From contig JFNH01000100.1 in assembly GCA_000634415.1 (NCBI GenBank), positions 1 to 55,457 on the forward strand: a DNA stretch of 55,457 nucleotides, read 5' to 3'. Below are positions 1 to 55,457 of this stretch, in pieces; the first letter of the stretch is position 1, and every line of letters starts with the position of its first letter. The translations under genes and the position numbers were made by a program. Below the pieces are notes generated by a model. It did no database searches, was not told the DNA's origin, and saw nothing but the letters and a program-made list of their open reading frames with translations. Origin of the DNA: Prochlorococcus sp. scB245a_519A13 (GTDB lineage: Bacteria > Cyanobacteriota > Cyanobacteriia > PCC-6307 > Cyanobiaceae).

Positions 1-1623
1 CCTATCACAGGTAGCTGCAACTGAAAGTTGGTGACTAATCATTATGATTGTTTTACTATTTCTATTACTTATTTCATCTATTATTCTTGCGGCTGTTTTA
101 TTATCTACGCTTGCTAAAGCATCATCAAGAACAACAATAGGAGAATTAACAAGTAGCGCTCTTCCTAGTGCAGTTCTTTGCCTTTGTCCACCGCTTAATG
201 TAATACCTCTTTCACCAACAATAGTTTTAAACCTTTGTGGAAAACTATTGATATCATCAATTAATCCAGCTTTTCTAGCGCTTTCTTTAACTAAATATTT
301 AGAAGCTTTAGGTTCTCCAAAACTTAGGTTTTCTGAGATTGTAGAAGTAAATAAGAATGCTTCTTGAGGAACAATTGAAATATTTTTTCTAAGATCGCTT
401 AATTTTAAAGTTTTTACATCAATTTCATCTAAAAATAATTGATTATCTGGAATTTCAATAGTCCGTCCCAGAGACTTTGCTAGTGTTGTCTTGCCACAAC
501 CTATTGGGCCAACTATCGCAATAAGTTCTCCAGGATAAATTTTAAAGTTGAGATTATTTAATGTATTAAATTTTGATCCTGGATATTTTAATGTTAAATT
601 TTTTGCTTCTAAGAATCCTTTAATTTTTCTTTTTAAAAATTTAGTTTCTGCTCCATCTACAATATTTGGGTTGTTCTGAAAGATTTCTTCCACACGATCT
701 AAACTTACTTGACCAAGTTGAAAAGTATTTAAGGTAAAACCTAATAGAGCTGTTGGGAAGACAAGTCTTTCTACGTAAAGAATTAAAGCTACTAATCCAC
801 CTATCGAAATAAATCCACTATCTAATTGATAAGTTCCTAATGATAATAAAATCAATAATGAAATTGAGGAAATTCCTTGTAATAAAGGGAATAGGGTACT
901 CGATGTTCTTGCAAGTTTTATTGCTGAATTTCGATAGTCATTATTATATATGTTAAATTCATTTTTCTCAGCATTCTCTTGGGCATAAATCTTAATTGCG
1001 CTTATACCAGATAGATCTTCTTGTATTAGATCACTAAGCTTTGATAATGATTCTTGTTGAGCTTTTCTTTGTTTAACCATTCTGCCGCCAAATAGGCTTA
1101 CAAATCCAAGGATTAATGGAAATATCATTAAAGCTGATATTGTTAATGTTTTATTAATCGAAAACATTGAAGGAATAGTGAATGAATAAGCTAAGACAAT
1201 GTTGCACAAGCTTAAAACTGTAAAACCTAAAAGTCTTCTTATGTTTTCAACATCGCTTGTAGCTCTACTAATAATGTCTCCACTTCCTTTTTTTTGAATC
1301 CATTCTGGATCTTGAATAAGTAAATGGTCAAAAAGTTTTTGACGAAGATTTACTTCTACTTTTCTACCTATACCGAAGACAATTTGTCTTGAGAATAATC
1401 TTATTAATCCCATACAAGTTGCTAAAAATATTAACCATAAAGATTTAGAAATAACAAAATCAGACGAAAACCCATCTTGTAATTGGTCAATTATATTTTT
1501 TACTTCTAAGGGTATTACAACACTTAGTATATTTACTAATAAGAGAGCTAAAGCGCCATATAAGAATTCTTTTTTATAAGGTCTTAGGTATTTAGATATA
1601 ACTTTTATGTTTAAATTTTTCAT
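1..1623 (-). CDS. ABC transporter half-molecule (permease plus ATPase), 3' end missing
   Basis: This exporter-type ABC protein has an N-terminal six-helix membrane domain and a C-terminal ATPase domain, as in the MdlB/LmrA/MsbA family; two copies normally form the transporter. I translated 541 codons from the ATG at 1621-1623 to the window edge. The ATPase part shows Walker A (GPIGCGKTT), the signature LSGGQRQR, Walker B (VVLDDALASVD) and the H-loop His in MISHQLS just before the edge, so probably only a few dozen C-terminal residues are missing. The substrate cannot be told from the sequence; lipid, peptide or drug export are all possible. It diverges from the DUF3288 gene across a short A/T-rich gap that should hold both promoters. 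Confidence 0.9.
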   Translation of the reverse strand, partial: MKNLNIKVISKYLRPYKKEFLYGALALLLVNILSVVIPLEVKNIIDQLQDGFSSDFVISKSLWLIFLATCMGLIRLFSRQIVFGIGRKVEVNLRQKLFDHLLIQDPEWIQKKGSGDIISRATSDVENIRRLLGFTVLSLCNIVLAYSFTIPSMFSINKTLTISALMIFPLILGFVSLFGGRMVKQRKAQQESLSKLSDLIQEDLSGISAIKIYAQENAEKNEFNIYNNDYRNSAIKLARTSSTLFPLLQGISSISLLILLSLGTYQLDSGFISIGGLVALILYVERLVFPTALLGFTLNTFQLGQVSLDRVEEIFQNNPNIVDGAETKFLKRKIKGFLEAKNLTLKYPGSKFNTLNNLNFKIYPGELIAIVGPIGCGKTTLAKSLGRTIEIPDNQLFLDEIDVKTLKLSDLRKNISIVPQEAFLFTSTISENLSFGEPKASKYLVKESARKAGLIDDINSFPQRFKTIVGERGITLSGGQRQRTALGRALLVNSPIVVLDDALASVDNKTAARIIDEISNRNSKTIIMISHQLSVAATCDR

Positions 1624-1703
1624 TTTATTTTACCGATATGATTAAGATAATGTTTCATTTTTGAATATGTGAGCTAATTTTATAAATGATTCAGTATTTA
1701 TTT

Positions 1704-2000
1704 ATGGGTAACGAGCAAACTCATCCATTACACGAAACAGACAAAAACATTATAGATTCCCTTATCACTAAAAAAACACCTGAAGATCTTGACTACATTA
1801 ATTTAGCTAGATTAATAAATCGTTATACCAATTTCCCTGGAGAAATTGAAATTAAAAATGATATTGAAAAAATTTTAAATTTTTGGAAGATCACTAAAAA
1901 TGAACTTTTTTTAAAAACTAAAAATATATGGTCAAAAAGCTTCAGGCCTTCTAATACAAATAAAGATTTAGTTGGCTCAGGTTTTGATACCTCAAATTGA
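1704..2000 (+). CDS. DUF3288 family protein
   Basis: This 98-residue soluble protein belongs to a conserved cyanobacterial family of unknown function. The recognisable part is the N-terminal pattern QTHPLHETDKNIIDSLI, followed by a segment on Arg-Leu-Ile-Asn-Arg-Tyr and a helical C-terminus. An ATG lies six codons upstream at 1686, but family members begin a few residues before the Q-HPL-TD motif, so I prefer the ATG at 1704. No signal peptide or membrane segment is visible. It sits about 30 bases ahead of trpD and may be cotranscribed with it. Function is not inferred. Confidence 0.8.
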   Translation: MGNEQTHPLHETDKNIIDSLITKKTPEDLDYINLARLINRYTNFPGEIEIKNDIEKILNFWKITKNELFLKTKNIWSKSFRPSNTNKDLVGSGFDTSN

Positions 2001-2033
2001 ATTTTATCTGCATAATTTTTCTTCCATAAATAA

Positions 2034-3068
2034 ATGTCTTCTAATCTATCAAACGCTGAAATCCTAAATAATTTGTTGGAGGGAAGGGACCTTGATGAAT
2101 TAACTTCAAGATCTTTAATGCAAAGATGGCTTAATGATGAAATTTCAGATGTTGAGACAGGAGCTTTTTTGAGTGCTTTGAGAGCAAAGAGTTCTACAGG
2201 GGTCGAACTAAGTTCTATGGCTGAGGAACTCTTAAATGTTTGCGAATTACCAGTAGCAAGACCAAATTTGTATTTGGTAGATACTTGTGGAACAGGGGGT
2301 GATGGAGCTAATACATTCAATATTTCAACTGCAGTTGCATTTGTAACTGCATCTTGTGGTGTAAAAATTGCAAAACACGGAAATAAAAGTGCTAGTGGAA
2401 AAGTTGGCTCTGCTGATGTTTTGTTGAATCTTGGTTTGAATTTAAATTGTTCATTAGAAAAAGTAATCAAAGCAGTAAGTGAAATTGGAATAACTTTTTT
2501 ATTCGCACCGGTTTGGCATAAATCTTTAATAAAACTAGCTCCATTAAGAAAAACTCTTGGAATAAGGACAGTATTTAATCAACTTGGACCATTGGTAAAT
2601 CCTTTAAGACCCAATGCACAAGTTTTGGGTGTTGCTTCTGAGGATCTTTTAAAACCTATGGGAAGCGCGCTTTTAAAAATGGGTATGAATAGAGCAATAG
2701 TGGTTCATGGCTCTGGTGGCCTTGATGAAGCTTCGCTTCAAGGAGATAATAAATTAGTGTTTGTTGATAATGGTGAATTACTTTTTTCAGAAATAAATAT
2801 TTCACAATTTAACCATGAAAATATATCTAACGAAAAGCTTGTGGTTTCTGATCTTGAGTCTAACGAGGAAATATTAAAGTCTGTCTTAAATGGTTCTGGA
2901 CAAAAATCTCATATTGATGTGGTTGCTTTGAATTCTGCTTTAGTGCTTTGGGCCGCGGGTATTGAGGATGATTTAAATGAAGGATTTAATAAAGCTTTAT
3001 TTTCGATAAATCAAGGAGATCCTTGGAAAAAGTTTTTGCTTTTAAAAGATTATTTACATACAAATTAA
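2034..3068 (+). CDS. trpD: Anthranilate phosphoribosyltransferase
   Basis: TrpD transfers the phosphoribosyl group of PRPP to anthranilate, the second step of tryptophan synthesis, in the cytoplasm. The 344-residue length is normal for the family. The PRPP-binding Gly-rich motif [15 protein letters not shown] is at about residues 84-98, and the substrate loop [17 protein letters not shown] follows at about 116-132. A second conserved stretch, GPLVNPLRP, is also present. The start is an ATG at 2034. The gene stands immediately before carA with about 13 bases between them, so the two are probably cotranscribed; other trp genes are not in this window. Confidence 0.97.
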
Positions 3069-3081
3069 TTAATCTAAATTG

Positions 3082-4221
3082 ATGATTCATCCATATAAAA
3101 AAAACGCGAAATTGGTTTTAAGTAATGGAATTGTATTCCCAGGATTCTTTTTTGGTGCTTCTGGTACTGCTATTGGTGAAATAGTTTTTAATACGGGAAT
3201 GACTGGATATCAGGAAGTTATTACTGATCCAAGTTATTATGGACAAATATTAACTTTCACTTATCCAGAGATTGGAAATACTGGTATTAATTTTGAAGAT
3301 TCAGAATCTAATATTAATGTTAAAGGTATAATTGTTAGAAATTTTTCATCTAATAGCAGCAATTGGAGATCTAAAAAGAATTTTAATCAATGGTTAGTCG
3401 AGAACAATATCATAGGTCTATATGGAATTGATACAAGGGCTCTTGTTAAAATTTTAAGATCTAGTGGTGCGATGAATGGAGTTATTACCTCTCTAGATAA
3501 AACTGATGAAAGTTGTTTAAAGATAATTTGTGATACGCCAAAGATGGAGGGATTAAATTTATCAAAAGTTGTTTCTACAAAGCAACAATATTTATGGAAA
3601 AGTCATACTCAAACAAATTTTGATTTAAGAAAAAAATATAGTGAATGTTCTAAAAAATTAAAAATAGTAGCAATTGATTTTGGAATTAAAAATTCAATTC
3701 TAAATAGACTTGTATCCCATGGTTGTGAAGTTTTGGTTTTACCTTCTTGTACTTCTCTAAATGATGTTCTTTCTAACAAGCCGGATGGTATATTTTTCTC
3801 AAATGGTCCAGGCGATCCTTCTTCTGTTTCTGAAGGTATAGACTTAGCAAAATCACTCATTGAATATGGTGAAATACCTATGTTTGGAATTTGCCTTGGC
3901 CACCAAATATTTGGATTAGCATTAGGAGGTTCAACTTATAAATTACCTTTTGGACATCGTGGCTTAAATCATCCTTGTGGTGAAAATAATAAAATTGAGA
4001 TAACTAGTCAGAACCATGGTTTTGCTATTGATCCCAATTCACTTTCAAAAAACATAGTCAGAATTACCCACTATAACCTAAACGATAATACTGTAGCTGG
4101 CCTAGAGGTTTATGATAAACCCATATTTAGTGTGCAATATCATCCAGAAGCAGGTCCTGGCCCACATGATTCAGATTATTTGTTTAAAAAATTTGTTTCT
4201 CTTATGTTAGAAAGATGTTGA
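3082..4221 (+). CDS. carA: Carbamoyl-phosphate synthase small (glutaminase) subunit
   Basis: CarA hydrolyses glutamine and passes ammonia to CarB to make carbamoyl phosphate for pyrimidine and arginine synthesis. The 379-residue protein has the N-terminal CPSase small-chain domain (GTAIGEIVFNTGMTGYQE) and a C-terminal class I glutamine amidotransferase domain. The nucleophile Cys is in GICLGHQIFG and the catalytic His-Glu is in QYHPEAGPGPHDSDY. A TTG lies directly before the ATG; I chose the ATG at 3082, which gives MIHPYKKNAKL. The large subunit gene is not in the window. Confidence 0.96.
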   Translation: MIHPYKKNAKLVLSNGIVFPGFFFGASGTAIGEIVFNTGMTGYQEVITDPSYYGQILTFTYPEIGNTGINFEDSESNINVKGIIVRNFSSNSSNWRSKKNFNQWLVENNIIGLYGIDTRALVKILRSSGAMNGVITSLDKTDESCLKIICDTPKMEGLNLSKVVSTKQQYLWKSHTQTNFDLRKKYSECSKKLKIVAIDFGIKNSILNRLVSHGCEVLVLPSCTSLNDVLSNKPDGIFFSNGPGDPSSVSEGIDLAKSLIEYGEIPMFGICLGHQIFGLALGGSTYKLPFGHRGLNHPCGENNKIEITSQNHGFAIDPNSLSKNIVRITHYNLNDNTVAGLEVYDKPIFSVQYHPEAGPGPHDSDYLFKKFVSLMLERC

Positions 4222-4271
4222 CATATTGTTTTCTTTTGATTTGATAATTACATTTGATATATTAATTTTTT

Positions 4272-4276
4272 GGAGG
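4272..4276 (+). promoter_or_regulatory. Shine-Dalgarno site for the STAS-domain gene
   Basis: GGAGG is a full anti-16S match, which is uncommon in this A/T-rich window. It ends nine bases before ATA (4286) and six before ATC (4283). The first in-frame ATG is more than 70 bases downstream and has no such site. The position therefore favours a non-AUG start. Confidence 0.6.
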
Positions 4277-4285
4277 TATTAGATC

Positions 4286-4648
4286 ATAGAAGATTTCCAG
4301 AAGTTAACCGTTTCTCTAAGAGGAAACCTTGAGGTTAAAACAAACATAATGGTTTTTACTTTTAAAGGCCAACTTGATGCTTTCTCAGAAAAACAATTTA
4401 AGACATTTGTTACTTATAATTTAAAAAATGACCTTCCATTCGTTTTAGATCTTACAAAAATAGATTTTCTAGATTCCTCAGGTCTTGGAGCACTTGTTCA
4501 AACTGCAAAAGAATGCAAAAAGTTGAAACTTGGGTTCTCTGTCGTTGGCAATTCGAGAGTAGCCCAAACAATTAAACTTGTTCGTTTAGGGGATTTTCTT
4601 AACTTGAAGTCAAACCTTGAAGATGCATTAAATTATTTAAGGAATTGA
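4286..4648 (+). CDS. STAS-domain anti-sigma factor antagonist, probable non-AUG start
   Basis: This is a single STAS domain of the SpoIIAA/RsbV type, which binds an anti-sigma kinase when its Ser is unphosphorylated. The phosphoacceptor region FLDSSGLGAL is clear. Starting at the first ATG (4349) gives only 99 residues and removes the first beta strand. The frame is open upstream to a stop at 4280-4282 and encodes EDFQKLTVSLRGNLEVKTNI, which fits that strand. The only possible upstream starts are ATA (4286) or ATC (4283), placed correctly behind GGAGG. From ATA the protein is 120 residues, normal for the family. It overlaps mrnC by four bases. A possible partner kinase lies at 28627-29061. 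Confidence 0.85.
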   Translation: MEDFQKLTVSLRGNLEVKTNIMVFTFKGQLDAFSEKQFKTFVTYNLKNDLPFVLDLTKIDFLDSSGLGALVQTAKECKKLKLGFSVVGNSRVAQTIKLVRLGDFLNLKSNLEDALNYLRN

Positions 4649-5043
4649 ATTATTGGATTCAAAACTTGGTTCCATATGGATCTCCCGAGGATATAGGTGT
4701 TATTCAACTTGCTTGGCTTGGAGATTCAGTATGGGAGCTCCACCAAAGACTAAGGCATGTTCATTTTCCTTTAAATTCTAAAGACCTCCATCTATCTGTA
4801 GTAAACGAAGTCAAGGCAAAATCTCAGTCAAAATCATTAAGTCAAATTGAACATTTACTAAATTCAAATGAAATGGATCTAATTAGGCGTGCTAGAAATA
4901 AAACGAAGAGATATCCAAAATCTTCTGACCCCACCATATACTCTAGAGCAACTGGTTTTGAAGCTCTTATTGGCTGGCTATTTTTAAAAGATCCTCAAAG
5001 ATTATCAACACTTTTTGAATATTTAGAATTAAAAATGAATTGA
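4645..5043 (+). CDS. mrnC: Mini-ribonuclease 3
   Basis: Mini-III is the RNase III catalytic domain without the double-stranded RNA-binding domain. It matures 23S rRNA precursor ends in bacteria that have it. The 132-residue protein carries the RNase III signature region as AWLGDSVWELHQR at about residues 23-35 and a second acidic region near GFEALIGWLFL. The start is a TTG whose bases overlap the TGA of the STAS gene (TTGA), so translation is probably coupled. The neighbour rlmB also acts on 23S rRNA, which fits a ribosome-maturation pair. Confidence 0.88.
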   Translation: MNYWIQNLVPYGSPEDIGVIQLAWLGDSVWELHQRLRHVHFPLNSKDLHLSVVNEVKAKSQSKSLSQIEHLLNSNEMDLIRRARNKTKRYPKSSDPTIYSRATGFEALIGWLFLKDPQRLSTLFEYLELKMN

Positions 5044-5047
5044 ATCT

Positions 5048-6052
5048 ATGAAAAACTCCTCTAATAAATTTCGTGAAAAAAATAATAAAGAGCATAAAAA
5101 AAATCCAGATTTTGGGTACTACTCAAAAAATACAAATCGTTCAGAAAAAAATGATAGATTTTTGAACAATTCCGCTAAAAATAAGAAAGTTGAAAATTTA
5201 AAAAAAAATGATAATAATAATACTTTTTCTTCTTTAAAAAGAAGAAACCCAAGATTTAAATCTAATACAGAATTTCCTAATAAAAATTCTGATATTCATC
5301 ATGAGTTTACTAACAAGAGAAATTTTGATGATTGGATATGGGGTAAACATTCGGTTTATGAGGCTCTTATTAGTGAGAGGGCTATTAATAGGCTTTGGTG
5401 TACTTCGGAAATTTTTTCTTCAGATAAATTCTATATTTTGTTTAAGGATCTTAAATCAAAAGGAGTTCTTATTGAAGAAGTTTCTTGGAACAGGCTTTCA
5501 CAATTGACATATGGTGCTTCACATCAAGGTGTCGCATTGCAGTTAGCATGCTCTAAAACAATATCCCTAGAACAATTAATCGATTTTTCTAAACACAATT
5601 GTCCAAATCCCATAATAGTTGCATTTGATGGCTTAACTGATCCTCATAATGTTGGAGCGATTATAAGATCAGCTGAAGCATTTGATTGCAAGGGTGTTAT
5701 TATTCCTCAGAGAAGGTCTGCAGGATTGACGGGAACAGTAGCCAAGGTAGCTGCAGGAGCCTTAGAACACCTCCATGTAAGTAGAGTTGTTAACTTAAAT
5801 AGAGCACTTGAGGAACTTAAGAAAAATGGTTTTCTTGTTGTTGGTTTATCTGGAGATGGTCAAATATCTATCTCAAATTTTCAAGAAAAGGCACCTTTGG
5901 TGGTTGTAGTTGGCTCTGAAGATAAAGGTATTTCTTTGCTTACTCAAAAAAAATGCGATTTTATATTAAGTATTCCTCTTAAAGGTAAAACTTCAAGTTT
6001 AAATGCCTCTGTGGCTGCCGCCATTTCCCTATTCCATTTGACAGGTAAATAA
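5048..6052 (+). CDS. rlmB: 23S rRNA 2'-O-methyltransferase, SpoU/TrmH family (RlmB-like)
   Basis: The C-terminal 240 residues form a SpoU/TrmH knotted methyltransferase with an N-terminal substrate-binding domain (WIWGKHSVYEAL). The three family motifs are visible: FDGLTDPHNVGAIIRSAEAF, VVVGSEDKGIS and SLNASVAAAISLFHL. RlmB methylates G2251 in E. coli 23S rRNA; the exact target here is inferred. About 90 residues at the N-terminus are Asn/Lys/Ser-rich low complexity, probably disordered, and are not part of the classical enzyme. It follows mrnC by four bases. Confidence 0.92.
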   Translation: MKNSSNKFREKNNKEHKKNPDFGYYSKNTNRSEKNDRFLNNSAKNKKVENLKKNDNNNTFSSLKRRNPRFKSNTEFPNKNSDIHHEFTNKRNFDDWIWGKHSVYEALISERAINRLWCTSEIFSSDKFYILFKDLKSKGVLIEEVSWNRLSQLTYGASHQGVALQLACSKTISLEQLIDFSKHNCPNPIIVAFDGLTDPHNVGAIIRSAEAFDCKGVIIPQRRSAGLTGTVAKVAAGALEHLHVSRVVNLNRALEELKKNGFLVVGLSGDGQISISNFQEKAPLVVVVGSEDKGISLLTQKKCDFILSIPLKGKTSSLNASVAAAISLFHLTGK

Positions 6053-6199
6053 TTTTTATTGTTATTAATCACTACTTTCAAAGATCATTAAAATGTTGTT
6101 GTTTCAATACATTTATATAATTAATAAAAATTTATTGAATTTTCACTGCAAAATTGTATAGAATTTAACAAGAATTGATGGTCTAACTGACCAAAAACA

Positions 6200-6415
6200 T
6201 TGATTAGAAACTTTGGAAACAAACTCGGTTTAGCCTGGTGGGCTAAAATTGAGACAGATCAACCTAGTAGTACCTACTGGTTCGGCCCATTTATTACTAA
6301 ACGTAGTTTAAAAGAAAATATGTCTTCTTTTATTAAAGATCTTTCTGATGAAGGGTCTAAAAATATTAAACACAGTTTAGTACGTTGCAAAAAAGAAGAA
6401 CCATTAACTGTTTGA
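6200..6415 (+). CDS. DUF1816 domain protein
   Basis: This small cyanobacterial protein of 71 residues has the DUF1816 pattern: a LAWWAKIET segment, then YWFGPFITKRSLKENMSSFIKDLSDEG. The start used is TTG at 6200, giving MIRNFGNKLGLAWW; there is no in-frame ATG nearby that keeps the conserved N-terminus. No signal or membrane segment is seen. Function is unknown. It lies between rlmB and gatA, each separated by short gaps. Confidence 0.8.
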   Translation: MIRNFGNKLGLAWWAKIETDQPSSTYWFGPFITKRSLKENMSSFIKDLSDEGSKNIKHSLVRCKKEEPLTV

Positions 6416-6445
6416 TAACTTTGATTTTAAGATATAAATTAAGAA

Positions 6446-7894
6446 ATGAATTTTAATTCTTTAAGAAAAGAAATTACCAGCAATAATGTTTCTGTTAAGG
6501 AATTAGTTAATGATATCTTTGCCAAAATCGATCATAAAGATCCTGAAATTAACTCTTATATTTGTACCACAAAAGATAATGCTATCGCTCAGGCAGAGAA
6601 CATTGATAAATTAATTCAAAATAATGAAAAATTGCCTCCACTCGCGGGAATCCCAATAGCAATAAAGGATAATATTTGCACCAAAGGAGTTGCGACAACT
6701 TGTGCAAGTAAAATGCTCAAAACCTTTGTAGCTCCTTATGAATCCACTGCTTCTAGTAAATTATTGTCTTCAGGGGCAATTTGTTTAGGGAAAACAAATT
6801 TAGACGAATTTGCAATGGGTAGTTCAACGGAAACTTCTGTATTTGGTGTTACTTCAAATCCTTGGGATATTAATAGAGTGCCAGGAGGCAGCTCAGGCGG
6901 TAGTGCTGCTTCAGTTGCCGCTGGATTTTGTGCAGCTGCTATAGGATCTGATACAGGTGGATCAATAAGGCAACCAGCTTCTTTTTGTGGCGTCGTAGGT
7001 CTTAAACCTACTTATGGCAGAGTTAGTAGATGGGGACTTGTAGCATTTGCAAGCTCTCTTGATCAAATTGGCCCAATTACAAATACTGTCTCAGATGCGG
7101 CCGAAATTCTACATTCAATATCTGGTAAAGACCCCTTCGATTCAACATGTCTTGACAAGCCAGTACCAAATTATTTGACTGACTTAAATAAATCTATAAA
7201 GGGTTTAAAAATTGGAATCATTAAAGAATGTTTTGAACACCCAGGGCTTAATCCAGAAGTTAAGGAATCAGTTCTTTCTGGAGTTGATAGATTCCAAGCT
7301 TTAGGAGCTGAAATTATCGAAGTTGAATGTCCTAGATTTAACGATGGAATTGCGACATATTATGTCATTGCACCATCTGAGGCCTCCGCAAATTTAGCTA
7401 GATATGATGGTGTTAAATATGGCTACAGATCGAATGAAGGTTCAAATCTTATAGACATGACTTCAAAAAGTAGAGCTGAAGGTTTTGGAAATGAGGTACA
7501 AAGAAGAATTTTGATAGGTACTTATGCTTTGTCAGCTGGATATAGTGATGCCTACTACAAAAAAGCACAAAAAGTTAGAACACTTATAAGAAAAGATTTT
7601 GATTATGCTTTTAAGAAAGTAGATGTTTTATTAACTCCAACTTGCCCAACCACTGCTTTTTTAAAGGGAGATTTTGTCAATGATCCACTTTCAATGTATT
7701 TGTCTGATTTATTAACTGTCCCTGCTAATTTAGCAGGCCTCCCTGCAATCAGTATCCCTTGTGGTTTTGATAATAAAGGATTACCTATAGGAATGCAATT
7801 AATAGGCAATGTATTAGAAGAAGATAAAATATTGAATGCCGCAAATATCTTTGAAATTGATGCTCAGGTAACTAAGAATAGACCTTTATTTTAA
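6446..7894 (+). CDS. gatA: Aspartyl/glutamyl-tRNA amidotransferase subunit A
   Basis: GatA is the glutaminase of the GatCAB complex, which converts misacylated Glu-tRNA(Gln) to Gln-tRNA(Gln). The 482-residue protein is an amidase-signature enzyme. The catalytic triad is visible: Lys in [13 protein letters not shown], the cis-Ser in [14 protein letters not shown], and the nucleophile Ser in [16 protein letters not shown]. Cyanobacteria use this route for Gln-tRNA. gatB and gatC are not in the window. Confidence 0.97.
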
Positions 7895-7978
7895 ATTTGT
7901 ATTAATAATTAATTTGTAACCACAAAGTATAGATCTTTTAGAAATTTTCTCTATCTTATATATATAAATTATTTGAAT

Positions 7979-8989
7979 ATGGCTTTCGTTCCTCTTCATA
8001 ATCATAGTGACTACAGCTTGCTTGATGGTGCCAGTCAAATTTCAAAAATTGTTGATAGAGCTTGTGATCTTGGAATGGAATCGATAGCTCTTACTGATCA
8101 TGGAGTTATGTATGGTGTTCTTGATTTGGTCAAGAAGTGTAAAGAGAAAGGTATAAAACCAATTATTGGTAATGAAATGTATGTGATTAATGGTTCTATT
8201 GATGATCCTCAACCAAAAAAAGAAAAAAGATATCATTTGGTGGTGTTAGCGAAAAATTATACTGGATATAAGAATCTAGTGAAGTTAACAACAATTAGTC
8301 ACCTAAATGGGATGAGAGGTCGAGGAATTTTTTCTAGACCATGTATTGATAAATCTCTTTTAAGCAAATATAGTGATGGTCTGATAGTTTCTACAGCTTG
8401 TCTAGGTGGAGAGATACCTCAGGCTATTTTAAAAGGTAGATTAGACGTAGCAGAAGATATAGCTGTTTGGTATAAAAAATTATTTGCAGATGACTTTTAT
8501 CTAGAAATACAAGATCACGGTTCTATTGAGGATAGAATTGTTAACGTTGAATTAATAAAAATTGGGAAGAAGCATCAAGTAAAAGTCATAGCGACCAACG
8601 ACGCACACTACTTATCAAGTATGGATGTTGAAGCACATGACGCTTTACTTTGTGTATTAACAGGAAAACTAATAAGTGATGAAAAAAGATTGAGATATAC
8701 CGGTACAGAATATATTAAAAGTGAAACTGAAATGCTTGAACTTTTTAAAGATCATATTGATGATGAATCAATTATTGAGGCAGTTAACAATACAGTAGAA
8801 ATATCTCAGAAAGTTGAAGAATTTGATTTGTTTGGCAATTATAGAATGCCAAAATTCCCTCTTAAAGAAGATACAGATTCATTTTCTTTCCTTACACAAT
8901 TATCTAATAAAGGCCTTTTAAAAAGACTTAAAAAAATGATCTTACAGAAGTTGATGAGAACTATAAAAAAAGACTATCTTCCGAATTAA
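7979..8989 (+). CDS. dnaE: DNA polymerase III alpha subunit, N-terminal fragment (PHP domain)
   Basis: This is the 5' part of the replicative polymerase gene. It begins with the PHP domain ([16 protein letters not shown], then [10 protein letters not shown]), as all DnaE proteins do. Family-like sequence runs to about residue 317 ([11 protein letters not shown]). After an A7 tract the reading frame continues into unrelated residues and stops at 8987-8989. A one-base restoration joins it to the downstream frame to give about 1165 residues, the normal cyanobacterial DnaE length. A TTG lies two codons upstream, but the ATG at 7979 gives the expected MAFVPLH start. Confidence 0.9.
8930..8936 (+). 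other. A7 tract where the dnaE frame breaks
   Basis: Seven A bases follow CTT. With eight, the frame would read Leu-Lys-Lys-Asn-Asp-Leu-Thr-Glu and run directly into the downstream DnaE frame. With seven, the upstream frame exits to a stop at 8987. The downstream frame is closed by a TAA at 8929-8931, so the junction must be at or just after this tract. Confidence 0.85.
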
Positions 8990-9003
8990 AAATTATTAAA
9001 GAT

Positions 9004-11475
9004 ATGGGCTTCCCAGATTATTTTTTGGTTGTTTGGGACTACATCAAATTTGCTAGAGATAACTCTATCCCTGTGGGACCAGGTAGAGGTTCTGCAGCAG
9101 GCTCATTAGTAGCTTATGCTCTTCAAATTACAAATATAGATCCTGTTGAGCATGGATTGTTGTTTGAGAGATTTTTAAATCCAGCAAGAAAGTCAATGCC
9201 AGATATTGATACCGACTTTTGTATTGATAGGAGAAATGAAGTTATAGATTATGTTACTAATCGTTATGGAGAGGATAAAGTTGCACAAATAATTACTTTC
9301 AATAAGATGACCTCTAAGGCGGTTTTAAAAGACGTCGCAAGGGTTTTAGATATACCATATGGAGAGGCGGACAAATTGGCTAAGTTAATACCGGTTGTAA
9401 GAGGGAAACCTTATAAATTAAATGAAATGATTGACAAGAATACTCCTAGCCAAGAGTTTAGAGAAAAATATATTAATGATAATAGGGTGAAAAAATGGGT
9501 TGATTTGGCTTTGAGAATTGAAGGAACTAATAAAACATATGGAGTTCATGCTGCTGGAGTTGTTATCGCATCAGATCCTCTTGACGAACTTGTACCTCTT
9601 CAAAGAAATAATGAAGGGCAAATAATAACTCAATATTCTATGGATGATATCGAATCACTTGGATTATTGAAAATGGATTTCTTAGGTCTAAAGAATCTGA
9701 CAATGATTGAAAAAACAGTTTCTCTAATTAATCAATCTACGGGAAGGAAAATAAACATTGATGAGTTACCACAAAATGATGGTAAGACCTTTGATCTTAT
9801 CGGGAGAGGAGATCTTGAAGGTATTTTTCAACTTGAATCTTCCGGTATGAAACAGGTTGTTAGGGATTTCAAACCTAGCTCTCTAGAGGATATTTCGTCC
9901 ATATTGGCTCTTTATAGACCTGGTCCTCTTGATGCAGGCCTTATACCTAAATTCATAAATAGAAAAAATGGGAACGAAAAGGTTGATTTCCCTCATCCAT
10001 TTATTAAGTCAATCCTCACTGAAACCTATGGAATTATGGTTTACCAAGAACAAATCATGAAAATTGCTCAAGACCTAGCCGGTTATTCTCTGGGTGATGC
10101 TGATTTACTTCGAAGAGCAATGGGGAAAAAGAAAGTTTCTGAAATGGTAAAGCATAGGAATATTTTTGTAGACGGTTCCATGAAGAAAGGTGTAAATGAA
10201 AAATTAGCTAATGATCTTTTTGATCAAATGGTTTTATTCGCAGAATATTGTTTTAACAAGAGTCACTCAACTGCTTATGGTGCCGTAACTTATCAAACTG
10301 CATTTTTGAAAGCCCATTTTCCTGTTGCATATATGGCAGCCCTTTTAAGCGTTAATTCTGGCTCTAGTGACAAAATGCAAAGATATATTTCTAATTGTTA
10401 TTCCATGGGAATAGATGTTATTTCACCGAGCATTAATTTTTCTGGTGTTGATTTCACTATTAAAAATAATCAGATTTTATTCGGGTTATCTGCAATTAAG
10501 AATTTAGGAGATTCTGCAATAAGAAATATAATTGAAAACCGAAATAGTTTTGGAACCTTTAATTCATTATCAGATTTGTGCGACCGTTTGCCTTCTAATG
10601 TTCTTAACAAAAGAAGTCTTGAATCTTTAATTCATTGTGGAGCATTAGATGAGTTTTCTAATGATAATAATAGAGCTCAGTTATTGTCAGATCTTGAACA
10701 TGTTATTGAGTGGGCCTCTTCAAGAAATCGTGATAGATTATCAGGGCAAGGAAATCTATTTGACTCTAATGAAGAATTTTCTAATGTTGCTTTTTCAGAT
10801 TCACAATTAGCTAAGGTTGATGATTATTCACTTATTGAGAAATTAAAGTTAGAAAAGCAGCTATTAGGCTTTTACTTATCTGATCATCCTTTAAAGCATT
10901 TAACTAAACCCGCAAAACTTGTATCACCTATAAACATTTCGCAGTTAGAAGAAACAAAAGATAGAACCAAAGTTTCTTTAGTTGGAATGATCCCTGATTT
11001 AAAGCAAATTACAACGAGAAAAGGAGATAGGATGGCTATAGTTCAGCTTGAAGATCTTTCTGGCAGTTGCGAAGCAATAGTTTTTCCAAAAACTTATGTC
11101 AGATTATCCGAATTTCTATTGACTGATACTAGATTATTGTTTTGGGGAACAATAGATAAAAAAAGTGATAAGACTCAATTAATAATTGATGATTGCAGAG
11201 AAATAGATAACCTTAAATTGCTTATTATTAATCTTGAAAGTTCTCAAGCATCAGATGTAAGAGTACAAAATACTTTAAGAAACTGTTTAACTAAATTTAA
11301 ACCAGATAAAGATAGATGTGGGAACAAGATTCCAGTTTTAGCTGCAGTAAGAAATGAGCATAGTGTTACTTACGTTAAATTTGGCGATCAATTCTGTATT
11401 GGAGATATACAAGGTGCATGCAAATTATTAAAAGAAAATTCATTCCAAGTTAACTTGAAATCTTTAGTTTCCTAG
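9004..11475 (+). CDS. dnaE: DNA polymerase III alpha subunit, polymerase-domain fragment
   Basis: This is the larger, C-terminal part of DnaE. The conserved frame is already open from 8932, before the ATG at 9004. It contains the polymerase core (GPGRGSAAGSLVAYAL), the catalytic aspartates in MPDIDTDFC, the fingers and the helix-hairpin-helix region. A likely beta-clamp binding motif QGNLF precedes an OB fold (VSLVGMIPDLKQITTRKGD). The known cyanobacterial split-intein site, between Tyr and Cys of AEY-CFNKSHS (bases 10248/10249), is uninterrupted, so an intein does not explain the break. Without the PHP domain this part alone is unlikely to replace DnaE. Confidence 0.93.
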   Translation: MGFPDYFLVVWDYIKFARDNSIPVGPGRGSAAGSLVAYALQITNIDPVEHGLLFERFLNPARKSMPDIDTDFCIDRRNEVIDYVTNRYGEDKVAQIITFNKMTSKAVLKDVARVLDIPYGEADKLAKLIPVVRGKPYKLNEMIDKNTPSQEFREKYINDNRVKKWVDLALRIEGTNKTYGVHAAGVVIASDPLDELVPLQRNNEGQIITQYSMDDIESLGLLKMDFLGLKNLTMIEKTVSLINQSTGRKINIDELPQNDGKTFDLIGRGDLEGIFQLESSGMKQVVRDFKPSSLEDISSILALYRPGPLDAGLIPKFINRKNGNEKVDFPHPFIKSILTETYGIMVYQEQIMKIAQDLAGYSLGDADLLRRAMGKKKVSEMVKHRNIFVDGSMKKGVNEKLANDLFDQMVLFAEYCFNKSHSTAYGAVTYQTAFLKAHFPVAYMAALLSVNSGSSDKMQRYISNCYSMGIDVISPSINFSGVDFTIKNNQILFGLSAIKNLGDSAIRNIIENRNSFGTFNSLSDLCDRLPSNVLNKRSLESLIHCGALDEFSNDNNRAQLLSDLEHVIEWASSRNRDRLSGQGNLFDSNEEFSNVAFSDSQLAKVDDYSLIEKLKLEKQLLGFYLSDHPLKHLTKPAKLVSPINISQLEETKDRTKVSLVGMIPDLKQITTRKGDRMAIVQLEDLSGSCEAIVFPKTYVRLSEFLLTDTRLLFWGTIDKKSDKTQLIIDDCREIDNLKLLIINLESSQASDVRVQNTLRNCLTKFKPDKDRCGNKIPVLAAVRNEHSVTYVKFGDQFCIGDIQGACKLLKENSFQVNLKSLVS

Positions 11476-11476
11476 A

Positions 11477-11926
11477 TTAACTTTTATCCTCGAAATTTTG
11501 TGTTGCAGGTTTGAAGGCTGCTTTTGCGCGTTGTATGTTCATTGGAATATTTTCAATACCAAAAAATGATCCAGGATCTTTATCCCAACTAGCTGATAAT
11601 ATTCCAAAACTCAATCCTGCAAGACCTAACAAAAAAAACAATGCTGAAATTGCAATTGTTGATGAAGGAGGTATTTCAGCAATATTTCTCGTTACTATAA
11701 TGTAGCTAACTACGAAAACCGACATTCCTAATATTGTGGGAATTCCTGCTGTAAAAAATATTCTTCTTGCCATTCTATCTGCAACATATTTTGGTATCCC
11801 AGTTGATGATCTTTTTGGTGTAGTTGCAGTAGCTGAATCTTTTTCTAGATTAGCAAACGCAGTTTTCTCAGAATAATTTTTTTTCTTTTTAAATTGTGTC
11901 TTTTTTTTTGATTGCTTTTTTTTCAT
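11477..11926 (-). CDS. PAM68-like photosystem II assembly protein (DUF3464)
   Basis: PAM68 family proteins act early in photosystem II assembly in thylakoids. The 149-residue protein has a Lys-rich cytosolic tail of about 45 residues, then the family motif GIPKYVADRMARRIFFTAGIPT. Two membrane helices follow at about residues 57-79 and 89-108, and then GILSASWDKDPGSFFGIENI. The gene ends two bases from the end of dnaE on the other strand, so the two are convergent with almost no spacer. Family assignment is from motif and topology. Confidence 0.85.
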   Translation of the reverse strand: MKKKQSKKKTQFKKKKNYSEKTAFANLEKDSATATTPKRSSTGIPKYVADRMARRIFFTAGIPTILGMSVFVVSYIIVTRNIAEIPPSSTIAISALFFLLGLAGLSFGILSASWDKDPGSFFGIENIPMNIQRAKAAFKPATQNFEDKS

Positions 11927-11935
11927 TAATTGAAA

Positions 11936-12205
11936 TCATCCTCTGATTCCAATTTTCTTTACTAGCTCTTGATATCTCTGAACGTTTTTGTCTTTTATGA
12001 AAGAAAGTAATCTTTTCCTTTTACCAATCATTTTTAATAATCCTTGCCTTGAAGCGAAATCATGAATGTTTCCTTGAAGGTGGTCACTTAATTTCGATAT
12101 TCTTTTTGAAAGCAATGCTACTTGAACCTCGGCTGAACCTGTATCAGTTGGATGTACTTGATGAGTCTCAATCAGCTTCTGTTTTTCAGCTGTATCTAAT
12201 GACAT
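11936..12205 (-). CDS. rpsO: 30S ribosomal protein S15
   Basis: S15 binds 16S rRNA early in assembly of the small-subunit platform. The 89-residue length is standard. The conserved stretches [20 protein letters not shown] (here with HQVHPTD at the start) and [18 protein letters not shown] are present. The start is an ATG, and the gene lies between ruvA upstream and the PAM68-like gene downstream on the same strand. Confidence 0.97.
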
Positions 12206-12237
12206 AAATCTTTTTTCTTTTACTCTATAATACTACG

Positions 12238-12915
12238 TCAGCTAACTATATTACTACTTTCCTTATCTAGATAATTCATAGCTATTTTCAATAAATTTTC
12301 AAATGATAAATTATTTTCTTTTTTTGCAAGGAAATCTACTTCTTTAATAATTATTGGCAAAATAGTCTTAATTTCTTTATTTTTGTAATTTAATGATTGA
12401 AGAGTTAACTGAAGATCTTCGATTATTTGATTAATTTCTGGATCCTTAATCTCAAATTCATCTTTTGCTTTTTCTTCTTCAAATTGTATTTCACTTTTAA
12501 ATTTATTTTTTAGTTCTAAAATTAACCGATCACTCATTTTTTGACCTATTCCAGGTACGGAACTAATTAATTTTTGGTTTTGTGTCTTTATTGCTTTGAT
12601 AACTTCACCAATTGAGAATTTATTTAATATCCCCATACCGATTTGAGATCCAACACCTCGGATACTTAAAATTTCAATAAAGAAATTCCTTTGTTCCTTT
12701 GATGTAAAGCCAAATAATAAATCTGAATCTTCTTTCTTAATATGTTTTAACCAAAGAATTATGTTTTTATTTGATATCTGATTTGTTTTTAATTTGAGAA
12801 AAAAGGATTCTAGTATTTGTATTTCGTATCCTAATCCTTGACAATTTATTAAAACAAAAAATTTTTGATTAGTTTGCCATAAATCAACCAATTCTCCATT
12901 TATCCAACTAATCAA
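12238..12915 (-). CDS. ruvA: Holliday junction branch-migration subunit RuvA
   Basis: RuvA tetramers bind four-way junctions and load the RuvB motor. The 225-residue protein has the N-terminal OB domain, then two helix-hairpin-helix motifs (RGVGSQIGMGIL and VPGIGQKMSDRLILELKNK at about residues 110-122 and 144-163), an acidic linker and a C-terminal RuvB-binding domain. The start is a TTG immediately after the TAA of the upstream gene (zero spacing), giving MISWINGELVD as expected, so translation is probably coupled. ruvB is not in the window. Confidence 0.93.
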   Translation of the reverse strand: MISWINGELVDLWQTNQKFFVLINCQGLGYEIQILESFFLKLKTNQISNKNIILWLKHIKKEDSDLLFGFTSKEQRNFFIEILSIRGVGSQIGMGILNKFSIGEVIKAIKTQNQKLISSVPGIGQKMSDRLILELKNKFKSEIQFEEEKAKDEFEIKDPEINQIIEDLQLTLQSLNYKNKEIKTILPIIIKEVDFLAKKENNLSFENLLKIAMNYLDKESSNIVS

Positions 12916-13272
12916 TTAACCACCATCCACCTGACATCCAATTAGGGCTCCTGCGGTCCCACCAGCAGGTACTGCCCAAAATCTATCCTTACCCCTAGAA
13001 GAGGATAGTGCAATTCCAGCACCAAGAATACCTCCAATAACAGAACCTTCACTACAGTCATTATCATCTATTTTTTCAGCCTTACTTTGACCACCACAAG
13101 GTATTTCAACGTCCACCACATAACTTTTCACGTAGCCTGGATTTGATTTCGTTCCAGGAATGTATTCTTCTCTATACTCAGTTCTTGTGCAAGTTACTGA
13201 CTTTGGGGTTGTTGCTTTAACTTGTACAATAGGAGAAAAACAAAATAATAAAGCTAAATAGTAAAATTTCAC
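12916..13272 (-). CDS. Exported glycine-zipper protein of unknown function
   Basis: I do not recognise a named family. The 118-residue protein starts with a probable signal peptide (hydrophobic residues 2-16, then VKATTPKS) and has a central segment with charged and aromatic residues. Its C-terminal region is Gly/Ala-rich (VIGGILGAGIALSSS and VPAGGTAGALIGCQV), resembling the glycine-zipper helices of 17-kDa surface antigen-like proteins. Four Cys in the mature part could form disulfides. No lipobox is evident. It is cotranscribed with ruvA by position. Confidence 0.75.
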   Translation of the reverse strand: MKFYYLALLFCFSPIVQVKATTPKSVTCTRTEYREEYIPGTKSNPGYVKSYVVDVEIPCGGQSKAEKIDDNDCSEGSVIGGILGAGIALSSSRGKDRFWAVPAGGTAGALIGCQVDGG

Positions 13273-13297
13273 CGTTTTTTTTAACTCTTATAATATT

Positions 13298-14188
13298 CTA
13301 TGTCCTTTTGATTATTTTGGTAGTAGATATAATAGTTCCTAATAAAACTAGTGAGGCGCCTGATAAAAAATTTAAGTTTATTATTTCACTAAAAAACAAT
13401 ATCCCCCAAATTGAACCGAATAAAACTTGTAAATAGTTAATTGTTGATGCTTCAGAAGCAGGTAAATTTTTTAATCCTATAGTTAAGAAAGTCTGACCTA
13501 ACTGAGTAAATAAACCAATCCCTATTATCCAAACTAATTCATTCCAATTTGGTGTAACCCAGTTGATTAATACAATTGGTAATAAAGTTATAAAAGAAAC
13601 AAGTGGAAAATATTCAATAATTACATAAACATCTTCACTAAATGAAAGTTTCTTAACTGTAACGTAAGCCAATGCTGTGCAGATTGCTCCAATAAATGCT
13701 ATCAAAATCGAAACATTTTCAATCTCAACGTTTATATTTGATAATTGACTTGGATTTAATATTACTAATATTCCAATCCAGCCAATAATTAAAGCAAAAA
13801 TTATATTCCTAGTTATTTTTTCGTCTATAAATATGCCAGCGAATATAGATATAAAGATAGGGTATGTGTACTGAATGACTGTAGATATACTAAGAGGCAT
13901 ATTTCTTATCGCATAAAAAATGCTAACTAAAGCTAAAGTTCCTAAAACACCTCTTAAAATAAGTAATGGTCTATTGTTGCCCCAAGGATTTATATTTTTT
14001 AGATTAATTATGAATAATGTAATAATTAAACTTAAAAATGATCTAAATAAAACTAATTCATAAATAGGTATCCTTTTATCAATATTTTTTACGCATAAAG
14101 TCATCAAACTGAAGAAGAATGAAGCAAATACCAAATTAAGCTTATTCAATGAATTAAATTTTTTTTCTAATTCTGCGATATTTATCAT
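13298..14188 (-). CDS. DMT-superfamily transporter (EamA family)
   Basis: This 296-residue integral membrane protein has about ten hydrophobic helices arranged as two EamA repeats, the drug/metabolite transporter fold. A conserved repeat feature is seen in RGVLGTLALVSIFYAIRNMPLS and later GLFTQLGQTFLTIGLKNLPASEAS, each ending in the typical Ser/Ala-rich helix start. Substrate is unknown; family members export amino acids or other metabolites. It diverges from dnaG. Confidence 0.88.
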   Translation of the reverse strand: MINIAELEKKFNSLNKLNLVFASFFFSLMTLCVKNIDKRIPIYELVLFRSFLSLIITLFIINLKNINPWGNNRPLLILRGVLGTLALVSIFYAIRNMPLSISTVIQYTYPIFISIFAGIFIDEKITRNIIFALIIGWIGILVILNPSQLSNINVEIENVSILIAFIGAICTALAYVTVKKLSFSEDVYVIIEYFPLVSFITLLPIVLINWVTPNWNELVWIIGIGLFTQLGQTFLTIGLKNLPASEASTINYLQVLFGSIWGILFFSEIINLNFLSGASLVLLGTIISTTKIIKRT

Positions 14189-14282
14189 TTAAAAAAATAG
14201 TTTTATTGTGAAATAAAGTAGATTATTATTTGATTTTGACCTATAACAAATAAATCATTATTTGTTTTTGATAAAAATCTCA

Positions 14283-16316
14283 ATGGTTCATTCCATACAC
14301 CCAAGAACTATTCAAGAGGTTAAGGAAAAAGCAGATATCGTTGACGTTATATCTGAACATATTGTTCTTAAGAAGAAAGGCAAGGAATTTGTTGGGATTT
14401 GTCCTTTTCATGATGATACTAAGCCATCTATGACAGTATCACCAACTAAACAATTCTATTACTGTTTTTCTTGTGGTGCAGGTGGAAACTCTATTAAATT
14501 TTTAATGGAATTTACTCGTGCAAATTTTTCAGATGTTGTACTTTCACTCGCTAAAAAAAATAATATTAATGTTGAGAATCTAGAGGGTCCCCAAGTAGAA
14601 GCTTATAAAAAACAATTATCTAGAAAGGAAGAGCTTTATAAAATATTAAGAGTCACTAAAAATTGGTTTAAGTCTCAATTAAATAATTCTCTTGGTTTTG
14701 AAGCCATGAAATATTTAACATCTAAGAGAAACTTGAATAACCAGATTATTGATAATTTTGAATTAGGTTTTGCCCCAAATTCATGGAATGATTTATTTAA
14801 TTATCTTTCCAAGGTAGAAAAATTCCCTATTAATTTAATATTAGCTTCAGGCCTTGCAATTTCTAAAGATAATTCTGACAAGATTTATGATCGTTTTAGA
14901 AATAGATTAATTGTTCCAATACATGATATGCAGGGCAGAGTAGTTGCCTTTGGAGGAAGATCTCTTGATGGTCAGGAACCTAAATATCTTAATTCTCCTG
15001 AATCAGAGATATTTGAAAAGGGAAAAATATTGTTTGCCTTTGAAAAAGCTTCTAGTCATATTAGAAAAAGAGATAAAGCTATTATTGTTGAAGGCTACTT
15101 TGATGTTATTTCTCTTCATTCAAAGGGTATAACTAATTCTGTGGCTTCTCTCGGTACCGCATTAAATAAGTATCAAATTTCTCAACTATGTAGATGTACA
15201 GATAATAAAAATATAATTTTGAATTTTGATTCTGATAATGCAGGAATTTTAGCTACAAAAAGAGTAATTAAAGAAGTTGAGACCCTATCCCTTCATGATC
15301 AAATTAATCTTAAGATACTTCAACTAAGTCATTTTAAAGATCCTGACGAATATTTGAATAGTCATACACCTGAAGATTATTTTAATTTAATTGATAATTC
15401 ATCCTTTTGGATTGATTGGGAGATTGATCAGATCTTTAAAGATCAAGATTTAACTAAGTCTGAAATTTTCCAAAGTGTTATTTCTTCATTGGTAAAATTG
15501 TTGAGTAAATTACCTCAATCATCAACCAGAACTCATTATTTACAAAAAGTTTCCGAACAATTAAGTAAGGGACAAGCTAGGTTAGCAATACAGTTTGAAC
15601 AAGATTTAAGAAATCAAGTAAAGGGATTTCGTTGGCATGGCAGATCAAAAAAATTTGAACAACCAAATGAAATTTCCCGACGGGAGAAAAATGAATCGGA
15701 AATAATTTTTTATTATTTACATTGTCCAGATCTTAGGCTATTTATTCGTGATGAATTTCTAAAAAGAGAAATTAATTTTTTTAATACTAGTTATATTCAA
15801 AGTCTATGGGAAGCTATTTCAAAAATTGAACAAAATAATTTAGGTCTAAATTACTTAAATGATTTAAAAGAATCTAATAGTCAAAATCTTCAAAAAGATA
15901 TTTCTTCTATTAACTTAATTTCACTTCTGCCTGACTACTTAGCTCTCAATAATCCTGAATCATCAAATAAAGTTAATATTTTTATTAATCCAAATGAGTT
16001 GTTTTTAACATTGCTGACTAATCCTAAGGACAATTTACTAGGAACATTATCACTTCTTGAGAAATATAATTCTTTAAAAAGATGTAGACACTTAATAGAA
16101 TCTTGGGGATCTCAAAGATTAAAAACTTTAGAAAATTGTATATCTATTTTAATTGATAATCCTTCTTCAGGTTCTTCAAATACAAATAAAGAGATAGATG
16201 ATCTTTTTAAGGATTTAAACTCAGATGCTATTAAATTTCAGGAATTATATTACTTAGAAAGACAACATATAAATTTCTTAGACAAACAACGTTGTGGCAA
16301 TTTCCTCGCTAGTTAA
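14283..16316 (+). CDS. dnaG: DNA primase
   Basis: DnaG makes RNA primers at the replication fork with DnaB. The N-terminal CHC2 zinc-binding domain is clear (ICPFHDDTKPSMT then FYYCFSCGAGG). The TOPRIM core has Glu in AIIVEGYFDVISLHSKG and acidic residues in NFDSDNAG. The C-terminal part is Asn-rich and divergent, as in other picocyanobacteria. I chose the ATG at 14283 (MVHSIHPRT), seven codons inside the longest frame that opens with TTG at 14262, because it matches where primases begin. Length is 677 residues. Confidence 0.94.
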   Translation: MVHSIHPRTIQEVKEKADIVDVISEHIVLKKKGKEFVGICPFHDDTKPSMTVSPTKQFYYCFSCGAGGNSIKFLMEFTRANFSDVVLSLAKKNNINVENLEGPQVEAYKKQLSRKEELYKILRVTKNWFKSQLNNSLGFEAMKYLTSKRNLNNQIIDNFELGFAPNSWNDLFNYLSKVEKFPINLILASGLAISKDNSDKIYDRFRNRLIVPIHDMQGRVVAFGGRSLDGQEPKYLNSPESEIFEKGKILFAFEKASSHIRKRDKAIIVEGYFDVISLHSKGITNSVASLGTALNKYQISQLCRCTDNKNIILNFDSDNAGILATKRVIKEVETLSLHDQINLKILQLSHFKDPDEYLNSHTPEDYFNLIDNSSFWIDWEIDQIFKDQDLTKSEIFQSVISSLVKLLSKLPQSSTRTHYLQKVSEQLSKGQARLAIQFEQDLRNQVKGFRWHGRSKKFEQPNEISRREKNESEIIFYYLHCPDLRLFIRDEFLKREINFFNTSYIQSLWEAISKIEQNNLGLNYLNDLKESNSQNLQKDISSINLISLLPDYLALNNPESSNKVNIFINPNELFLTLLTNPKDNLLGTLSLLEKYNSLKRCRHLIESWGSQRLKTLENCISILIDNPSSGSSNTNKEIDDLFKDLNSDAIKFQELYYLERQHINFLDKQRCGNFLAS

Positions 16317-16332
16317 TATGAAAATTCTTAAT

Positions 16333-16800
16333 TTATAGGCAGTATTTTTTAATCAAGTTTTTAACTTTTTTGGGTTTATCTTCTAGAACATAAGCTTCTA
16401 CTTCTTTCGCATAAGTCCCAGAAAAATTTGAACTAGAGAATTCTAATGCTTTTCTTTTACTTTGATGCAATTTGCTTTCTAATTTTTTTATATCCCCTAT
16501 TGTTTTATTGTCATTACATTTTTGTATCGCATGAGTTGCTTCGTGTCTTAATGCTTTTCTTATCGCCCTTTCTGTTTTGTAGTTATCTTTATTTGGTTGT
16601 TGATTCTTATTTCTAAAATTTGTTTTCCTTTTTGCATTTTCAGTACAAATTATTATTTTATTTTCTTTAAAATTATGTAGCCCTTTTATTTCTTTGTTTA
16701 ATAGACATTCAATTTTATTTTCTTCAACTATGTAGTTTGCTTTCATTAATAAGTTAAGAATCTCTTTATCTAATTTGCTCAAAAATAATATAAATTCCAT
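16333..16800 (-). CDS. Putative HEXXH zinc metallopeptidase, M76/Atp23-like
   Basis: This 155-residue protein has RHEATHAIQKCN at about residues 88-99, an HEXXH zinc site. It is preceded by KIIICTENAK and followed by AKEVEAYVLE, where the Glu could be the third ligand. The order (Cys-containing strand, HEXXH followed by Cys, later acidic-Ala-Tyr, final Cys) resembles mitochondrial Atp23 (peptidase family M76), but the overall match is weak and I infer it from motif order only. There is no signal peptide. It starts 10 bases after the end of umuC on the same strand, so it is likely the third gene of the SOS cluster. Confidence 0.65.
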   Translation of the reverse strand: MEFILFLSKLDKEILNLLMKANYIVEENKIECLLNKEIKGLHNFKENKIIICTENAKRKTNFRNKNQQPNKDNYKTERAIRKALRHEATHAIQKCNDNKTIGDIKKLESKLHQSKRKALEFSSSNFSGTYAKEVEAYVLEDKPKKVKNLIKKYCL

Positions 16801-16810
16801 TCTATTTTGT

Positions 16811-18097
16811 TTACTTCACTATAGTTGGGATTTGTTCTATATCAGTTGTAGATGAGCGACTTAAGAAATTCTTATTCATCTTCCAACTTTGTGGATTTTT
16901 TGTAATGGCCCATGTAATTGCATTGTTATTAAATCTTTTATTTAATAAATCAATCGTTTTCATAAGATTGGTTGATTTTTTTAAGACTTTCTGAGATTTG
17001 TAATTGATAACTGATTGCTGTAAATATTCGCTATTTGTTAAATCCTGCATTAAAACACCAGCTTTTGAGAATTTATATTCGGGATTATAAATTTCTTTAG
17101 ATAATTCAACTACTATTTTTAAAATATTGTTTGTGTCATCTGTTGCATTTGTAAGTTTTCTATGAGCACTTCTTTGATAATTTTGACTTGAATATTTACT
17201 GGTTCTAGCAAATACTCTAATATTAGATGATTGTAAATTCTGACTTCTCATTTTTTCAGAGGCTTTTATTGCGTGAGTCGCCAGTGCTTGAGTTAAGTCT
17301 TCTAATTTTGTGATAGGCTTGCCGAAACTCCTGCTCACCTGAATTTCTTTTTTTGATTTCTTGTTTTTTTCTATGGGCAGGCATCTATGACCTTTCAGTT
17401 CTAATTGCAGTCTTTTCCCTACGATTCCTAATTTCTTAATGATTTCATTTTCTTCCATATCTCTTAGTTCTCTCGCATTTTTAATACCTTTACTTTGTAA
17501 CCAATTAGAAGTTTGTTTCCCGACTCCCCATATCTTATCTATACTAATTCTTTTCAAATAATTATTCTCATTTTCGGTTCTAGCTAAATCAAATATTCCA
17601 GCTGAATAATCAATATTTTTAGCTAGTTTATTAGCAATTTTTGCTCTTACTTTATTTTCTCCTATTCCTACTGTTATGGTAATCCCTAGATTCTGATATA
17701 TTAATGATCTTATGCTTCTTGCCCAAGGATGTAGATTTTCATCGTTAGGTCTAGAAATCGAGACGAATGCTTCGTCAATGGAATAAATTTCTATCTGTTC
17801 ACAGTAGTTTTTCAGTAAATTCATTAGTCTTCTGCTCATATCCCCATAAAGCGAGTAGTTTGAGCTTAAGACTGCTACATCTAATTTATTTAGTCTTTCT
17901 TTGACCTTAAAATACGGAGTTCCCATTTTAATTTTTAAAGCTCGCGCTTCAGGGCTTCTTGCAATGATACATCCGTCATTATTAGATAAAATTACTACTG
18001 GTTTATTTCTCAAATGAGGATTAATATTTTGTTCACATGACGCGTAAAAATTATTAGCATCTATAAGAGCTATTGCATCAATATTTGAAATTCTCAT
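16811..18097 (-). CDS. umuC: DNA polymerase V catalytic subunit, Y-family
   Basis: UmuC performs translesion synthesis with processed UmuD. The 428-residue protein shows the Y-family palm: an aspartate in ALIDANNFYASCE, the steric region SNNDGCIIARSPEARAL and the catalytic YSIDEAFVSI. Helix-hairpin-helix sequence follows (KIWGVGKQTSNWLQSKGI), then the little-finger region and the UmuC C-terminal domain. The ATG overlaps the umuD stop by four bases (ATGA), so the two are translationally coupled. Expression should follow the LexA operator upstream of umuD. Confidence 0.95.
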   Translation of the reverse strand: MRISNIDAIALIDANNFYASCEQNINPHLRNKPVVILSNNDGCIIARSPEARALKIKMGTPYFKVKERLNKLDVAVLSSNYSLYGDMSRRLMNLLKNYCEQIEIYSIDEAFVSISRPNDENLHPWARSIRSLIYQNLGITITVGIGENKVRAKIANKLAKNIDYSAGIFDLARTENENNYLKRISIDKIWGVGKQTSNWLQSKGIKNARELRDMEENEIIKKLGIVGKRLQLELKGHRCLPIEKNKKSKKEIQVSRSFGKPITKLEDLTQALATHAIKASEKMRSQNLQSSNIRVFARTSKYSSQNYQRSAHRKLTNATDDTNNILKIVVELSKEIYNPEYKFSKAGVLMQDLTNSEYLQQSVINYKSQKVLKKSTNLMKTIDLLNKRFNNNAITWAITKNPQSWKMNKNFLSRSSTTDIEQIPTIVK

Positions 18098-18510
18098 AAA
18101 TAGCTATGTATTGAATAAATAACAACTCCCCATATCTGTACATCAATATGGTTTTTAAATCTAAAATCAGGATAATTATGATTTTCTGATTTTAAATATA
18201 ATTCATTATTTTTTATAGATAATCTTTTTATTGTAAATTCTCCGTCTATCATTGCAATGATGATGTTCCCTGGCCTGGCTTTTAAGCTCTTGTCTACTAT
18301 TATTAAATCTTTATCTTTAATTCCTGCATTTATCATTGAGTCGCCTTTGACTCTAAGAAAAAAAGTGCTAAAAGGATTAGATATCAAATGTTCGTTTAAA
18401 TCAATATTTTCTTCTGTATAGTCATCTGCAGGAGAAGGAAACCCTGCTGATACCGAATCAGTTAATAAGGGGATTTTAAATGTTTTAGTAGTTGAATCAA
18501 AAGAATCCAA
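18094..18510 (-). CDS. umuD: UmuD, self-cleaving subunit of DNA polymerase V
   Basis: UmuD is a LexA-like S24 serine peptidase that cleaves itself when RecA filaments form, giving active UmuD'. The 138-residue protein has the Ala-Gly cleavage site in SAGFPSPADDY at about residues 21-31, the nucleophile Ser in RVKGDSMINAGI, and the base Lys in IDGEFTIKRL. The start is TTG at 18510. The promoter and LexA-type operator lie directly upstream. Confidence 0.94.
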   Translation of the reverse strand: MDSFDSTTKTFKIPLLTDSVSAGFPSPADDYTEENIDLNEHLISNPFSTFFLRVKGDSMINAGIKDKDLIIVDKSLKARPGNIIIAMIDGEFTIKRLSIKNNELYLKSENHNYPDFRFKNHIDVQIWGVVIYSIHSYL

Positions 18511-18522
18511 GATTAAATTAGT

Positions 18523-18536
18523 AGTATATATGTACT
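18523..18536 (-). promoter_or_regulatory. LexA (SOS) operator upstream of umuD
   Basis: The 14-base site reads AGTATATATGTACT on the plus strand and matches the published cyanobacterial LexA consensus RGTACNNNDGTWCB at 13 of 14 positions. It is nearly palindromic, lies 12 bases before the umuD start, and overlaps the predicted -10 element, so bound LexA would block initiation. Confidence 0.75.
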
Positions 18537-18553
18537 ATATAGCAAAAAATCAA
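18525..18553 (-). promoter_or_regulatory. Sigma-70-type promoter of umuDC
   Basis: On the minus strand, TTGATT (18548-18553) and TATATA (18525-18530) are separated by 17 bases. The -10 lies inside the LexA site, the usual arrangement for an SOS-repressed gene. Confidence 0.55.
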
Positions 18554-18608
18554 AAAATAGTTAGTTATTAAACTTTTATAGATTAATTTTAGATTGAATC
18601 TAATCTTT

Positions 18609-19025
18609 TTAAGAACGATGGTAAGGGGAGTTGTTTGATATAGAAATAGCTCTATAGATTTGCTCGATTAGGATTAATCTAGCTAATTCATGAGGAAAAG
18701 TTAAAGGAGACAGGCTTAGTACAAGATCTGATTTTTCTTTTATATCTGAACTAACTCCATCAGTATCTCCGATTAGGAAATTAATTTTTTTATTTTTAAA
18801 ATTCAAGAGTAAGGAACATAGTTCAACTGAATTAAACTGTTTTCCTTCTTCACTTAGGCAGATAATAATATTGTTATTGGATCTAAGATTATTTATATTA
18901 AAAGTCTTTAACTCATTAATGATAAGTTCAGGCATTCTTTTTTTGTATTGATTAATTCCATCTCTAATCCAAAGTTTCTTTATTTTGCCGATAGCATAAA
19001 TTGCTAATCTATTACTCTGAATCAT
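18609..19025 (-). CDS. rlmH: 23S rRNA (pseudouridine1915-N3)-methyltransferase
   Basis: RlmH is a small SPOUT enzyme that methylates pseudouridine 1915 in helix 69 on assembled ribosomes. The 138-residue length is normal. SAM-site motifs are visible: [26 protein letters not shown] and [19 protein letters not shown], and the C-terminus ends in the characteristic YHRS. It is upstream of the umuDC cluster but separated from it by its own promoter region. Confidence 0.93.
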
Positions 19026-19045
19026 AAGTAAATATCAAAAACTAA

Positions 19046-19378
19046 TTATTCATCAAGAAGATAATTAAATTCATCATATAGTTCCTCTTCGGTTGTTAAT
19101 TCCTTGGAAAAATTATCTTTTTTAAAATTCATATTAATTTGATTAATCTCACTTTTTCTTAGTGAATTATTAACGTTAGAAGTCTCTTCTAAAGATTCTG
19201 AATTATCAATTAACGAATAAAAAATTTTATTGGGATCTTCTGAATTAAGTGGATTGGTGATTAAATTATCATTATTAGTTATATTTGTGTAATTATTTAT
19301 ATTTTTAGTTTCGTTATTTAAATTTTTCTTTTTTTTAAATTTATTGAGTTTATCTAAATTTTTTTTTGATAAGCTCAT
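19046..19378 (-). CDS. Asn/Lys-rich protein of unknown function
   Basis: I do not recognise a family. The 110-residue protein is mostly Asn, Lys, Ser and acidic residues, has no hydrophobic segment, and looks disordered. The C-terminal tail (TTEEELYDEFNYLLDE) is acidic and may be the conserved part. An ATG start and the position 20 bases before rlmH, divergent from ksgA, support it as a real gene, but the A/T-rich composition makes chance open frames longer here. Confidence 0.55.
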   Translation of the reverse strand: MSLSKKNLDKLNKFKKKKNLNNETKNINNYTNITNNDNLITNPLNSEDPNKIFYSLIDNSESLEETSNVNNSLRKSEINQINMNFKKDNFSKELTTEEELYDEFNYLLDE

Positions 19379-19434
19379 GATATAAAGGATAAAATAAATT
19401 CATATTTAATTTAAACATATTATTTATCTTTTAG

Positions 19435-20259
19435 ATGAATTCTAAAAACTATCATCAAAAAAAAAGATTTGGACAACACTGGTTGGTAAATAAAAAATTA
19501 TTAGAAAAAATTAAAGAAATTGCTGTTCTTAATGAAAATGACTTTATTTTAGAAATTGGTCCTGGTAAAGGAGCTTTAACATCTAAGTTGTTAGATTCGG
19601 AAATTAAAAAATTACATGCAATTGAATTAGATAAAGATTTAATAAATTTATTAAATGATAAATTCAATAATAATGATAAGTTTTCACTGCAGCAGGGAGA
19701 TATTCTTTCTGTAAATTTAGATTTGATTAATAAGAAGATTACAAAAGTGATTGCAAATATTCCTTACAATATAACTGGCCCAATATTGGATATTTTCATA
19801 GGTCGATTGGGCATTATAAGAAACTATAATTACGAAAAAATAATTTTTTTAATGCAGAAAGACGTTGTAGATAGGATTTTATCAAAAGAAGGTAGTCCCA
19901 ATGCTGGTGCGCTTAGTATAAGAATGCAACTTTTATCTAAAATAAAAAGAATATGTGATGTGCCGCCTTCATCATTTAGTCCGCCTCCAAAAGTTTTTTC
20001 TTCTTTAGTAGTTTTCGAACCAATTAAAAATGATTTAAGATTAGATATTAGTCTAGAAAAATATATAGATAAACTTCTTCGAATTTCATTTAATTCAAGA
20101 AGAAAAATGCTTAGAAATACTCTTAATTCAATACTTTCAAATGAAGAGATAAATGAATTATCAGAATCTTCAAAAGTTTGTTTTAATTTAAGACCACAAG
20201 ATATTTCAATTAACCAATGGATTAAGCTTGCAGAAAATTGTATTAAAATTAAAAAATAA
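19435..20259 (+). CDS. rsmA: 16S rRNA dimethyladenosine transferase
   Basis: KsgA/RsmA dimethylates two adenines in the 3'-terminal hairpin of 16S rRNA. The 274-residue protein begins with [18 protein letters not shown] and shows the SAM motif [15 protein letters not shown] and the catalytic [11 protein letters not shown] (NxPY). It diverges from the Asn-rich gene and is followed 12 bases later by ispE, an arrangement suggesting one transcript. Confidence 0.96.
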
Positions 20260-20271
20260 AAATTTAAGTAT

Positions 20272-21207
20272 ATGCAAGATTTAGCTAAAACGAAAATTAA
20301 TATAAAATCTCCTGCCAAAATAAATTTGCACCTTGAAGTTATTGGTAAAAGAGAGGATGGATTTCATGAGTTAGCAATGATTATGCAAAATATCGATCTT
20401 TCTGATTATTTAGAATTTGAAATTAATAATGAAGGTTTAATTAAACTTGAATCTGATTGTAATGATTTAAGCTTGTCTGATGATAACTTAATTGTTAAAT
20501 CCGCAAATCTATTAAGGAAAAAATCAAATATAGATTACGGTGCGAATATATTTTTAAGAAAAAATATTCCAATTGGCGCAGGATTAGCTGGTGGATCAAG
20601 TAATGCAGCAGCAACATTAATTGGTCTTAATAAGTTATGGGATTTGAACTTAGATAAAGAAACATTATGTTCATTAGCATCAACTTTAGGATCTGATACT
20701 GCATTTTTTATAAATGGTGGTATTCAATTATGTTTTGGAAGAGGAGAAATTTTGGAGAAATTAGATTCAAACTTTGAATATGGAGTAATTCTTTTAAAAA
20801 ATCCAAATGTATCAGTATCTACAGCTGAAACTTATAAAAAATATAGCAATAGATTTTGTGAACAATATCTTACAAATAGAGAAATGATTGAGAACATAAG
20901 AAAAGATTTAAGAGATAATGGTTTAAATAACTTAAATTTTGATAATCAACATTTAACTATAAAAAATGATTTGCAGTTAGTTGTTGAAAATGATAATGAT
21001 TCTGTAAACCAGGCATTATATTTACTTTCTAAATTAGAAAATTGTCTCACATTTTCAATGAGTGGATCAGGCCCTACATGCTTTGCACTCTTCAAAGATT
21101 TAGAGACTGCTAAAAAAGAATTAACTGCAAATTCTAAATTATTTAAAGATAAAGGTTATGATTCATGGGTTTGCACTTTCCTTAAAAAGGGAATAACATT
21201 CATTTAA
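20272..21207 (+). CDS. ispE: 4-diphosphocytidyl-2-C-methyl-D-erythritol kinase
   Basis: IspE phosphorylates CDP-methylerythritol in the MEP isoprenoid pathway. It is a GHMP kinase of 311 residues: the N-terminal motif SPAKINLHLEVIGKREDGFHEL, the ATP loop PIGAGLAGGSSNAAATLIGLN and the third motif MSGSGPTCFALF are all present. The pathway's first enzyme gene, dxs, is also in this window at 43847. Confidence 0.96.
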   Translation: MQDLAKTKINIKSPAKINLHLEVIGKREDGFHELAMIMQNIDLSDYLEFEINNEGLIKLESDCNDLSLSDDNLIVKSANLLRKKSNIDYGANIFLRKNIPIGAGLAGGSSNAAATLIGLNKLWDLNLDKETLCSLASTLGSDTAFFINGGIQLCFGRGEILEKLDSNFEYGVILLKNPNVSVSTAETYKKYSNRFCEQYLTNREMIENIRKDLRDNGLNNLNFDNQHLTIKNDLQLVVENDNDSVNQALYLLSKLENCLTFSMSGSGPTCFALFKDLETAKKELTANSKLFKDKGYDSWVCTFLKKGITFI

Positions 21208-21231
21208 ATTTTTTTTATATAAAAATCTATT

Positions 21232-21534
21232 GTGGCTGATAATAGTAATGAGAATATTGAAAAAAATATTCCCGAAAAAGGACCTTTAAATTTTATTGTT
21301 GGATCATTAACAAGTTTTTTATTATTTATATTTTTTTATTTTTTAAGTAATAAAATTGCAATTTTTTTTTCAGTACATAAACCATCTAATTCTTCTGAAA
21401 TAGTCCAAAATATTTCCTCTAGTATTAATACCTTAATAATTGGATTATCTTTTTTGCTAACTTTCTCTTTTGCTTTTATTGGTATAGGACTTTTTATTGT
21501 ATTTATTCGCAGTTTTATTGTGAAGAAAAGTTGA
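21232..21534 (+). CDS. DUF3082 family membrane protein
   Basis: This 100-residue cyanobacterial protein has a charged N-terminus and two strong hydrophobic helices at about residues 22-45 and 69-93, separated by a polar loop, which fits DUF3082. The start is GTG at 21232 (MADNSNEN). Function is unknown. It follows ispE by 24 bases. Confidence 0.75.
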   Translation: MADNSNENIEKNIPEKGPLNFIVGSLTSFLLFIFFYFLSNKIAIFFSVHKPSNSSEIVQNISSSINTLIIGLSFLLTFSFAFIGIGLFIVFIRSFIVKKS

Positions 21535-21568
21535 ATTGCCAATATTATTAAGAAAACTCTTTCTTTGA

Positions 21569-21664
21569 ATGTCTTTACATGACCTAGGCCTTTTAGTCCT
21601 TTTGCTATCGCCTGGAATGATTTTATCAATATTACTACTCATAACCTTCGCTGAAGGAGGTTGA
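21569..21664 (+). CDS. Candidate small single-pass membrane peptide
   Basis: A 31-codon frame (ATG to TGA) lies in the gap between the DUF3082 gene and pdhB. It encodes a short polar start (MSLHDLG) followed by a continuous hydrophobic helix of about 20 residues (from LLVLLL to LLLITF) and ends in AEGG. This looks like the small subunits of photosynthetic or NDH complexes, but I cannot match it to a named one. No Shine-Dalgarno site precedes it. Confidence 0.4.
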   Translation: MSLHDLGLLVLLLSPGMILSILLLITFAEGG

Positions 21665-21713
21665 ATTATTCAAAGTGGTAGGATTATACATGTGATTAAT
21701 TAGGTAATTAATT

Positions 21714-22697
21714 GTGGCTGGAACATTATTATTTAATGCTTTGAAAGAGGCAATTGATGAAGAAATGGCAAATGATGTAAATGTTTGCGTTATGGGGGAA
21801 GATGTTGGTCAATATGGAGGATCTTATAAGGTAACTAAGGATTTATATGAAAAATATGGAGAGTTAAGAGTCTTAGATACTCCAATTGCAGAGAATAGTT
21901 TTACGGGAATGGCTGTGGGTGCAGCAATGACTGGCTTAAGACCAATAGTAGAAGGAATGAATATGGGTTTTTTGCTTTTAGCTTTTAATCAGATATCAAA
22001 CAATATGGGTATGCTTAGATATACAAGTGGCGGAAATTATAAAATACCAGCCGTAGTTCGAGGACCTGGTGGAGTTGGTCGTCAACTTGGTGCTGAGCAT
22101 AGTCAAAGACTTGAAGCATATTTTCATGCAGTTCCTGGCATAAAGATTGTTGCATGCAGTACGCCCACAAATGCTAAAGGTTTAATGAAAGCAGCTATAA
22201 GAGATGATAATCCGGTTCTATTTTTCGAACATGTTCTTCTATACAATTTGTCTGAAGAATTACCTGAGGGTGATTATACTTGTGCTTTAGATCAGGCTGA
22301 CGTTGTAAAAGAAGGGCGTGATATTACTTTATTGACTTATTCAAGAATGAGACATCACTGCCTTAATGCTGTTGAAGAATTAGAAAAAAAAGGAATAGAT
22401 GTTGAGTTAATAGATTTAATAAGTTTAAAACCATTTGATATGGAAACCATCTCAAAATCAATAAGAAAAACAAATAAAGTGATTATTGTTGAAGAATGTA
22501 TGAAGACTGGAGGTATTGGTGCAGAATTAATTGCCTTGATAACAGAAGAGTGTTTTGATGATCTTGATGCACGACCAATTAGATTATCTAGTCAGGATAT
22601 TCCAACTCCCTATAATGGAAATCTTGAGAATTTGACAATAATCCAACCACATCAAATAGTTGAAAAAGTTGAACATTTAATTAGTGGGAGTATATAG
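21714..22697 (+). CDS. pdhB: Pyruvate dehydrogenase E1 component, beta subunit
   Basis: This subunit pairs with PdhA to decarboxylate pyruvate with thiamine diphosphate. The 327-residue protein has [41 protein letters not shown] and, in the C-terminal transketolase domain, [17 protein letters not shown]. The start is GTG at 21714. It is followed four bases later by secD, an order I know from other Prochlorococcus genomes. Confidence 0.96.
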
Positions 22698-22700
22698 AAA

Positions 22701-24170
22701 ATGAAAAGAAGGCAAGGTTGGCTTTTTTTTATTATATTTCTACTTACTTTATCTGTTTATCTATTAATAAATTATCCCTTACAGTTGGGATTGGATTTAC
22801 AAGGGGGTTCTCAACTTACACTTCAAATTATTAAAGATGAAGGTAATGTAACAAGAGATGAACTTGAAGCAGTTAATTCGGTTATAGATAAGCGCGTTAA
22901 CAATTTAGGAGTTTCTGAGTCTAATTTACAAACCCTCGGTGGAGATCAATTGATTTTAGAATTACCAGGCGAACAAAATCCATTAGTCGCTTCAAGGGTA
23001 TTAGGTAAGACTGCTTTATTAGAATTTAGAACCCAAAAAGAAGGAACATCTACAGATTTAAAAACCCTGCAACTACAAAGATTGAGTATTAAAGAATTAA
23101 TTGAACAATATTCCTTTGAAGAAAAAAATCAAAATAATGATAATTTCATAAAAGTTATTCAAGATGATCTCAAAGATATAGAGCAAGAATTGAATTACTC
23201 ATCTACTAGTAATGATTTATATGGGAAGTTAATTGAAATCAAAAAATATGTTGATAAAGAAATTACAAATTTATTTATTAAAACAGATTTATCTGGTAAG
23301 GATCTTATTAACGCAGGAAGGAGACAAGAACAAACAAATAGTAATTGGGAAGTTTTATTAACTTTTAGTAATTCAGGAGGTGAAAAGTTTGCAGAAATTA
23401 CAAAGTCAATTGCTGGCACTAATCAACTGTTGGCTATTATTCTTGATGGCGAATCTATAAGTGAAGCTAGTGTTGGTAACCAGTTTGCTAGTACTGGTAT
23501 TACAGGTGGATCGGCAACAATAAGCGGTAATTTTAGTGCTGAAAATGCTAGAGAATTAGAAGTTCAACTTAAAGGAGGCTCATTGCCATTACCAATCGAA
23601 ATAGTAGAAACTAACACTATAGGGGCTCTATTGGGATCCAAAAATATTTTAAAAAGTCTTTATGCAGCTATTAGTGGATTAATTTTTGTTGGTGTATTTA
23701 TGATTTTTAATTATAGAATTCTAGGTTTCGTTTCAGTTCTATCTCTAGTACTTTATGGTTTCTTAAACTTAGCCCTATATTCTTTAATTCCTGTAACTTT
23801 GACGTTACCTGGAATATCTGGGCTTATACTTAGCATTGGTATGGCTGTTGATGCAAATATTCTAATATTTGAGAGAATTAGAGAAGAATTATATGACGGC
23901 AATACTCTTACAAGATCTATTGATAGCGGTTTTCAAAGAGCTAATTCATCTATAGTTGATGGTCATATTACAACTCTTCTAAGTTGTTTTGTATTGTTTT
24001 TATTAGGAACAAATTTTGTTAAAGGTTTTGCGGCAACATTAGGTATTGGAGTTCTAATAAGCTTGTTTACCTCATTAAATTGTTCTAAAACTATTTTGCG
24101 ATTTTTTACAACATATCAATCATTAAGACAAAAAAATCTCTATCTACCCAAGAATAATTTTTCAAATTAA
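22701..24170 (+). CDS. secD: Protein translocase subunit SecD
   Basis: SecD works with SecF to pull exported proteins through SecYEG using the proton gradient. The 489-residue protein has an N-terminal helix, then LGLDLQGGSQLTLQI, a long extracytoplasmic domain, and five C-terminal helices containing GISGLILSIGMAVDANILIFERIREE, the SecD/RND signature. It ends 21 bases before secF. Confidence 0.97.
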   Translation: MKRRQGWLFFIIFLLTLSVYLLINYPLQLGLDLQGGSQLTLQIIKDEGNVTRDELEAVNSVIDKRVNNLGVSESNLQTLGGDQLILELPGEQNPLVASRVLGKTALLEFRTQKEGTSTDLKTLQLQRLSIKELIEQYSFEEKNQNNDNFIKVIQDDLKDIEQELNYSSTSNDLYGKLIEIKKYVDKEITNLFIKTDLSGKDLINAGRRQEQTNSNWEVLLTFSNSGGEKFAEITKSIAGTNQLLAIILDGESISEASVGNQFASTGITGGSATISGNFSAENARELEVQLKGGSLPLPIEIVETNTIGALLGSKNILKSLYAAISGLIFVGVFMIFNYRILGFVSVLSLVLYGFLNLALYSLIPVTLTLPGISGLILSIGMAVDANILIFERIREELYDGNTLTRSIDSGFQRANSSIVDGHITTLLSCFVLFLLGTNFVKGFAATLGIGVLISLFTSLNCSKTILRFFTTYQSLRQKNLYLPKNNFSN

Positions 24171-24191
24171 ATTTTTTGTTTCTAATTTCTC

Positions 24192-25106
24192 ATGAAATAC
24201 AATCTTGAACTAATAAAAAATAAAAGAAAGATAATTAGTTTTTCAACTTTTCTTATTTTGTTAAGTCTTTTAGGAATTTTATATTCAACTTTTAATACTT
24301 CTTATAAGAAACCTATAAATTTAGGGATGGATTTTGTTGGAGGAAATGAACTAAGAATAGAAAGAGTTTGTGAAGAAGAATGTTCTAATCTTTCCCCTGA
24401 TTCAGTTTTAGAAAATTTAAGAGAGATCTCTAGTAATAAAAACTTTATAAATAATATAAAATTACAATTTCAAAATAATAATAAATTAATTTCAATAAGA
24501 ACACCTTATTTAAGTATCGAAGAATCAAATAATCTAATTACTAATCTTGATAATATTATTGGACCACTAAATTATGAGAGTAAGGATTCAAGATTAATAG
24601 GTCCAAAGCTTGGGAAAAGATTACTTACAAATTGTATTACTTCATTGTTGGTTTCTTTATTTGCAATATCTTTATATATAACTATTAGGTTTGATAAAAA
24701 ATATGCATTATTTGCATTATTAGCTTTATTCCATGATTTATTAATTGTTTTCGGTATATTTTCCTGGTTGGGAATTATATTATCAGTCGAGGTAAATAGT
24801 TTATTTGCGGTTTCCTTGTTAACTATTGCTGGTTATTCTGTAAATGATACTGTTGTTATTTTTGATAGAATTCGTGAGAATTTAAAATCAAAGGAAGAAG
24901 GCTATAACGAAACTATTCAATTATCAGTAAACGAATCATTTAGGAGAACAACTTTTACCAGTATTACAACCCTTATCCCTTTATTAAGCATAATTTTGTT
25001 TGGATCTTACTCGCTATTCTGGTTTTCTTTGGCCTTATCATTAGGAATTATTGTTGGAAGTTATTCAAGTATTTTATTGGCTCCATCTTTGTTGCTTAAA
25101 GACTGA
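24192..25106 (+). CDS. secF: Protein translocase subunit SecF
   Basis: SecF forms the SecDF complex with the preceding product. The 304-residue protein has the first helix, the NLGMDFVGGNELRI segment, a shortened periplasmic domain, and five C-terminal helices carrying AGYSVNDTVVIFDRIREN. The length is normal for a separate SecF. Confidence 0.97.
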   Translation: MKYNLELIKNKRKIISFSTFLILLSLLGILYSTFNTSYKKPINLGMDFVGGNELRIERVCEEECSNLSPDSVLENLREISSNKNFINNIKLQFQNNNKLISIRTPYLSIEESNNLITNLDNIIGPLNYESKDSRLIGPKLGKRLLTNCITSLLVSLFAISLYITIRFDKKYALFALLALFHDLLIVFGIFSWLGIILSVEVNSLFAVSLLTIAGYSVNDTVVIFDRIRENLKSKEEGYNETIQLSVNESFRRTTFTSITTLIPLLSIILFGSYSLFWFSLALSLGIIVGSYSSILLAPSLLLKD

Positions 25107-25124
25107 GCTTAAGCTTATCATTTT

Positions 25125-25307
25125 ATGAAATTGAATTACTATTTGATAATTTTATTTTCTTTAGTTTTAATAGATCTTTCTACTGAGCTAAGAATATTAT
25201 TTGATCATTTTACTTTTAGTTCTCTATATTTTGCTATGGGTAAACATCCTTTAGCTATCTTTATACTTTTTTCATACCCATATTTATATAAAAAATTAAT
25301 TAAGTAG
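25125..25307 (+). CDS. Small two-helix membrane protein of unknown function
   Basis: This 60-residue protein has hydrophobic segments at about residues 5-17 and 40-53, and a basic tail (YKKLIK). It starts 18 bases after secF on the same strand and could be cotranscribed. I do not recognise a family. It is supported by its ATG start, hydrophobic pattern and clean fit between secF and the convergent neighbour. Confidence 0.5.
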   Translation: MKLNYYLIILFSLVLIDLSTELRILFDHFTFSSLYFAMGKHPLAIFILFSYPYLYKKLIK

Positions 25308-25310
25308 TTT

Positions 25311-26354
25311 TTAAATATCTTTAAATAATTCTTTGATTAAAACCTGAATTACTACAGCTAATGGAAGAGATAGTATTAAGCCTAGTGGACCAAAAATGAA
25401 GGTAAATCCAAATTGTGATATTAATGTCAAACCAGGAAGTAGGTTTGCTTTTTTCTTCATTATAGATGGCATTATGATATAGCTTTCAATATTTTGAATG
25501 ATTACATATGATCCTAAAACTGCCAGTGGTTTCCAAAAATTATCTAGTAGTGCAATTGAGATTGGAAATATACCACTAATAACTGGACCTATATTCGGAA
25601 TTATATTAAGAACCATTGCTATCAAGGCATTTGAGACAACGTATTTGACATCTAATATAGATAAAACTATTAATGATAATAATCCTACTGATAATGAGCT
25701 TATGACCATAGAAAAGGTCCAATTTGCTAATGCAATATTGCATTTTTCCAGAATATTTCTAAATTTATTACGGTAATTTTTTGGTATTAATAGAAGTACA
25801 TTTTCTTTATATTGTTTTGGTTCAATAGAAATCATCAAACTCACTGCTAATACGAATATTAATCTCAAAAGACCTGAACCTAGATTCCCCGCAATATTAA
25901 TTAAATTCTTAAAACTTTCTTGAATAGCTTTTGCAATAGTTGAGACATCTGGAATGGAAACTACATTATTTATTAAACTGAATATGTCTATAACATTTTC
26001 TGATTGTTCGCCATAAAATAAGCTATTAAATTTGTTCAGATTTGTATTGATCAATATATTTATTTTTGATAAACCATTTGGAATGTCAACCAGTATTTCA
26101 TTGAATTCCTTTATAAACGGAGGTAATACAAGAATAAAAATAGTAAATATTATTACTGATATGACGGCTAAGACAAGAAACAAAGAAATCGATCGAGGAA
26201 TTTTCAAACCTTTTTGGATTTGATTAGATAAATTACATACAATATTTGAAATTACTAAAGAACAAATTATTAGTAGGAGAAAATTCCTTAAAGTCCATAC
26301 TATTAATAAAGTGATTAATATTACTACTAACTTAAAATATGATGAACTATTCAA
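25311..26354 (-). CDS. AI-2E family transporter (PerM-like)
   Basis: This 347-residue membrane protein has about seven to eight helices and the family's C-terminal region (LNIIPNIGPVISGIFPISIALL and PLGLILSLPLAVVIQVLIKELF). Members act as secondary transporters, some for sodium/proton exchange; transport of the AI-2 signal is shown for only a few. The substrate here is not known. It lies 13 bases after psb28 on the same strand. Confidence 0.87.
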   Translation of the reverse strand: MNSSSYFKLVVILITLLIVWTLRNFLLLIICSLVISNIVCNLSNQIQKGLKIPRSISLFLVLAVISVIIFTIFILVLPPFIKEFNEILVDIPNGLSKINILINTNLNKFNSLFYGEQSENVIDIFSLINNVVSIPDVSTIAKAIQESFKNLINIAGNLGSGLLRLIFVLAVSLMISIEPKQYKENVLLLIPKNYRNKFRNILEKCNIALANWTFSMVISSLSVGLLSLIVLSILDVKYVVSNALIAMVLNIIPNIGPVISGIFPISIALLDNFWKPLAVLGSYVIIQNIESYIIMPSIMKKKANLLPGLTLISQFGFTFIFGPLGLILSLPLAVVIQVLIKELFKDI

Positions 26355-26367
26355 TTTTTATAATATT

Positions 26368-26721
26368 CTACTTCTTATCAGAATATCCTAATCCATTTGA
26401 TTTGGCATAACTATTTGCAAATCTCATAAATCTGTCAAAGTCTGGTGTGTTCTTCCAAATATAAACCGCTTCTAAAAATATTGGTTCTCCATCAACAAAC
26501 TTTACTTTAACTTCTCTAGTTAATATTTCACCTTCGGAATCTATCATCCGCATACCTGTGATTTCACCGTCTGTAATTGAAGATAATGCCTGAGGTTTTT
26601 CAAACAAAAATAATGCTTGACCGGTTGTACCATCTTTACTCCTAGTCAGTCTTATTTCAGGCACTACTGGTTCATCAGTTCCCTCATAAAATTGTATTTT
26701 TGCAGTTTTATTTGTTGTCAT
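26368..26721 (-). CDS. psb28: Photosystem II assembly protein Psb28
   Basis: Psb28 is a soluble cytosolic protein that binds the CP47-containing assembly intermediates of photosystem II. The 117-residue protein has the family motifs [30 protein letters not shown] and [17 protein letters not shown]-like sequence (here KNTPDFDRF). The start is ATG at 26721. Whether it is the Psb28-1 or -2 type is not decided from motifs. Confidence 0.93.
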
Positions 26722-26781
26722 AATATTCGGTTGATAATTTTTTATCTTAGGAAATATTTTTCATATTCGTTTGTAGTTATT

Positions 26782-27822
26782 TTATAAAATATTATTTATT
26801 AACCCTAGGATACTTTCATCATATTTTTTATCAGTTAAATCTATTATCTTTATATTACTTTTGCCAACCTTTTCATATTCATAACACTTATCGTAGTAAT
26901 CTAAAACTGATCTGCAAACTAAGTCCCATTTCTCATTATGAATTGATTCAAGAGCTATTTTTGTTCTTTGCGGTCCTAGTCTTTTTTTTATCCTTAGTAC
27001 TGATTCTTGGAGTTCCTCTTTTTTAAATACACTATAAGTATCTATTAACTCATCTAACCTGTTAGATTCGCTCCTTATAATTTCAATCCTCCTAGAGTTT
27101 TTCATCTGATTGAAGAATTCATGAGGAATTTTACATTTACCAATATTTGCACTTTCAGCTTCTACAAAAATATTATTAGTAAATTTAAAAGAATTTAATT
27201 TTTCTGCAATTATATTTTCAAATTGTTCATTTGAAGGTTGTTTTTTCATACCTAAACCTCCAAATGTACTTCCTCTATGACAAGCAAATCCTTCAAGATC
27301 AATTGTTTGATATTTATATTTATCAAGTAATGATAATAATCTTGTCTTCCCTGTTCCTGTTTTCCCGCCAATAACTACTAAATTCAACTTATTTGAAAAA
27401 CTATCTAATACCCATCTTCTATATATTTTGTATCCGCCATTAAGTGTAACTATATTTAATTTAAATTTATCTAATAACCATCCAATACTTTGTGAACGCA
27501 TTCCTCCTCTAGAACAATATATCCTGATAAATAATTCATTATTTTTATTAGGAATAGTTGTATAAGACTCAATACTCTTGAATAAATTATCAAGAAGTAA
27601 TTCCATTTTTTTTTCAAAAAATTTTAATCCCTCTATGACTGCTTTTTTTCTACCTTCATTTTTGTAAATTGTACCAATTATAGATCTCTCATCATCATCA
27701 AATAGTGGAATATTAATAGAATTAGGCATGTGTCCTTTATAATATTCATTCGGGCTCCTAACATCTATAAGTGGTCCTTTAAAACATCTAAATTTCTCTA
27801 GTTCTTTTCTTTTGAAATACAT
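26782..27822 (-). CDS. mnmH: tRNA 2-selenouridine/geranyl-2-thiouridine synthase
   Basis: MnmH (SelU, YbbB) acts on 2-thiouridine at tRNA wobble position 34. An N-terminal rhodanese domain carries the active Cys in IRIYCSRGGMRSQSIG, and a P-loop domain follows with GGKTGTGKTRLL and the conserved GFACHRGSTFGGLG. Length is 346 residues, normal. The enzyme geranylates and then selenates; selenation needs SelD, which is not in this window. The gene diverges from gun4. Confidence 0.93.
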   Translation of the reverse strand: MYFKRKELEKFRCFKGPLIDVRSPNEYYKGHMPNSINIPLFDDDERSIIGTIYKNEGRKKAVIEGLKFFEKKMELLLDNLFKSIESYTTIPNKNNELFIRIYCSRGGMRSQSIGWLLDKFKLNIVTLNGGYKIYRRWVLDSFSNKLNLVVIGGKTGTGKTRLLSLLDKYKYQTIDLEGFACHRGSTFGGLGMKKQPSNEQFENIIAEKLNSFKFTNNIFVEAESANIGKCKIPHEFFNQMKNSRRIEIIRSESNRLDELIDTYSVFKKEELQESVLRIKKRLGPQRTKIALESIHNEKWDLVCRSVLDYYDKCYEYEKVGKSNIKIIDLTDKKYDESILGLINNIL

Positions 27823-27858
27823 GGATAGTTTTTATTTTTTTAGATTAATTTTTTTAAA

Positions 27859-28578
27859 ATGAATAACAAAGAACAGGATAACTATAGTAATGCTACATTA
27901 GATCTTATAAAAAAATTTGTAGATTCAAATCAAAGAAAAAGAATAAATTCATTAAATCAAATCGAATCTGAAGTCGAAAATATTTTTAATCTTGGTCCAT
28001 CACTGTTTGATATATTTGATAGAGAAGGAGATGACTGGGCTGCCGGTTGGATATTGCAAGTTTTAAAAAAATTTAAGCCAGTATTCTTTGATAACTCTAA
28101 ATTCAATAATTGGTTTAATACATATTCAGAAATTGATATTAATTATGAAGAATTGCAATTAATGTTAGTTGAGCAAAAATTTGAAGATGCAGATAGATTA
28201 ACAAGTTCCTACTTACGAAAATTAGCTGGAAAATTAGCTGAAAAACGTGGATATGTTTTCTACAGTGAAGTTAAAAATATGTCAGGAAAAGATCTAGAAA
28301 CAATAGATAGATTATGGACTATTTATTCTACTGGTAGATTTGGATTTTCAATTCAAGCAAAGATATTAAAATCAGTAGGGAAAAAATATGAATTAATGTG
28401 GCCGAAAATAGGGTGGAAAAAAGACGGCTTATGGACTAGATATCCTGGATCTTTTTGCTGGTCATTGGATGCTCCTGACGGACATATGCCTTTAATAAAT
28501 CAACTAAGAGGAGTAAGACTTATGGACTCCATCCTACGGCATCCTGCTATTTCAAAGAGACACAATAATATTCTTTAA
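27859..28578 (+). CDS. gun4: GUN4-domain protein, Mg-chelatase regulator
   Basis: GUN4 binds protoporphyrin IX and stimulates magnesium chelatase in chlorophyll synthesis. The 239-residue protein has an N-terminal helical domain (about residues 1-85) and a GUN4 core: FEDADRLTSSYLRKLAG, then DLETIDRLWTIYSTGRFGFS, KIGWKKDGLW and APDGHMPLINQLRG. This two-domain layout is the cyanobacterial type. It is 48 bases upstream of the anti-sigma kinase gene. Confidence 0.93.
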   Translation: MNNKEQDNYSNATLDLIKKFVDSNQRKRINSLNQIESEVENIFNLGPSLFDIFDREGDDWAAGWILQVLKKFKPVFFDNSKFNNWFNTYSEIDINYEELQLMLVEQKFEDADRLTSSYLRKLAGKLAEKRGYVFYSEVKNMSGKDLETIDRLWTIYSTGRFGFSIQAKILKSVGKKYELMWPKIGWKKDGLWTRYPGSFCWSLDAPDGHMPLINQLRGVRLMDSILRHPAISKRHNNIL

Positions 28579-28626
28579 ATTAAGGTATTTAATAAGTTAA
28601 AATTAAGACAGTGTAAAAATATTATT

Positions 28627-29061
28627 ATGTCCTTATTCCGGGGCAAAAATATTTTAAAAAGATTTTTTAAAAGACCAAAAATTAACTGGTCAAACTACGA
28701 ATTCGAATCATCATTACAGTTAAATGAATTTGTCGATCAATTATTAGAACCTATTGAAGATTCTCAATCAAGCTATCTTATAAAACTTGGTTTACATGAA
28801 GCTCTAGTGAACGCAGTAAAACATGGAAATAAATTAGATCCTAAAAAAAATATTAGAGTAAGAAGAATAATTACTCCTAATTGGTGTGTTTGGCAAATTC
28901 AAGATCAAGGTAATGGTTTAGAAATAAAAAAAAGAGACTACAAATTACCAAAAAAAATAAGTAGTGTAAATGGCCGTGGCCTATACATTATTAATGAATG
29001 TTTTGATGATATTAGATGGAGTAGTAAAGGTAATAGGCTTCAGTTGGCTTTAAAAAGGTGA
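28627..29061 (+). CDS. HATPase anti-sigma factor / serine kinase, RsbW-like
   Basis: This 144-residue protein is a single GHKL ATPase domain of the anti-sigma (RsbW/SpoIIAB) type. The N-box is LHEALVNAVKHGN, the G1 box is QDQGNGLE and the G2 box is NGRGLYIINECFD. Such proteins bind a sigma factor or phosphorylate a STAS antagonist. The only STAS gene in the window is at 4286-4648, so the pairing is an inference. Its last 22 bases overlap the convergent gene at 29040. Confidence 0.88.
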   Translation: MSLFRGKNILKRFFKRPKINWSNYEFESSLQLNEFVDQLLEPIEDSQSSYLIKLGLHEALVNAVKHGNKLDPKKNIRVRRIITPNWCVWQIQDQGNGLEIKKRDYKLPKKISSVNGRGLYIINECFDDIRWSSKGNRLQLALKR

Positions 29062-29303
29062 TTTTTACTAGGGCAAGGTTGATCTACGTTTATTTCTTTT
29101 AACCATTTAACACTTTCTTCTATATACTCAATAGTTTCCTTGTCATTGCAAGAAATAATTAAATGGCATAATCCAGCCGAAATTAGTTCTGCAGCTCGTT
29201 TATATTTATTTCCTTTATCTTTATGCCATTTAGAATGATCAATCTTTAATTTGTCATTAAGACTTTGAACAAGCTTAATAGTATCTTTATCCCAATAGGT
29301 CAT
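29040..29303 (-). CDS. Small conserved cyanobacterial protein (DUF6439-like)
   Basis: This 87-residue protein is helical and soluble: WDKDTIKLVQSLNDKLKIDHSKWHKDKGNKYKRAAELISAGL-type sequence, with a conserved Trp-His and a repeated Leu pattern. It resembles the DUF6439 family, but I rate that assignment as tentative. It overlaps the anti-sigma gene tail-to-tail by 22 bases and starts 12 bases after the methyltransferase on its own strand. Confidence 0.65.
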   Translation of the reverse strand: MTYWDKDTIKLVQSLNDKLKIDHSKWHKDKGNKYKRAAELISAGLCHLIISCNDKETIEYIEESVKWLKEINVDQPCPSKNHLFKAN

Positions 29304-29315
29304 AGGAGTTTTTTT

Positions 29316-30371
29316 TTACTTTACAGCAGACCATACTTTGGTCATAAAAAAGGAATTTGATTTTACATCTTTAAACCCTACATCCTCAATTTTAGAATCT
29401 ATATCCTCTTTTATGTAATCACAATAAAAAGGCTCATGAAAAGATTTGTAGAAGCTTTCCATTACAGATGTAAAGTCAGGTGAATCACTTATTTGAATTG
29501 AATCAGCTAAAACTAATATTCCGCCAGGTTCAAGAACTCTAAAAAATTCATTTAATACTTTAGCTCTAATTGTTCTAGGTAATTCATGAAATAGGTAAAC
29601 ACAAGAAATGCATTGAAAACTATCATTTTCAAAAGGTAATTCCTCAGCGTTACCTTTTATCAACTCAATTAAATCTCCATCTAAATCTGAAATATATCTA
29701 CTTGCCTCTTTTAAGTATGAATCAGATAAATCAATGCCTGTAATTTTTTCTTTAGGAAATGCTGCTCTTAATTGTTTTAATGTTCTTCCTGATCCTGTAG
29801 CCACATCAAGTATTTTTATAGAACTTTTTTTTCTATCTCTAAAAGATTCAAGTCCTTCTTTTATTGGCTTAATTATTCTTCTTCTCATTGAGTCAGCACT
29901 ACCATTGAAAAGTATCTCAACTTGTAGATCATAAATGCTAGCTGAAAAATCTGATAAATAACCATCTGTTTGATGATGAAAATTTCTCAAGTAATATTGA
30001 GGATAATTATCTTTATCAATTGATTCTGGAAGATCATCAAAGTTTTGTTTTCTGCGTCTATCCCATGTATTAGGCATATCAAGCCAAACTTTAGGATATT
30101 GAGTTAGATATCTAAGCCATGGTTCGTCAAATAATAATTTTTTTGGATATATATTTTTTTCTGCATCATTCCAATCTTCTTCTCTTAAGATATCCATTGA
30201 ATTTTGGATTTGCATTAGAAGGTCTCTATCTATATTAAAATTTTCAAGCTTTGAATCCGGAAGAATAAGGTTCATTAATCTTGAACTAATCTGCTTGTGA
30301 GCGAAACCTGCAATGCTTTTACTTTGTTGTAGCGTTTTATATGCAATTTTTGAGATAGATTCCCTAGCCAT
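29316..30371 (-). CDS. SAM-dependent methyltransferase, class I
   Basis: The 351-residue protein has an N-terminal region of about 170 residues found in cyanobacterial and plastid homologues (YLRNFHHQTDGYLSDFSASIYD) and a C-terminal Rossmann methyltransferase domain. The SAM motif is ILDVATGSGRTLKQLR, followed by GIDLSDSYL, GNAEELPFENDSF and VLEPGGILVLADS. The substrate is unknown. It lies downstream of glnA but beyond a strong terminator, so it is probably transcribed separately. Confidence 0.88.
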   Translation of the reverse strand: MARESISKIAYKTLQQSKSIAGFAHKQISSRLMNLILPDSKLENFNIDRDLLMQIQNSMDILREEDWNDAEKNIYPKKLLFDEPWLRYLTQYPKVWLDMPNTWDRRRKQNFDDLPESIDKDNYPQYYLRNFHHQTDGYLSDFSASIYDLQVEILFNGSADSMRRRIIKPIKEGLESFRDRKKSSIKILDVATGSGRTLKQLRAAFPKEKITGIDLSDSYLKEASRYISDLDGDLIELIKGNAEELPFENDSFQCISCVYLFHELPRTIRAKVLNEFFRVLEPGGILVLADSIQISDSPDFTSVMESFYKSFHEPFYCDYIKEDIDSKIEDVGFKDVKSNSFFMTKVWSAVK

Positions 30372-30399
30372 TTTTCAATTTATATATATATATTCCAAC

Positions 30400-30448
30400 A
30401 AAAAAAAAATCAATTTGAGAATATTTTGTGATATTTCTCAAATTGATT
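30400..30448 (-). terminator. Rho-independent terminator of glnA
   Basis: A perfect 14-base stem (30408-30421 with 30435-30448) encloses a 13-base loop. On the minus strand the stem is followed by eight T bases (30400-30407). It starts 22 bases beyond the glnA stop and separates it from the methyltransferase gene. Confidence 0.85.
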
Positions 30449-30470
30449 AATTTAAATTATTTTTTTTTAT

Positions 30471-31892
30471 TTACGCATCGTAATACATGAAGAATTCATG
30501 TGGATGAGGCCTTTGTCTTAGTTGTTGTACCTCTTCGTATTTTATATCGATAAAGTTATCAATAAAATCTTCAGTAAATACTCCACCAGCTAATAGATAA
30601 TCCTTATCTGCTTTTAGCGCATTAAGTGAGTCATTTAGAGATGAAGGTACTGTATCAATTTTTGCAAGTTCATCAGCTGGAAGTTCAAATAAATCTACAT
30701 CTACTCCATCACCAGGATCAATTTGATTTTTAATTCCATCAATACCAGCAAGCATCATTACAGAGAATGCTAAGTAAGGATTAGCAAGTGCGTCACCTGA
30801 TCTGAATTCTAATCTTTTAGCTTTGGGGCTTGGTCCTGTTAAAGGTATTCTTACCGCAGCTGATCTATTACCCTCAGAATAAACTAGATTTACAGGTGCT
30901 TCGAATCCTGGAACCAATCGTTTATAACTATTAGTGGTTGGGTTAGTAAATGCTAAGAATGATGGTGCATGTTTAAGTATGCCTCCAATGTACCATCTTG
31001 CTGTTTGAGATAAGTTTGCATATGATCCTTCACCAAAGAATAGTGGCTGTCCACTCTTCCATAAACTTTGGTGAACATGCATTCCTGTTCCGTTGTCGTT
31101 AAAAACAGGTTTGGGCATAAATGTTGCTGTTTTTCCATATTTTTTTGCAACATTTCTGACAACGTATTTATAAGTCATAACGTTATCAGCAGCATTTATT
31201 AATGAATCAAATTTCATTCCAAGCTCGTGTTGGCCGGCACCAGCAACTTCATGGTGATGTTTTTCAGTGGGGATACCTAATTCACCCATAAGAAGAAGCA
31301 TCTCAGATCTGATATCTTGCGCAGTATCATTTGGAGCTACTGGAAAATATCCTTCTTTATATTGTATTTTGTATCCTAAGTTTCCCCCTTCTTCAATTCT
31401 CCCTGTATTCCATGGAGCTTCAATAGTATCTACACTATAAAAACAACCTCCTTCTTTTGAGTCGTATCTCACGTCATCAAATAAGAAGAATTCTGGTTCT
31501 GGTCCAAAAAATGCAGTATCTGCTATACCGGTCGAGTCTAAATATTTTAATGCCTTTTGAGCTAATGATCTTGGACACCTATCATAAGGTTCTCCGCTTC
31601 TTGGCTCTTGAATAGAACAAATCATACTTAAAGTTTTATGTTTATAAAAAGGATCTATCCAAGCTGTACTAGCATCGGGCACCATTGACATATCCGAGGC
31701 ATTAATTGCTTTCCAACCTCTTATTGATGAGCCATCAAATGCCAAACCTTCTGTAAAAGAATCCTCCTCTATCATGTCTGATGTAAGAGTTAAATGTTGC
31801 CATTTTCCATGAATATCAGTGAATTTTAAATCGATGAGTTCAATTCCTTCGTCTTTAATTTGACATAAAACATCTTGAGGAGATTTAGACAT
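30471..31892 (-). CDS. glnA: Glutamine synthetase, type I
   Basis: GlnA makes glutamine from glutamate, ammonia and ATP, the main entry of nitrogen. The 473-residue protein has FDGSSIRGW, the metal-site [30 protein letters not shown] and [23 protein letters not shown]. At about residue 402, in DLFELPADE, there is Phe where the enterobacterial enzyme has the Tyr that is adenylylated, so adenylylation control is not expected. The promoter region has an NtcA-type site with correct spacing, and a strong terminator lies downstream. Confidence 0.98.
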
Positions 31893-31913
31893 AATTTTGT
31901 AATACCTTATATG

Positions 31914-31955
31914 AAATTAATAACTTGATGATTCTTGTTATGTATCAACGGTAAC
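31914..31955 (-). promoter_or_regulatory. NtcA-activated promoter of glnA
   Basis: The plus-strand site GTA-N8-AAC at 31942-31955 reads GTTACCGTTGATAC on the minus strand. It matches the NtcA core GTAN8TAC at five of six fixed bases. On the minus strand it is followed after exactly 22 bases by TAATTT (31914-31919), which fits the TAN3T -10 element of NtcA-activated promoters. It lies 22 to 63 bases upstream of the glnA start. Confidence 0.65.
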
Positions 31956-32050
31956 TTTTTTTAAGACTTGATGTCTTCTTTTAGTGTTTCAAGTCATAAG
32001 TTTAATAATTGTTTACCTAAATATTTAAATTGAATGAATTTCTTTAAATA

Positions 32051-32073
32051 AATATCGCTTATGTGGCGATATT
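32051..32073. repeat. Inverted repeat upstream of the aminotransferase gene
   Basis: AATATCGC (32051-32058) and GCGATATT (32066-32073) form a perfect 8-base stem with a 7-base loop. It lies 33 bases before the aminotransferase start, inside a 213-base divergent gap. It may be an operator or an RNA hairpin. There is no T-run typical of a terminator. Confidence 0.5.
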
Positions 32074-32105
32074 AGTTTAATTTAAAAGTAATTGAATGTA
32101 ATGCT

Positions 32106-33290
32106 TTGACAGAAGCAAAACTTATTTCGGCTTTAAATGAAGAGAATTTATCTCATTTCTCAAAGACTTATGTTCCCTCAAGACTTTTATTAGGTCCTGG
32201 TCCTTCAAACGCTCATCCAGAAGTCTTAAGCGCTCTATCTTTGAATCCTATTGGTCACTTAGATGAAGCATATATTTCATTGATGTCTGATGTTCAACAG
32301 CTTCTAAGATATACCTGGCAATGTAATAATCGTCTGACTCTTCCAATGAGTGGTACTGGAAGTGCAGCTATGGAAGCATCAATAGCTAATTTTATAGAGG
32401 AAGGAGAAAAAATTCTTATCGCTAAAAAAGGATATTTTGGAGACAGACTTGTTGATATGGCAACAAGATATAAAGCAGATGTATCTGTTATTGAAAAACC
32501 CTGGGGCGAATCCTTTTCTTATGAAGAAATCAAGTATGAAATAGAAACTAAAAAACCAGCAATTTTTGCTATTGTCCATGCTGAAACATCAAGTGGTGTT
32601 TTACAACCTCTTGATGGTATTGGGGATGTATGTAGAAAAAATAACTGCTTGTTTTTAGTTGATGCAGTTACTTCTCTTGGAGCTCTAGAACTATTGATTG
32701 ATGAATGGAAAATTGATCTAGCATACAGTTGTAGTCAAAAAGGATTAAGTTGTCCCCCAGGATTAAGCCCTTTTACGATGAATAAAAGAGCTGAAGAAAA
32801 ACTAAGTTCAAGAAAAACAAAAGTACCTAACTGGTATTTAGATTTATCTCTTTTAAATAAATATTGGGGTTCTGATCGCGTTTACCATCATACGGCCCCT
32901 GTAAATATGAATTTTGCTATTCGAGAAGGTTTAAGATTAATTGCAAATGAAGGTTTAGAGAATGTTTGGTATAGGCATAATTCTAATGCAAAGAAACTTT
33001 GGAAAGGTTTAGAAAGTCTAGGAATGGAATTACATGTATCAGAGGATTATCGATTGCCAACTCTTACAACAGTTAAGATCCCACCTGCCGTTGATGGAGA
33101 TGGTTTTAGAAATCATCTTTTAAGAAACTTTGGAATAGAAATTGGAAATGGACTTGGAGAATTATCTGGTAAGGTATGGCGAATAGGATTAATGGGCTAT
33201 AACTCAAGTGATGAGAATGTCGACAGATTATTAAACCTATTTGATACTGAGTTAAAAAAATATTCTATTTTTGAGTCCTCAACTTTTTAA
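32106..33290 (+). CDS. Class V aminotransferase, alanine/serine-glyoxylate type
   Basis: The 394-residue PLP enzyme belongs to the alanine-glyoxylate/serine-glyoxylate family, which removes glyoxylate formed in photorespiration. The N-terminal LLLGPGPSNAHPEVLSAL and MSGTGSAAMEASIANF are typical, and the PLP Lys is in YSCSQKGLSCPPG. The start is TTG at 32106. Its last 26 bases overlap tadA tail-to-tail. Confidence 0.92.
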   Translation: MTEAKLISALNEENLSHFSKTYVPSRLLLGPGPSNAHPEVLSALSLNPIGHLDEAYISLMSDVQQLLRYTWQCNNRLTLPMSGTGSAAMEASIANFIEEGEKILIAKKGYFGDRLVDMATRYKADVSVIEKPWGESFSYEEIKYEIETKKPAIFAIVHAETSSGVLQPLDGIGDVCRKNNCLFLVDAVTSLGALELLIDEWKIDLAYSCSQKGLSCPPGLSPFTMNKRAEEKLSSRKTKVPNWYLDLSLLNKYWGSDRVYHHTAPVNMNFAIREGLRLIANEGLENVWYRHNSNAKKLWKGLESLGMELHVSEDYRLPTLTTVKIPPAVDGDGFRNHLLRNFGIEIGNGLGELSGKVWRIGLMGYNSSDENVDRLLNLFDTELKKYSIFESSTF

Positions 33291-33780
33291 ACCATAATTG
33301 TAAAATTTTACTGCATTCGTCTTCTAAAATACCTCCTACGATTTCCATTTTGTGATGAGCACTTTCATGTTTTGATAGGTCAATTGAACCACCTAATCCA
33401 CCTCTTTTCTTATCGTAAGCCCCGAAAATAACTTTACCCATCCGTGCTTGAATAAGTGCAGAGGAACACATAGTACAAGGTTCTAAATTTGTGATAATAG
33501 TACATTCATTAAATCTCCAATCATTTTTTATTAGAGATGCCTGCCTAAGTGCCATTATCTCAGCATGACCTAATGGGTCTTTATTTATATTCCTTCTGTT
33601 AACCCCTCTCCCTATACATCTTCCTCGCTCATCTAAAATTATTGAGCAGATTGGCAGCTCAACTTTACCAATTTCTTTGGATCTTCTTAATATCGAATTC
33701 ATCCACGAAGTGTATTTTGAATTATTTGTTTTATTTTGTTGTTCTTCATTACTATTTCCATTTTCAAAAATATATCTCAT
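33265..33780 (-). CDS. tadA: tRNA-specific adenosine deaminase
   Basis: TadA converts A34 to inosine in tRNA-Arg(ACG). The 171-residue protein has the zinc deaminase motifs HAEIMALRQ (ligand His and catalytic Glu) and NLEPCTMCSSALIQARM (two Cys ligands). GRGVNRRNINKDPLGHAE is also typical. It is convergent with, and overlaps, the aminotransferase gene and diverges from the PLP decarboxylase gene. Confidence 0.94.
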   Translation of the reverse strand: MRYIFENGNSNEEQQNKTNNSKYTSWMNSILRRSKEIGKVELPICSIILDERGRCIGRGVNRRNINKDPLGHAEIMALRQASLIKNDWRFNECTIITNLEPCTMCSSALIQARMGKVIFGAYDKKRGGLGGSIDLSKHESAHHKMEIVGGILEDECSKILQLWFKKLRTQK

Positions 33781-33823
33781 TTACCAAGATTGAGAATAGA
33801 ATTATTAATAGATATCTTATCTG

Positions 33824-35209
33824 ATGGCTGAAGATTTAATTAATAATAAAGACATATATTTCCCTTCAAATTTAGGGACTAATGACAAATTGATTACTCT
33901 TCTGAATAGAGCAAGTCGAATTCTTTGTGACTGGTTCTCTAAAGCTGATAAAAATGGTCCTTTACCTTTTGATGAGAGTTTCAATTGTATTATGCCTGCG
34001 GAAGATGGTAACTCTGAGGAAGATTTGTTTTCTGATATTGAATCTCTTTTGAATAATTCATTTAATCCCGTTCATCCTGGCTCACTAGCTCACCTTGATC
34101 CCCCACCTTTAATTTATTCTATTTTGGGTGATTTAATTGCTGCTGGTTTAAATAATAATCTTCTCGCTTACGAGTTATCACCAAGTGTAACCTTGCTTGA
34201 GGAATCATTATGCAAATGGTTTGCCAAGAAAATAGGATTTAATGATTTCTCAGGAGGTATAGCTGCTAGCGGAGGTACATTAAGTAATCTGAATGCACTT
34301 ATTGCCGCTAGAAATAAAGCTGGATTAGATTCAGATCCCAATTCTGTATTACTTGTTAGTGAAGATGCTCATTCTTCTTTCGTTAAATGTATAAAAGTAA
34401 TGGGTCTTAATACTAGGAATCTTGTCAGGATTAAAACTGATAATCAAGGTCGAATGGATATAAACGATCTGAGAATCTCTTTAGATAAATGTTCAATAGA
34501 AAATAAAAAAATATTTGCTATTGTTGCCACCCTTGGGACAACTGTAAGAGGAGCCATTGATCCTATTAAAGAAATAAGTGAAATCTGTAAACAAAAAAAC
34601 ATATGGTTACATATTGATGGTTCAATTGGAGGGATTTTTGCTATAACTTCTATTCCAATAGAAGGTCTAAATTATATTAATCAGGCTAATTCGATAACGA
34701 TAAATCCACAAAAAATTATTGGTATTACAAAGACTTCATCTTTGTTATTGGTTTCAAATATGAGTACTTTAGAAAATACTTTTAATACCGGACTACCATA
34801 CATATCATCTAAAGAAAATATTATAAATAGAGGAGAAATAGGCATACAAGGTTCTAGACCTGCAGAAGTTATCAAACTATGGCTTGGGTTACGTTTTTTA
34901 GGTCTCAAAGGAATAGAAAATATATTAAGGTCGTCAATAAATAGAAAAGATTTTTTTGTAAAAAATATTAGTAAAAATAAATTTGATATATATTCAGGTC
35001 CTCTTCATATTGTCTCATTCTTACCAAATAAACTTGACCCAAAAGACTCTGATGCATGGTCTCAAACTAAGGTAAATGAACTAATTAACAATAATTTTAT
35101 GCTTTCAAGACCAAAATTTAAAGGTAAATATTTTTTACGGGTTGTCATGGGAAATTACAATACAAAGGATTCTGATATTGAAGAACTTTTGAGACTTCTA
35201 GATGCTTAA
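33824..35209 (+). CDS. Group II PLP-dependent decarboxylase, substrate unknown
   Basis: The 461-residue protein is a group II (glutamate/diaminobutyrate/aromatic) decarboxylase. The fold markers are HPGSLAHLDPPPLIYSILGD, SGGIAASGGTLSNLNALIAARN and LHIDGSIGG, the last holding the PLP-pyridine Asp. The PLP Lys is expected in ITINPQKIIGITKTSS, where most members have His-Lys and this protein has Gln-Lys. L-2,4-diaminobutyrate or another amino acid are possible substrates, but the sequence does not decide it. It diverges from tadA and is followed by a small membrane-protein gene. Confidence 0.85.
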   Translation: MAEDLINNKDIYFPSNLGTNDKLITLLNRASRILCDWFSKADKNGPLPFDESFNCIMPAEDGNSEEDLFSDIESLLNNSFNPVHPGSLAHLDPPPLIYSILGDLIAAGLNNNLLAYELSPSVTLLEESLCKWFAKKIGFNDFSGGIAASGGTLSNLNALIAARNKAGLDSDPNSVLLVSEDAHSSFVKCIKVMGLNTRNLVRIKTDNQGRMDINDLRISLDKCSIENKKIFAIVATLGTTVRGAIDPIKEISEICKQKNIWLHIDGSIGGIFAITSIPIEGLNYINQANSITINPQKIIGITKTSSLLLVSNMSTLENTFNTGLPYISSKENIINRGEIGIQGSRPAEVIKLWLGLRFLGLKGIENILRSSINRKDFFVKNISKNKFDIYSGPLHIVSFLPNKLDPKDSDAWSQTKVNELINNNFMLSRPKFKGKYFLRVVMGNYNTKDSDIEELLRLLDA

Positions 35210-35212
35210 TTA

Positions 35213-35350
35213 ATGAATATGGGAAGACCAAAAATTATTGCAATAATAACAGGGTTTATCTCGATAGCTATTTGCATTGCTTATTTACTATTAATTACTA
35301 TCTTTGATTTCAGAACTTATCTAAATGATCTATTATCCAATATTAATTAG
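35213..35350 (+). CDS. Small single-pass membrane protein of unknown function
   Basis: A 45-codon frame starts four bases after the decarboxylase stop (ATG at 35213, or a second ATG at 35219). It encodes a short basic start (GRPK), one hydrophobic helix (about residues 8-30) and a polar tail (FRTYLNDLLSNIN). Position and helix support it. Its end overlaps the convergent GTPase gene by eight bases. Confidence 0.6.
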   Translation: MNMGRPKIIAIITGFISIAICIAYLLLITIFDFRTYLNDLLSNIN

Positions 35351-36842
35351 TAAATGGAGGCAAACTTTTATTTGATTTAAAATATTTTTTCATTTCAATT
35401 TTTGAAATAGCTTCTTTTACGAAATTATTTAAAATATCCTCTCTTTTATTTATTCTATAGATCTTATCTACTACTTCTTGAATTCCTCCATCTCCCCAAT
35501 CTTGACCATTTTTAAAATATTCAATCAAACTTAGTCCTACTATTCTTATTAACCAGCCTGCTGTTACAGATTGTATAGATTTAGATAATATGATTTTAGT
35601 CAAGCTTGTAGCTAAAGCAGGAGAAAGAATGGCAAGACCCCCTTTTAGTATTCCTTGTTTAGCCAATGCGCTTAGCAATGAAGTCGCCAAATCTTTTGCA
35701 TCTTTTTTTGTAAGCTTTATTTCATATATTTTTGATAATTCCATTATCATTTGAAGGTTTACGGAGGTAGTAGTAAGAAAATCAACAGCTGGTAGTGGAT
35801 TAACTAGTATTACTCCTCCTGTTATCCACATATATTTATTAATAACTTTATTTGACATTAAATATCTTTGTTCTTGTACGAAATTTTTACTTTTAATACC
35901 TAACTTATTTGAGCGAAACAGAATATTATCCGCCAATAACTCTTCACCATTATTATCGAGGGTTTCAATTATTTCTCTAAATAAACTTCCTACCTCTGGA
36001 ACTAAATTTAAAGCATCTGATTTTGTATAGGGAGATTTTTGAGGGACTGCAATTGTTTGAACAACTGAAATTTTATTATTTCTAGCGGATGTTATAGAAA
36101 TTATATTTTCTTTGATAAGGTTATTTTCATCTCTAGACCTCAAATCACATTTATTTAGAACTATTATTATTTTTTTCCTTAATTTTAATAATTCTTTAAT
36201 TAAATAGTTTTCGTATTTATTTATGTCCTGATCTAACACAAAAAGAACTAAGTCAGAATTTGATGCTTGTATAATTGTTGCTTTTTCTCTTTCTTCTCCT
36301 AATTTTGATGGTTCGAATAAACCCGGAGTATCAACTATGTTAATGTTTCTTTTTAAAATTGGTATACGAATTTTATAGCTATTAATTTCCTTTGTTGTAC
36401 CTATTTTTGCTGAGGTTTGTCCGACAATATTTTTCAATAACGATCTTGCTATAGAAGTTTTTCCTGAGGAACCAGCTCCAAAAAGAGTAACTTTATAATC
36501 TCCTGTTTTTAATTGGGATTCTAGTTTGTTTATTTGGTAATTTAACAATTCAGCTTTTACTTTATCGCTAATTTTTTTGTTAATTTTCTCGACTCCTTCC
36601 AAACTTATCTTTGCAGCGCCATATGTATTTTTGAATGAAAGTGTATTTTTTTTATTTTCATATATAACTTTATAAACTATTTTTTTAAATAATTTTTTAT
36701 CAACATTATAAAAAGTATAAATAATTATAATTAAAAATAAAAGAGTATAAATATTTACTATTCTTACAAATATGGAAAATAAAATATAAAGAAATAATAT
36801 TAATACTACATACTTTATATACTTAAATTTCAAGTAGTTCAT
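35343..36842 (-). CDS. Membrane-anchored GTPase with C-terminal DUF697-like domain
   Basis: The protein has two N-terminal membrane helices (about residues 10-48), a TRAFAC GTPase domain and a hydrophobic C-terminal DUF697-like domain. The G1 loop is GAGSSGKTS, G3 is DTPGLFEP and G4 is NKCD. The longest frame begins inside lspA at 36911, but the ATG at 36842 lies directly after the lspA stop and gives 499 residues, so I chose it. Function is unknown; related cyanobacterial proteins are often called YcjF/HSR1-like. Confidence 0.85.
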   Translation of the reverse strand: MNYLKFKYIKYVVLILFLYILFSIFVRIVNIYTLLFLIIIIYTFYNVDKKLFKKIVYKVIYENKKNTLSFKNTYGAAKISLEGVEKINKKISDKVKAELLNYQINKLESQLKTGDYKVTLFGAGSSGKTSIARSLLKNIVGQTSAKIGTTKEINSYKIRIPILKRNINIVDTPGLFEPSKLGEEREKATIIQASNSDLVLFVLDQDINKYENYLIKELLKLRKKIIIVLNKCDLRSRDENNLIKENIISITSARNNKISVVQTIAVPQKSPYTKSDALNLVPEVGSLFREIIETLDNNGEELLADNILFRSNKLGIKSKNFVQEQRYLMSNKVINKYMWITGGVILVNPLPAVDFLTTTSVNLQMIMELSKIYEIKLTKKDAKDLATSLLSALAKQGILKGGLAILSPALATSLTKIILSKSIQSVTAGWLIRIVGLSLIEYFKNGQDWGDGGIQEVVDKIYRINKREDILNNFVKEAISKIEMKKYFKSNKSLPPFTN

Positions 36843-36843
36843 T

Positions 36844-37302
36844 TTATCGATTATTTTTAAAAATGTTATACAGTAAAATAATGAAACCAATATTAATAGA
36901 TATATCAGCAATATTAAATACTGGAAAATTTATAATATTTAAATTTATAAAATCAACTACAAAACCTCTACATATTCTATCTATACCATTACCAATAGTT
37001 CCCCCAAGAATAAAGCTATAAGAATATAGATCGAATAAGTTTAAAGTATTTTTCCTAAATATCAAATAAATAAGTAATATAGAAAAAAAAATACTTATTA
37101 AAGATAATAATACTCTACTTCCACTAAATATGTTAAATGCTGCTCCGTAATTTTTTACAAAGTCTAATTTGAATAAAAGAAAATCTTTATTAATAAATAA
37201 TTCTTTATTATAAAACATTAAATATTTCGTAAATTGATCTATCAGAACAATAAAAATACTTAAAGATACAAAATATAATTTTGTTTTTATATTAATAATC
37301 AT
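36844..37302 (-). CDS. lspA: Lipoprotein signal peptidase
   Basis: LspA cleaves the signal peptide of prolipoproteins in the plasma membrane. The 152-residue protein has four helices; the two catalytic Asp regions are GNGIDRICRGFVVDFI and FNIADISINIG. It starts at the base where bioY ends and is followed at once by the GTPase gene. Its coding sequence is among the most A/T-rich in the window. Confidence 0.93.
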   Translation of the reverse strand: MIINIKTKLYFVSLSIFIVLIDQFTKYLMFYNKELFINKDFLLFKLDFVKNYGAAFNIFSGSRVLLSLISIFFSILLIYLIFRKNTLNLFDLYSYSFILGGTIGNGIDRICRGFVVDFINLNIINFPVFNIADISINIGFIILLYNIFKNNR

Positions 37303-37871
37303 TATTTGCTACGTTTTAAACGTTCTATAGGTTTAATAAGTAATAAAAGTGGAAAAAGCATTAAAAAATGATATCCAATTTTACCTAATGAGTATTTCCC
37401 TAAATTATATAAAAATAAACTGTATTGACTGTAGAATATAATTTGTATGAAGTTGTAAAATATTCCAGTTAAATGCATAGCACTTATTGCTATAAATCCT
37501 TTTTTTAAAAAGTATCCAAAGTTTATTTTATTTCTATTATTTAAATTATCAATTATTTTGATTAATGGATATAAACCTAATAAATATCCAAAATTTGGAG
37601 TGAGCAAATAACCTAATGAACCTCCTTGGTGAAAGACAGGTAGTATAAATAACCCCAAAAATATATATATAGAAAATGCTCTGAAAACAACTTTTTTATG
37701 GAATATAAGTGTTAATAAAATTATGGTCGGAATTTGCCATGTGATAGGTAACTCAAAGTTATTACTAGATTTATAGATAAAAGGTAGTGGAATATAAACA
37801 GTTAACATTGATGTTATTACTATTGATTGAAGACTCACCAGTATCTCAATTAATTTATAAAAATTGAGCAT
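37302..37871 (-). CDS. bioY: BioY family biotin transporter
   Basis: BioY is the substrate-binding membrane component of biotin uptake and can act alone or with ECF modules. The 189-residue protein has about six helices and the family-like LPVFHQGGSLGYLLTPNFGYLLGLYP. The energising genes bioM and bioN are not nearby. It overlaps lspA by one base and lies 15 bases after the permease gene. Confidence 0.85.
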   Translation of the reverse strand: MLNFYKLIEILVSLQSIVITSMLTVYIPLPFIYKSSNNFELPITWQIPTIILLTLIFHKKVVFRAFSIYIFLGLFILPVFHQGGSLGYLLTPNFGYLLGLYPLIKIIDNLNNRNKINFGYFLKKGFIAISAMHLTGIFYNFIQIIFYSQYSLFLYNLGKYSLGKIGYHFLMLFPLLLLIKPIERLKRSK

Positions 37872-37886
37872 TATTATAAATTCTAT

Positions 37887-39119
37887 TTATAAACTTCTCA
37901 ATGCAACAATTGGATCTAATTTAGAAGCTCTTTTTGCAGGTAAAACGCCAAAGATTAAACCTATTGATCCTGAAATGATCATGGTGGAAAAAGTAGTTGT
38001 AATTCCTACTGATGCAGGAAGTGGTGTTATCAGAGATAAAAGAAAAACACCTGATAATCCTGTTGTTGTTCCAATTAACCCGCCAATTGTAGATAAAATC
38101 AATGCTTCAATCAAAAATTGAATTAATATATCTGACTGTTTAGCTCCTATTGCTTTTCTAAGTCCAATTTCTTCAGTCCTTTCACTTACAGAAACAAGCA
38201 TAATATTCATGATTCCTATACCGCCAACCACCAAAGATACTGCCCCAATACCAGCCAATAAAAACGTTAGCCCACTTGTTATATTTGTAACTATATTCAA
38301 TGCATCTTCTTGTGATCTAACCGCAAAGTCATCATCCCTGATTATTTTATGTCTCTGCCTTAATAAGTTAGTAATCTGAAATTTAGCGGCACTAGTTGCA
38401 TTTTTATCTATCGCTTCAACACTGATGAAGCTTAAACTTACTCCATATGTTGGGTCCTTCCCTGTAATCCTGTTGACCATGGTGGTTAATGGAATATAAG
38501 CATTTTTGTCTTGATTACTCCCAAATACAGCTCCTTTTGGTTTTAATATTCCAATAATTTCATAAGTATGATCTTTAATTCTGATTTTTTCTCCAAGTGA
38601 TGAAGAATTATCTTTGAAAAATTCGTCTTTAAGATCAGGACCTATTACTACATAACTTCTTGCACTATTGATATCACTCTTAGATATAAATCTTCCCTTA
38701 TCAACTTCAAAGCTTCTTACTTCAAGAAATTCAGGAGTAACTCCTGCAATTGATATATTTAGACTTTTAGAATTTGACTGCACTATTTCGTTAGCAGAAA
38801 TTTGAGGCGCAACTTTTTTAACTGTTGGGACTTGATTACTTATTGCTACTGCATCTTCTAAAACGAGATTTTTTGGAAATGAAATACCTCTTCTTCTGGT
38901 GTCATTATTTCCAGGAACAATGAATAAAACATTTGCACCTAAATTACTTAATTGGTTTTTAGCTAATGTTTGAGCACCTCTTCCAAGCCCAACAAGTGTA
39001 ATAACTGATGCATTTCCTATAATTATTCCCAGCATTGTTAACGAACTTCTCAATTTATTCGAAACTAAGGTTTTTGTGGCCATGCCTAAGGCTTCTTTTA
39101 TTGAGATATTCCTAGACAT
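37887..39119 (-). CDS. MacB/FtsX-type ABC transporter permease
   Basis: The 410-residue protein has the MacB architecture: one N-terminal helix, a long periplasmic domain (about residues 45-275) and three C-terminal helices with ERTEEIGLRKAIGAKQSDILIQFLIEAL, the FtsX signature. It has no ATPase domain, and no partner ATPase is adjacent. The start overlaps the pyk end by eight bases, so they are translationally coupled. Substrate unknown. Confidence 0.9.
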   Translation of the reverse strand: MSRNISIKEALGMATKTLVSNKLRSSLTMLGIIIGNASVITLVGLGRGAQTLAKNQLSNLGANVLFIVPGNNDTRRRGISFPKNLVLEDAVAISNQVPTVKKVAPQISANEIVQSNSKSLNISIAGVTPEFLEVRSFEVDKGRFISKSDINSARSYVVIGPDLKDEFFKDNSSSLGEKIRIKDHTYEIIGILKPKGAVFGSNQDKNAYIPLTTMVNRITGKDPTYGVSLSFISVEAIDKNATSAAKFQITNLLRQRHKIIRDDDFAVRSQEDALNIVTNITSGLTFLLAGIGAVSLVVGGIGIMNIMLVSVSERTEEIGLRKAIGAKQSDILIQFLIEALILSTIGGLIGTTTGLSGVFLLSLITPLPASVGITTTFSTMIISGSIGLIFGVLPAKRASKLDPIVALRSL

Positions 39120-40905
39120 ATTTATATTTATCTAATGCATCATCATCATCTTCAATTTGCCCCATGTATATAACACCTTCATTTAGCTGCAGTGTAATAA
39201 GGTCGCCATTGATGATTTCATGTTTATCCATATTTTCTAAATTACAAATTGTAGAAATCTTTTTATTATTTTTGTTAAACAAGGCATAAACTTCATTTAC
39301 ATTTTGGTTCGTAACAATACCGGCAATATTTTTACTCAGTGGAATATTTTTCATTAATTCCTTCGGAACAAATAATATTTCTCCTGGGCAAATTAAGGAT
39401 ATATCAAGGTTATTTTTAATTATTCTTGCTTTACCTGTAACGCCGATTTCTCCTATTGAAATTCCTCTTGATACAATCTTTCTTACTAAACCGACTTTTA
39501 TTAAATCTGTAGAACCGCTAATTCCAGTTAATGTACCTGCGGTTTGAACTACTAAATCTCCTTGTTTTAGGATTCCCATCTCCTGAGCAATTTGCATAGC
39601 TAAACTAAAAGTTTTTGCTGTTCTTTCATCATTTTTAACTACTATTGGAGTAACTCCCCAAACTAGTTGCAATCTTCTCGCTACACTCCTCTCTGTAGTA
39701 GTTGCCAATATAGGTGTTGGTGGTCTGAACTTACTTACATTTCGAGCGGTAGAACCTGATTTTGTTAAAGGAATTATAGCCCCTGCATCAAGTTGTCTAG
39801 CTATATTACTTACTGCTGCACTAATAGCATTTGGAATCGTACTGGGTAAGTGGCTATCAATAGCCTTAAGTGGATAATCCCTTTCAATTCTTCTTGCTAT
39901 GGTTGCCATCGTTTCAACTGCCTCTACAGGATAATCGCCGACTGCAGTTTCGTTTGAAAGCATTACAGCATCTGTACCATCCAGAATTGCATTTGCAACA
40001 TCACTAACTTCGGCCCTTGTTGGTCTTGGGTTAGAAGCCATAGAATCAAGCATTTGAGTCGCTGTAATTATTGGGATACCTAATGAATTAGCTTTTCTTA
40101 TTAACTCCTTTTGTAATAGAGGAACTTCTTCAGCAGGCATTTCAACTCCCAAATCACCTCTTGCAACCATAACCCCATCACATAAGGGTAATACTGTATC
40201 GATCTGATCAATTGCTTCAAATTTTTCTATTTTTGCGACTACAGGAGTTGAATGCCCATTTTGATTTATTAAATCTTTTATCTCATTTATATCGGATGGA
40301 TTTCTTACGAAACTTAGTGCTATCCAATCAACTCCTTCAGATAAACCAAATTTTAAATCCTCTTTATCTTTTTCTGTTAGTGCTTTTACTGATAATTGAA
40401 CGTCTGGAAAATTAACACCTTTATTGTTTGAAAGAACCCCTCCTACAGTTACCATGCACTCCAAATTATTAGCTTTTGTATCAACTTTTTCTACAATCAT
40501 TTCTATTTTTCCATCATCTAAAAGTATTCTTTTCCCTTCGCTAACTTCTTGAGAAAGTTTGTCGTAGGTAACATTTGCAATAGTATTTGTACATTCGACT
40601 TCATTTGATGTCAGTGTGAATGTATCGCCTTTTTTAACTTTTACTGGCCCATCTTTAAAACGTCCTAATCGTATTTTAGGTCCTTGAAGATCTTGCAATA
40701 TTCCAATATCTATATCTAACTTTTTTGATACTTTCCTTATGGTTTTTATTCTCTCAGCATGATCTTTATGATCTCCATGAGAGAAATTTAATCTGAATGT
40801 TGTTACTCCAGCTTTAATTAAATTTGAAATTATCTCTTCAGATTGAGTTGCAGGGCCAATAGTTGCTACTATTTTTGTTCTTCTTTTTAAATCAATATTC
40901 GACAT
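39112..40905 (-). CDS. pyk: Pyruvate kinase with C-terminal PEP-utiliser-type extension
   Basis: Pyruvate kinase converts PEP and ADP to pyruvate and ATP. The 597-residue protein has the TIM-barrel core (RTKIVATIGPATQSEE, LRLNFSHGDHKDH-like, KIEKFEAIDQID, MVARGDLGVEMPAEEVP) and the regulatory domain. An extra domain of about 115 residues at the end resembles the PEP-utilising mobile domain found in cyanobacterial and some Gram-positive enzymes. It diverges from the MazG-like gene. Confidence 0.96.
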   Translation of the reverse strand: MSNIDLKRRTKIVATIGPATQSEEIISNLIKAGVTTFRLNFSHGDHKDHAERIKTIRKVSKKLDIDIGILQDLQGPKIRLGRFKDGPVKVKKGDTFTLTSNEVECTNTIANVTYDKLSQEVSEGKRILLDDGKIEMIVEKVDTKANNLECMVTVGGVLSNNKGVNFPDVQLSVKALTEKDKEDLKFGLSEGVDWIALSFVRNPSDINEIKDLINQNGHSTPVVAKIEKFEAIDQIDTVLPLCDGVMVARGDLGVEMPAEEVPLLQKELIRKANSLGIPIITATQMLDSMASNPRPTRAEVSDVANAILDGTDAVMLSNETAVGDYPVEAVETMATIARRIERDYPLKAIDSHLPSTIPNAISAAVSNIARQLDAGAIIPLTKSGSTARNVSKFRPPTPILATTTERSVARRLQLVWGVTPIVVKNDERTAKTFSLAMQIAQEMGILKQGDLVVQTAGTLTGISGSTDLIKVGLVRKIVSRGISIGEIGVTGKARIIKNNLDISLICPGEILFVPKELMKNIPLSKNIAGIVTNQNVNEVYALFNKNNKKISTICNLENMDKHEIINGDLITLQLNEGVIYMGQIEDDDDALDKYKYV

Positions 40906-40966
40906 ATATAAATAATATTGCTAGATATAAATAAATTTACCATACCCAAAGTTAGTTATTTAAGTC

Positions 40967-41296
40967 ATGGATTTTAAAACTTATCAGAAAAAAGCTAGAG
41001 AAACAGCACAATATCCAGATTTAGGTTCAAATAATATTTATCCAACTCTTGGTTTAGTGGGAGAGGCTGGCGAGGTGGCAGAAAAAGTGAAAAAGGTTAT
41101 AAGAGATAAAAATGGAATATTTGATAACGAATCAAGATTAGGTATTAAAAAAGAGTTAGGAGATGTTTTGTGGTATGTATCAAATCTTTGTACAGAATTA
41201 AATTTCAATTTAGAGGATGTTGCATTACAAAACCTTGAAAAATTAAAAATAAGAGCTGCCAAAGGCAAGATAAGAGGTTCTGGAGATGATAGATAA
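40967..41296 (+). CDS. MazG-like nucleotide pyrophosphohydrolase
   Basis: The 109-residue protein is a single MazG domain, which hydrolyses (d)NTPs to monophosphates. Metal ligands are in LGLVGEAGEVAEKVKKV and KKELGDVLWYVSNL. It is close to the short MazG homologues carried by marine cyanophages, but nothing else here suggests a phage. It ends next to the convergent yggT gene. Confidence 0.88.
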   Translation: MDFKTYQKKARETAQYPDLGSNNIYPTLGLVGEAGEVAEKVKKVIRDKNGIFDNESRLGIKKELGDVLWYVSNLCTELNFNLEDVALQNLEKLKIRAAKGKIRGSGDDR

Positions 41297-41298
41297 AT

Positions 41299-41577
41299 TC
41301 AGCTATAACCTAAGCTTGCATACTGGAGATTTGTAATTAAATTTTGAATAACATTTAAAAGTAAAAAAGCTAACAAAGATGAAATATCAAATCCACCTAT
41401 TGGAGGGATAATACCTCTAAAAATGTTTAAATAAGGATCTGTTATGGAGGTTAATGCAGATAAAACACCATTACTCCAATCAATACCTGGAAACCATGTA
41501 AGTAAAATTCTTATTATCAATATAAAAGAATAAATTGATAAAGTTTGACCCAGAACTGCAAAAATCTCAGATAACAT
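41299..41577 (-). CDS. YggT family membrane protein
   Basis: The 92-residue protein has two hydrophobic helices (about residues 10-30 and 66-88) and the motif LLTWFPGIDWSNGVLSALTSITDPYLNIFRGIIPP, typical of YggT/Ycf19. The family is linked to cell or thylakoid morphology and osmotic tolerance, but its biochemical role is not settled. It follows scpB on the same strand. Confidence 0.9.
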   Translation of the reverse strand: MLSEIFAVLGQTLSIYSFILIIRILLTWFPGIDWSNGVLSALTSITDPYLNIFRGIIPPIGGFDISSLLAFLLLNVIQNLITNLQYASLGYS

Positions 41578-41615
41578 TATCTTGTCATAATTTAATACAT
41601 CCTAACATTTACTTA

Positions 41616-42170
41616 TTATTGCTGCTTATTGTTACCACTTCCTATATTTGAGAGATATTCATTACTTACAGCAAAAGTTTGAAAAAACTTTTCTGATAAT
41701 GATAGCCAATATGATCTACCATCTTTTTGCTTCCGTTTGACGATGAATTTCTTTTCTAATAATTCTTTAATATGTTCATAAGCACCTGAACCTCGAAGAA
41801 GTATGAGGTCCGATTGCAGGATCTTTTTTTTGATCGCAATAGTTGCCAATGTCCTTAATTCGGAAGTTTTCAAATCAGAAGGAAGTAAATCATCGACGAA
41901 TTCATTAAGACTAGATTTTAGTTCGAGAGAAAAACTGTTATTAACTGCATTTAATTCAATAGCTGAGCTGGGATTAGAGTATTTATTTTTTAGATCATTA
42001 ATTGCATCATTTATCGAGTTTATATCAGAATTAGTAATTTCTGAAAGATCTTTTTTTGTTATTGGTCTGCCTTTCAAATATAGAACAGCTTCAACTTTAG
42101 TAACTAGATCTATATCAGATATTGGCGTGGTATTTAGATCAGATTGATTGATTTTAATTACCGAAATCAT
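41616..42170 (-). CDS. scpB: Segregation and condensation protein B
   Basis: ScpB forms winged-helix dimers that bind ScpA in the SMC complex. The 184-residue protein has KVEAVLYLKGRPITKKDLSEI, a first winged helix, and a second with LRTLATIAIKKKILQSDLILLRGSGAYEHIKELLEKKFI. Length is normal. scpA and smc are not in this window. It lies 18 bases after ilvA. Confidence 0.9.
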   Translation of the reverse strand: MISVIKINQSDLNTTPISDIDLVTKVEAVLYLKGRPITKKDLSEITNSDINSINDAINDLKNKYSNPSSAIELNAVNNSFSLELKSSLNEFVDDLLPSDLKTSELRTLATIAIKKKILQSDLILLRGSGAYEHIKELLEKKFIVKRKQKDGRSYWLSLSEKFFQTFAVSNEYLSNIGSGNNKQQ

Positions 42171-42188
42171 TCCTAATTTACCTTAAAT

Positions 42189-43730
42189 TTAATCTGATGC
42201 ACCAAGGAATAATCTATATGTATCGTTTTGAGTTTCATCCCAGAATTTATAGCCCAGAATTCTTACAAAATTATTCCACTCAAAAATCTCATTTTTATCA
42301 ATCAAAACTCCAATAACAATTTTTCCTACATCAGCTCCATAATTCCTGTAGTGAAATACGCTTATAGACCAATTAGATTTCATATTATTTAAGAAGTTTA
42401 TTAATGCGCCTGGCCTTTCAGGAAACTCAAATCTGTATAAAAGTTCAATAAAGTTTTTATATTCCATCTCTTTAAAATCCCTTGGTAATCTTCCACCTAC
42501 CATATGTCTGAGATGATTTTTAGATAATTCATCATCACTTATGTCAATAAATGAGTACTCAGAATTTTTAAATACACTTAATAGATTTTTTTTATCATTT
42601 AAACCATAGACTTGAACCCCTATAAAGATCTGTGCATTCTTTGAATTTGACATCCTATAGCTAAATTCAGTTAAATTTCTATTATCAAGTAACTTACAAA
42701 AATCAATTAGACTACCAGCACGTTCAGGAATTTCAACAGCCATCATTACTTCTTTACACTCTCCAAGTTCTGCTCTTTCTGCTACAAATCTAAGCCTCTC
42801 GAAATTCATATTTGCACCACATGCAATCGCAACCATTTTTTTATTTGAATGATTCGAATTTAAAATATCTTTTTTCATTCCCGCTATTGATAAGGCACCT
42901 GCGGGCTCTAATATTGATCTAGTATCCTCAAAAACATCTTTTATAGCAGCGCAGATTTCATCAGTATTAACCCTAATCATCTTATCTATATATTTTCTGC
43001 CAATATCAAAAGTATTTTCACCGATTTTTTTAACCGCCACTCCATCTGCAAATTGACCTACAGAAGATAGTTCCACAATTTTTTCTTCTTCCAAAGATTT
43101 CGTCATAGCGTCAGCATCTTCTGGTTCTACACCAATTATTTTCACTTCAGGCCATACTTTTTTAAGGTATATGGATATACCTGATATCAATCCCCCACCA
43201 CCTACAGCAATATAAATTGCATAAGGTTTTTCCTTAAGCTGTTGTTCAATTTCTATAGCTATAGTTCCTTGTCCAGCTATTACTTCTGGATCATCAAAGG
43301 GATGAATAAAGCATAAATTTCTCTCTTGGCTAATCCTTATTGCCTCTTTATAAGTTTCATCATAGTTATCGCCATATAATATAACTTTTGCTTTTAAATT
43401 TTTTACTGCATTAACTTTTACTAGAGGAGTGGTAATGGGCATTAATATAGTTGCTTCGCAATTTAACTTAAGGGCACTAAGTGCAACCCCTTGAGCATGA
43501 TTACCAGCACTAGAAGTAATTACTCCCTGAGCAAGCTGTGAATTAGAGAGCTTTCTCATTTTGTTATATGCACCTCTTATTTTGAATGAAAATACATCCT
43601 GAAGATCTTCTCTTTTTAGAAAAACTTCATTATTAAGTGTATTACTTAAATTATGAGCTTTCTCTAGTGGTGTTTTTTTTGCAACTTCATAGACTTCAGC
43701 TTGAAGTATTTTTTCAAAATAATCATTCAT
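42189..43730 (-). CDS. ilvA: Threonine ammonia-lyase, biosynthetic
   Basis: IlvA deaminates threonine to 2-oxobutanoate, the first step to isoleucine. The 513-residue protein has the PLP Lys in FSFKIRGAYNKMRKL, the SSAGNHAQGVALSA loop and VGGGGLISGI. Two ACT-like regulatory repeats follow from about residue 330 (EIPERAGSLIDFCKLL and EFPERPGALINFLNNM), so isoleucine feedback control is expected. It diverges from dxs. Confidence 0.96.
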   Translation of the reverse strand: MNDYFEKILQAEVYEVAKKTPLEKAHNLSNTLNNEVFLKREDLQDVFSFKIRGAYNKMRKLSNSQLAQGVITSSAGNHAQGVALSALKLNCEATILMPITTPLVKVNAVKNLKAKVILYGDNYDETYKEAIRISQERNLCFIHPFDDPEVIAGQGTIAIEIEQQLKEKPYAIYIAVGGGGLISGISIYLKKVWPEVKIIGVEPEDADAMTKSLEEEKIVELSSVGQFADGVAVKKIGENTFDIGRKYIDKMIRVNTDEICAAIKDVFEDTRSILEPAGALSIAGMKKDILNSNHSNKKMVAIACGANMNFERLRFVAERAELGECKEVMMAVEIPERAGSLIDFCKLLDNRNLTEFSYRMSNSKNAQIFIGVQVYGLNDKKNLLSVFKNSEYSFIDISDDELSKNHLRHMVGGRLPRDFKEMEYKNFIELLYRFEFPERPGALINFLNNMKSNWSISVFHYRNYGADVGKIVIGVLIDKNEIFEWNNFVRILGYKFWDETQNDTYRLFLGASD

Positions 43731-43846
43731 ATATATATTTTTAGCATTAATTATTAATCTAATAAAACATTACATGATCTATTTCAAAAAAATTACTCAT
43801 TTTGCACCTCGGCGTTTTAGATTATATAAATACCAATTTTTGTTAA

Positions 43847-45736
43847 ATGCTTTTAAGTGAGTTAAGTCATCCAAATCAACTTCATGGCTTAACAGTTTCA
43901 CAATTAGAGGAAATTGCATGTCAAATTAGAGAAAGACATCTTCAGGTTGTATCTACTAGTGGAGGACATCTTGGTCCTGGATTAGGTGTAGTTGAGTTGA
44001 CATTGGCTTTATATCAAACTCTTGATCTTGATTTTGACAAAGTTGTTTGGGATGTAGGACATCAAGGTTACCCTCATAAATTAATAACAGGACGTTTCAG
44101 TCAATTTGATTCTCTAAGGCAACAAAATGGTGTCGCTGGATATCTAAAAAGAAGTGAAAGTAAATTTGATCATTTTGGTGCTGGACATGCAAGTACTTCT
44201 ATTTCTGCTGCTTTAGGAATGGCAATAGCAAGAGATAAAAAAGGTGAAAATTATAAATGTGTCGCTGTTATTGGAGATGGAGCACTAACTGGAGGAATGG
44301 CATTAGAAGCTATAAATCATGCAGGTCACTTACCAAATACCCCTTTAGTCGTAGTATTGAACGATAATGATATGTCTATTTCGCCTCCGGTTGGAGCCCT
44401 TTCATCTTACTTAAATAAGGTAAGAGTAAGTCCACCATTGCAATTTTTGTCCGATAGTGTTCAAGAAAGTGTAAAAAATATTCCCTTAATTGGTAAGGAT
44501 ATCCCAGAAGAACTTAAAAATATTAAAGGAAGCGTTAGACGATTATCTGTGCCTAAGGTCGGAGCTGTTTTTGAAGAACTTGGATTTACATATATGGGTC
44601 CAATTGATGGTCATGATATTGGTAACTTAGTTAAGACCTTTAACGCTGCCCATAAACTTAAAAGACCTGTGCTTGTTCATGTTGTCACAACAAAGGGGAA
44701 GGGTTACCCATATGCAGAAGCAGATCAGGTTGGATATCATGCACAGTCTGCATTTGATCTTACAACGGGGAAATCTATTCCATCAAAGAAACCTAAACCT
44801 GTTAGTTATAGTAAGATATTTGGTCAAACCTTATTAAAAATATGTGAGCAAGATAGCAAAGTCGTGGGTATTACAGCTGCAATGGCTACAGGTACTGGTT
44901 TAGATATATTGCAAAAAAATATCCCTGATCAATACATCGATGTTGGGATAGCAGAACAACATGCAGTTACTCTTGCGGCAGGAATGTCTTGCGATGGGCT
45001 TAAACCTGTTGTAGCTATTTATAGTACTTTTCTTCAACGTGCTTTCGACCAATTAATTCATGATGTAGGGATTCAAAAATTACCTGTATCGTTTGTACTT
45101 GATAGAGCTGGCATAGTTGGGGCTGACGGTCCTACTCATCAAGGTCAGTACGATATCAGTTATATGAGATCTATACCTAATTTTGTATTGATGGCACCAA
45201 AAGATGAGTCTGAATTACAGAGAATGTTAATAACTTCAATTAACCATGATGGCCCTACAGCTCTAAGAATACCAAGAGGTTCTGGATTAGGGGTGGCTGT
45301 AATGGATGAGGGTTGGGAACCTTTGAATATAGGCGAAGCAGAAATTCTTGAAGAAGGAGAAGATATTTTAATTATTGCTTATGGATCAATGGTTGCATCA
45401 GCTATTGAAACTGCAAAAATCCTAAAAAATATGAACATTAATGCATGTATTGTTAATGCAAGATTTGTGAAACCTCTAGATAGAAATCTTATTATGCCTT
45501 TAGTAAGTAGAATTCAAAAAGTCGTAACTATGGAGGAAGGAACCTTAATTGGTGGATTTGGTTCTGCAATAGTTGAATTACTTAACGATAATGAAGTAAA
45601 CATTCCTGTATACAGGATTGGTATACCCGATGTTTTAGTTGATCATGCTTCACCTGACCAGAGTAAAGAAAAATTAGGACTTAAGCCTGATCAGATGGCA
45701 GATAAAATTGTTAAGAAATTTAAGTTAAATAATTAA
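43847..45736 (+). CDS. dxs: 1-deoxy-D-xylulose-5-phosphate synthase
   Basis: Dxs joins pyruvate and glyceraldehyde 3-phosphate with thiamine diphosphate and starts the MEP pathway. The 629-residue protein has [36 protein letters not shown] (thiamine-binding), and the transketolase centre [16 protein letters not shown]. The start is ATG at 43847. It is convergent with psaK over a possible shared terminator. Confidence 0.97.
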
Positions 45737-45758
45737 AAATTTAATCAATAAATTTTTA
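45734..45758. terminator. Possible bidirectional terminator between dxs and psaK
   Basis: A 10-base A/T-only perfect stem (45734-45743 with 45749-45758) with a 5-base loop overlaps the psaK stop and begins just inside the dxs stop. The stem contains A5/T5 runs that would serve both strands. Stability is low, so this is tentative. Confidence 0.4.
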
Positions 45759-46016
45759 TAAAACACCACGTGAGGCTAACCCTAAGATTGCACCAATTCC
45801 GAAAATATGACCTAGGCAATTAGCACCTACAACTGATGCGTGACTTAAACCACCATAGAATTTTGAATTAGGTATTTCAAAACCTTCATTTGGTTTTCTT
45901 ATAGTTGCTCTGGCAATTGCGTAAGCAAAAACATTACATGCAATCATTACGACGGCACACTTTGGAGACCAAGAAAAAGTTGCTGGATCTGCAGCTGCAA
46001 ATAATGTAGTAAACAT
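45756..46016 (-). CDS. psaK: Photosystem I subunit PsaK
   Basis: PsaK is a peripheral two-helix subunit of photosystem I. The 86-residue protein has SPKCAVVMIACNVFAYAIARATIRKP and, in the second helix, GLSHASVVGANCLGHIFGIGAILG, both typical. It starts at ATG 46016. The gene stands alone between dxs and the DUF3593 gene. Confidence 0.95.
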   Translation of the reverse strand: MFTTLFAAADPATFSWSPKCAVVMIACNVFAYAIARATIRKPNEGFEIPNSKFYGGLSHASVVGANCLGHIFGIGAILGLASRGVL

Positions 46017-46082
46017 AAAAAATCGTTATTTTTATATATTCTCTAATACTTTTACCTAAAAAACACAAAATTGTAAAAGGTC

Positions 46083-46418
46083 TTAAGAGTTGTTTACTTC
46101 TAAGCTATTTAACAACCTTATAAATCCAAACAAAATAATAAAATCACTTAATGTTAGGAAGGATTCTGCTAATCCATGCAGAAAGTCAACCTCAACGAGG
46201 GTCTTATTATAGTAATTTAGTGTGAAGATAGATACCAATATAGTTATCAATACGAATAAAACAGTTAATGAAAATCCTGTTTTTACAAAACTATTAACAG
46301 ATTTTATTTTATATAAGTAGAACAAAAATATTGCATAAGGAATTATTGAAACTGCGAACAAAAATGTGTTTTCGATTGAACCTAATTTCTCTATAAATTT
46401 TAAAAAAAAATCATTCAT
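46083..46418 (-). CDS. DUF3593 family membrane protein
   Basis: This 111-residue cyanobacterial and plant protein has three hydrophobic helices and the conserved VDFLHGLAESFLTLSDFIILFGFI. It overlaps the DUF2499 gene upstream by eight bases. The two families occur together, and the pair may form one complex, but their function is unknown. Confidence 0.8.
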   Translation of the reverse strand: MNDFFLKFIEKLGSIENTFLFAVSIIPYAIFLFYLYKIKSVNSFVKTGFSLTVLFVLITILVSIFTLNYYNKTLVEVDFLHGLAESFLTLSDFIILFGFIRLLNSLEVNNS

Positions 46419-46713
46419 AAGTCTCTTTTCCTCTAAAAATAATTATTGCTGCTAAGGCTAATGTGGAATTTCCTATAAATGTAAATATCCCTTGAAGTGA
46501 TACTAGACCGTAAAGATTTTCCTGGTTGTCATAGATATGCCAAGTGATCGCACACATAGCACCAATTAAGTTTGGGACCATAGCGAGGCTTAACCAAAAA
46601 AATAAATTATATTTTTTATATGTAGAAATTTTTTTTATGACAAATATGGCAAAAATCCATTCTATTACTGACGAGATATGTATTAACCAAGTTCCAAATG
46701 ATAATTCGTGCAA
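46411..46713 (-). CDS. DUF2499 family membrane protein
   Basis: The 100-residue protein has the DUF2499 motifs LSFGTWLIHISSVIEW, AMVPNLIGAMCAITWHIYDN and LVSLQGIFTFIGNSTLALAA over three helices. It overlaps the DUF3593 gene downstream and ends 4 bases after prxQ. Homologues occur in plastids, so a thylakoid or envelope role is possible but not shown. Confidence 0.85.
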   Translation of the reverse strand: MHELSFGTWLIHISSVIEWIFAIFVIKKISTYKKYNLFFWLSLAMVPNLIGAMCAITWHIYDNQENLYGLVSLQGIFTFIGNSTLALAAIIIFRGKETYE

Positions 46714-46717
46714 AATT

Positions 46718-47254
46718 TTATATTTTTTTCTTTAAAACGTTGAGAACTTCTTTAGCATGATTTATAGGTAAAACACTAATCCATCTATAAGAAATTTCCC
46801 CATCTGGAGAAATCAAAAAAGTATTTCTATCTGAGAATGGAGGAATCCAGGATCCATATTTATCACTAATAATTCCGTCAGGATCAGATAATAATGTGTA
46901 GTTTATGGACTTCTCGCTACAGAAACTTTCATGCGAATCTTGACTATCGGCACTAATGCCAACAATCTCGGCATTATTTTTTGAAAAATCTTTTTTTAAT
47001 TCTGAAAAACCTTTAGCTTCAAGAGTGCAACCTGCTGTAAAGTCCTTTGGATAAAAATATATGACAAGCCACTTACCTTGAAAATCATTTAATTCCCATA
47101 ATTTTTTTGATTTTATGTTTTTATTAAAACCTTCTAATTGAAAGTTTGGAGCCATATCCCCAACTTCGGGAGCAAAGTCAAAAGCGATTGCTAAATTAAA
47201 ATTAAATAAAAGAATAAATGTTATTAATATACTTACAACTAAATTTTTCATCAA
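46718..47254 (-). CDS. bcp: Peroxiredoxin Q (Bcp family), probably exported
   Basis: PrxQ reduces peroxides with thiol donors. The 178-residue protein has an N-terminal hydrophobic signal-like segment (VSILITFILLFNFNLAIAF), which would place it in the lumen or periplasm. The peroxidatic Cys is in PKDFTAGCTLEAKGF, and a conserved Arg-type region is DRNTFLISPDGEI. A second Cys occurs at SFCSEKSI. It starts two bases before the rpmB end region on the same strand. Confidence 0.92.
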   Translation of the reverse strand: MMKNLVVSILITFILLFNFNLAIAFDFAPEVGDMAPNFQLEGFNKNIKSKKLWELNDFQGKWLVIYFYPKDFTAGCTLEAKGFSELKKDFSKNNAEIVGISADSQDSHESFCSEKSINYTLLSDPDGIISDKYGSWIPPFSDRNTFLISPDGEISYRWISVLPINHAKEVLNVLKKKI

Positions 47255-47256
47255 AT

Positions 47257-47493
47257 TTAGAATTTCTTTAAATCAACTCCATTAGATTTAGCAAATTTAT
47301 CTAATCCCACTTTTTGTATAGATTTTAGTGCTTTGGTACTAATTTTTATATTTACCCATTTTTTGCCTTCTTCCCACCAAAGTCTCCTTTTTTGGAGATT
47401 TACTTGTTGTAATTTTTTTGTACGAATATGTGAGTGACTTACAGCCATCCCATTATTAGCTTTTGCTCCAGTCAGTTCGCAAACTCTTGACAT
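47257..47493 (-). CDS. rpmB: 50S ribosomal protein L28
   Basis: L28 is a small large-subunit protein. The 78-residue length is standard, and [23 protein letters not shown] at the start and [18 protein letters not shown] later are conserved. It starts with ATG at 47493 and lies downstream of htpG on the same strand. Confidence 0.96.
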
Positions 47494-47533
47494 ATTTTTT
47501 TGGGTTATATCTTTAAAAATTTTAACACACGGC

Positions 47534-49438
47534 TCAATTGGTTGAATTAAGCAATTCTGAAATTAATTCGGCATTATTATTTTGTAAATTAATAATCTGT
47601 TCTTGATCTAATCCACCAACAGATAGTTTAGCCATATCGTAAACATGATTAGCAATTTTATATGCTAGTGGATTTTCTATAGGGTCTTTTTTATCAATAA
47701 TTATTTTATTACCTGTAATTTTATTAAGACCAGCAATAAGAGGATGTTCCTTGTTAATTAAAAGCACATGATATTCAGGTAAACCAGGCATCTTTTGTTC
47801 CATGTAAGCACCCATATCATTAATTCTTCTCATTTGCTCTGGAAGCAAAATCATCGCAGGTGGTGCCCCCTTACTTGAAAGTGACTGAACTTTAACTGTT
47901 ACTTTCTCATTATTAAGTGCTTTTACAATAGTATCTCTAAGATTTTCTGTATTTGATTTACCATCCTTATCTACAATTTCATTAGATTCTTTATCTTCAA
48001 GTTCATTAATTTCTGAATCAACTCTTTGGAACTGGTAATCTTCGTTTTTACTTTCTAACCAAGGAAGAAATTGTGCATCAATTAAGGGATCTGATTTAAT
48101 AACTTCTTTGTTATCAGATAAGCAGATATTTAATGCGCTTGACTGAGCAATCGAATCTGAACAGTAAATTATTTTTTTAGAATCAGTTATCTTATTTCGT
48201 TCTTTGTAATTTGCTAAAGTCGTGAAATATTTATCATTGGCTTTGATAAGCGATTTATTTTCAATATCTTTTGCGACATCGTTCTCCGAATTGATGATGG
48301 TTTCGAAAATTATACTGTCTTTAACTAATTCGGCAAATTTCTCATCTTCGATAGCACCAATTTTAATAAAAGCTGAGATTGAGTCCCAAATTTCTGCATA
48401 AAATTCTGGAGAATTTTTTATCAAATCCTTCAGTTTATTAGCGATTTTTTTTGAGATAAATGATGATATAGACCTTACTTTTCTATCTGTTTGTAATGCA
48501 CTTCTACTAACATTTAGGGGTATATCTGTAGAGTCAATTACTCCTCTTAGAGGTAAAAGGTATTTTGGTACTATCTCTTTAATAGAATCGCTTACGAATA
48601 CTTGATTGCAAAATAGTTTTATTTCTCCCTTTTCCCAATCAGCCCTACCTGACAACTTTGGAAAATACAATATACCTTGTATGTCATATGGATAATCTGT
48701 ATTTAGATGAATCCATAAAAGTGGATCTCCCTGAAAAGGATAAAGGTATTTATATAACTCAATATAATCTTCATCTTTTAATTCACTAGGTTGTTTTCTC
48801 CAAGGAGGATTTTTCTTATTAATTGTCTCACCTTCCAATAAGACATCTATTGGCATAAAATCACAATATTTTTTTATTAATGATTTAATCCTTTCAGGCT
48901 CAATAAACTCTTTTTCTTCTTCCAGTAGGTGAAGAATAACATCTGTTCCAATTGTCTCTCTTTCTGATTCCTCTAACGTAAAATTTGGAGATCCATCACA
49001 AGACCATTTGAAAGCTTTTGATTGGCCAATTGCCGACTTAGTTAATATATCGACTCTATCTGCCACCATAAAACTTGAATAAAAACCTAATCCAAAGTGA
49101 CCTATGAATTCATCATTATTTTTTTTGTATTTTGTTAGGAATTCTTCTGCGCTCGAGAATGCAACTTGATTTATATACTTCTTAATTTCTTCATCATTCA
49201 TTCCTATTCCATTATCGGAAATTGTTAAAGTATTTTTATCACGGTTAATTGTTATTTTTACTTGAGCTTCATCAGTATTCTCGCAATCACCTGCCATAGA
49301 GGCCATTCTTCTTTTACTAATTGCGTCAACACCATTACTAACAAGTTCTCTTAAAAAGATTTCATGGTCAGAATATACTGCCTTCTTGATAATTGGGAAA
49401 ATATTTTCGGTATTAATACGAATTTCGCCTTTTTCCAT
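47534..49438 (-). CDS. htpG: Molecular chaperone HtpG (Hsp90)
   Basis: HtpG is the bacterial Hsp90, an ATP-driven chaperone dimer. The 634-residue protein has the GHKL N-terminal domain ([48 protein letters not shown]), the middle domain with [14 protein letters not shown]-like sequence, and the C-terminal dimer domain. A palindrome lies about 65 bases upstream of the start. Confidence 0.97.
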
Positions 49439-49503
49439 TTAAAAAAAATCAAACATAATAAATCTTATTTCGTAAAAACTAGTTAATCAAGTTTAATTAG
49501 GAG

Positions 49504-49519
49504 TATTGTCCGAACAATA
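49504..49519. repeat. Short palindrome in the htpG leader
   Basis: TATTGT and ACAATA form perfect 6-base arms around four central bases, about 66 bases before the htpG start. It could be an operator. It is not a CIRCE element. Confidence 0.35.
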
Positions 49520-49556
49520 TATAAATTTAAAAGTTAAATAAATTATTAAAAGGGTT

Positions 49557-50708
49557 TTATTTAACCCATAAAATCTCACTACAATTATTTTCTTTCATAA
49601 TTTGATTGGCTTTAGCCAAGTCATCACATGGATTTAAATGCAAGACAGTAATATTTCCTTTTTTTTGTTGTACTTTTTGTTCATTCATACCTTTTTCTAA
49701 CAAATAAGAATCTCTAAACATCAATAAAATCTTTTTTTTATCTGTCTTTTCTTGCTTAATTAAATTTCTTAAAATATCAACGGAAATTGTAAATCCAATC
49801 CCATTAAATATTTTCTCATTAGGACTAAAAAATCTTACTAACTCATCATATCTTCCACCTTTTGCGATGACGCTTTTATTTTTACCATTATCCCCTATTA
49901 GTTGAAAAACTATTCCTTCATATAAATTCAAGTGAGGTTGAAAAGTGGGATCAAGTTGTAATTTAACACCATATTTATTTGATATTTTTGATAATGTTTC
50001 AAATAAAAAATTTAAGTCATCTAAAGTTTTACTACTTCCATATATAGTTTTTAATTTTTTTAATATTGCAAGTGGTTCTCCTCTTGTGAATAAAAGATCT
50101 TTAAGAATATATTTATCATCTTCATCTATTCCTAATTTAGATAAATTATCTTGATCAAAATTAACCAGACTTTTCTTTATTTCTTCAAAATTATTATTCT
50201 TATATTTATTTAAGATTAAATCCATTATTTTTGTGGTACTAACTAGTAGAAATAAATTACAACCATCCTTCAAATTAATATTATCGATTGCATCAAACAA
50301 AATATTAATAACTTCAATTTCTGGGTATTTTGTGTCGTATCCAATTAATTCAATTCCACTCTGCAATTTTTCTTGCAACTTAAATGAATTTTTATTATTT
50401 TGTTTTTTATCAAAGACCATTCCGTTGGTGAATAACCTTATAGGTCTTTTCTTATTTATTAATCTAGTAGATGACAACTTAACAATTGATGTTGTCATTT
50501 CTGGCCTAAGACATAAGGAATTATTACTTACTATTCCTACAACCTGATTTTCCTCTATAACTCCACGACCTTTTATCGTCTCTAATGTATTTATAAATGA
50601 AGGTGAAACCTCTTCATATCCCCATAGTTTATAAATACTATTTAAATTATTTATGATGTTTGAGTTATTTTTTACATCGACTAATTTAATTTCCTTTATT
50701 TCTGTCAT
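49557..50708 (-). CDS. hisZ: ATP phosphoribosyltransferase regulatory subunit
   Basis: HisZ is a histidyl-tRNA synthetase-like protein without aminoacylation that regulates the short form of HisG in histidine synthesis. The 383-residue protein has the class II motif 2-like region LCLRPEMTTSIVKL and motif 3-like NGIGFTISVDIL, plus KGGRYDELVRFF. hisG is not in the window. It lies 118 bases from htpG. Confidence 0.87.
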   Translation of the reverse strand: MTEIKEIKLVDVKNNSNIINNLNSIYKLWGYEEVSPSFINTLETIKGRGVIEENQVVGIVSNNSLCLRPEMTTSIVKLSSTRLINKKRPIRLFTNGMVFDKKQNNKNSFKLQEKLQSGIELIGYDTKYPEIEVINILFDAIDNINLKDGCNLFLLVSTTKIMDLILNKYKNNNFEEIKKSLVNFDQDNLSKLGIDEDDKYILKDLLFTRGEPLAILKKLKTIYGSSKTLDDLNFLFETLSKISNKYGVKLQLDPTFQPHLNLYEGIVFQLIGDNGKNKSVIAKGGRYDELVRFFSPNEKIFNGIGFTISVDILRNLIKQEKTDKKKILLMFRDSYLLEKGMNEQKVQQKKGNITVLHLNPCDDLAKANQIMKENNCSEILWVK

Positions 50709-50726
50709 TTTAATATTTAACTAATT

Positions 50727-51575
50727 TTAGGTATAGAGATTTTTTTTAAATGGAGAGACTTTATCTAGTTCATTTTTTAATTCATTCTCGAGGCTGGGAG
50801 AACAAGCTAAAATTCTTCCTGAACTTAAATTAAATTCGCCTGATGGATAATCAGAAATAATACCACCAGCCTCTTTAACAATAATAGCACCTGCCGCCAG
50901 GTCCCATACCTCCAATCCTCTTTCCCAATATCCATCTACCTTACCTGCCGCAACAAATGCTAGATCAACTGCTGCTGCACCTCCTCTTCTAACACCTCTA
51001 GTTTTATGTGTTAAATAACAAAATTCAGCATAATTATTATCCTCTGTCTCAAATCTGTCATAAGAGAAACCAGTTACAAGTAGACTATCAGATAGATTGG
51101 AGGGATTCGATACTTTAAGTTCACTATCATTGCAGAATGAGCCTAAACCTATACAGGCTGAATATAGTTCATTTAAATAAGGTACTGATATAGCACCTAT
51201 AATTGGCTTATTTTTATATACAAGACCAATAGAAGTTCCAAAAAAAGGATATCCATGGGAATAATTTGTTGTACCGTCTAAAGGGTCTATACACCACGTT
51301 AAATCCGAAGATTTGGTTAATTTACCCGATTCTTCTGCATTTATAGATATGTTTGGTGTCTCATCTAATAAATATTCTTTTATTTTATTTTCAACTTCCA
51401 AATCTACATTGGTAACCAGATCACCTTTTCTACCCTTTGATGATATTTTCTGAATTTTATTATAATTAACTTTTAAAATTTCATTACCAATTTGAGCAGT
51501 ATTCTTGGCTATTTCATACAAAATTGATAAGTCTACGTGATTTGCAAGTTCCTCTATTTCACTTAATTTAAACAT
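50727..51575 (-). CDS. suhB: Inositol monophosphatase family phosphatase
   Basis: The 282-residue protein has the metal site motifs of the family: VNVDLEVENKIKEYL, INAEESGK, CIDPLDGTTNYSHGYPFFG and GLEVWDLAAGAIIVKEAGG. Members dephosphorylate inositol phosphates or histidinol phosphate; the position just upstream of hisZ makes histidinol phosphatase an attractive alternative. It follows the ferredoxin gene. Confidence 0.9.
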   Translation of the reverse strand: MFKLSEIEELANHVDLSILYEIAKNTAQIGNEILKVNYNKIQKISSKGRKGDLVTNVDLEVENKIKEYLLDETPNISINAEESGKLTKSSDLTWCIDPLDGTTNYSHGYPFFGTSIGLVYKNKPIIGAISVPYLNELYSACIGLGSFCNDSELKVSNPSNLSDSLLVTGFSYDRFETEDNNYAEFCYLTHKTRGVRRGGAAAVDLAFVAAGKVDGYWERGLEVWDLAAGAIIVKEAGGIISDYPSGEFNLSSGRILACSPSLENELKNELDKVSPFKKNLYT

Positions 51576-51580
51576 GATAG

Positions 51581-51955
51581 TTAATCTTCCTCAAATTCCC
51601 AAGGTGGTGCAACCCTTGTATTGCCCCTCCCAAAATATTGTCCAAATTGTAAATCGTAAACTTCATCTTCATATGTAGTTTCTACCTCAAGATCTGAAGT
51701 TGCTTTAGCTACACAAAGAAGAGCATAGCCTTTTTCTTTTAAAGCCTGAGATACACCCATAGCTTCAGGTTGTTGTAAGGTTCCAGATTTAATTTTAACT
51801 GCACAACTTGTACAGCAACCATTTCTACATGAAAATGCTAGTTTGAAACCTTTCCTTTCAAATTCCTTGAGTATGTAATCATCACTATTAACCTGCTCTT
51901 GGTAGACCTTTCCGGTTTCCTTATTGTTAATCGTGACTGTGAAAGTCTTTTTCAA
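51581..51955 (-). CDS. 2Fe-2S ferredoxin with C-terminal extension (FdC2-like)
   Basis: The 124-residue protein is a plant-type ferredoxin: the cluster Cys are in SCRNGCCTSC and LLCVA. It is longer than ordinary PetF by a C-terminal tail with EDEVYDLQFGQYFGRGN. That tail is what I recall from plant and cyanobacterial FdC2 proteins, so I assign it to that group rather than to the main photosynthetic ferredoxin. The partner is unknown. Confidence 0.85.
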   Translation of the reverse strand: MKKTFTVTINNKETGKVYQEQVNSDDYILKEFERKGFKLAFSCRNGCCTSCAVKIKSGTLQQPEAMGVSQALKEKGYALLCVAKATSDLEVETTYEDEVYDLQFGQYFGRGNTRVAPPWEFEED

Positions 51956-52004
51956 ATAACTTTCCTCTAAAATGGGATGTTCAAGGGTTAAAATGGTTAT
52001 CTTG

Positions 52005-52091
52005 GGAGAGGTGGCCGAGTGGTTGAAGGCGCAGCACTGGAAATGCTGTATAGGGGCAACTTTATCGAGGGTTCGAATCCCTCTCTCTCCG
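52005..52091 (+). tRNA. trnS-GGA: tRNA-Ser (anticodon GGA)
   Basis: The 87-base sequence folds as a class II tRNA. The 7-base acceptor stem (52005-52011 with 52084-52090), the D loop with GGTTGAAGG, the anticodon loop with GGA on stem CAGCA/TGCTG, a long variable arm and the T arm GAGGGTTCGAATCCCTC are all present. The discriminator is G at 52091, and CCA is not encoded. Confidence 0.97.
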
Positions 52092-52206
52092 TTTTATATT
52101 AGTTTATTTTGGTCAACTACATCAATACTTTGGTCTTTATAGAATTTTTTAAAATGTAAAGTAATCTTCTAACAAGTTATAAATAATCTTATTTATTTAA
52201 ATTAAG

Positions 52207-52235
52207 TTGAAAATATTTGATTTTTACTATTATAT
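52207..52235 (+). promoter_or_regulatory. Possible dnaK promoter
   Basis: TTGAAA and an A/T-rich -10-like hexamer (TTATAT) are separated by 17 bases, about 68 bases before the dnaK start. The surrounding 212-base gap between trnS and dnaK is otherwise A/T-rich and featureless. Confidence 0.3.
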
Positions 52236-52303
52236 GTAAATATCTAAGATAAAAATTAATTAAATTATTAGTAAATTTTGCTTTAATTTAGCGATCTAAA
52301 ATC

Positions 52304-54301
52304 ATGGGGCAAATAGTTGGAATTGATTTAGGTACTACTAACTCTGTAGTAGGAGTCATAGAAGCTGGACGTCCAATCGTTATTGCAAATTCTGAGGGTT
52401 CTAGAACTACACCTTCAATAGTTGGATTTACAAAAGACAAGGAAATAGTAATTGGAGACCAAGCGAGAAGACAACTTGTTCTAAATCCTAAGAATACTTT
52501 TTATAACCTAAAAAGATTTATTGGTAGCGACTGGGATGAATTAGATGAGAATAGTATTTCTGTACCTTATAACGTAAAGGCTAATGCGAGTGGAAGCGTT
52601 AGGGTTCTTAGTCCAAATACAGAAAGAGAGTACGCACCAGAGGAATTAATTAGCTCATTGATTAGAAAATTAATTAATGATGCTGAAACATATCTTGGAG
52701 ATACTGTTGATTCTGCAGTTATTACTGTCCCTGCTTACTTTAACGAATCTCAAAGGCAAGCTACAAAGGATTCTGCAATATTAGCTGGTATTAAAGTAGA
52801 TAGAATTCTAAATGAACCTACTGCTGCTGCTCTAGCTTATGGTTTTGAAAAAAGTTCTTCTAATAATGTTTTGGTTTTCGATTTAGGAGGTGGAACATTT
52901 GATGTTTCATTATTGAAAATTTCTAATGGCGTATTTGATGTTAAAGCCACTTGTGGTGATACACAGCTAGGAGGAAACAATTTTGATTCAAAAATAGTTG
53001 ATTGGCTTGCAGAAAAATTTCTAGCTAAACATGATATTGATCTAAGAAGGGATAGACAATCTTTACAGAGATTAACTGAGGCCGCTGAAAAAGCTAAATG
53101 TGAATTGTCAGGATTACAAAAAACTAAAATATCTTTACCATTTATCACAACAAGTAAAGAGGGGCCGTTACATATTGAAGAAACCTTAGATAGAAATATA
53201 TTTGAATCATTATCACAAGATTTACTTGATAGATTATTAGAGCCTGTTCAAATAGCCCTAGATGATTCTGGATGGAACTCAGATGATATTGATGAGGTAG
53301 TTCTTGTAGGTGGCAGTACAAGAATCCCAATGGTTCAACAATTAGTAAAGACTCTTGTTCCAAATGATCCTTGTCAATCAGTTAATCCTGATGAAGTCGT
53401 AGCAGTTGGTGCTGCTATACAATCTGGAATTATTAGTGGAGATTTGCAAGATTTACTACTAAATGACGTTACTCCCTTATCTTTAGGTTTAGAAACTATT
53501 GGTGGTCTTATGAAGGTACTCATTCCTCGTAATACGCCAATACCAGTTAGACAATCTGATGTTTTTAGTACATCCGAAGCTAATCAATCATCAGTTGTTG
53601 TTCAAGTACGGCAGGGAGAAAGGCCTTTAGCCTCTGAAAATAAATCACTTGGTAAATTTAGACTATCAGGAATACCTCCTGCTCCAAGAGGGATACCTCA
53701 AGTCCAGGTAGCATTTGATATTGACGCTAATGGTCTTTTAGAAGTAAGTGCAACTGATAGAACAACTGGAAGAAAGCAAACAGTTACAATCTCTGGAGGT
53801 TCTAATTTAAATGAACAAGAAATAAATTCCATAATTGAAGAAGCCAAAACAAAAGCTAATGAGGATAGGAAAAAAAGATCTGTAATTGATAGGAAAAATA
53901 GTGCTTTAACGCTTATTGCACAAGCTGAGAGAAGACTTAGGGATGCTTCATTAGAATTTGGTCCCTATGGTGCAGAAAGACAACAACGAGCTGTTGAATT
54001 AGCTATTCAGGATGTTGAAGAATATATAGATGACGATGATCCTCAAGAATTAGAAATTTCAGTAAGTGCTCTACAAGAAGCATTATTCGGCTTAAACAGA
54101 AAATTTGCGTATGAAAAGAAAACTGATAATAGTCCCTTACAGAGCATTAAAAATACATTTGGATCATTAAAGGATGAACTCTTTTCAGATGATTATTGGG
54201 ATGATGATCCTTGGGATAATCAAATGAATAGAAATTATAGAAATTCGAGGTATGGTAATTCTAGGGACGATGATCCATGGGACAATGACTACTTCCTCTA
54301 A
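52304..54301 (+). CDS. dnaK: Hsp70 chaperone DnaK, paralogue with DDDPWDN tail
   Basis: The 665-residue protein has the full Hsp70 layout: ATPase domain ([55 protein letters not shown]), substrate domain ([17 protein letters not shown]) and a C-terminal lid. The tail contains two copies of a DDDPWDN motif and ends in YFL instead of the common EEVD-like end. Cyanobacteria carry several DnaK paralogues, and one is coupled to a DnaJ as here. I have not decided the paralogue number. The dnaJ gene begins inside its last codons. Confidence 0.93.
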
Positions 54302-55211
54302 AAAAGACTATTTGTCGATTTTGGGTTTACCGCCTGATTTCGATGATAAAGAACTTAAAAAGGCCTTTCGAAGAGAAGCAAGAAAATGGCATCCAGATTT
54401 AAATAAAAATGATCTTAATGCAGAAGAAAGATTTAAATTAATTAACGAGGCATACGAATATCTACGTGACCCTAAAAAAAGAAAAAATAGTTCGGATGAA
54501 AATATCAATGATAATTATGAAAATAATGATTTCAAGACAGGATTTCCTGATTTTCAAGATTATCTTGATTCATTATTTGGATATGAATACTCACCAAAGA
54601 ATTATGAGGAATATGATGATGAACCATTTGAGGATGAATCGATAAATACAAATAATGATGAATTTAACAATTTTCAATACCCTACAACCTCTCCAGAAGA
54701 GCCGCCTCCAGTTAAACTCCACCAAGATATTGAAACAGTTATTGAATTAACTCCTGATGAGGCCTTAAATGGAGCATCAGTTTTAATTGAGCTTGAAGAT
54801 GAAACTGTAGTAGAAGTAGATACACCTCCTTTCGCTGGAGATGGATGGCGATTAAGACTTGAAAATATTGCAAGAGGAGGTAAAGATCATTATCTACAGT
54901 TAAAAGTTCAAACTGAAAGTGGTCTAAGAATTGATGGTTTAAGAGTTATATATAAATTAGAGTTATTTCCTCATGATGCTCTTCTTGGTTGTGCAGTAGA
55001 GGTGCCTACCCTTGATGGAAATGTCACACTTCAAGTACCACCAAAATCATCAACCGGAAGAATGTTACGTTTGAAAGGGAGGGGTTTAACTTTCGAAGAT
55101 AATGTAGGTGATCAATATGTTGAAATCTTGGTAGTGATACCCGCTGATATTAATGATGAAGAAATTGCTTTATATACAAGATTACAAGAATTATCACTTT
55201 CTGATTCTTAA
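54285..55211 (+). CDS. dnaJ: DnaJ co-chaperone, type B (no zinc finger)
   Basis: The J domain (DYLSILGLPPDFDDKELKKAFRREARKWHPDLN, with HPD) is followed by an Asn/Asp-rich linker and a CTD domain (ELTPDEALNGASVLIELE and GRMLRLKGRGL). There is no CxxCxGxG zinc domain, so this is a type B/CbpA-like DnaJ. I chose ATG at 54285, which gives [13 protein letters not shown] and overlaps the dnaK end by 17 bases. A start at 54252 would put an unrelated segment before the J domain. Confidence 0.93.
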   Translation: MTTSSKKDYLSILGLPPDFDDKELKKAFRREARKWHPDLNKNDLNAEERFKLINEAYEYLRDPKKRKNSSDENINDNYENNDFKTGFPDFQDYLDSLFGYEYSPKNYEEYDDEPFEDESINTNNDEFNNFQYPTTSPEEPPPVKLHQDIETVIELTPDEALNGASVLIELEDETVVEVDTPPFAGDGWRLRLENIARGGKDHYLQLKVQTESGLRIDGLRVIYKLELFPHDALLGCAVEVPTLDGNVTLQVPPKSSTGRMLRLKGRGLTFEDNVGDQYVEILVVIPADINDEEIALYTRLQELSLSDS

Positions 55212-55244
55212 TCAAATACTATGTAAATAGAAAAATCTATACTT

Positions 55245-55457
55245 ATGAACATATTTGTTCTTTTATATAATTCAGGAACAGATAAGGAAGGAATCCATTC
55301 AATCGAACTTAAAGGAAGGACAATTGTTCTGATGTTTGAAGATAAGGATGATGCGACAAGATATTGTGGTCTACTAGAAGCTCAAGATTTTCCTTTGCCA
55401 ACGGTTGAGATGATCAATATAGAGGAAATAAAAGATTTCTGTATTAAGTTAGATTAT
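55245..55457 (+). CDS. DUF3110 family protein, 3' end missing
   Basis: Seventy-one codons are open from ATG 55245 to the right edge. The sequence MNIFVLLYNSGTDKEGIHSIELKG, then FEDKDDATRYCGLLEAQDFPLPTVE, is that of the cyanobacterial DUF3110 family. Its function is unknown. It follows dnaJ by 33 bases and may be part of the same transcript. Confidence 0.85.
   Translation, partial: MNIFVLLYNSGTDKEGIHSIELKGRTIVLMFEDKDDATRYCGLLEAQDFPLPTVEMINIEEIKDFCIKLDY

Follow-up and report, generated by a model that had tools for sequence, protein, structure and literature searches.

The dnaE locus

The window considered here, a stretch of 55,457 nucleotides from Prochlorococcus sp. scB245a_519A13, is contig C100 of a draft genome (G000) that comprises 1,149,563 bases in 222 contigs and is scored as 67% complete. 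On its forward strand the window harbors dnaE (7979-11475), which encodes a PHP part followed by a polymerase part, the two being read in different frames. The PHP part (7979-8989, forward strand) begins with an ATG at 7979 and extends over 336 codons to a TAA at 8987-8989. The polymerase part (8932-11475, forward strand) is composed of 847 codons and a stop. The two pieces give complementary matches to NF005617, the 1170-position family model for DNA polymerase III alpha, with the PHP part accounting for positions 1-327 and the polymerase part for positions 320-1168. The Pfam assignments are similarly divided: PHP is found in the first piece, and DNA_pol3_alpha, the finger domain, HHH_6 and the OB domain tRNA_anti-codon are found in the second.

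The site at which the two frames part is, by direct reading of the letters, a run of seven A at 8930-8936 on the forward strand. In the PHP frame this A7 run is read as CTT AAA AAA ATG, and the final codons of the PHP part, 3' of the run, lie outside the DnaE frame. In the polymerase frame the triplet just before 8932 (8929-8931) is TAA, and the earliest ATG is found at 9004. Three further A7 runs occur within dnaE, at 8215, 8965 and 11158. A preliminary description of this DNA had already assigned the break to the run at 8930-8936, and the stop of the PHP frame and the opening of the polymerase frame bear this out. It had also proposed that one added A would give a protein of about 1165 residues, which agrees with the unsplit DnaE of two relatives, at 1165 amino acids in G003 and 1167 amino acids in G007 by longest-ORF calls.

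A family-model search of five genomes, including the draft, found one unbroken dnaE in each of G003, G007, G011 and G048, and no dnaE in the draft beyond the two adjoining pieces. As far as its sequence tells, the gene is free of decay outside the A-run, with private residues that fall inside the range of its relatives: 3 in 317 codons and 2 in 845 codons, as compared with 0-18 (28 usable relatives) and 1-9 (29 relatives), respectively.

Among other cyanobacteria, a dnaE that is split in two is known, with products joined by split inteins. The arrangement in the window resembles this in having two coding pieces, but these lie in a single locus, where they overlap at one A-run, and the relatives have a single frame. 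Neither piece matches an intein family in Pfam or NCBIfam, and splitting of the intein type was rated as unlikely on this ground.

The junction in related genomes

Searching 266 genomes of the genus with the polymerase part gave matches in 219, and the closest relatives were taken from the matches listed. In the 29 closest relatives among these listed matches, the window's own being left out, the open frame encompasses 1149-1189 amino acids, and the frame therefore passes upstream through the junction. It is open over the junction in 29 of the 29, and in each of them the junction is made up of eight bases: AAAAAAAA in 27, AATAAAAA in one and AAAAAAAG in one. The number of A bases in close relatives, to which the preliminary description had pointed as informative, is thus eight in 27 of the 29 closest among the matches listed, as against seven in the window. 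The exact A8 form is found in 93 of 265 genomes of the genus. The A7 form in its context is present in only 1 of 266, which is the draft itself, and is not kept in related lineages.

Beyond these 29, five of the matches listed have frames of less than 1100 amino acids (G062, G091, G094, G133 and G216). In four of the five the match starts within 752 bases of the start of a contig, and the frame of the fifth, G133, reaches 1046 amino acids because its contig ends 599 bases past the match. A wider set of 109 loci was made up of the 29 closest among the matches listed together with 80 from named genomes, with some genomes represented in both sets; the nearest loci in the named genomes belong to Prochlorococcus or to related uncultured cyanobacteria. 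The junction could be found by its motif in 75 of the 109 loci, and all 75 are open over 25 residues upstream or to the limit of the contig. The other 34 are too divergent for the junction motif and stand outside this open-frame count.

A second broken gene

The draft contains a second gene that is broken in a similar manner. This is alaS, encoding alanine--tRNA ligase (TIGR00344), which lies on contig C4 (C4:19153-21811) and is split at C4:19871. In the draft it is read in two frames that part at an A8 run; the counterpart in G003 and G007 is A7. The gene is an unbroken frame of 886 amino acids in G003, G007 and G011, and gave no match in G048, a genome that is 75% complete. The A8 form of alaS is present in 1 of 265 genomes of the genus, again the draft. 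No second copy of alaS was found in the draft, and counterparts of a third, weak match (34 bits) exist in the relatives. Both dnaE and alaS belong to families that are established as essential.

Frame-changing indels and run lengths

The window was compared with six relatives (G003, G007, G011, G048, G123 and G129), and two frame-changing indels are private to it with respect to every relative that covers the site: one near 3075 (5 of 5) and that of dnaE (6 of 6). Over the window region, genes of 120 amino acids or more were tested for reading in two frames; one gene of the window, dnaE, proved to be split, and this was seen with the gene sets of all six relatives. The same test over the same region gave zero splits in G003, G011, G048, G123 and G129 and one in G007. 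The split in dnaE is beyond chance.

The indel at 3075 is a one-base deletion located between the ORFs 2034-3068 and 3079-4221; the longest ORF of both G003 and G007 begins further upstream and covers the counterpart of this position. The gene split in G007 encodes 394 amino acids and is unbroken in the window (32106-33290). On contig C2 of G007 it is read in two frames with about 30 residues matched twice, which looks like an out-of-frame internal duplication.

The draft is probably an amplified single-cell genome, and 16 of 33 sampled contigs have lengths of 202-623 bases. G003 and G007, which we infer to be cultured isolates, are each scored as 100% complete and consist of 3 and 5 contigs, respectively. 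Six large contigs of the draft (505,688 bases) were compared with these two genomes; 440,477 bases are covered by both, and 379,901 lie in ORFs of the draft. For contig C1 the relatives cover just some 7 kb, at the ends of their own contigs. The small contigs stand outside this comparison, as does C106 (28,716 bases), the first 3,000 bases of which match the relatives only in scattered pieces.

Private frame-changing indels within ORFs number, in raw counts, 8 in the draft, 13 in G003 and 10 in G007, so that there is no raw excess in the draft; in the two relatives, many such indels lie close together in twos or threes, with the frame restored, or else fall at gene ends. Clean splits were also counted, these being genes read in two frames only, with those having stops inside one alignment set aside. 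Many of the genes set aside look like differences in start extension, and one of them, an 861-amino-acid gene of G003 with five stops, looks like a locally compensated shift. Placing 345 genes of G003 on the draft gave four clean splits (dnaE, C4:19871, C98:56589 and C96:13582), and placing 355 genes of G007 on the draft also gave four (dnaE, C4:19871, C98:56589 and C4:84213). Between the two relatives, the 364 genes of G003 placed on G007 gave one, the 394-amino-acid gene, and the 367 genes of G007 placed on G003 gave none. The 3 to 5 two-frame splits in around 380 kb of coding sequence amount to about one per 100 kb.

The splits other than dnaE and alaS are of a different kind. At C98:56140-57053 the relatives have a 304-amino-acid gene with weak, below-cut-off matches of a biotin/lipoyl-like nature, and the draft has two frames in comparison with both G003 and G007. 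The gene at C4:83263-84686, which encodes an outer membrane efflux protein, is divided between two frames in the draft, as seen against G007 only. Both of these splits (C98:56589 and C4:84213) lie away from long runs and may represent true variation, in genes that are less constrained than dnaE and alaS. The split at C96:13582, in a gene of 256 amino acids with a TTG start, is found against G003 only.

Run lengths were compared at 943 coding A/T runs of at least 6 bases with clear counterparts in both relatives, the runs having been picked from the draft, which is a source of bias. Private changes in run length among them number 3 in the draft, 3 in G003 and 1 in G007. The notion of a draft riddled with run-length errors was rejected on these private counts and on those of the frame-changing indels. 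In total, nine run changes touch ORFs, and the only ones among the nine to break long genes in mid-body are those in dnaE and alaS. What distinguishes the draft is not the number of its indels but these two mid-gene breaks in essential genes. The three changes of G003, the one of G007 and two of the draft (C96:33288 and C96:61871) alter the length of the ORF by just 3-6 nt, as though genes could tolerate slippage at runs near their ends and nowhere else. The change at C102:60341 of the draft concerns a 198-nt ORF that the relatives have and the draft lacks.

Weighing the explanations

The preliminary description had offered three explanations for the break: a wrong base count, rescue by transcriptional slippage, or two polypeptides that assemble. 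The possibilities that leave the draft sequence as correct begin with a real deletion, a private mutation newly arisen in the sorted cell, deleterious or lethal, and caught before selection had purged it. Runs of A are the commonest sites of indels, as found in the part of a laboratory evolution study that bears on this (PMC3812077), and the lack of further decay in dnaE is what would be seen with a very recent mutation. However, alaS must then have been broken in the same cell too, and neither the A7 form of dnaE nor the A8 form of alaS is present in any other genome of the genus that was searched, which leaves a real deletion improbable. A real frameshift could alternatively be offset by slippage of RNA polymerase at the A-run, adding an A in some transcripts. 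The genome stretch is A/T-rich, and rescue of this kind is known from A/T-rich endosymbionts: a review describes, in the passages available, how slippage at long poly(A) runs corrects 12-50% of transcripts in Buchnera and Blochmannia, which live in insects (PMC5009743). In addition, tssM1 of C. rodentium carries a run of 11 A (PMC4256274). In these cases, as in the window, a frame is broken at an A-run within A/T-rich sequence, but the runs reported there are long, of 9-11 A or more, whereas that in dnaE has seven and is shared by no relative examined. For bacteria, the same review also describes slippage where A or T is repeated 9 times (PMC5009743). Bypass of indels at 8A and shorter repeats has been recorded in the laboratory study, in which most recorded bypasses are nonetheless at runs of at least 10 A (PMC3812077), and some low-level slippage may accordingly take place at A7. 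Against a frequent process, the six large contigs carry 987 A/T runs of at least 7 bases and dnaE itself has its three additional A7 runs, so that frequent slippage at A7 would be expected to damage many transcripts. Among the titles and the beginnings of abstracts in one literature collection, no case in Prochlorococcus of slippage, of a frameshift in dnaE or of a poly-A tract of this sort was found. Slippage, which has no positive support, is a very unlikely account of dnaE. Odds longer still attach to the extended form, in which dnaE and alaS both have true one-base frameshifts and the cell lives by slippage of RNA polymerase or the ribosome at runs of 7-8 A; were it true, the reach of slippage rescue would grow to take in short runs and a free-living, A/T-rich cyanobacterium.

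The remaining two explanations concern translation and assembly, and the chance of either is close to negligible. To move out of the PHP frame and into that of the polymerase part calls for a -1 shift, and the A-rich codons AAA AAA would be the place for ribosomal frameshifting to join the two. Yet no X XXY YYZ heptamer is in register, as T precedes AAA AAA and ATG follows, and the 100 nt downstream (8937-9036) fold no better than shuffled sequences in a pseudoknot-free model (z 0.87; 163 of 200 shuffles do as well or better). The shift is, moreover, found in no relative examined. For separate PHP and polymerase chains that assemble into an enzyme, the position of the break, which sets the PHP domain apart from most of the polymerase domains, would be suitable, and an ATG is on hand at 9004. 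A start at this ATG, though, would forfeit 24 polymerase-frame codons whose conservation in the relatives is good, neither piece matches an intein family, and zero of the relatives examined are split, so that this proposal of the preliminary description is left without support.

A probable one-base error in the draft

The wrong base count is, of the three explanations first offered, the best supported, since the shift is seen in the draft alone, the closest relatives among the matches listed are open over the junction, and alaS is broken in mid-gene. Two of the marks that would be expected of an artefact are thereby in evidence: absence from the relatives (1 genome in 266, with 29 of the 29 closest among the matches listed open) and a further implausible break in the same draft, that of alaS, with overall indel counts that are not raised. 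We consider it highly probable, from comparison of the sequences, that the split in dnaE reflects a one-base error from amplification, sequencing or assembly. An A-run that is one base short in the draft would split the gene, and such a loss could arise during whole-genome amplification, during sequencing or during assembly. The living cell would then most likely have an ordinary single-frame dnaE, as its relatives do. A cell with both dnaE and alaS broken would, we infer, be unable to grow, and it is because a second essential gene is broken likewise in the same draft that an error, rather than biology, is the most likely cause. An essential gene of a draft genome can thus look broken at an A-run, which is a matter for caution; the relatives, together with another essential gene found broken in the draft, are enough for error to be suspected ahead of slippage.

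A point of comparison is provided by the single-cell workflow of Berube et al. 2018 (PMC6122165), applied to the same genus, for which the available portion of the paper gives a rate in benchmark cultures of 3.0 indels per 100 kbp. The draft is akin to those assemblies in its genus, its fragmentation and its one-base indel, and its rate of splits does not exceed 3.0 per 100 kbp. It differs in that the workflow, as set out in that portion, kept only contigs of more than 2,000 bp, and the contigs of 202-623 bases in the present draft make it likely that it came from another workflow.
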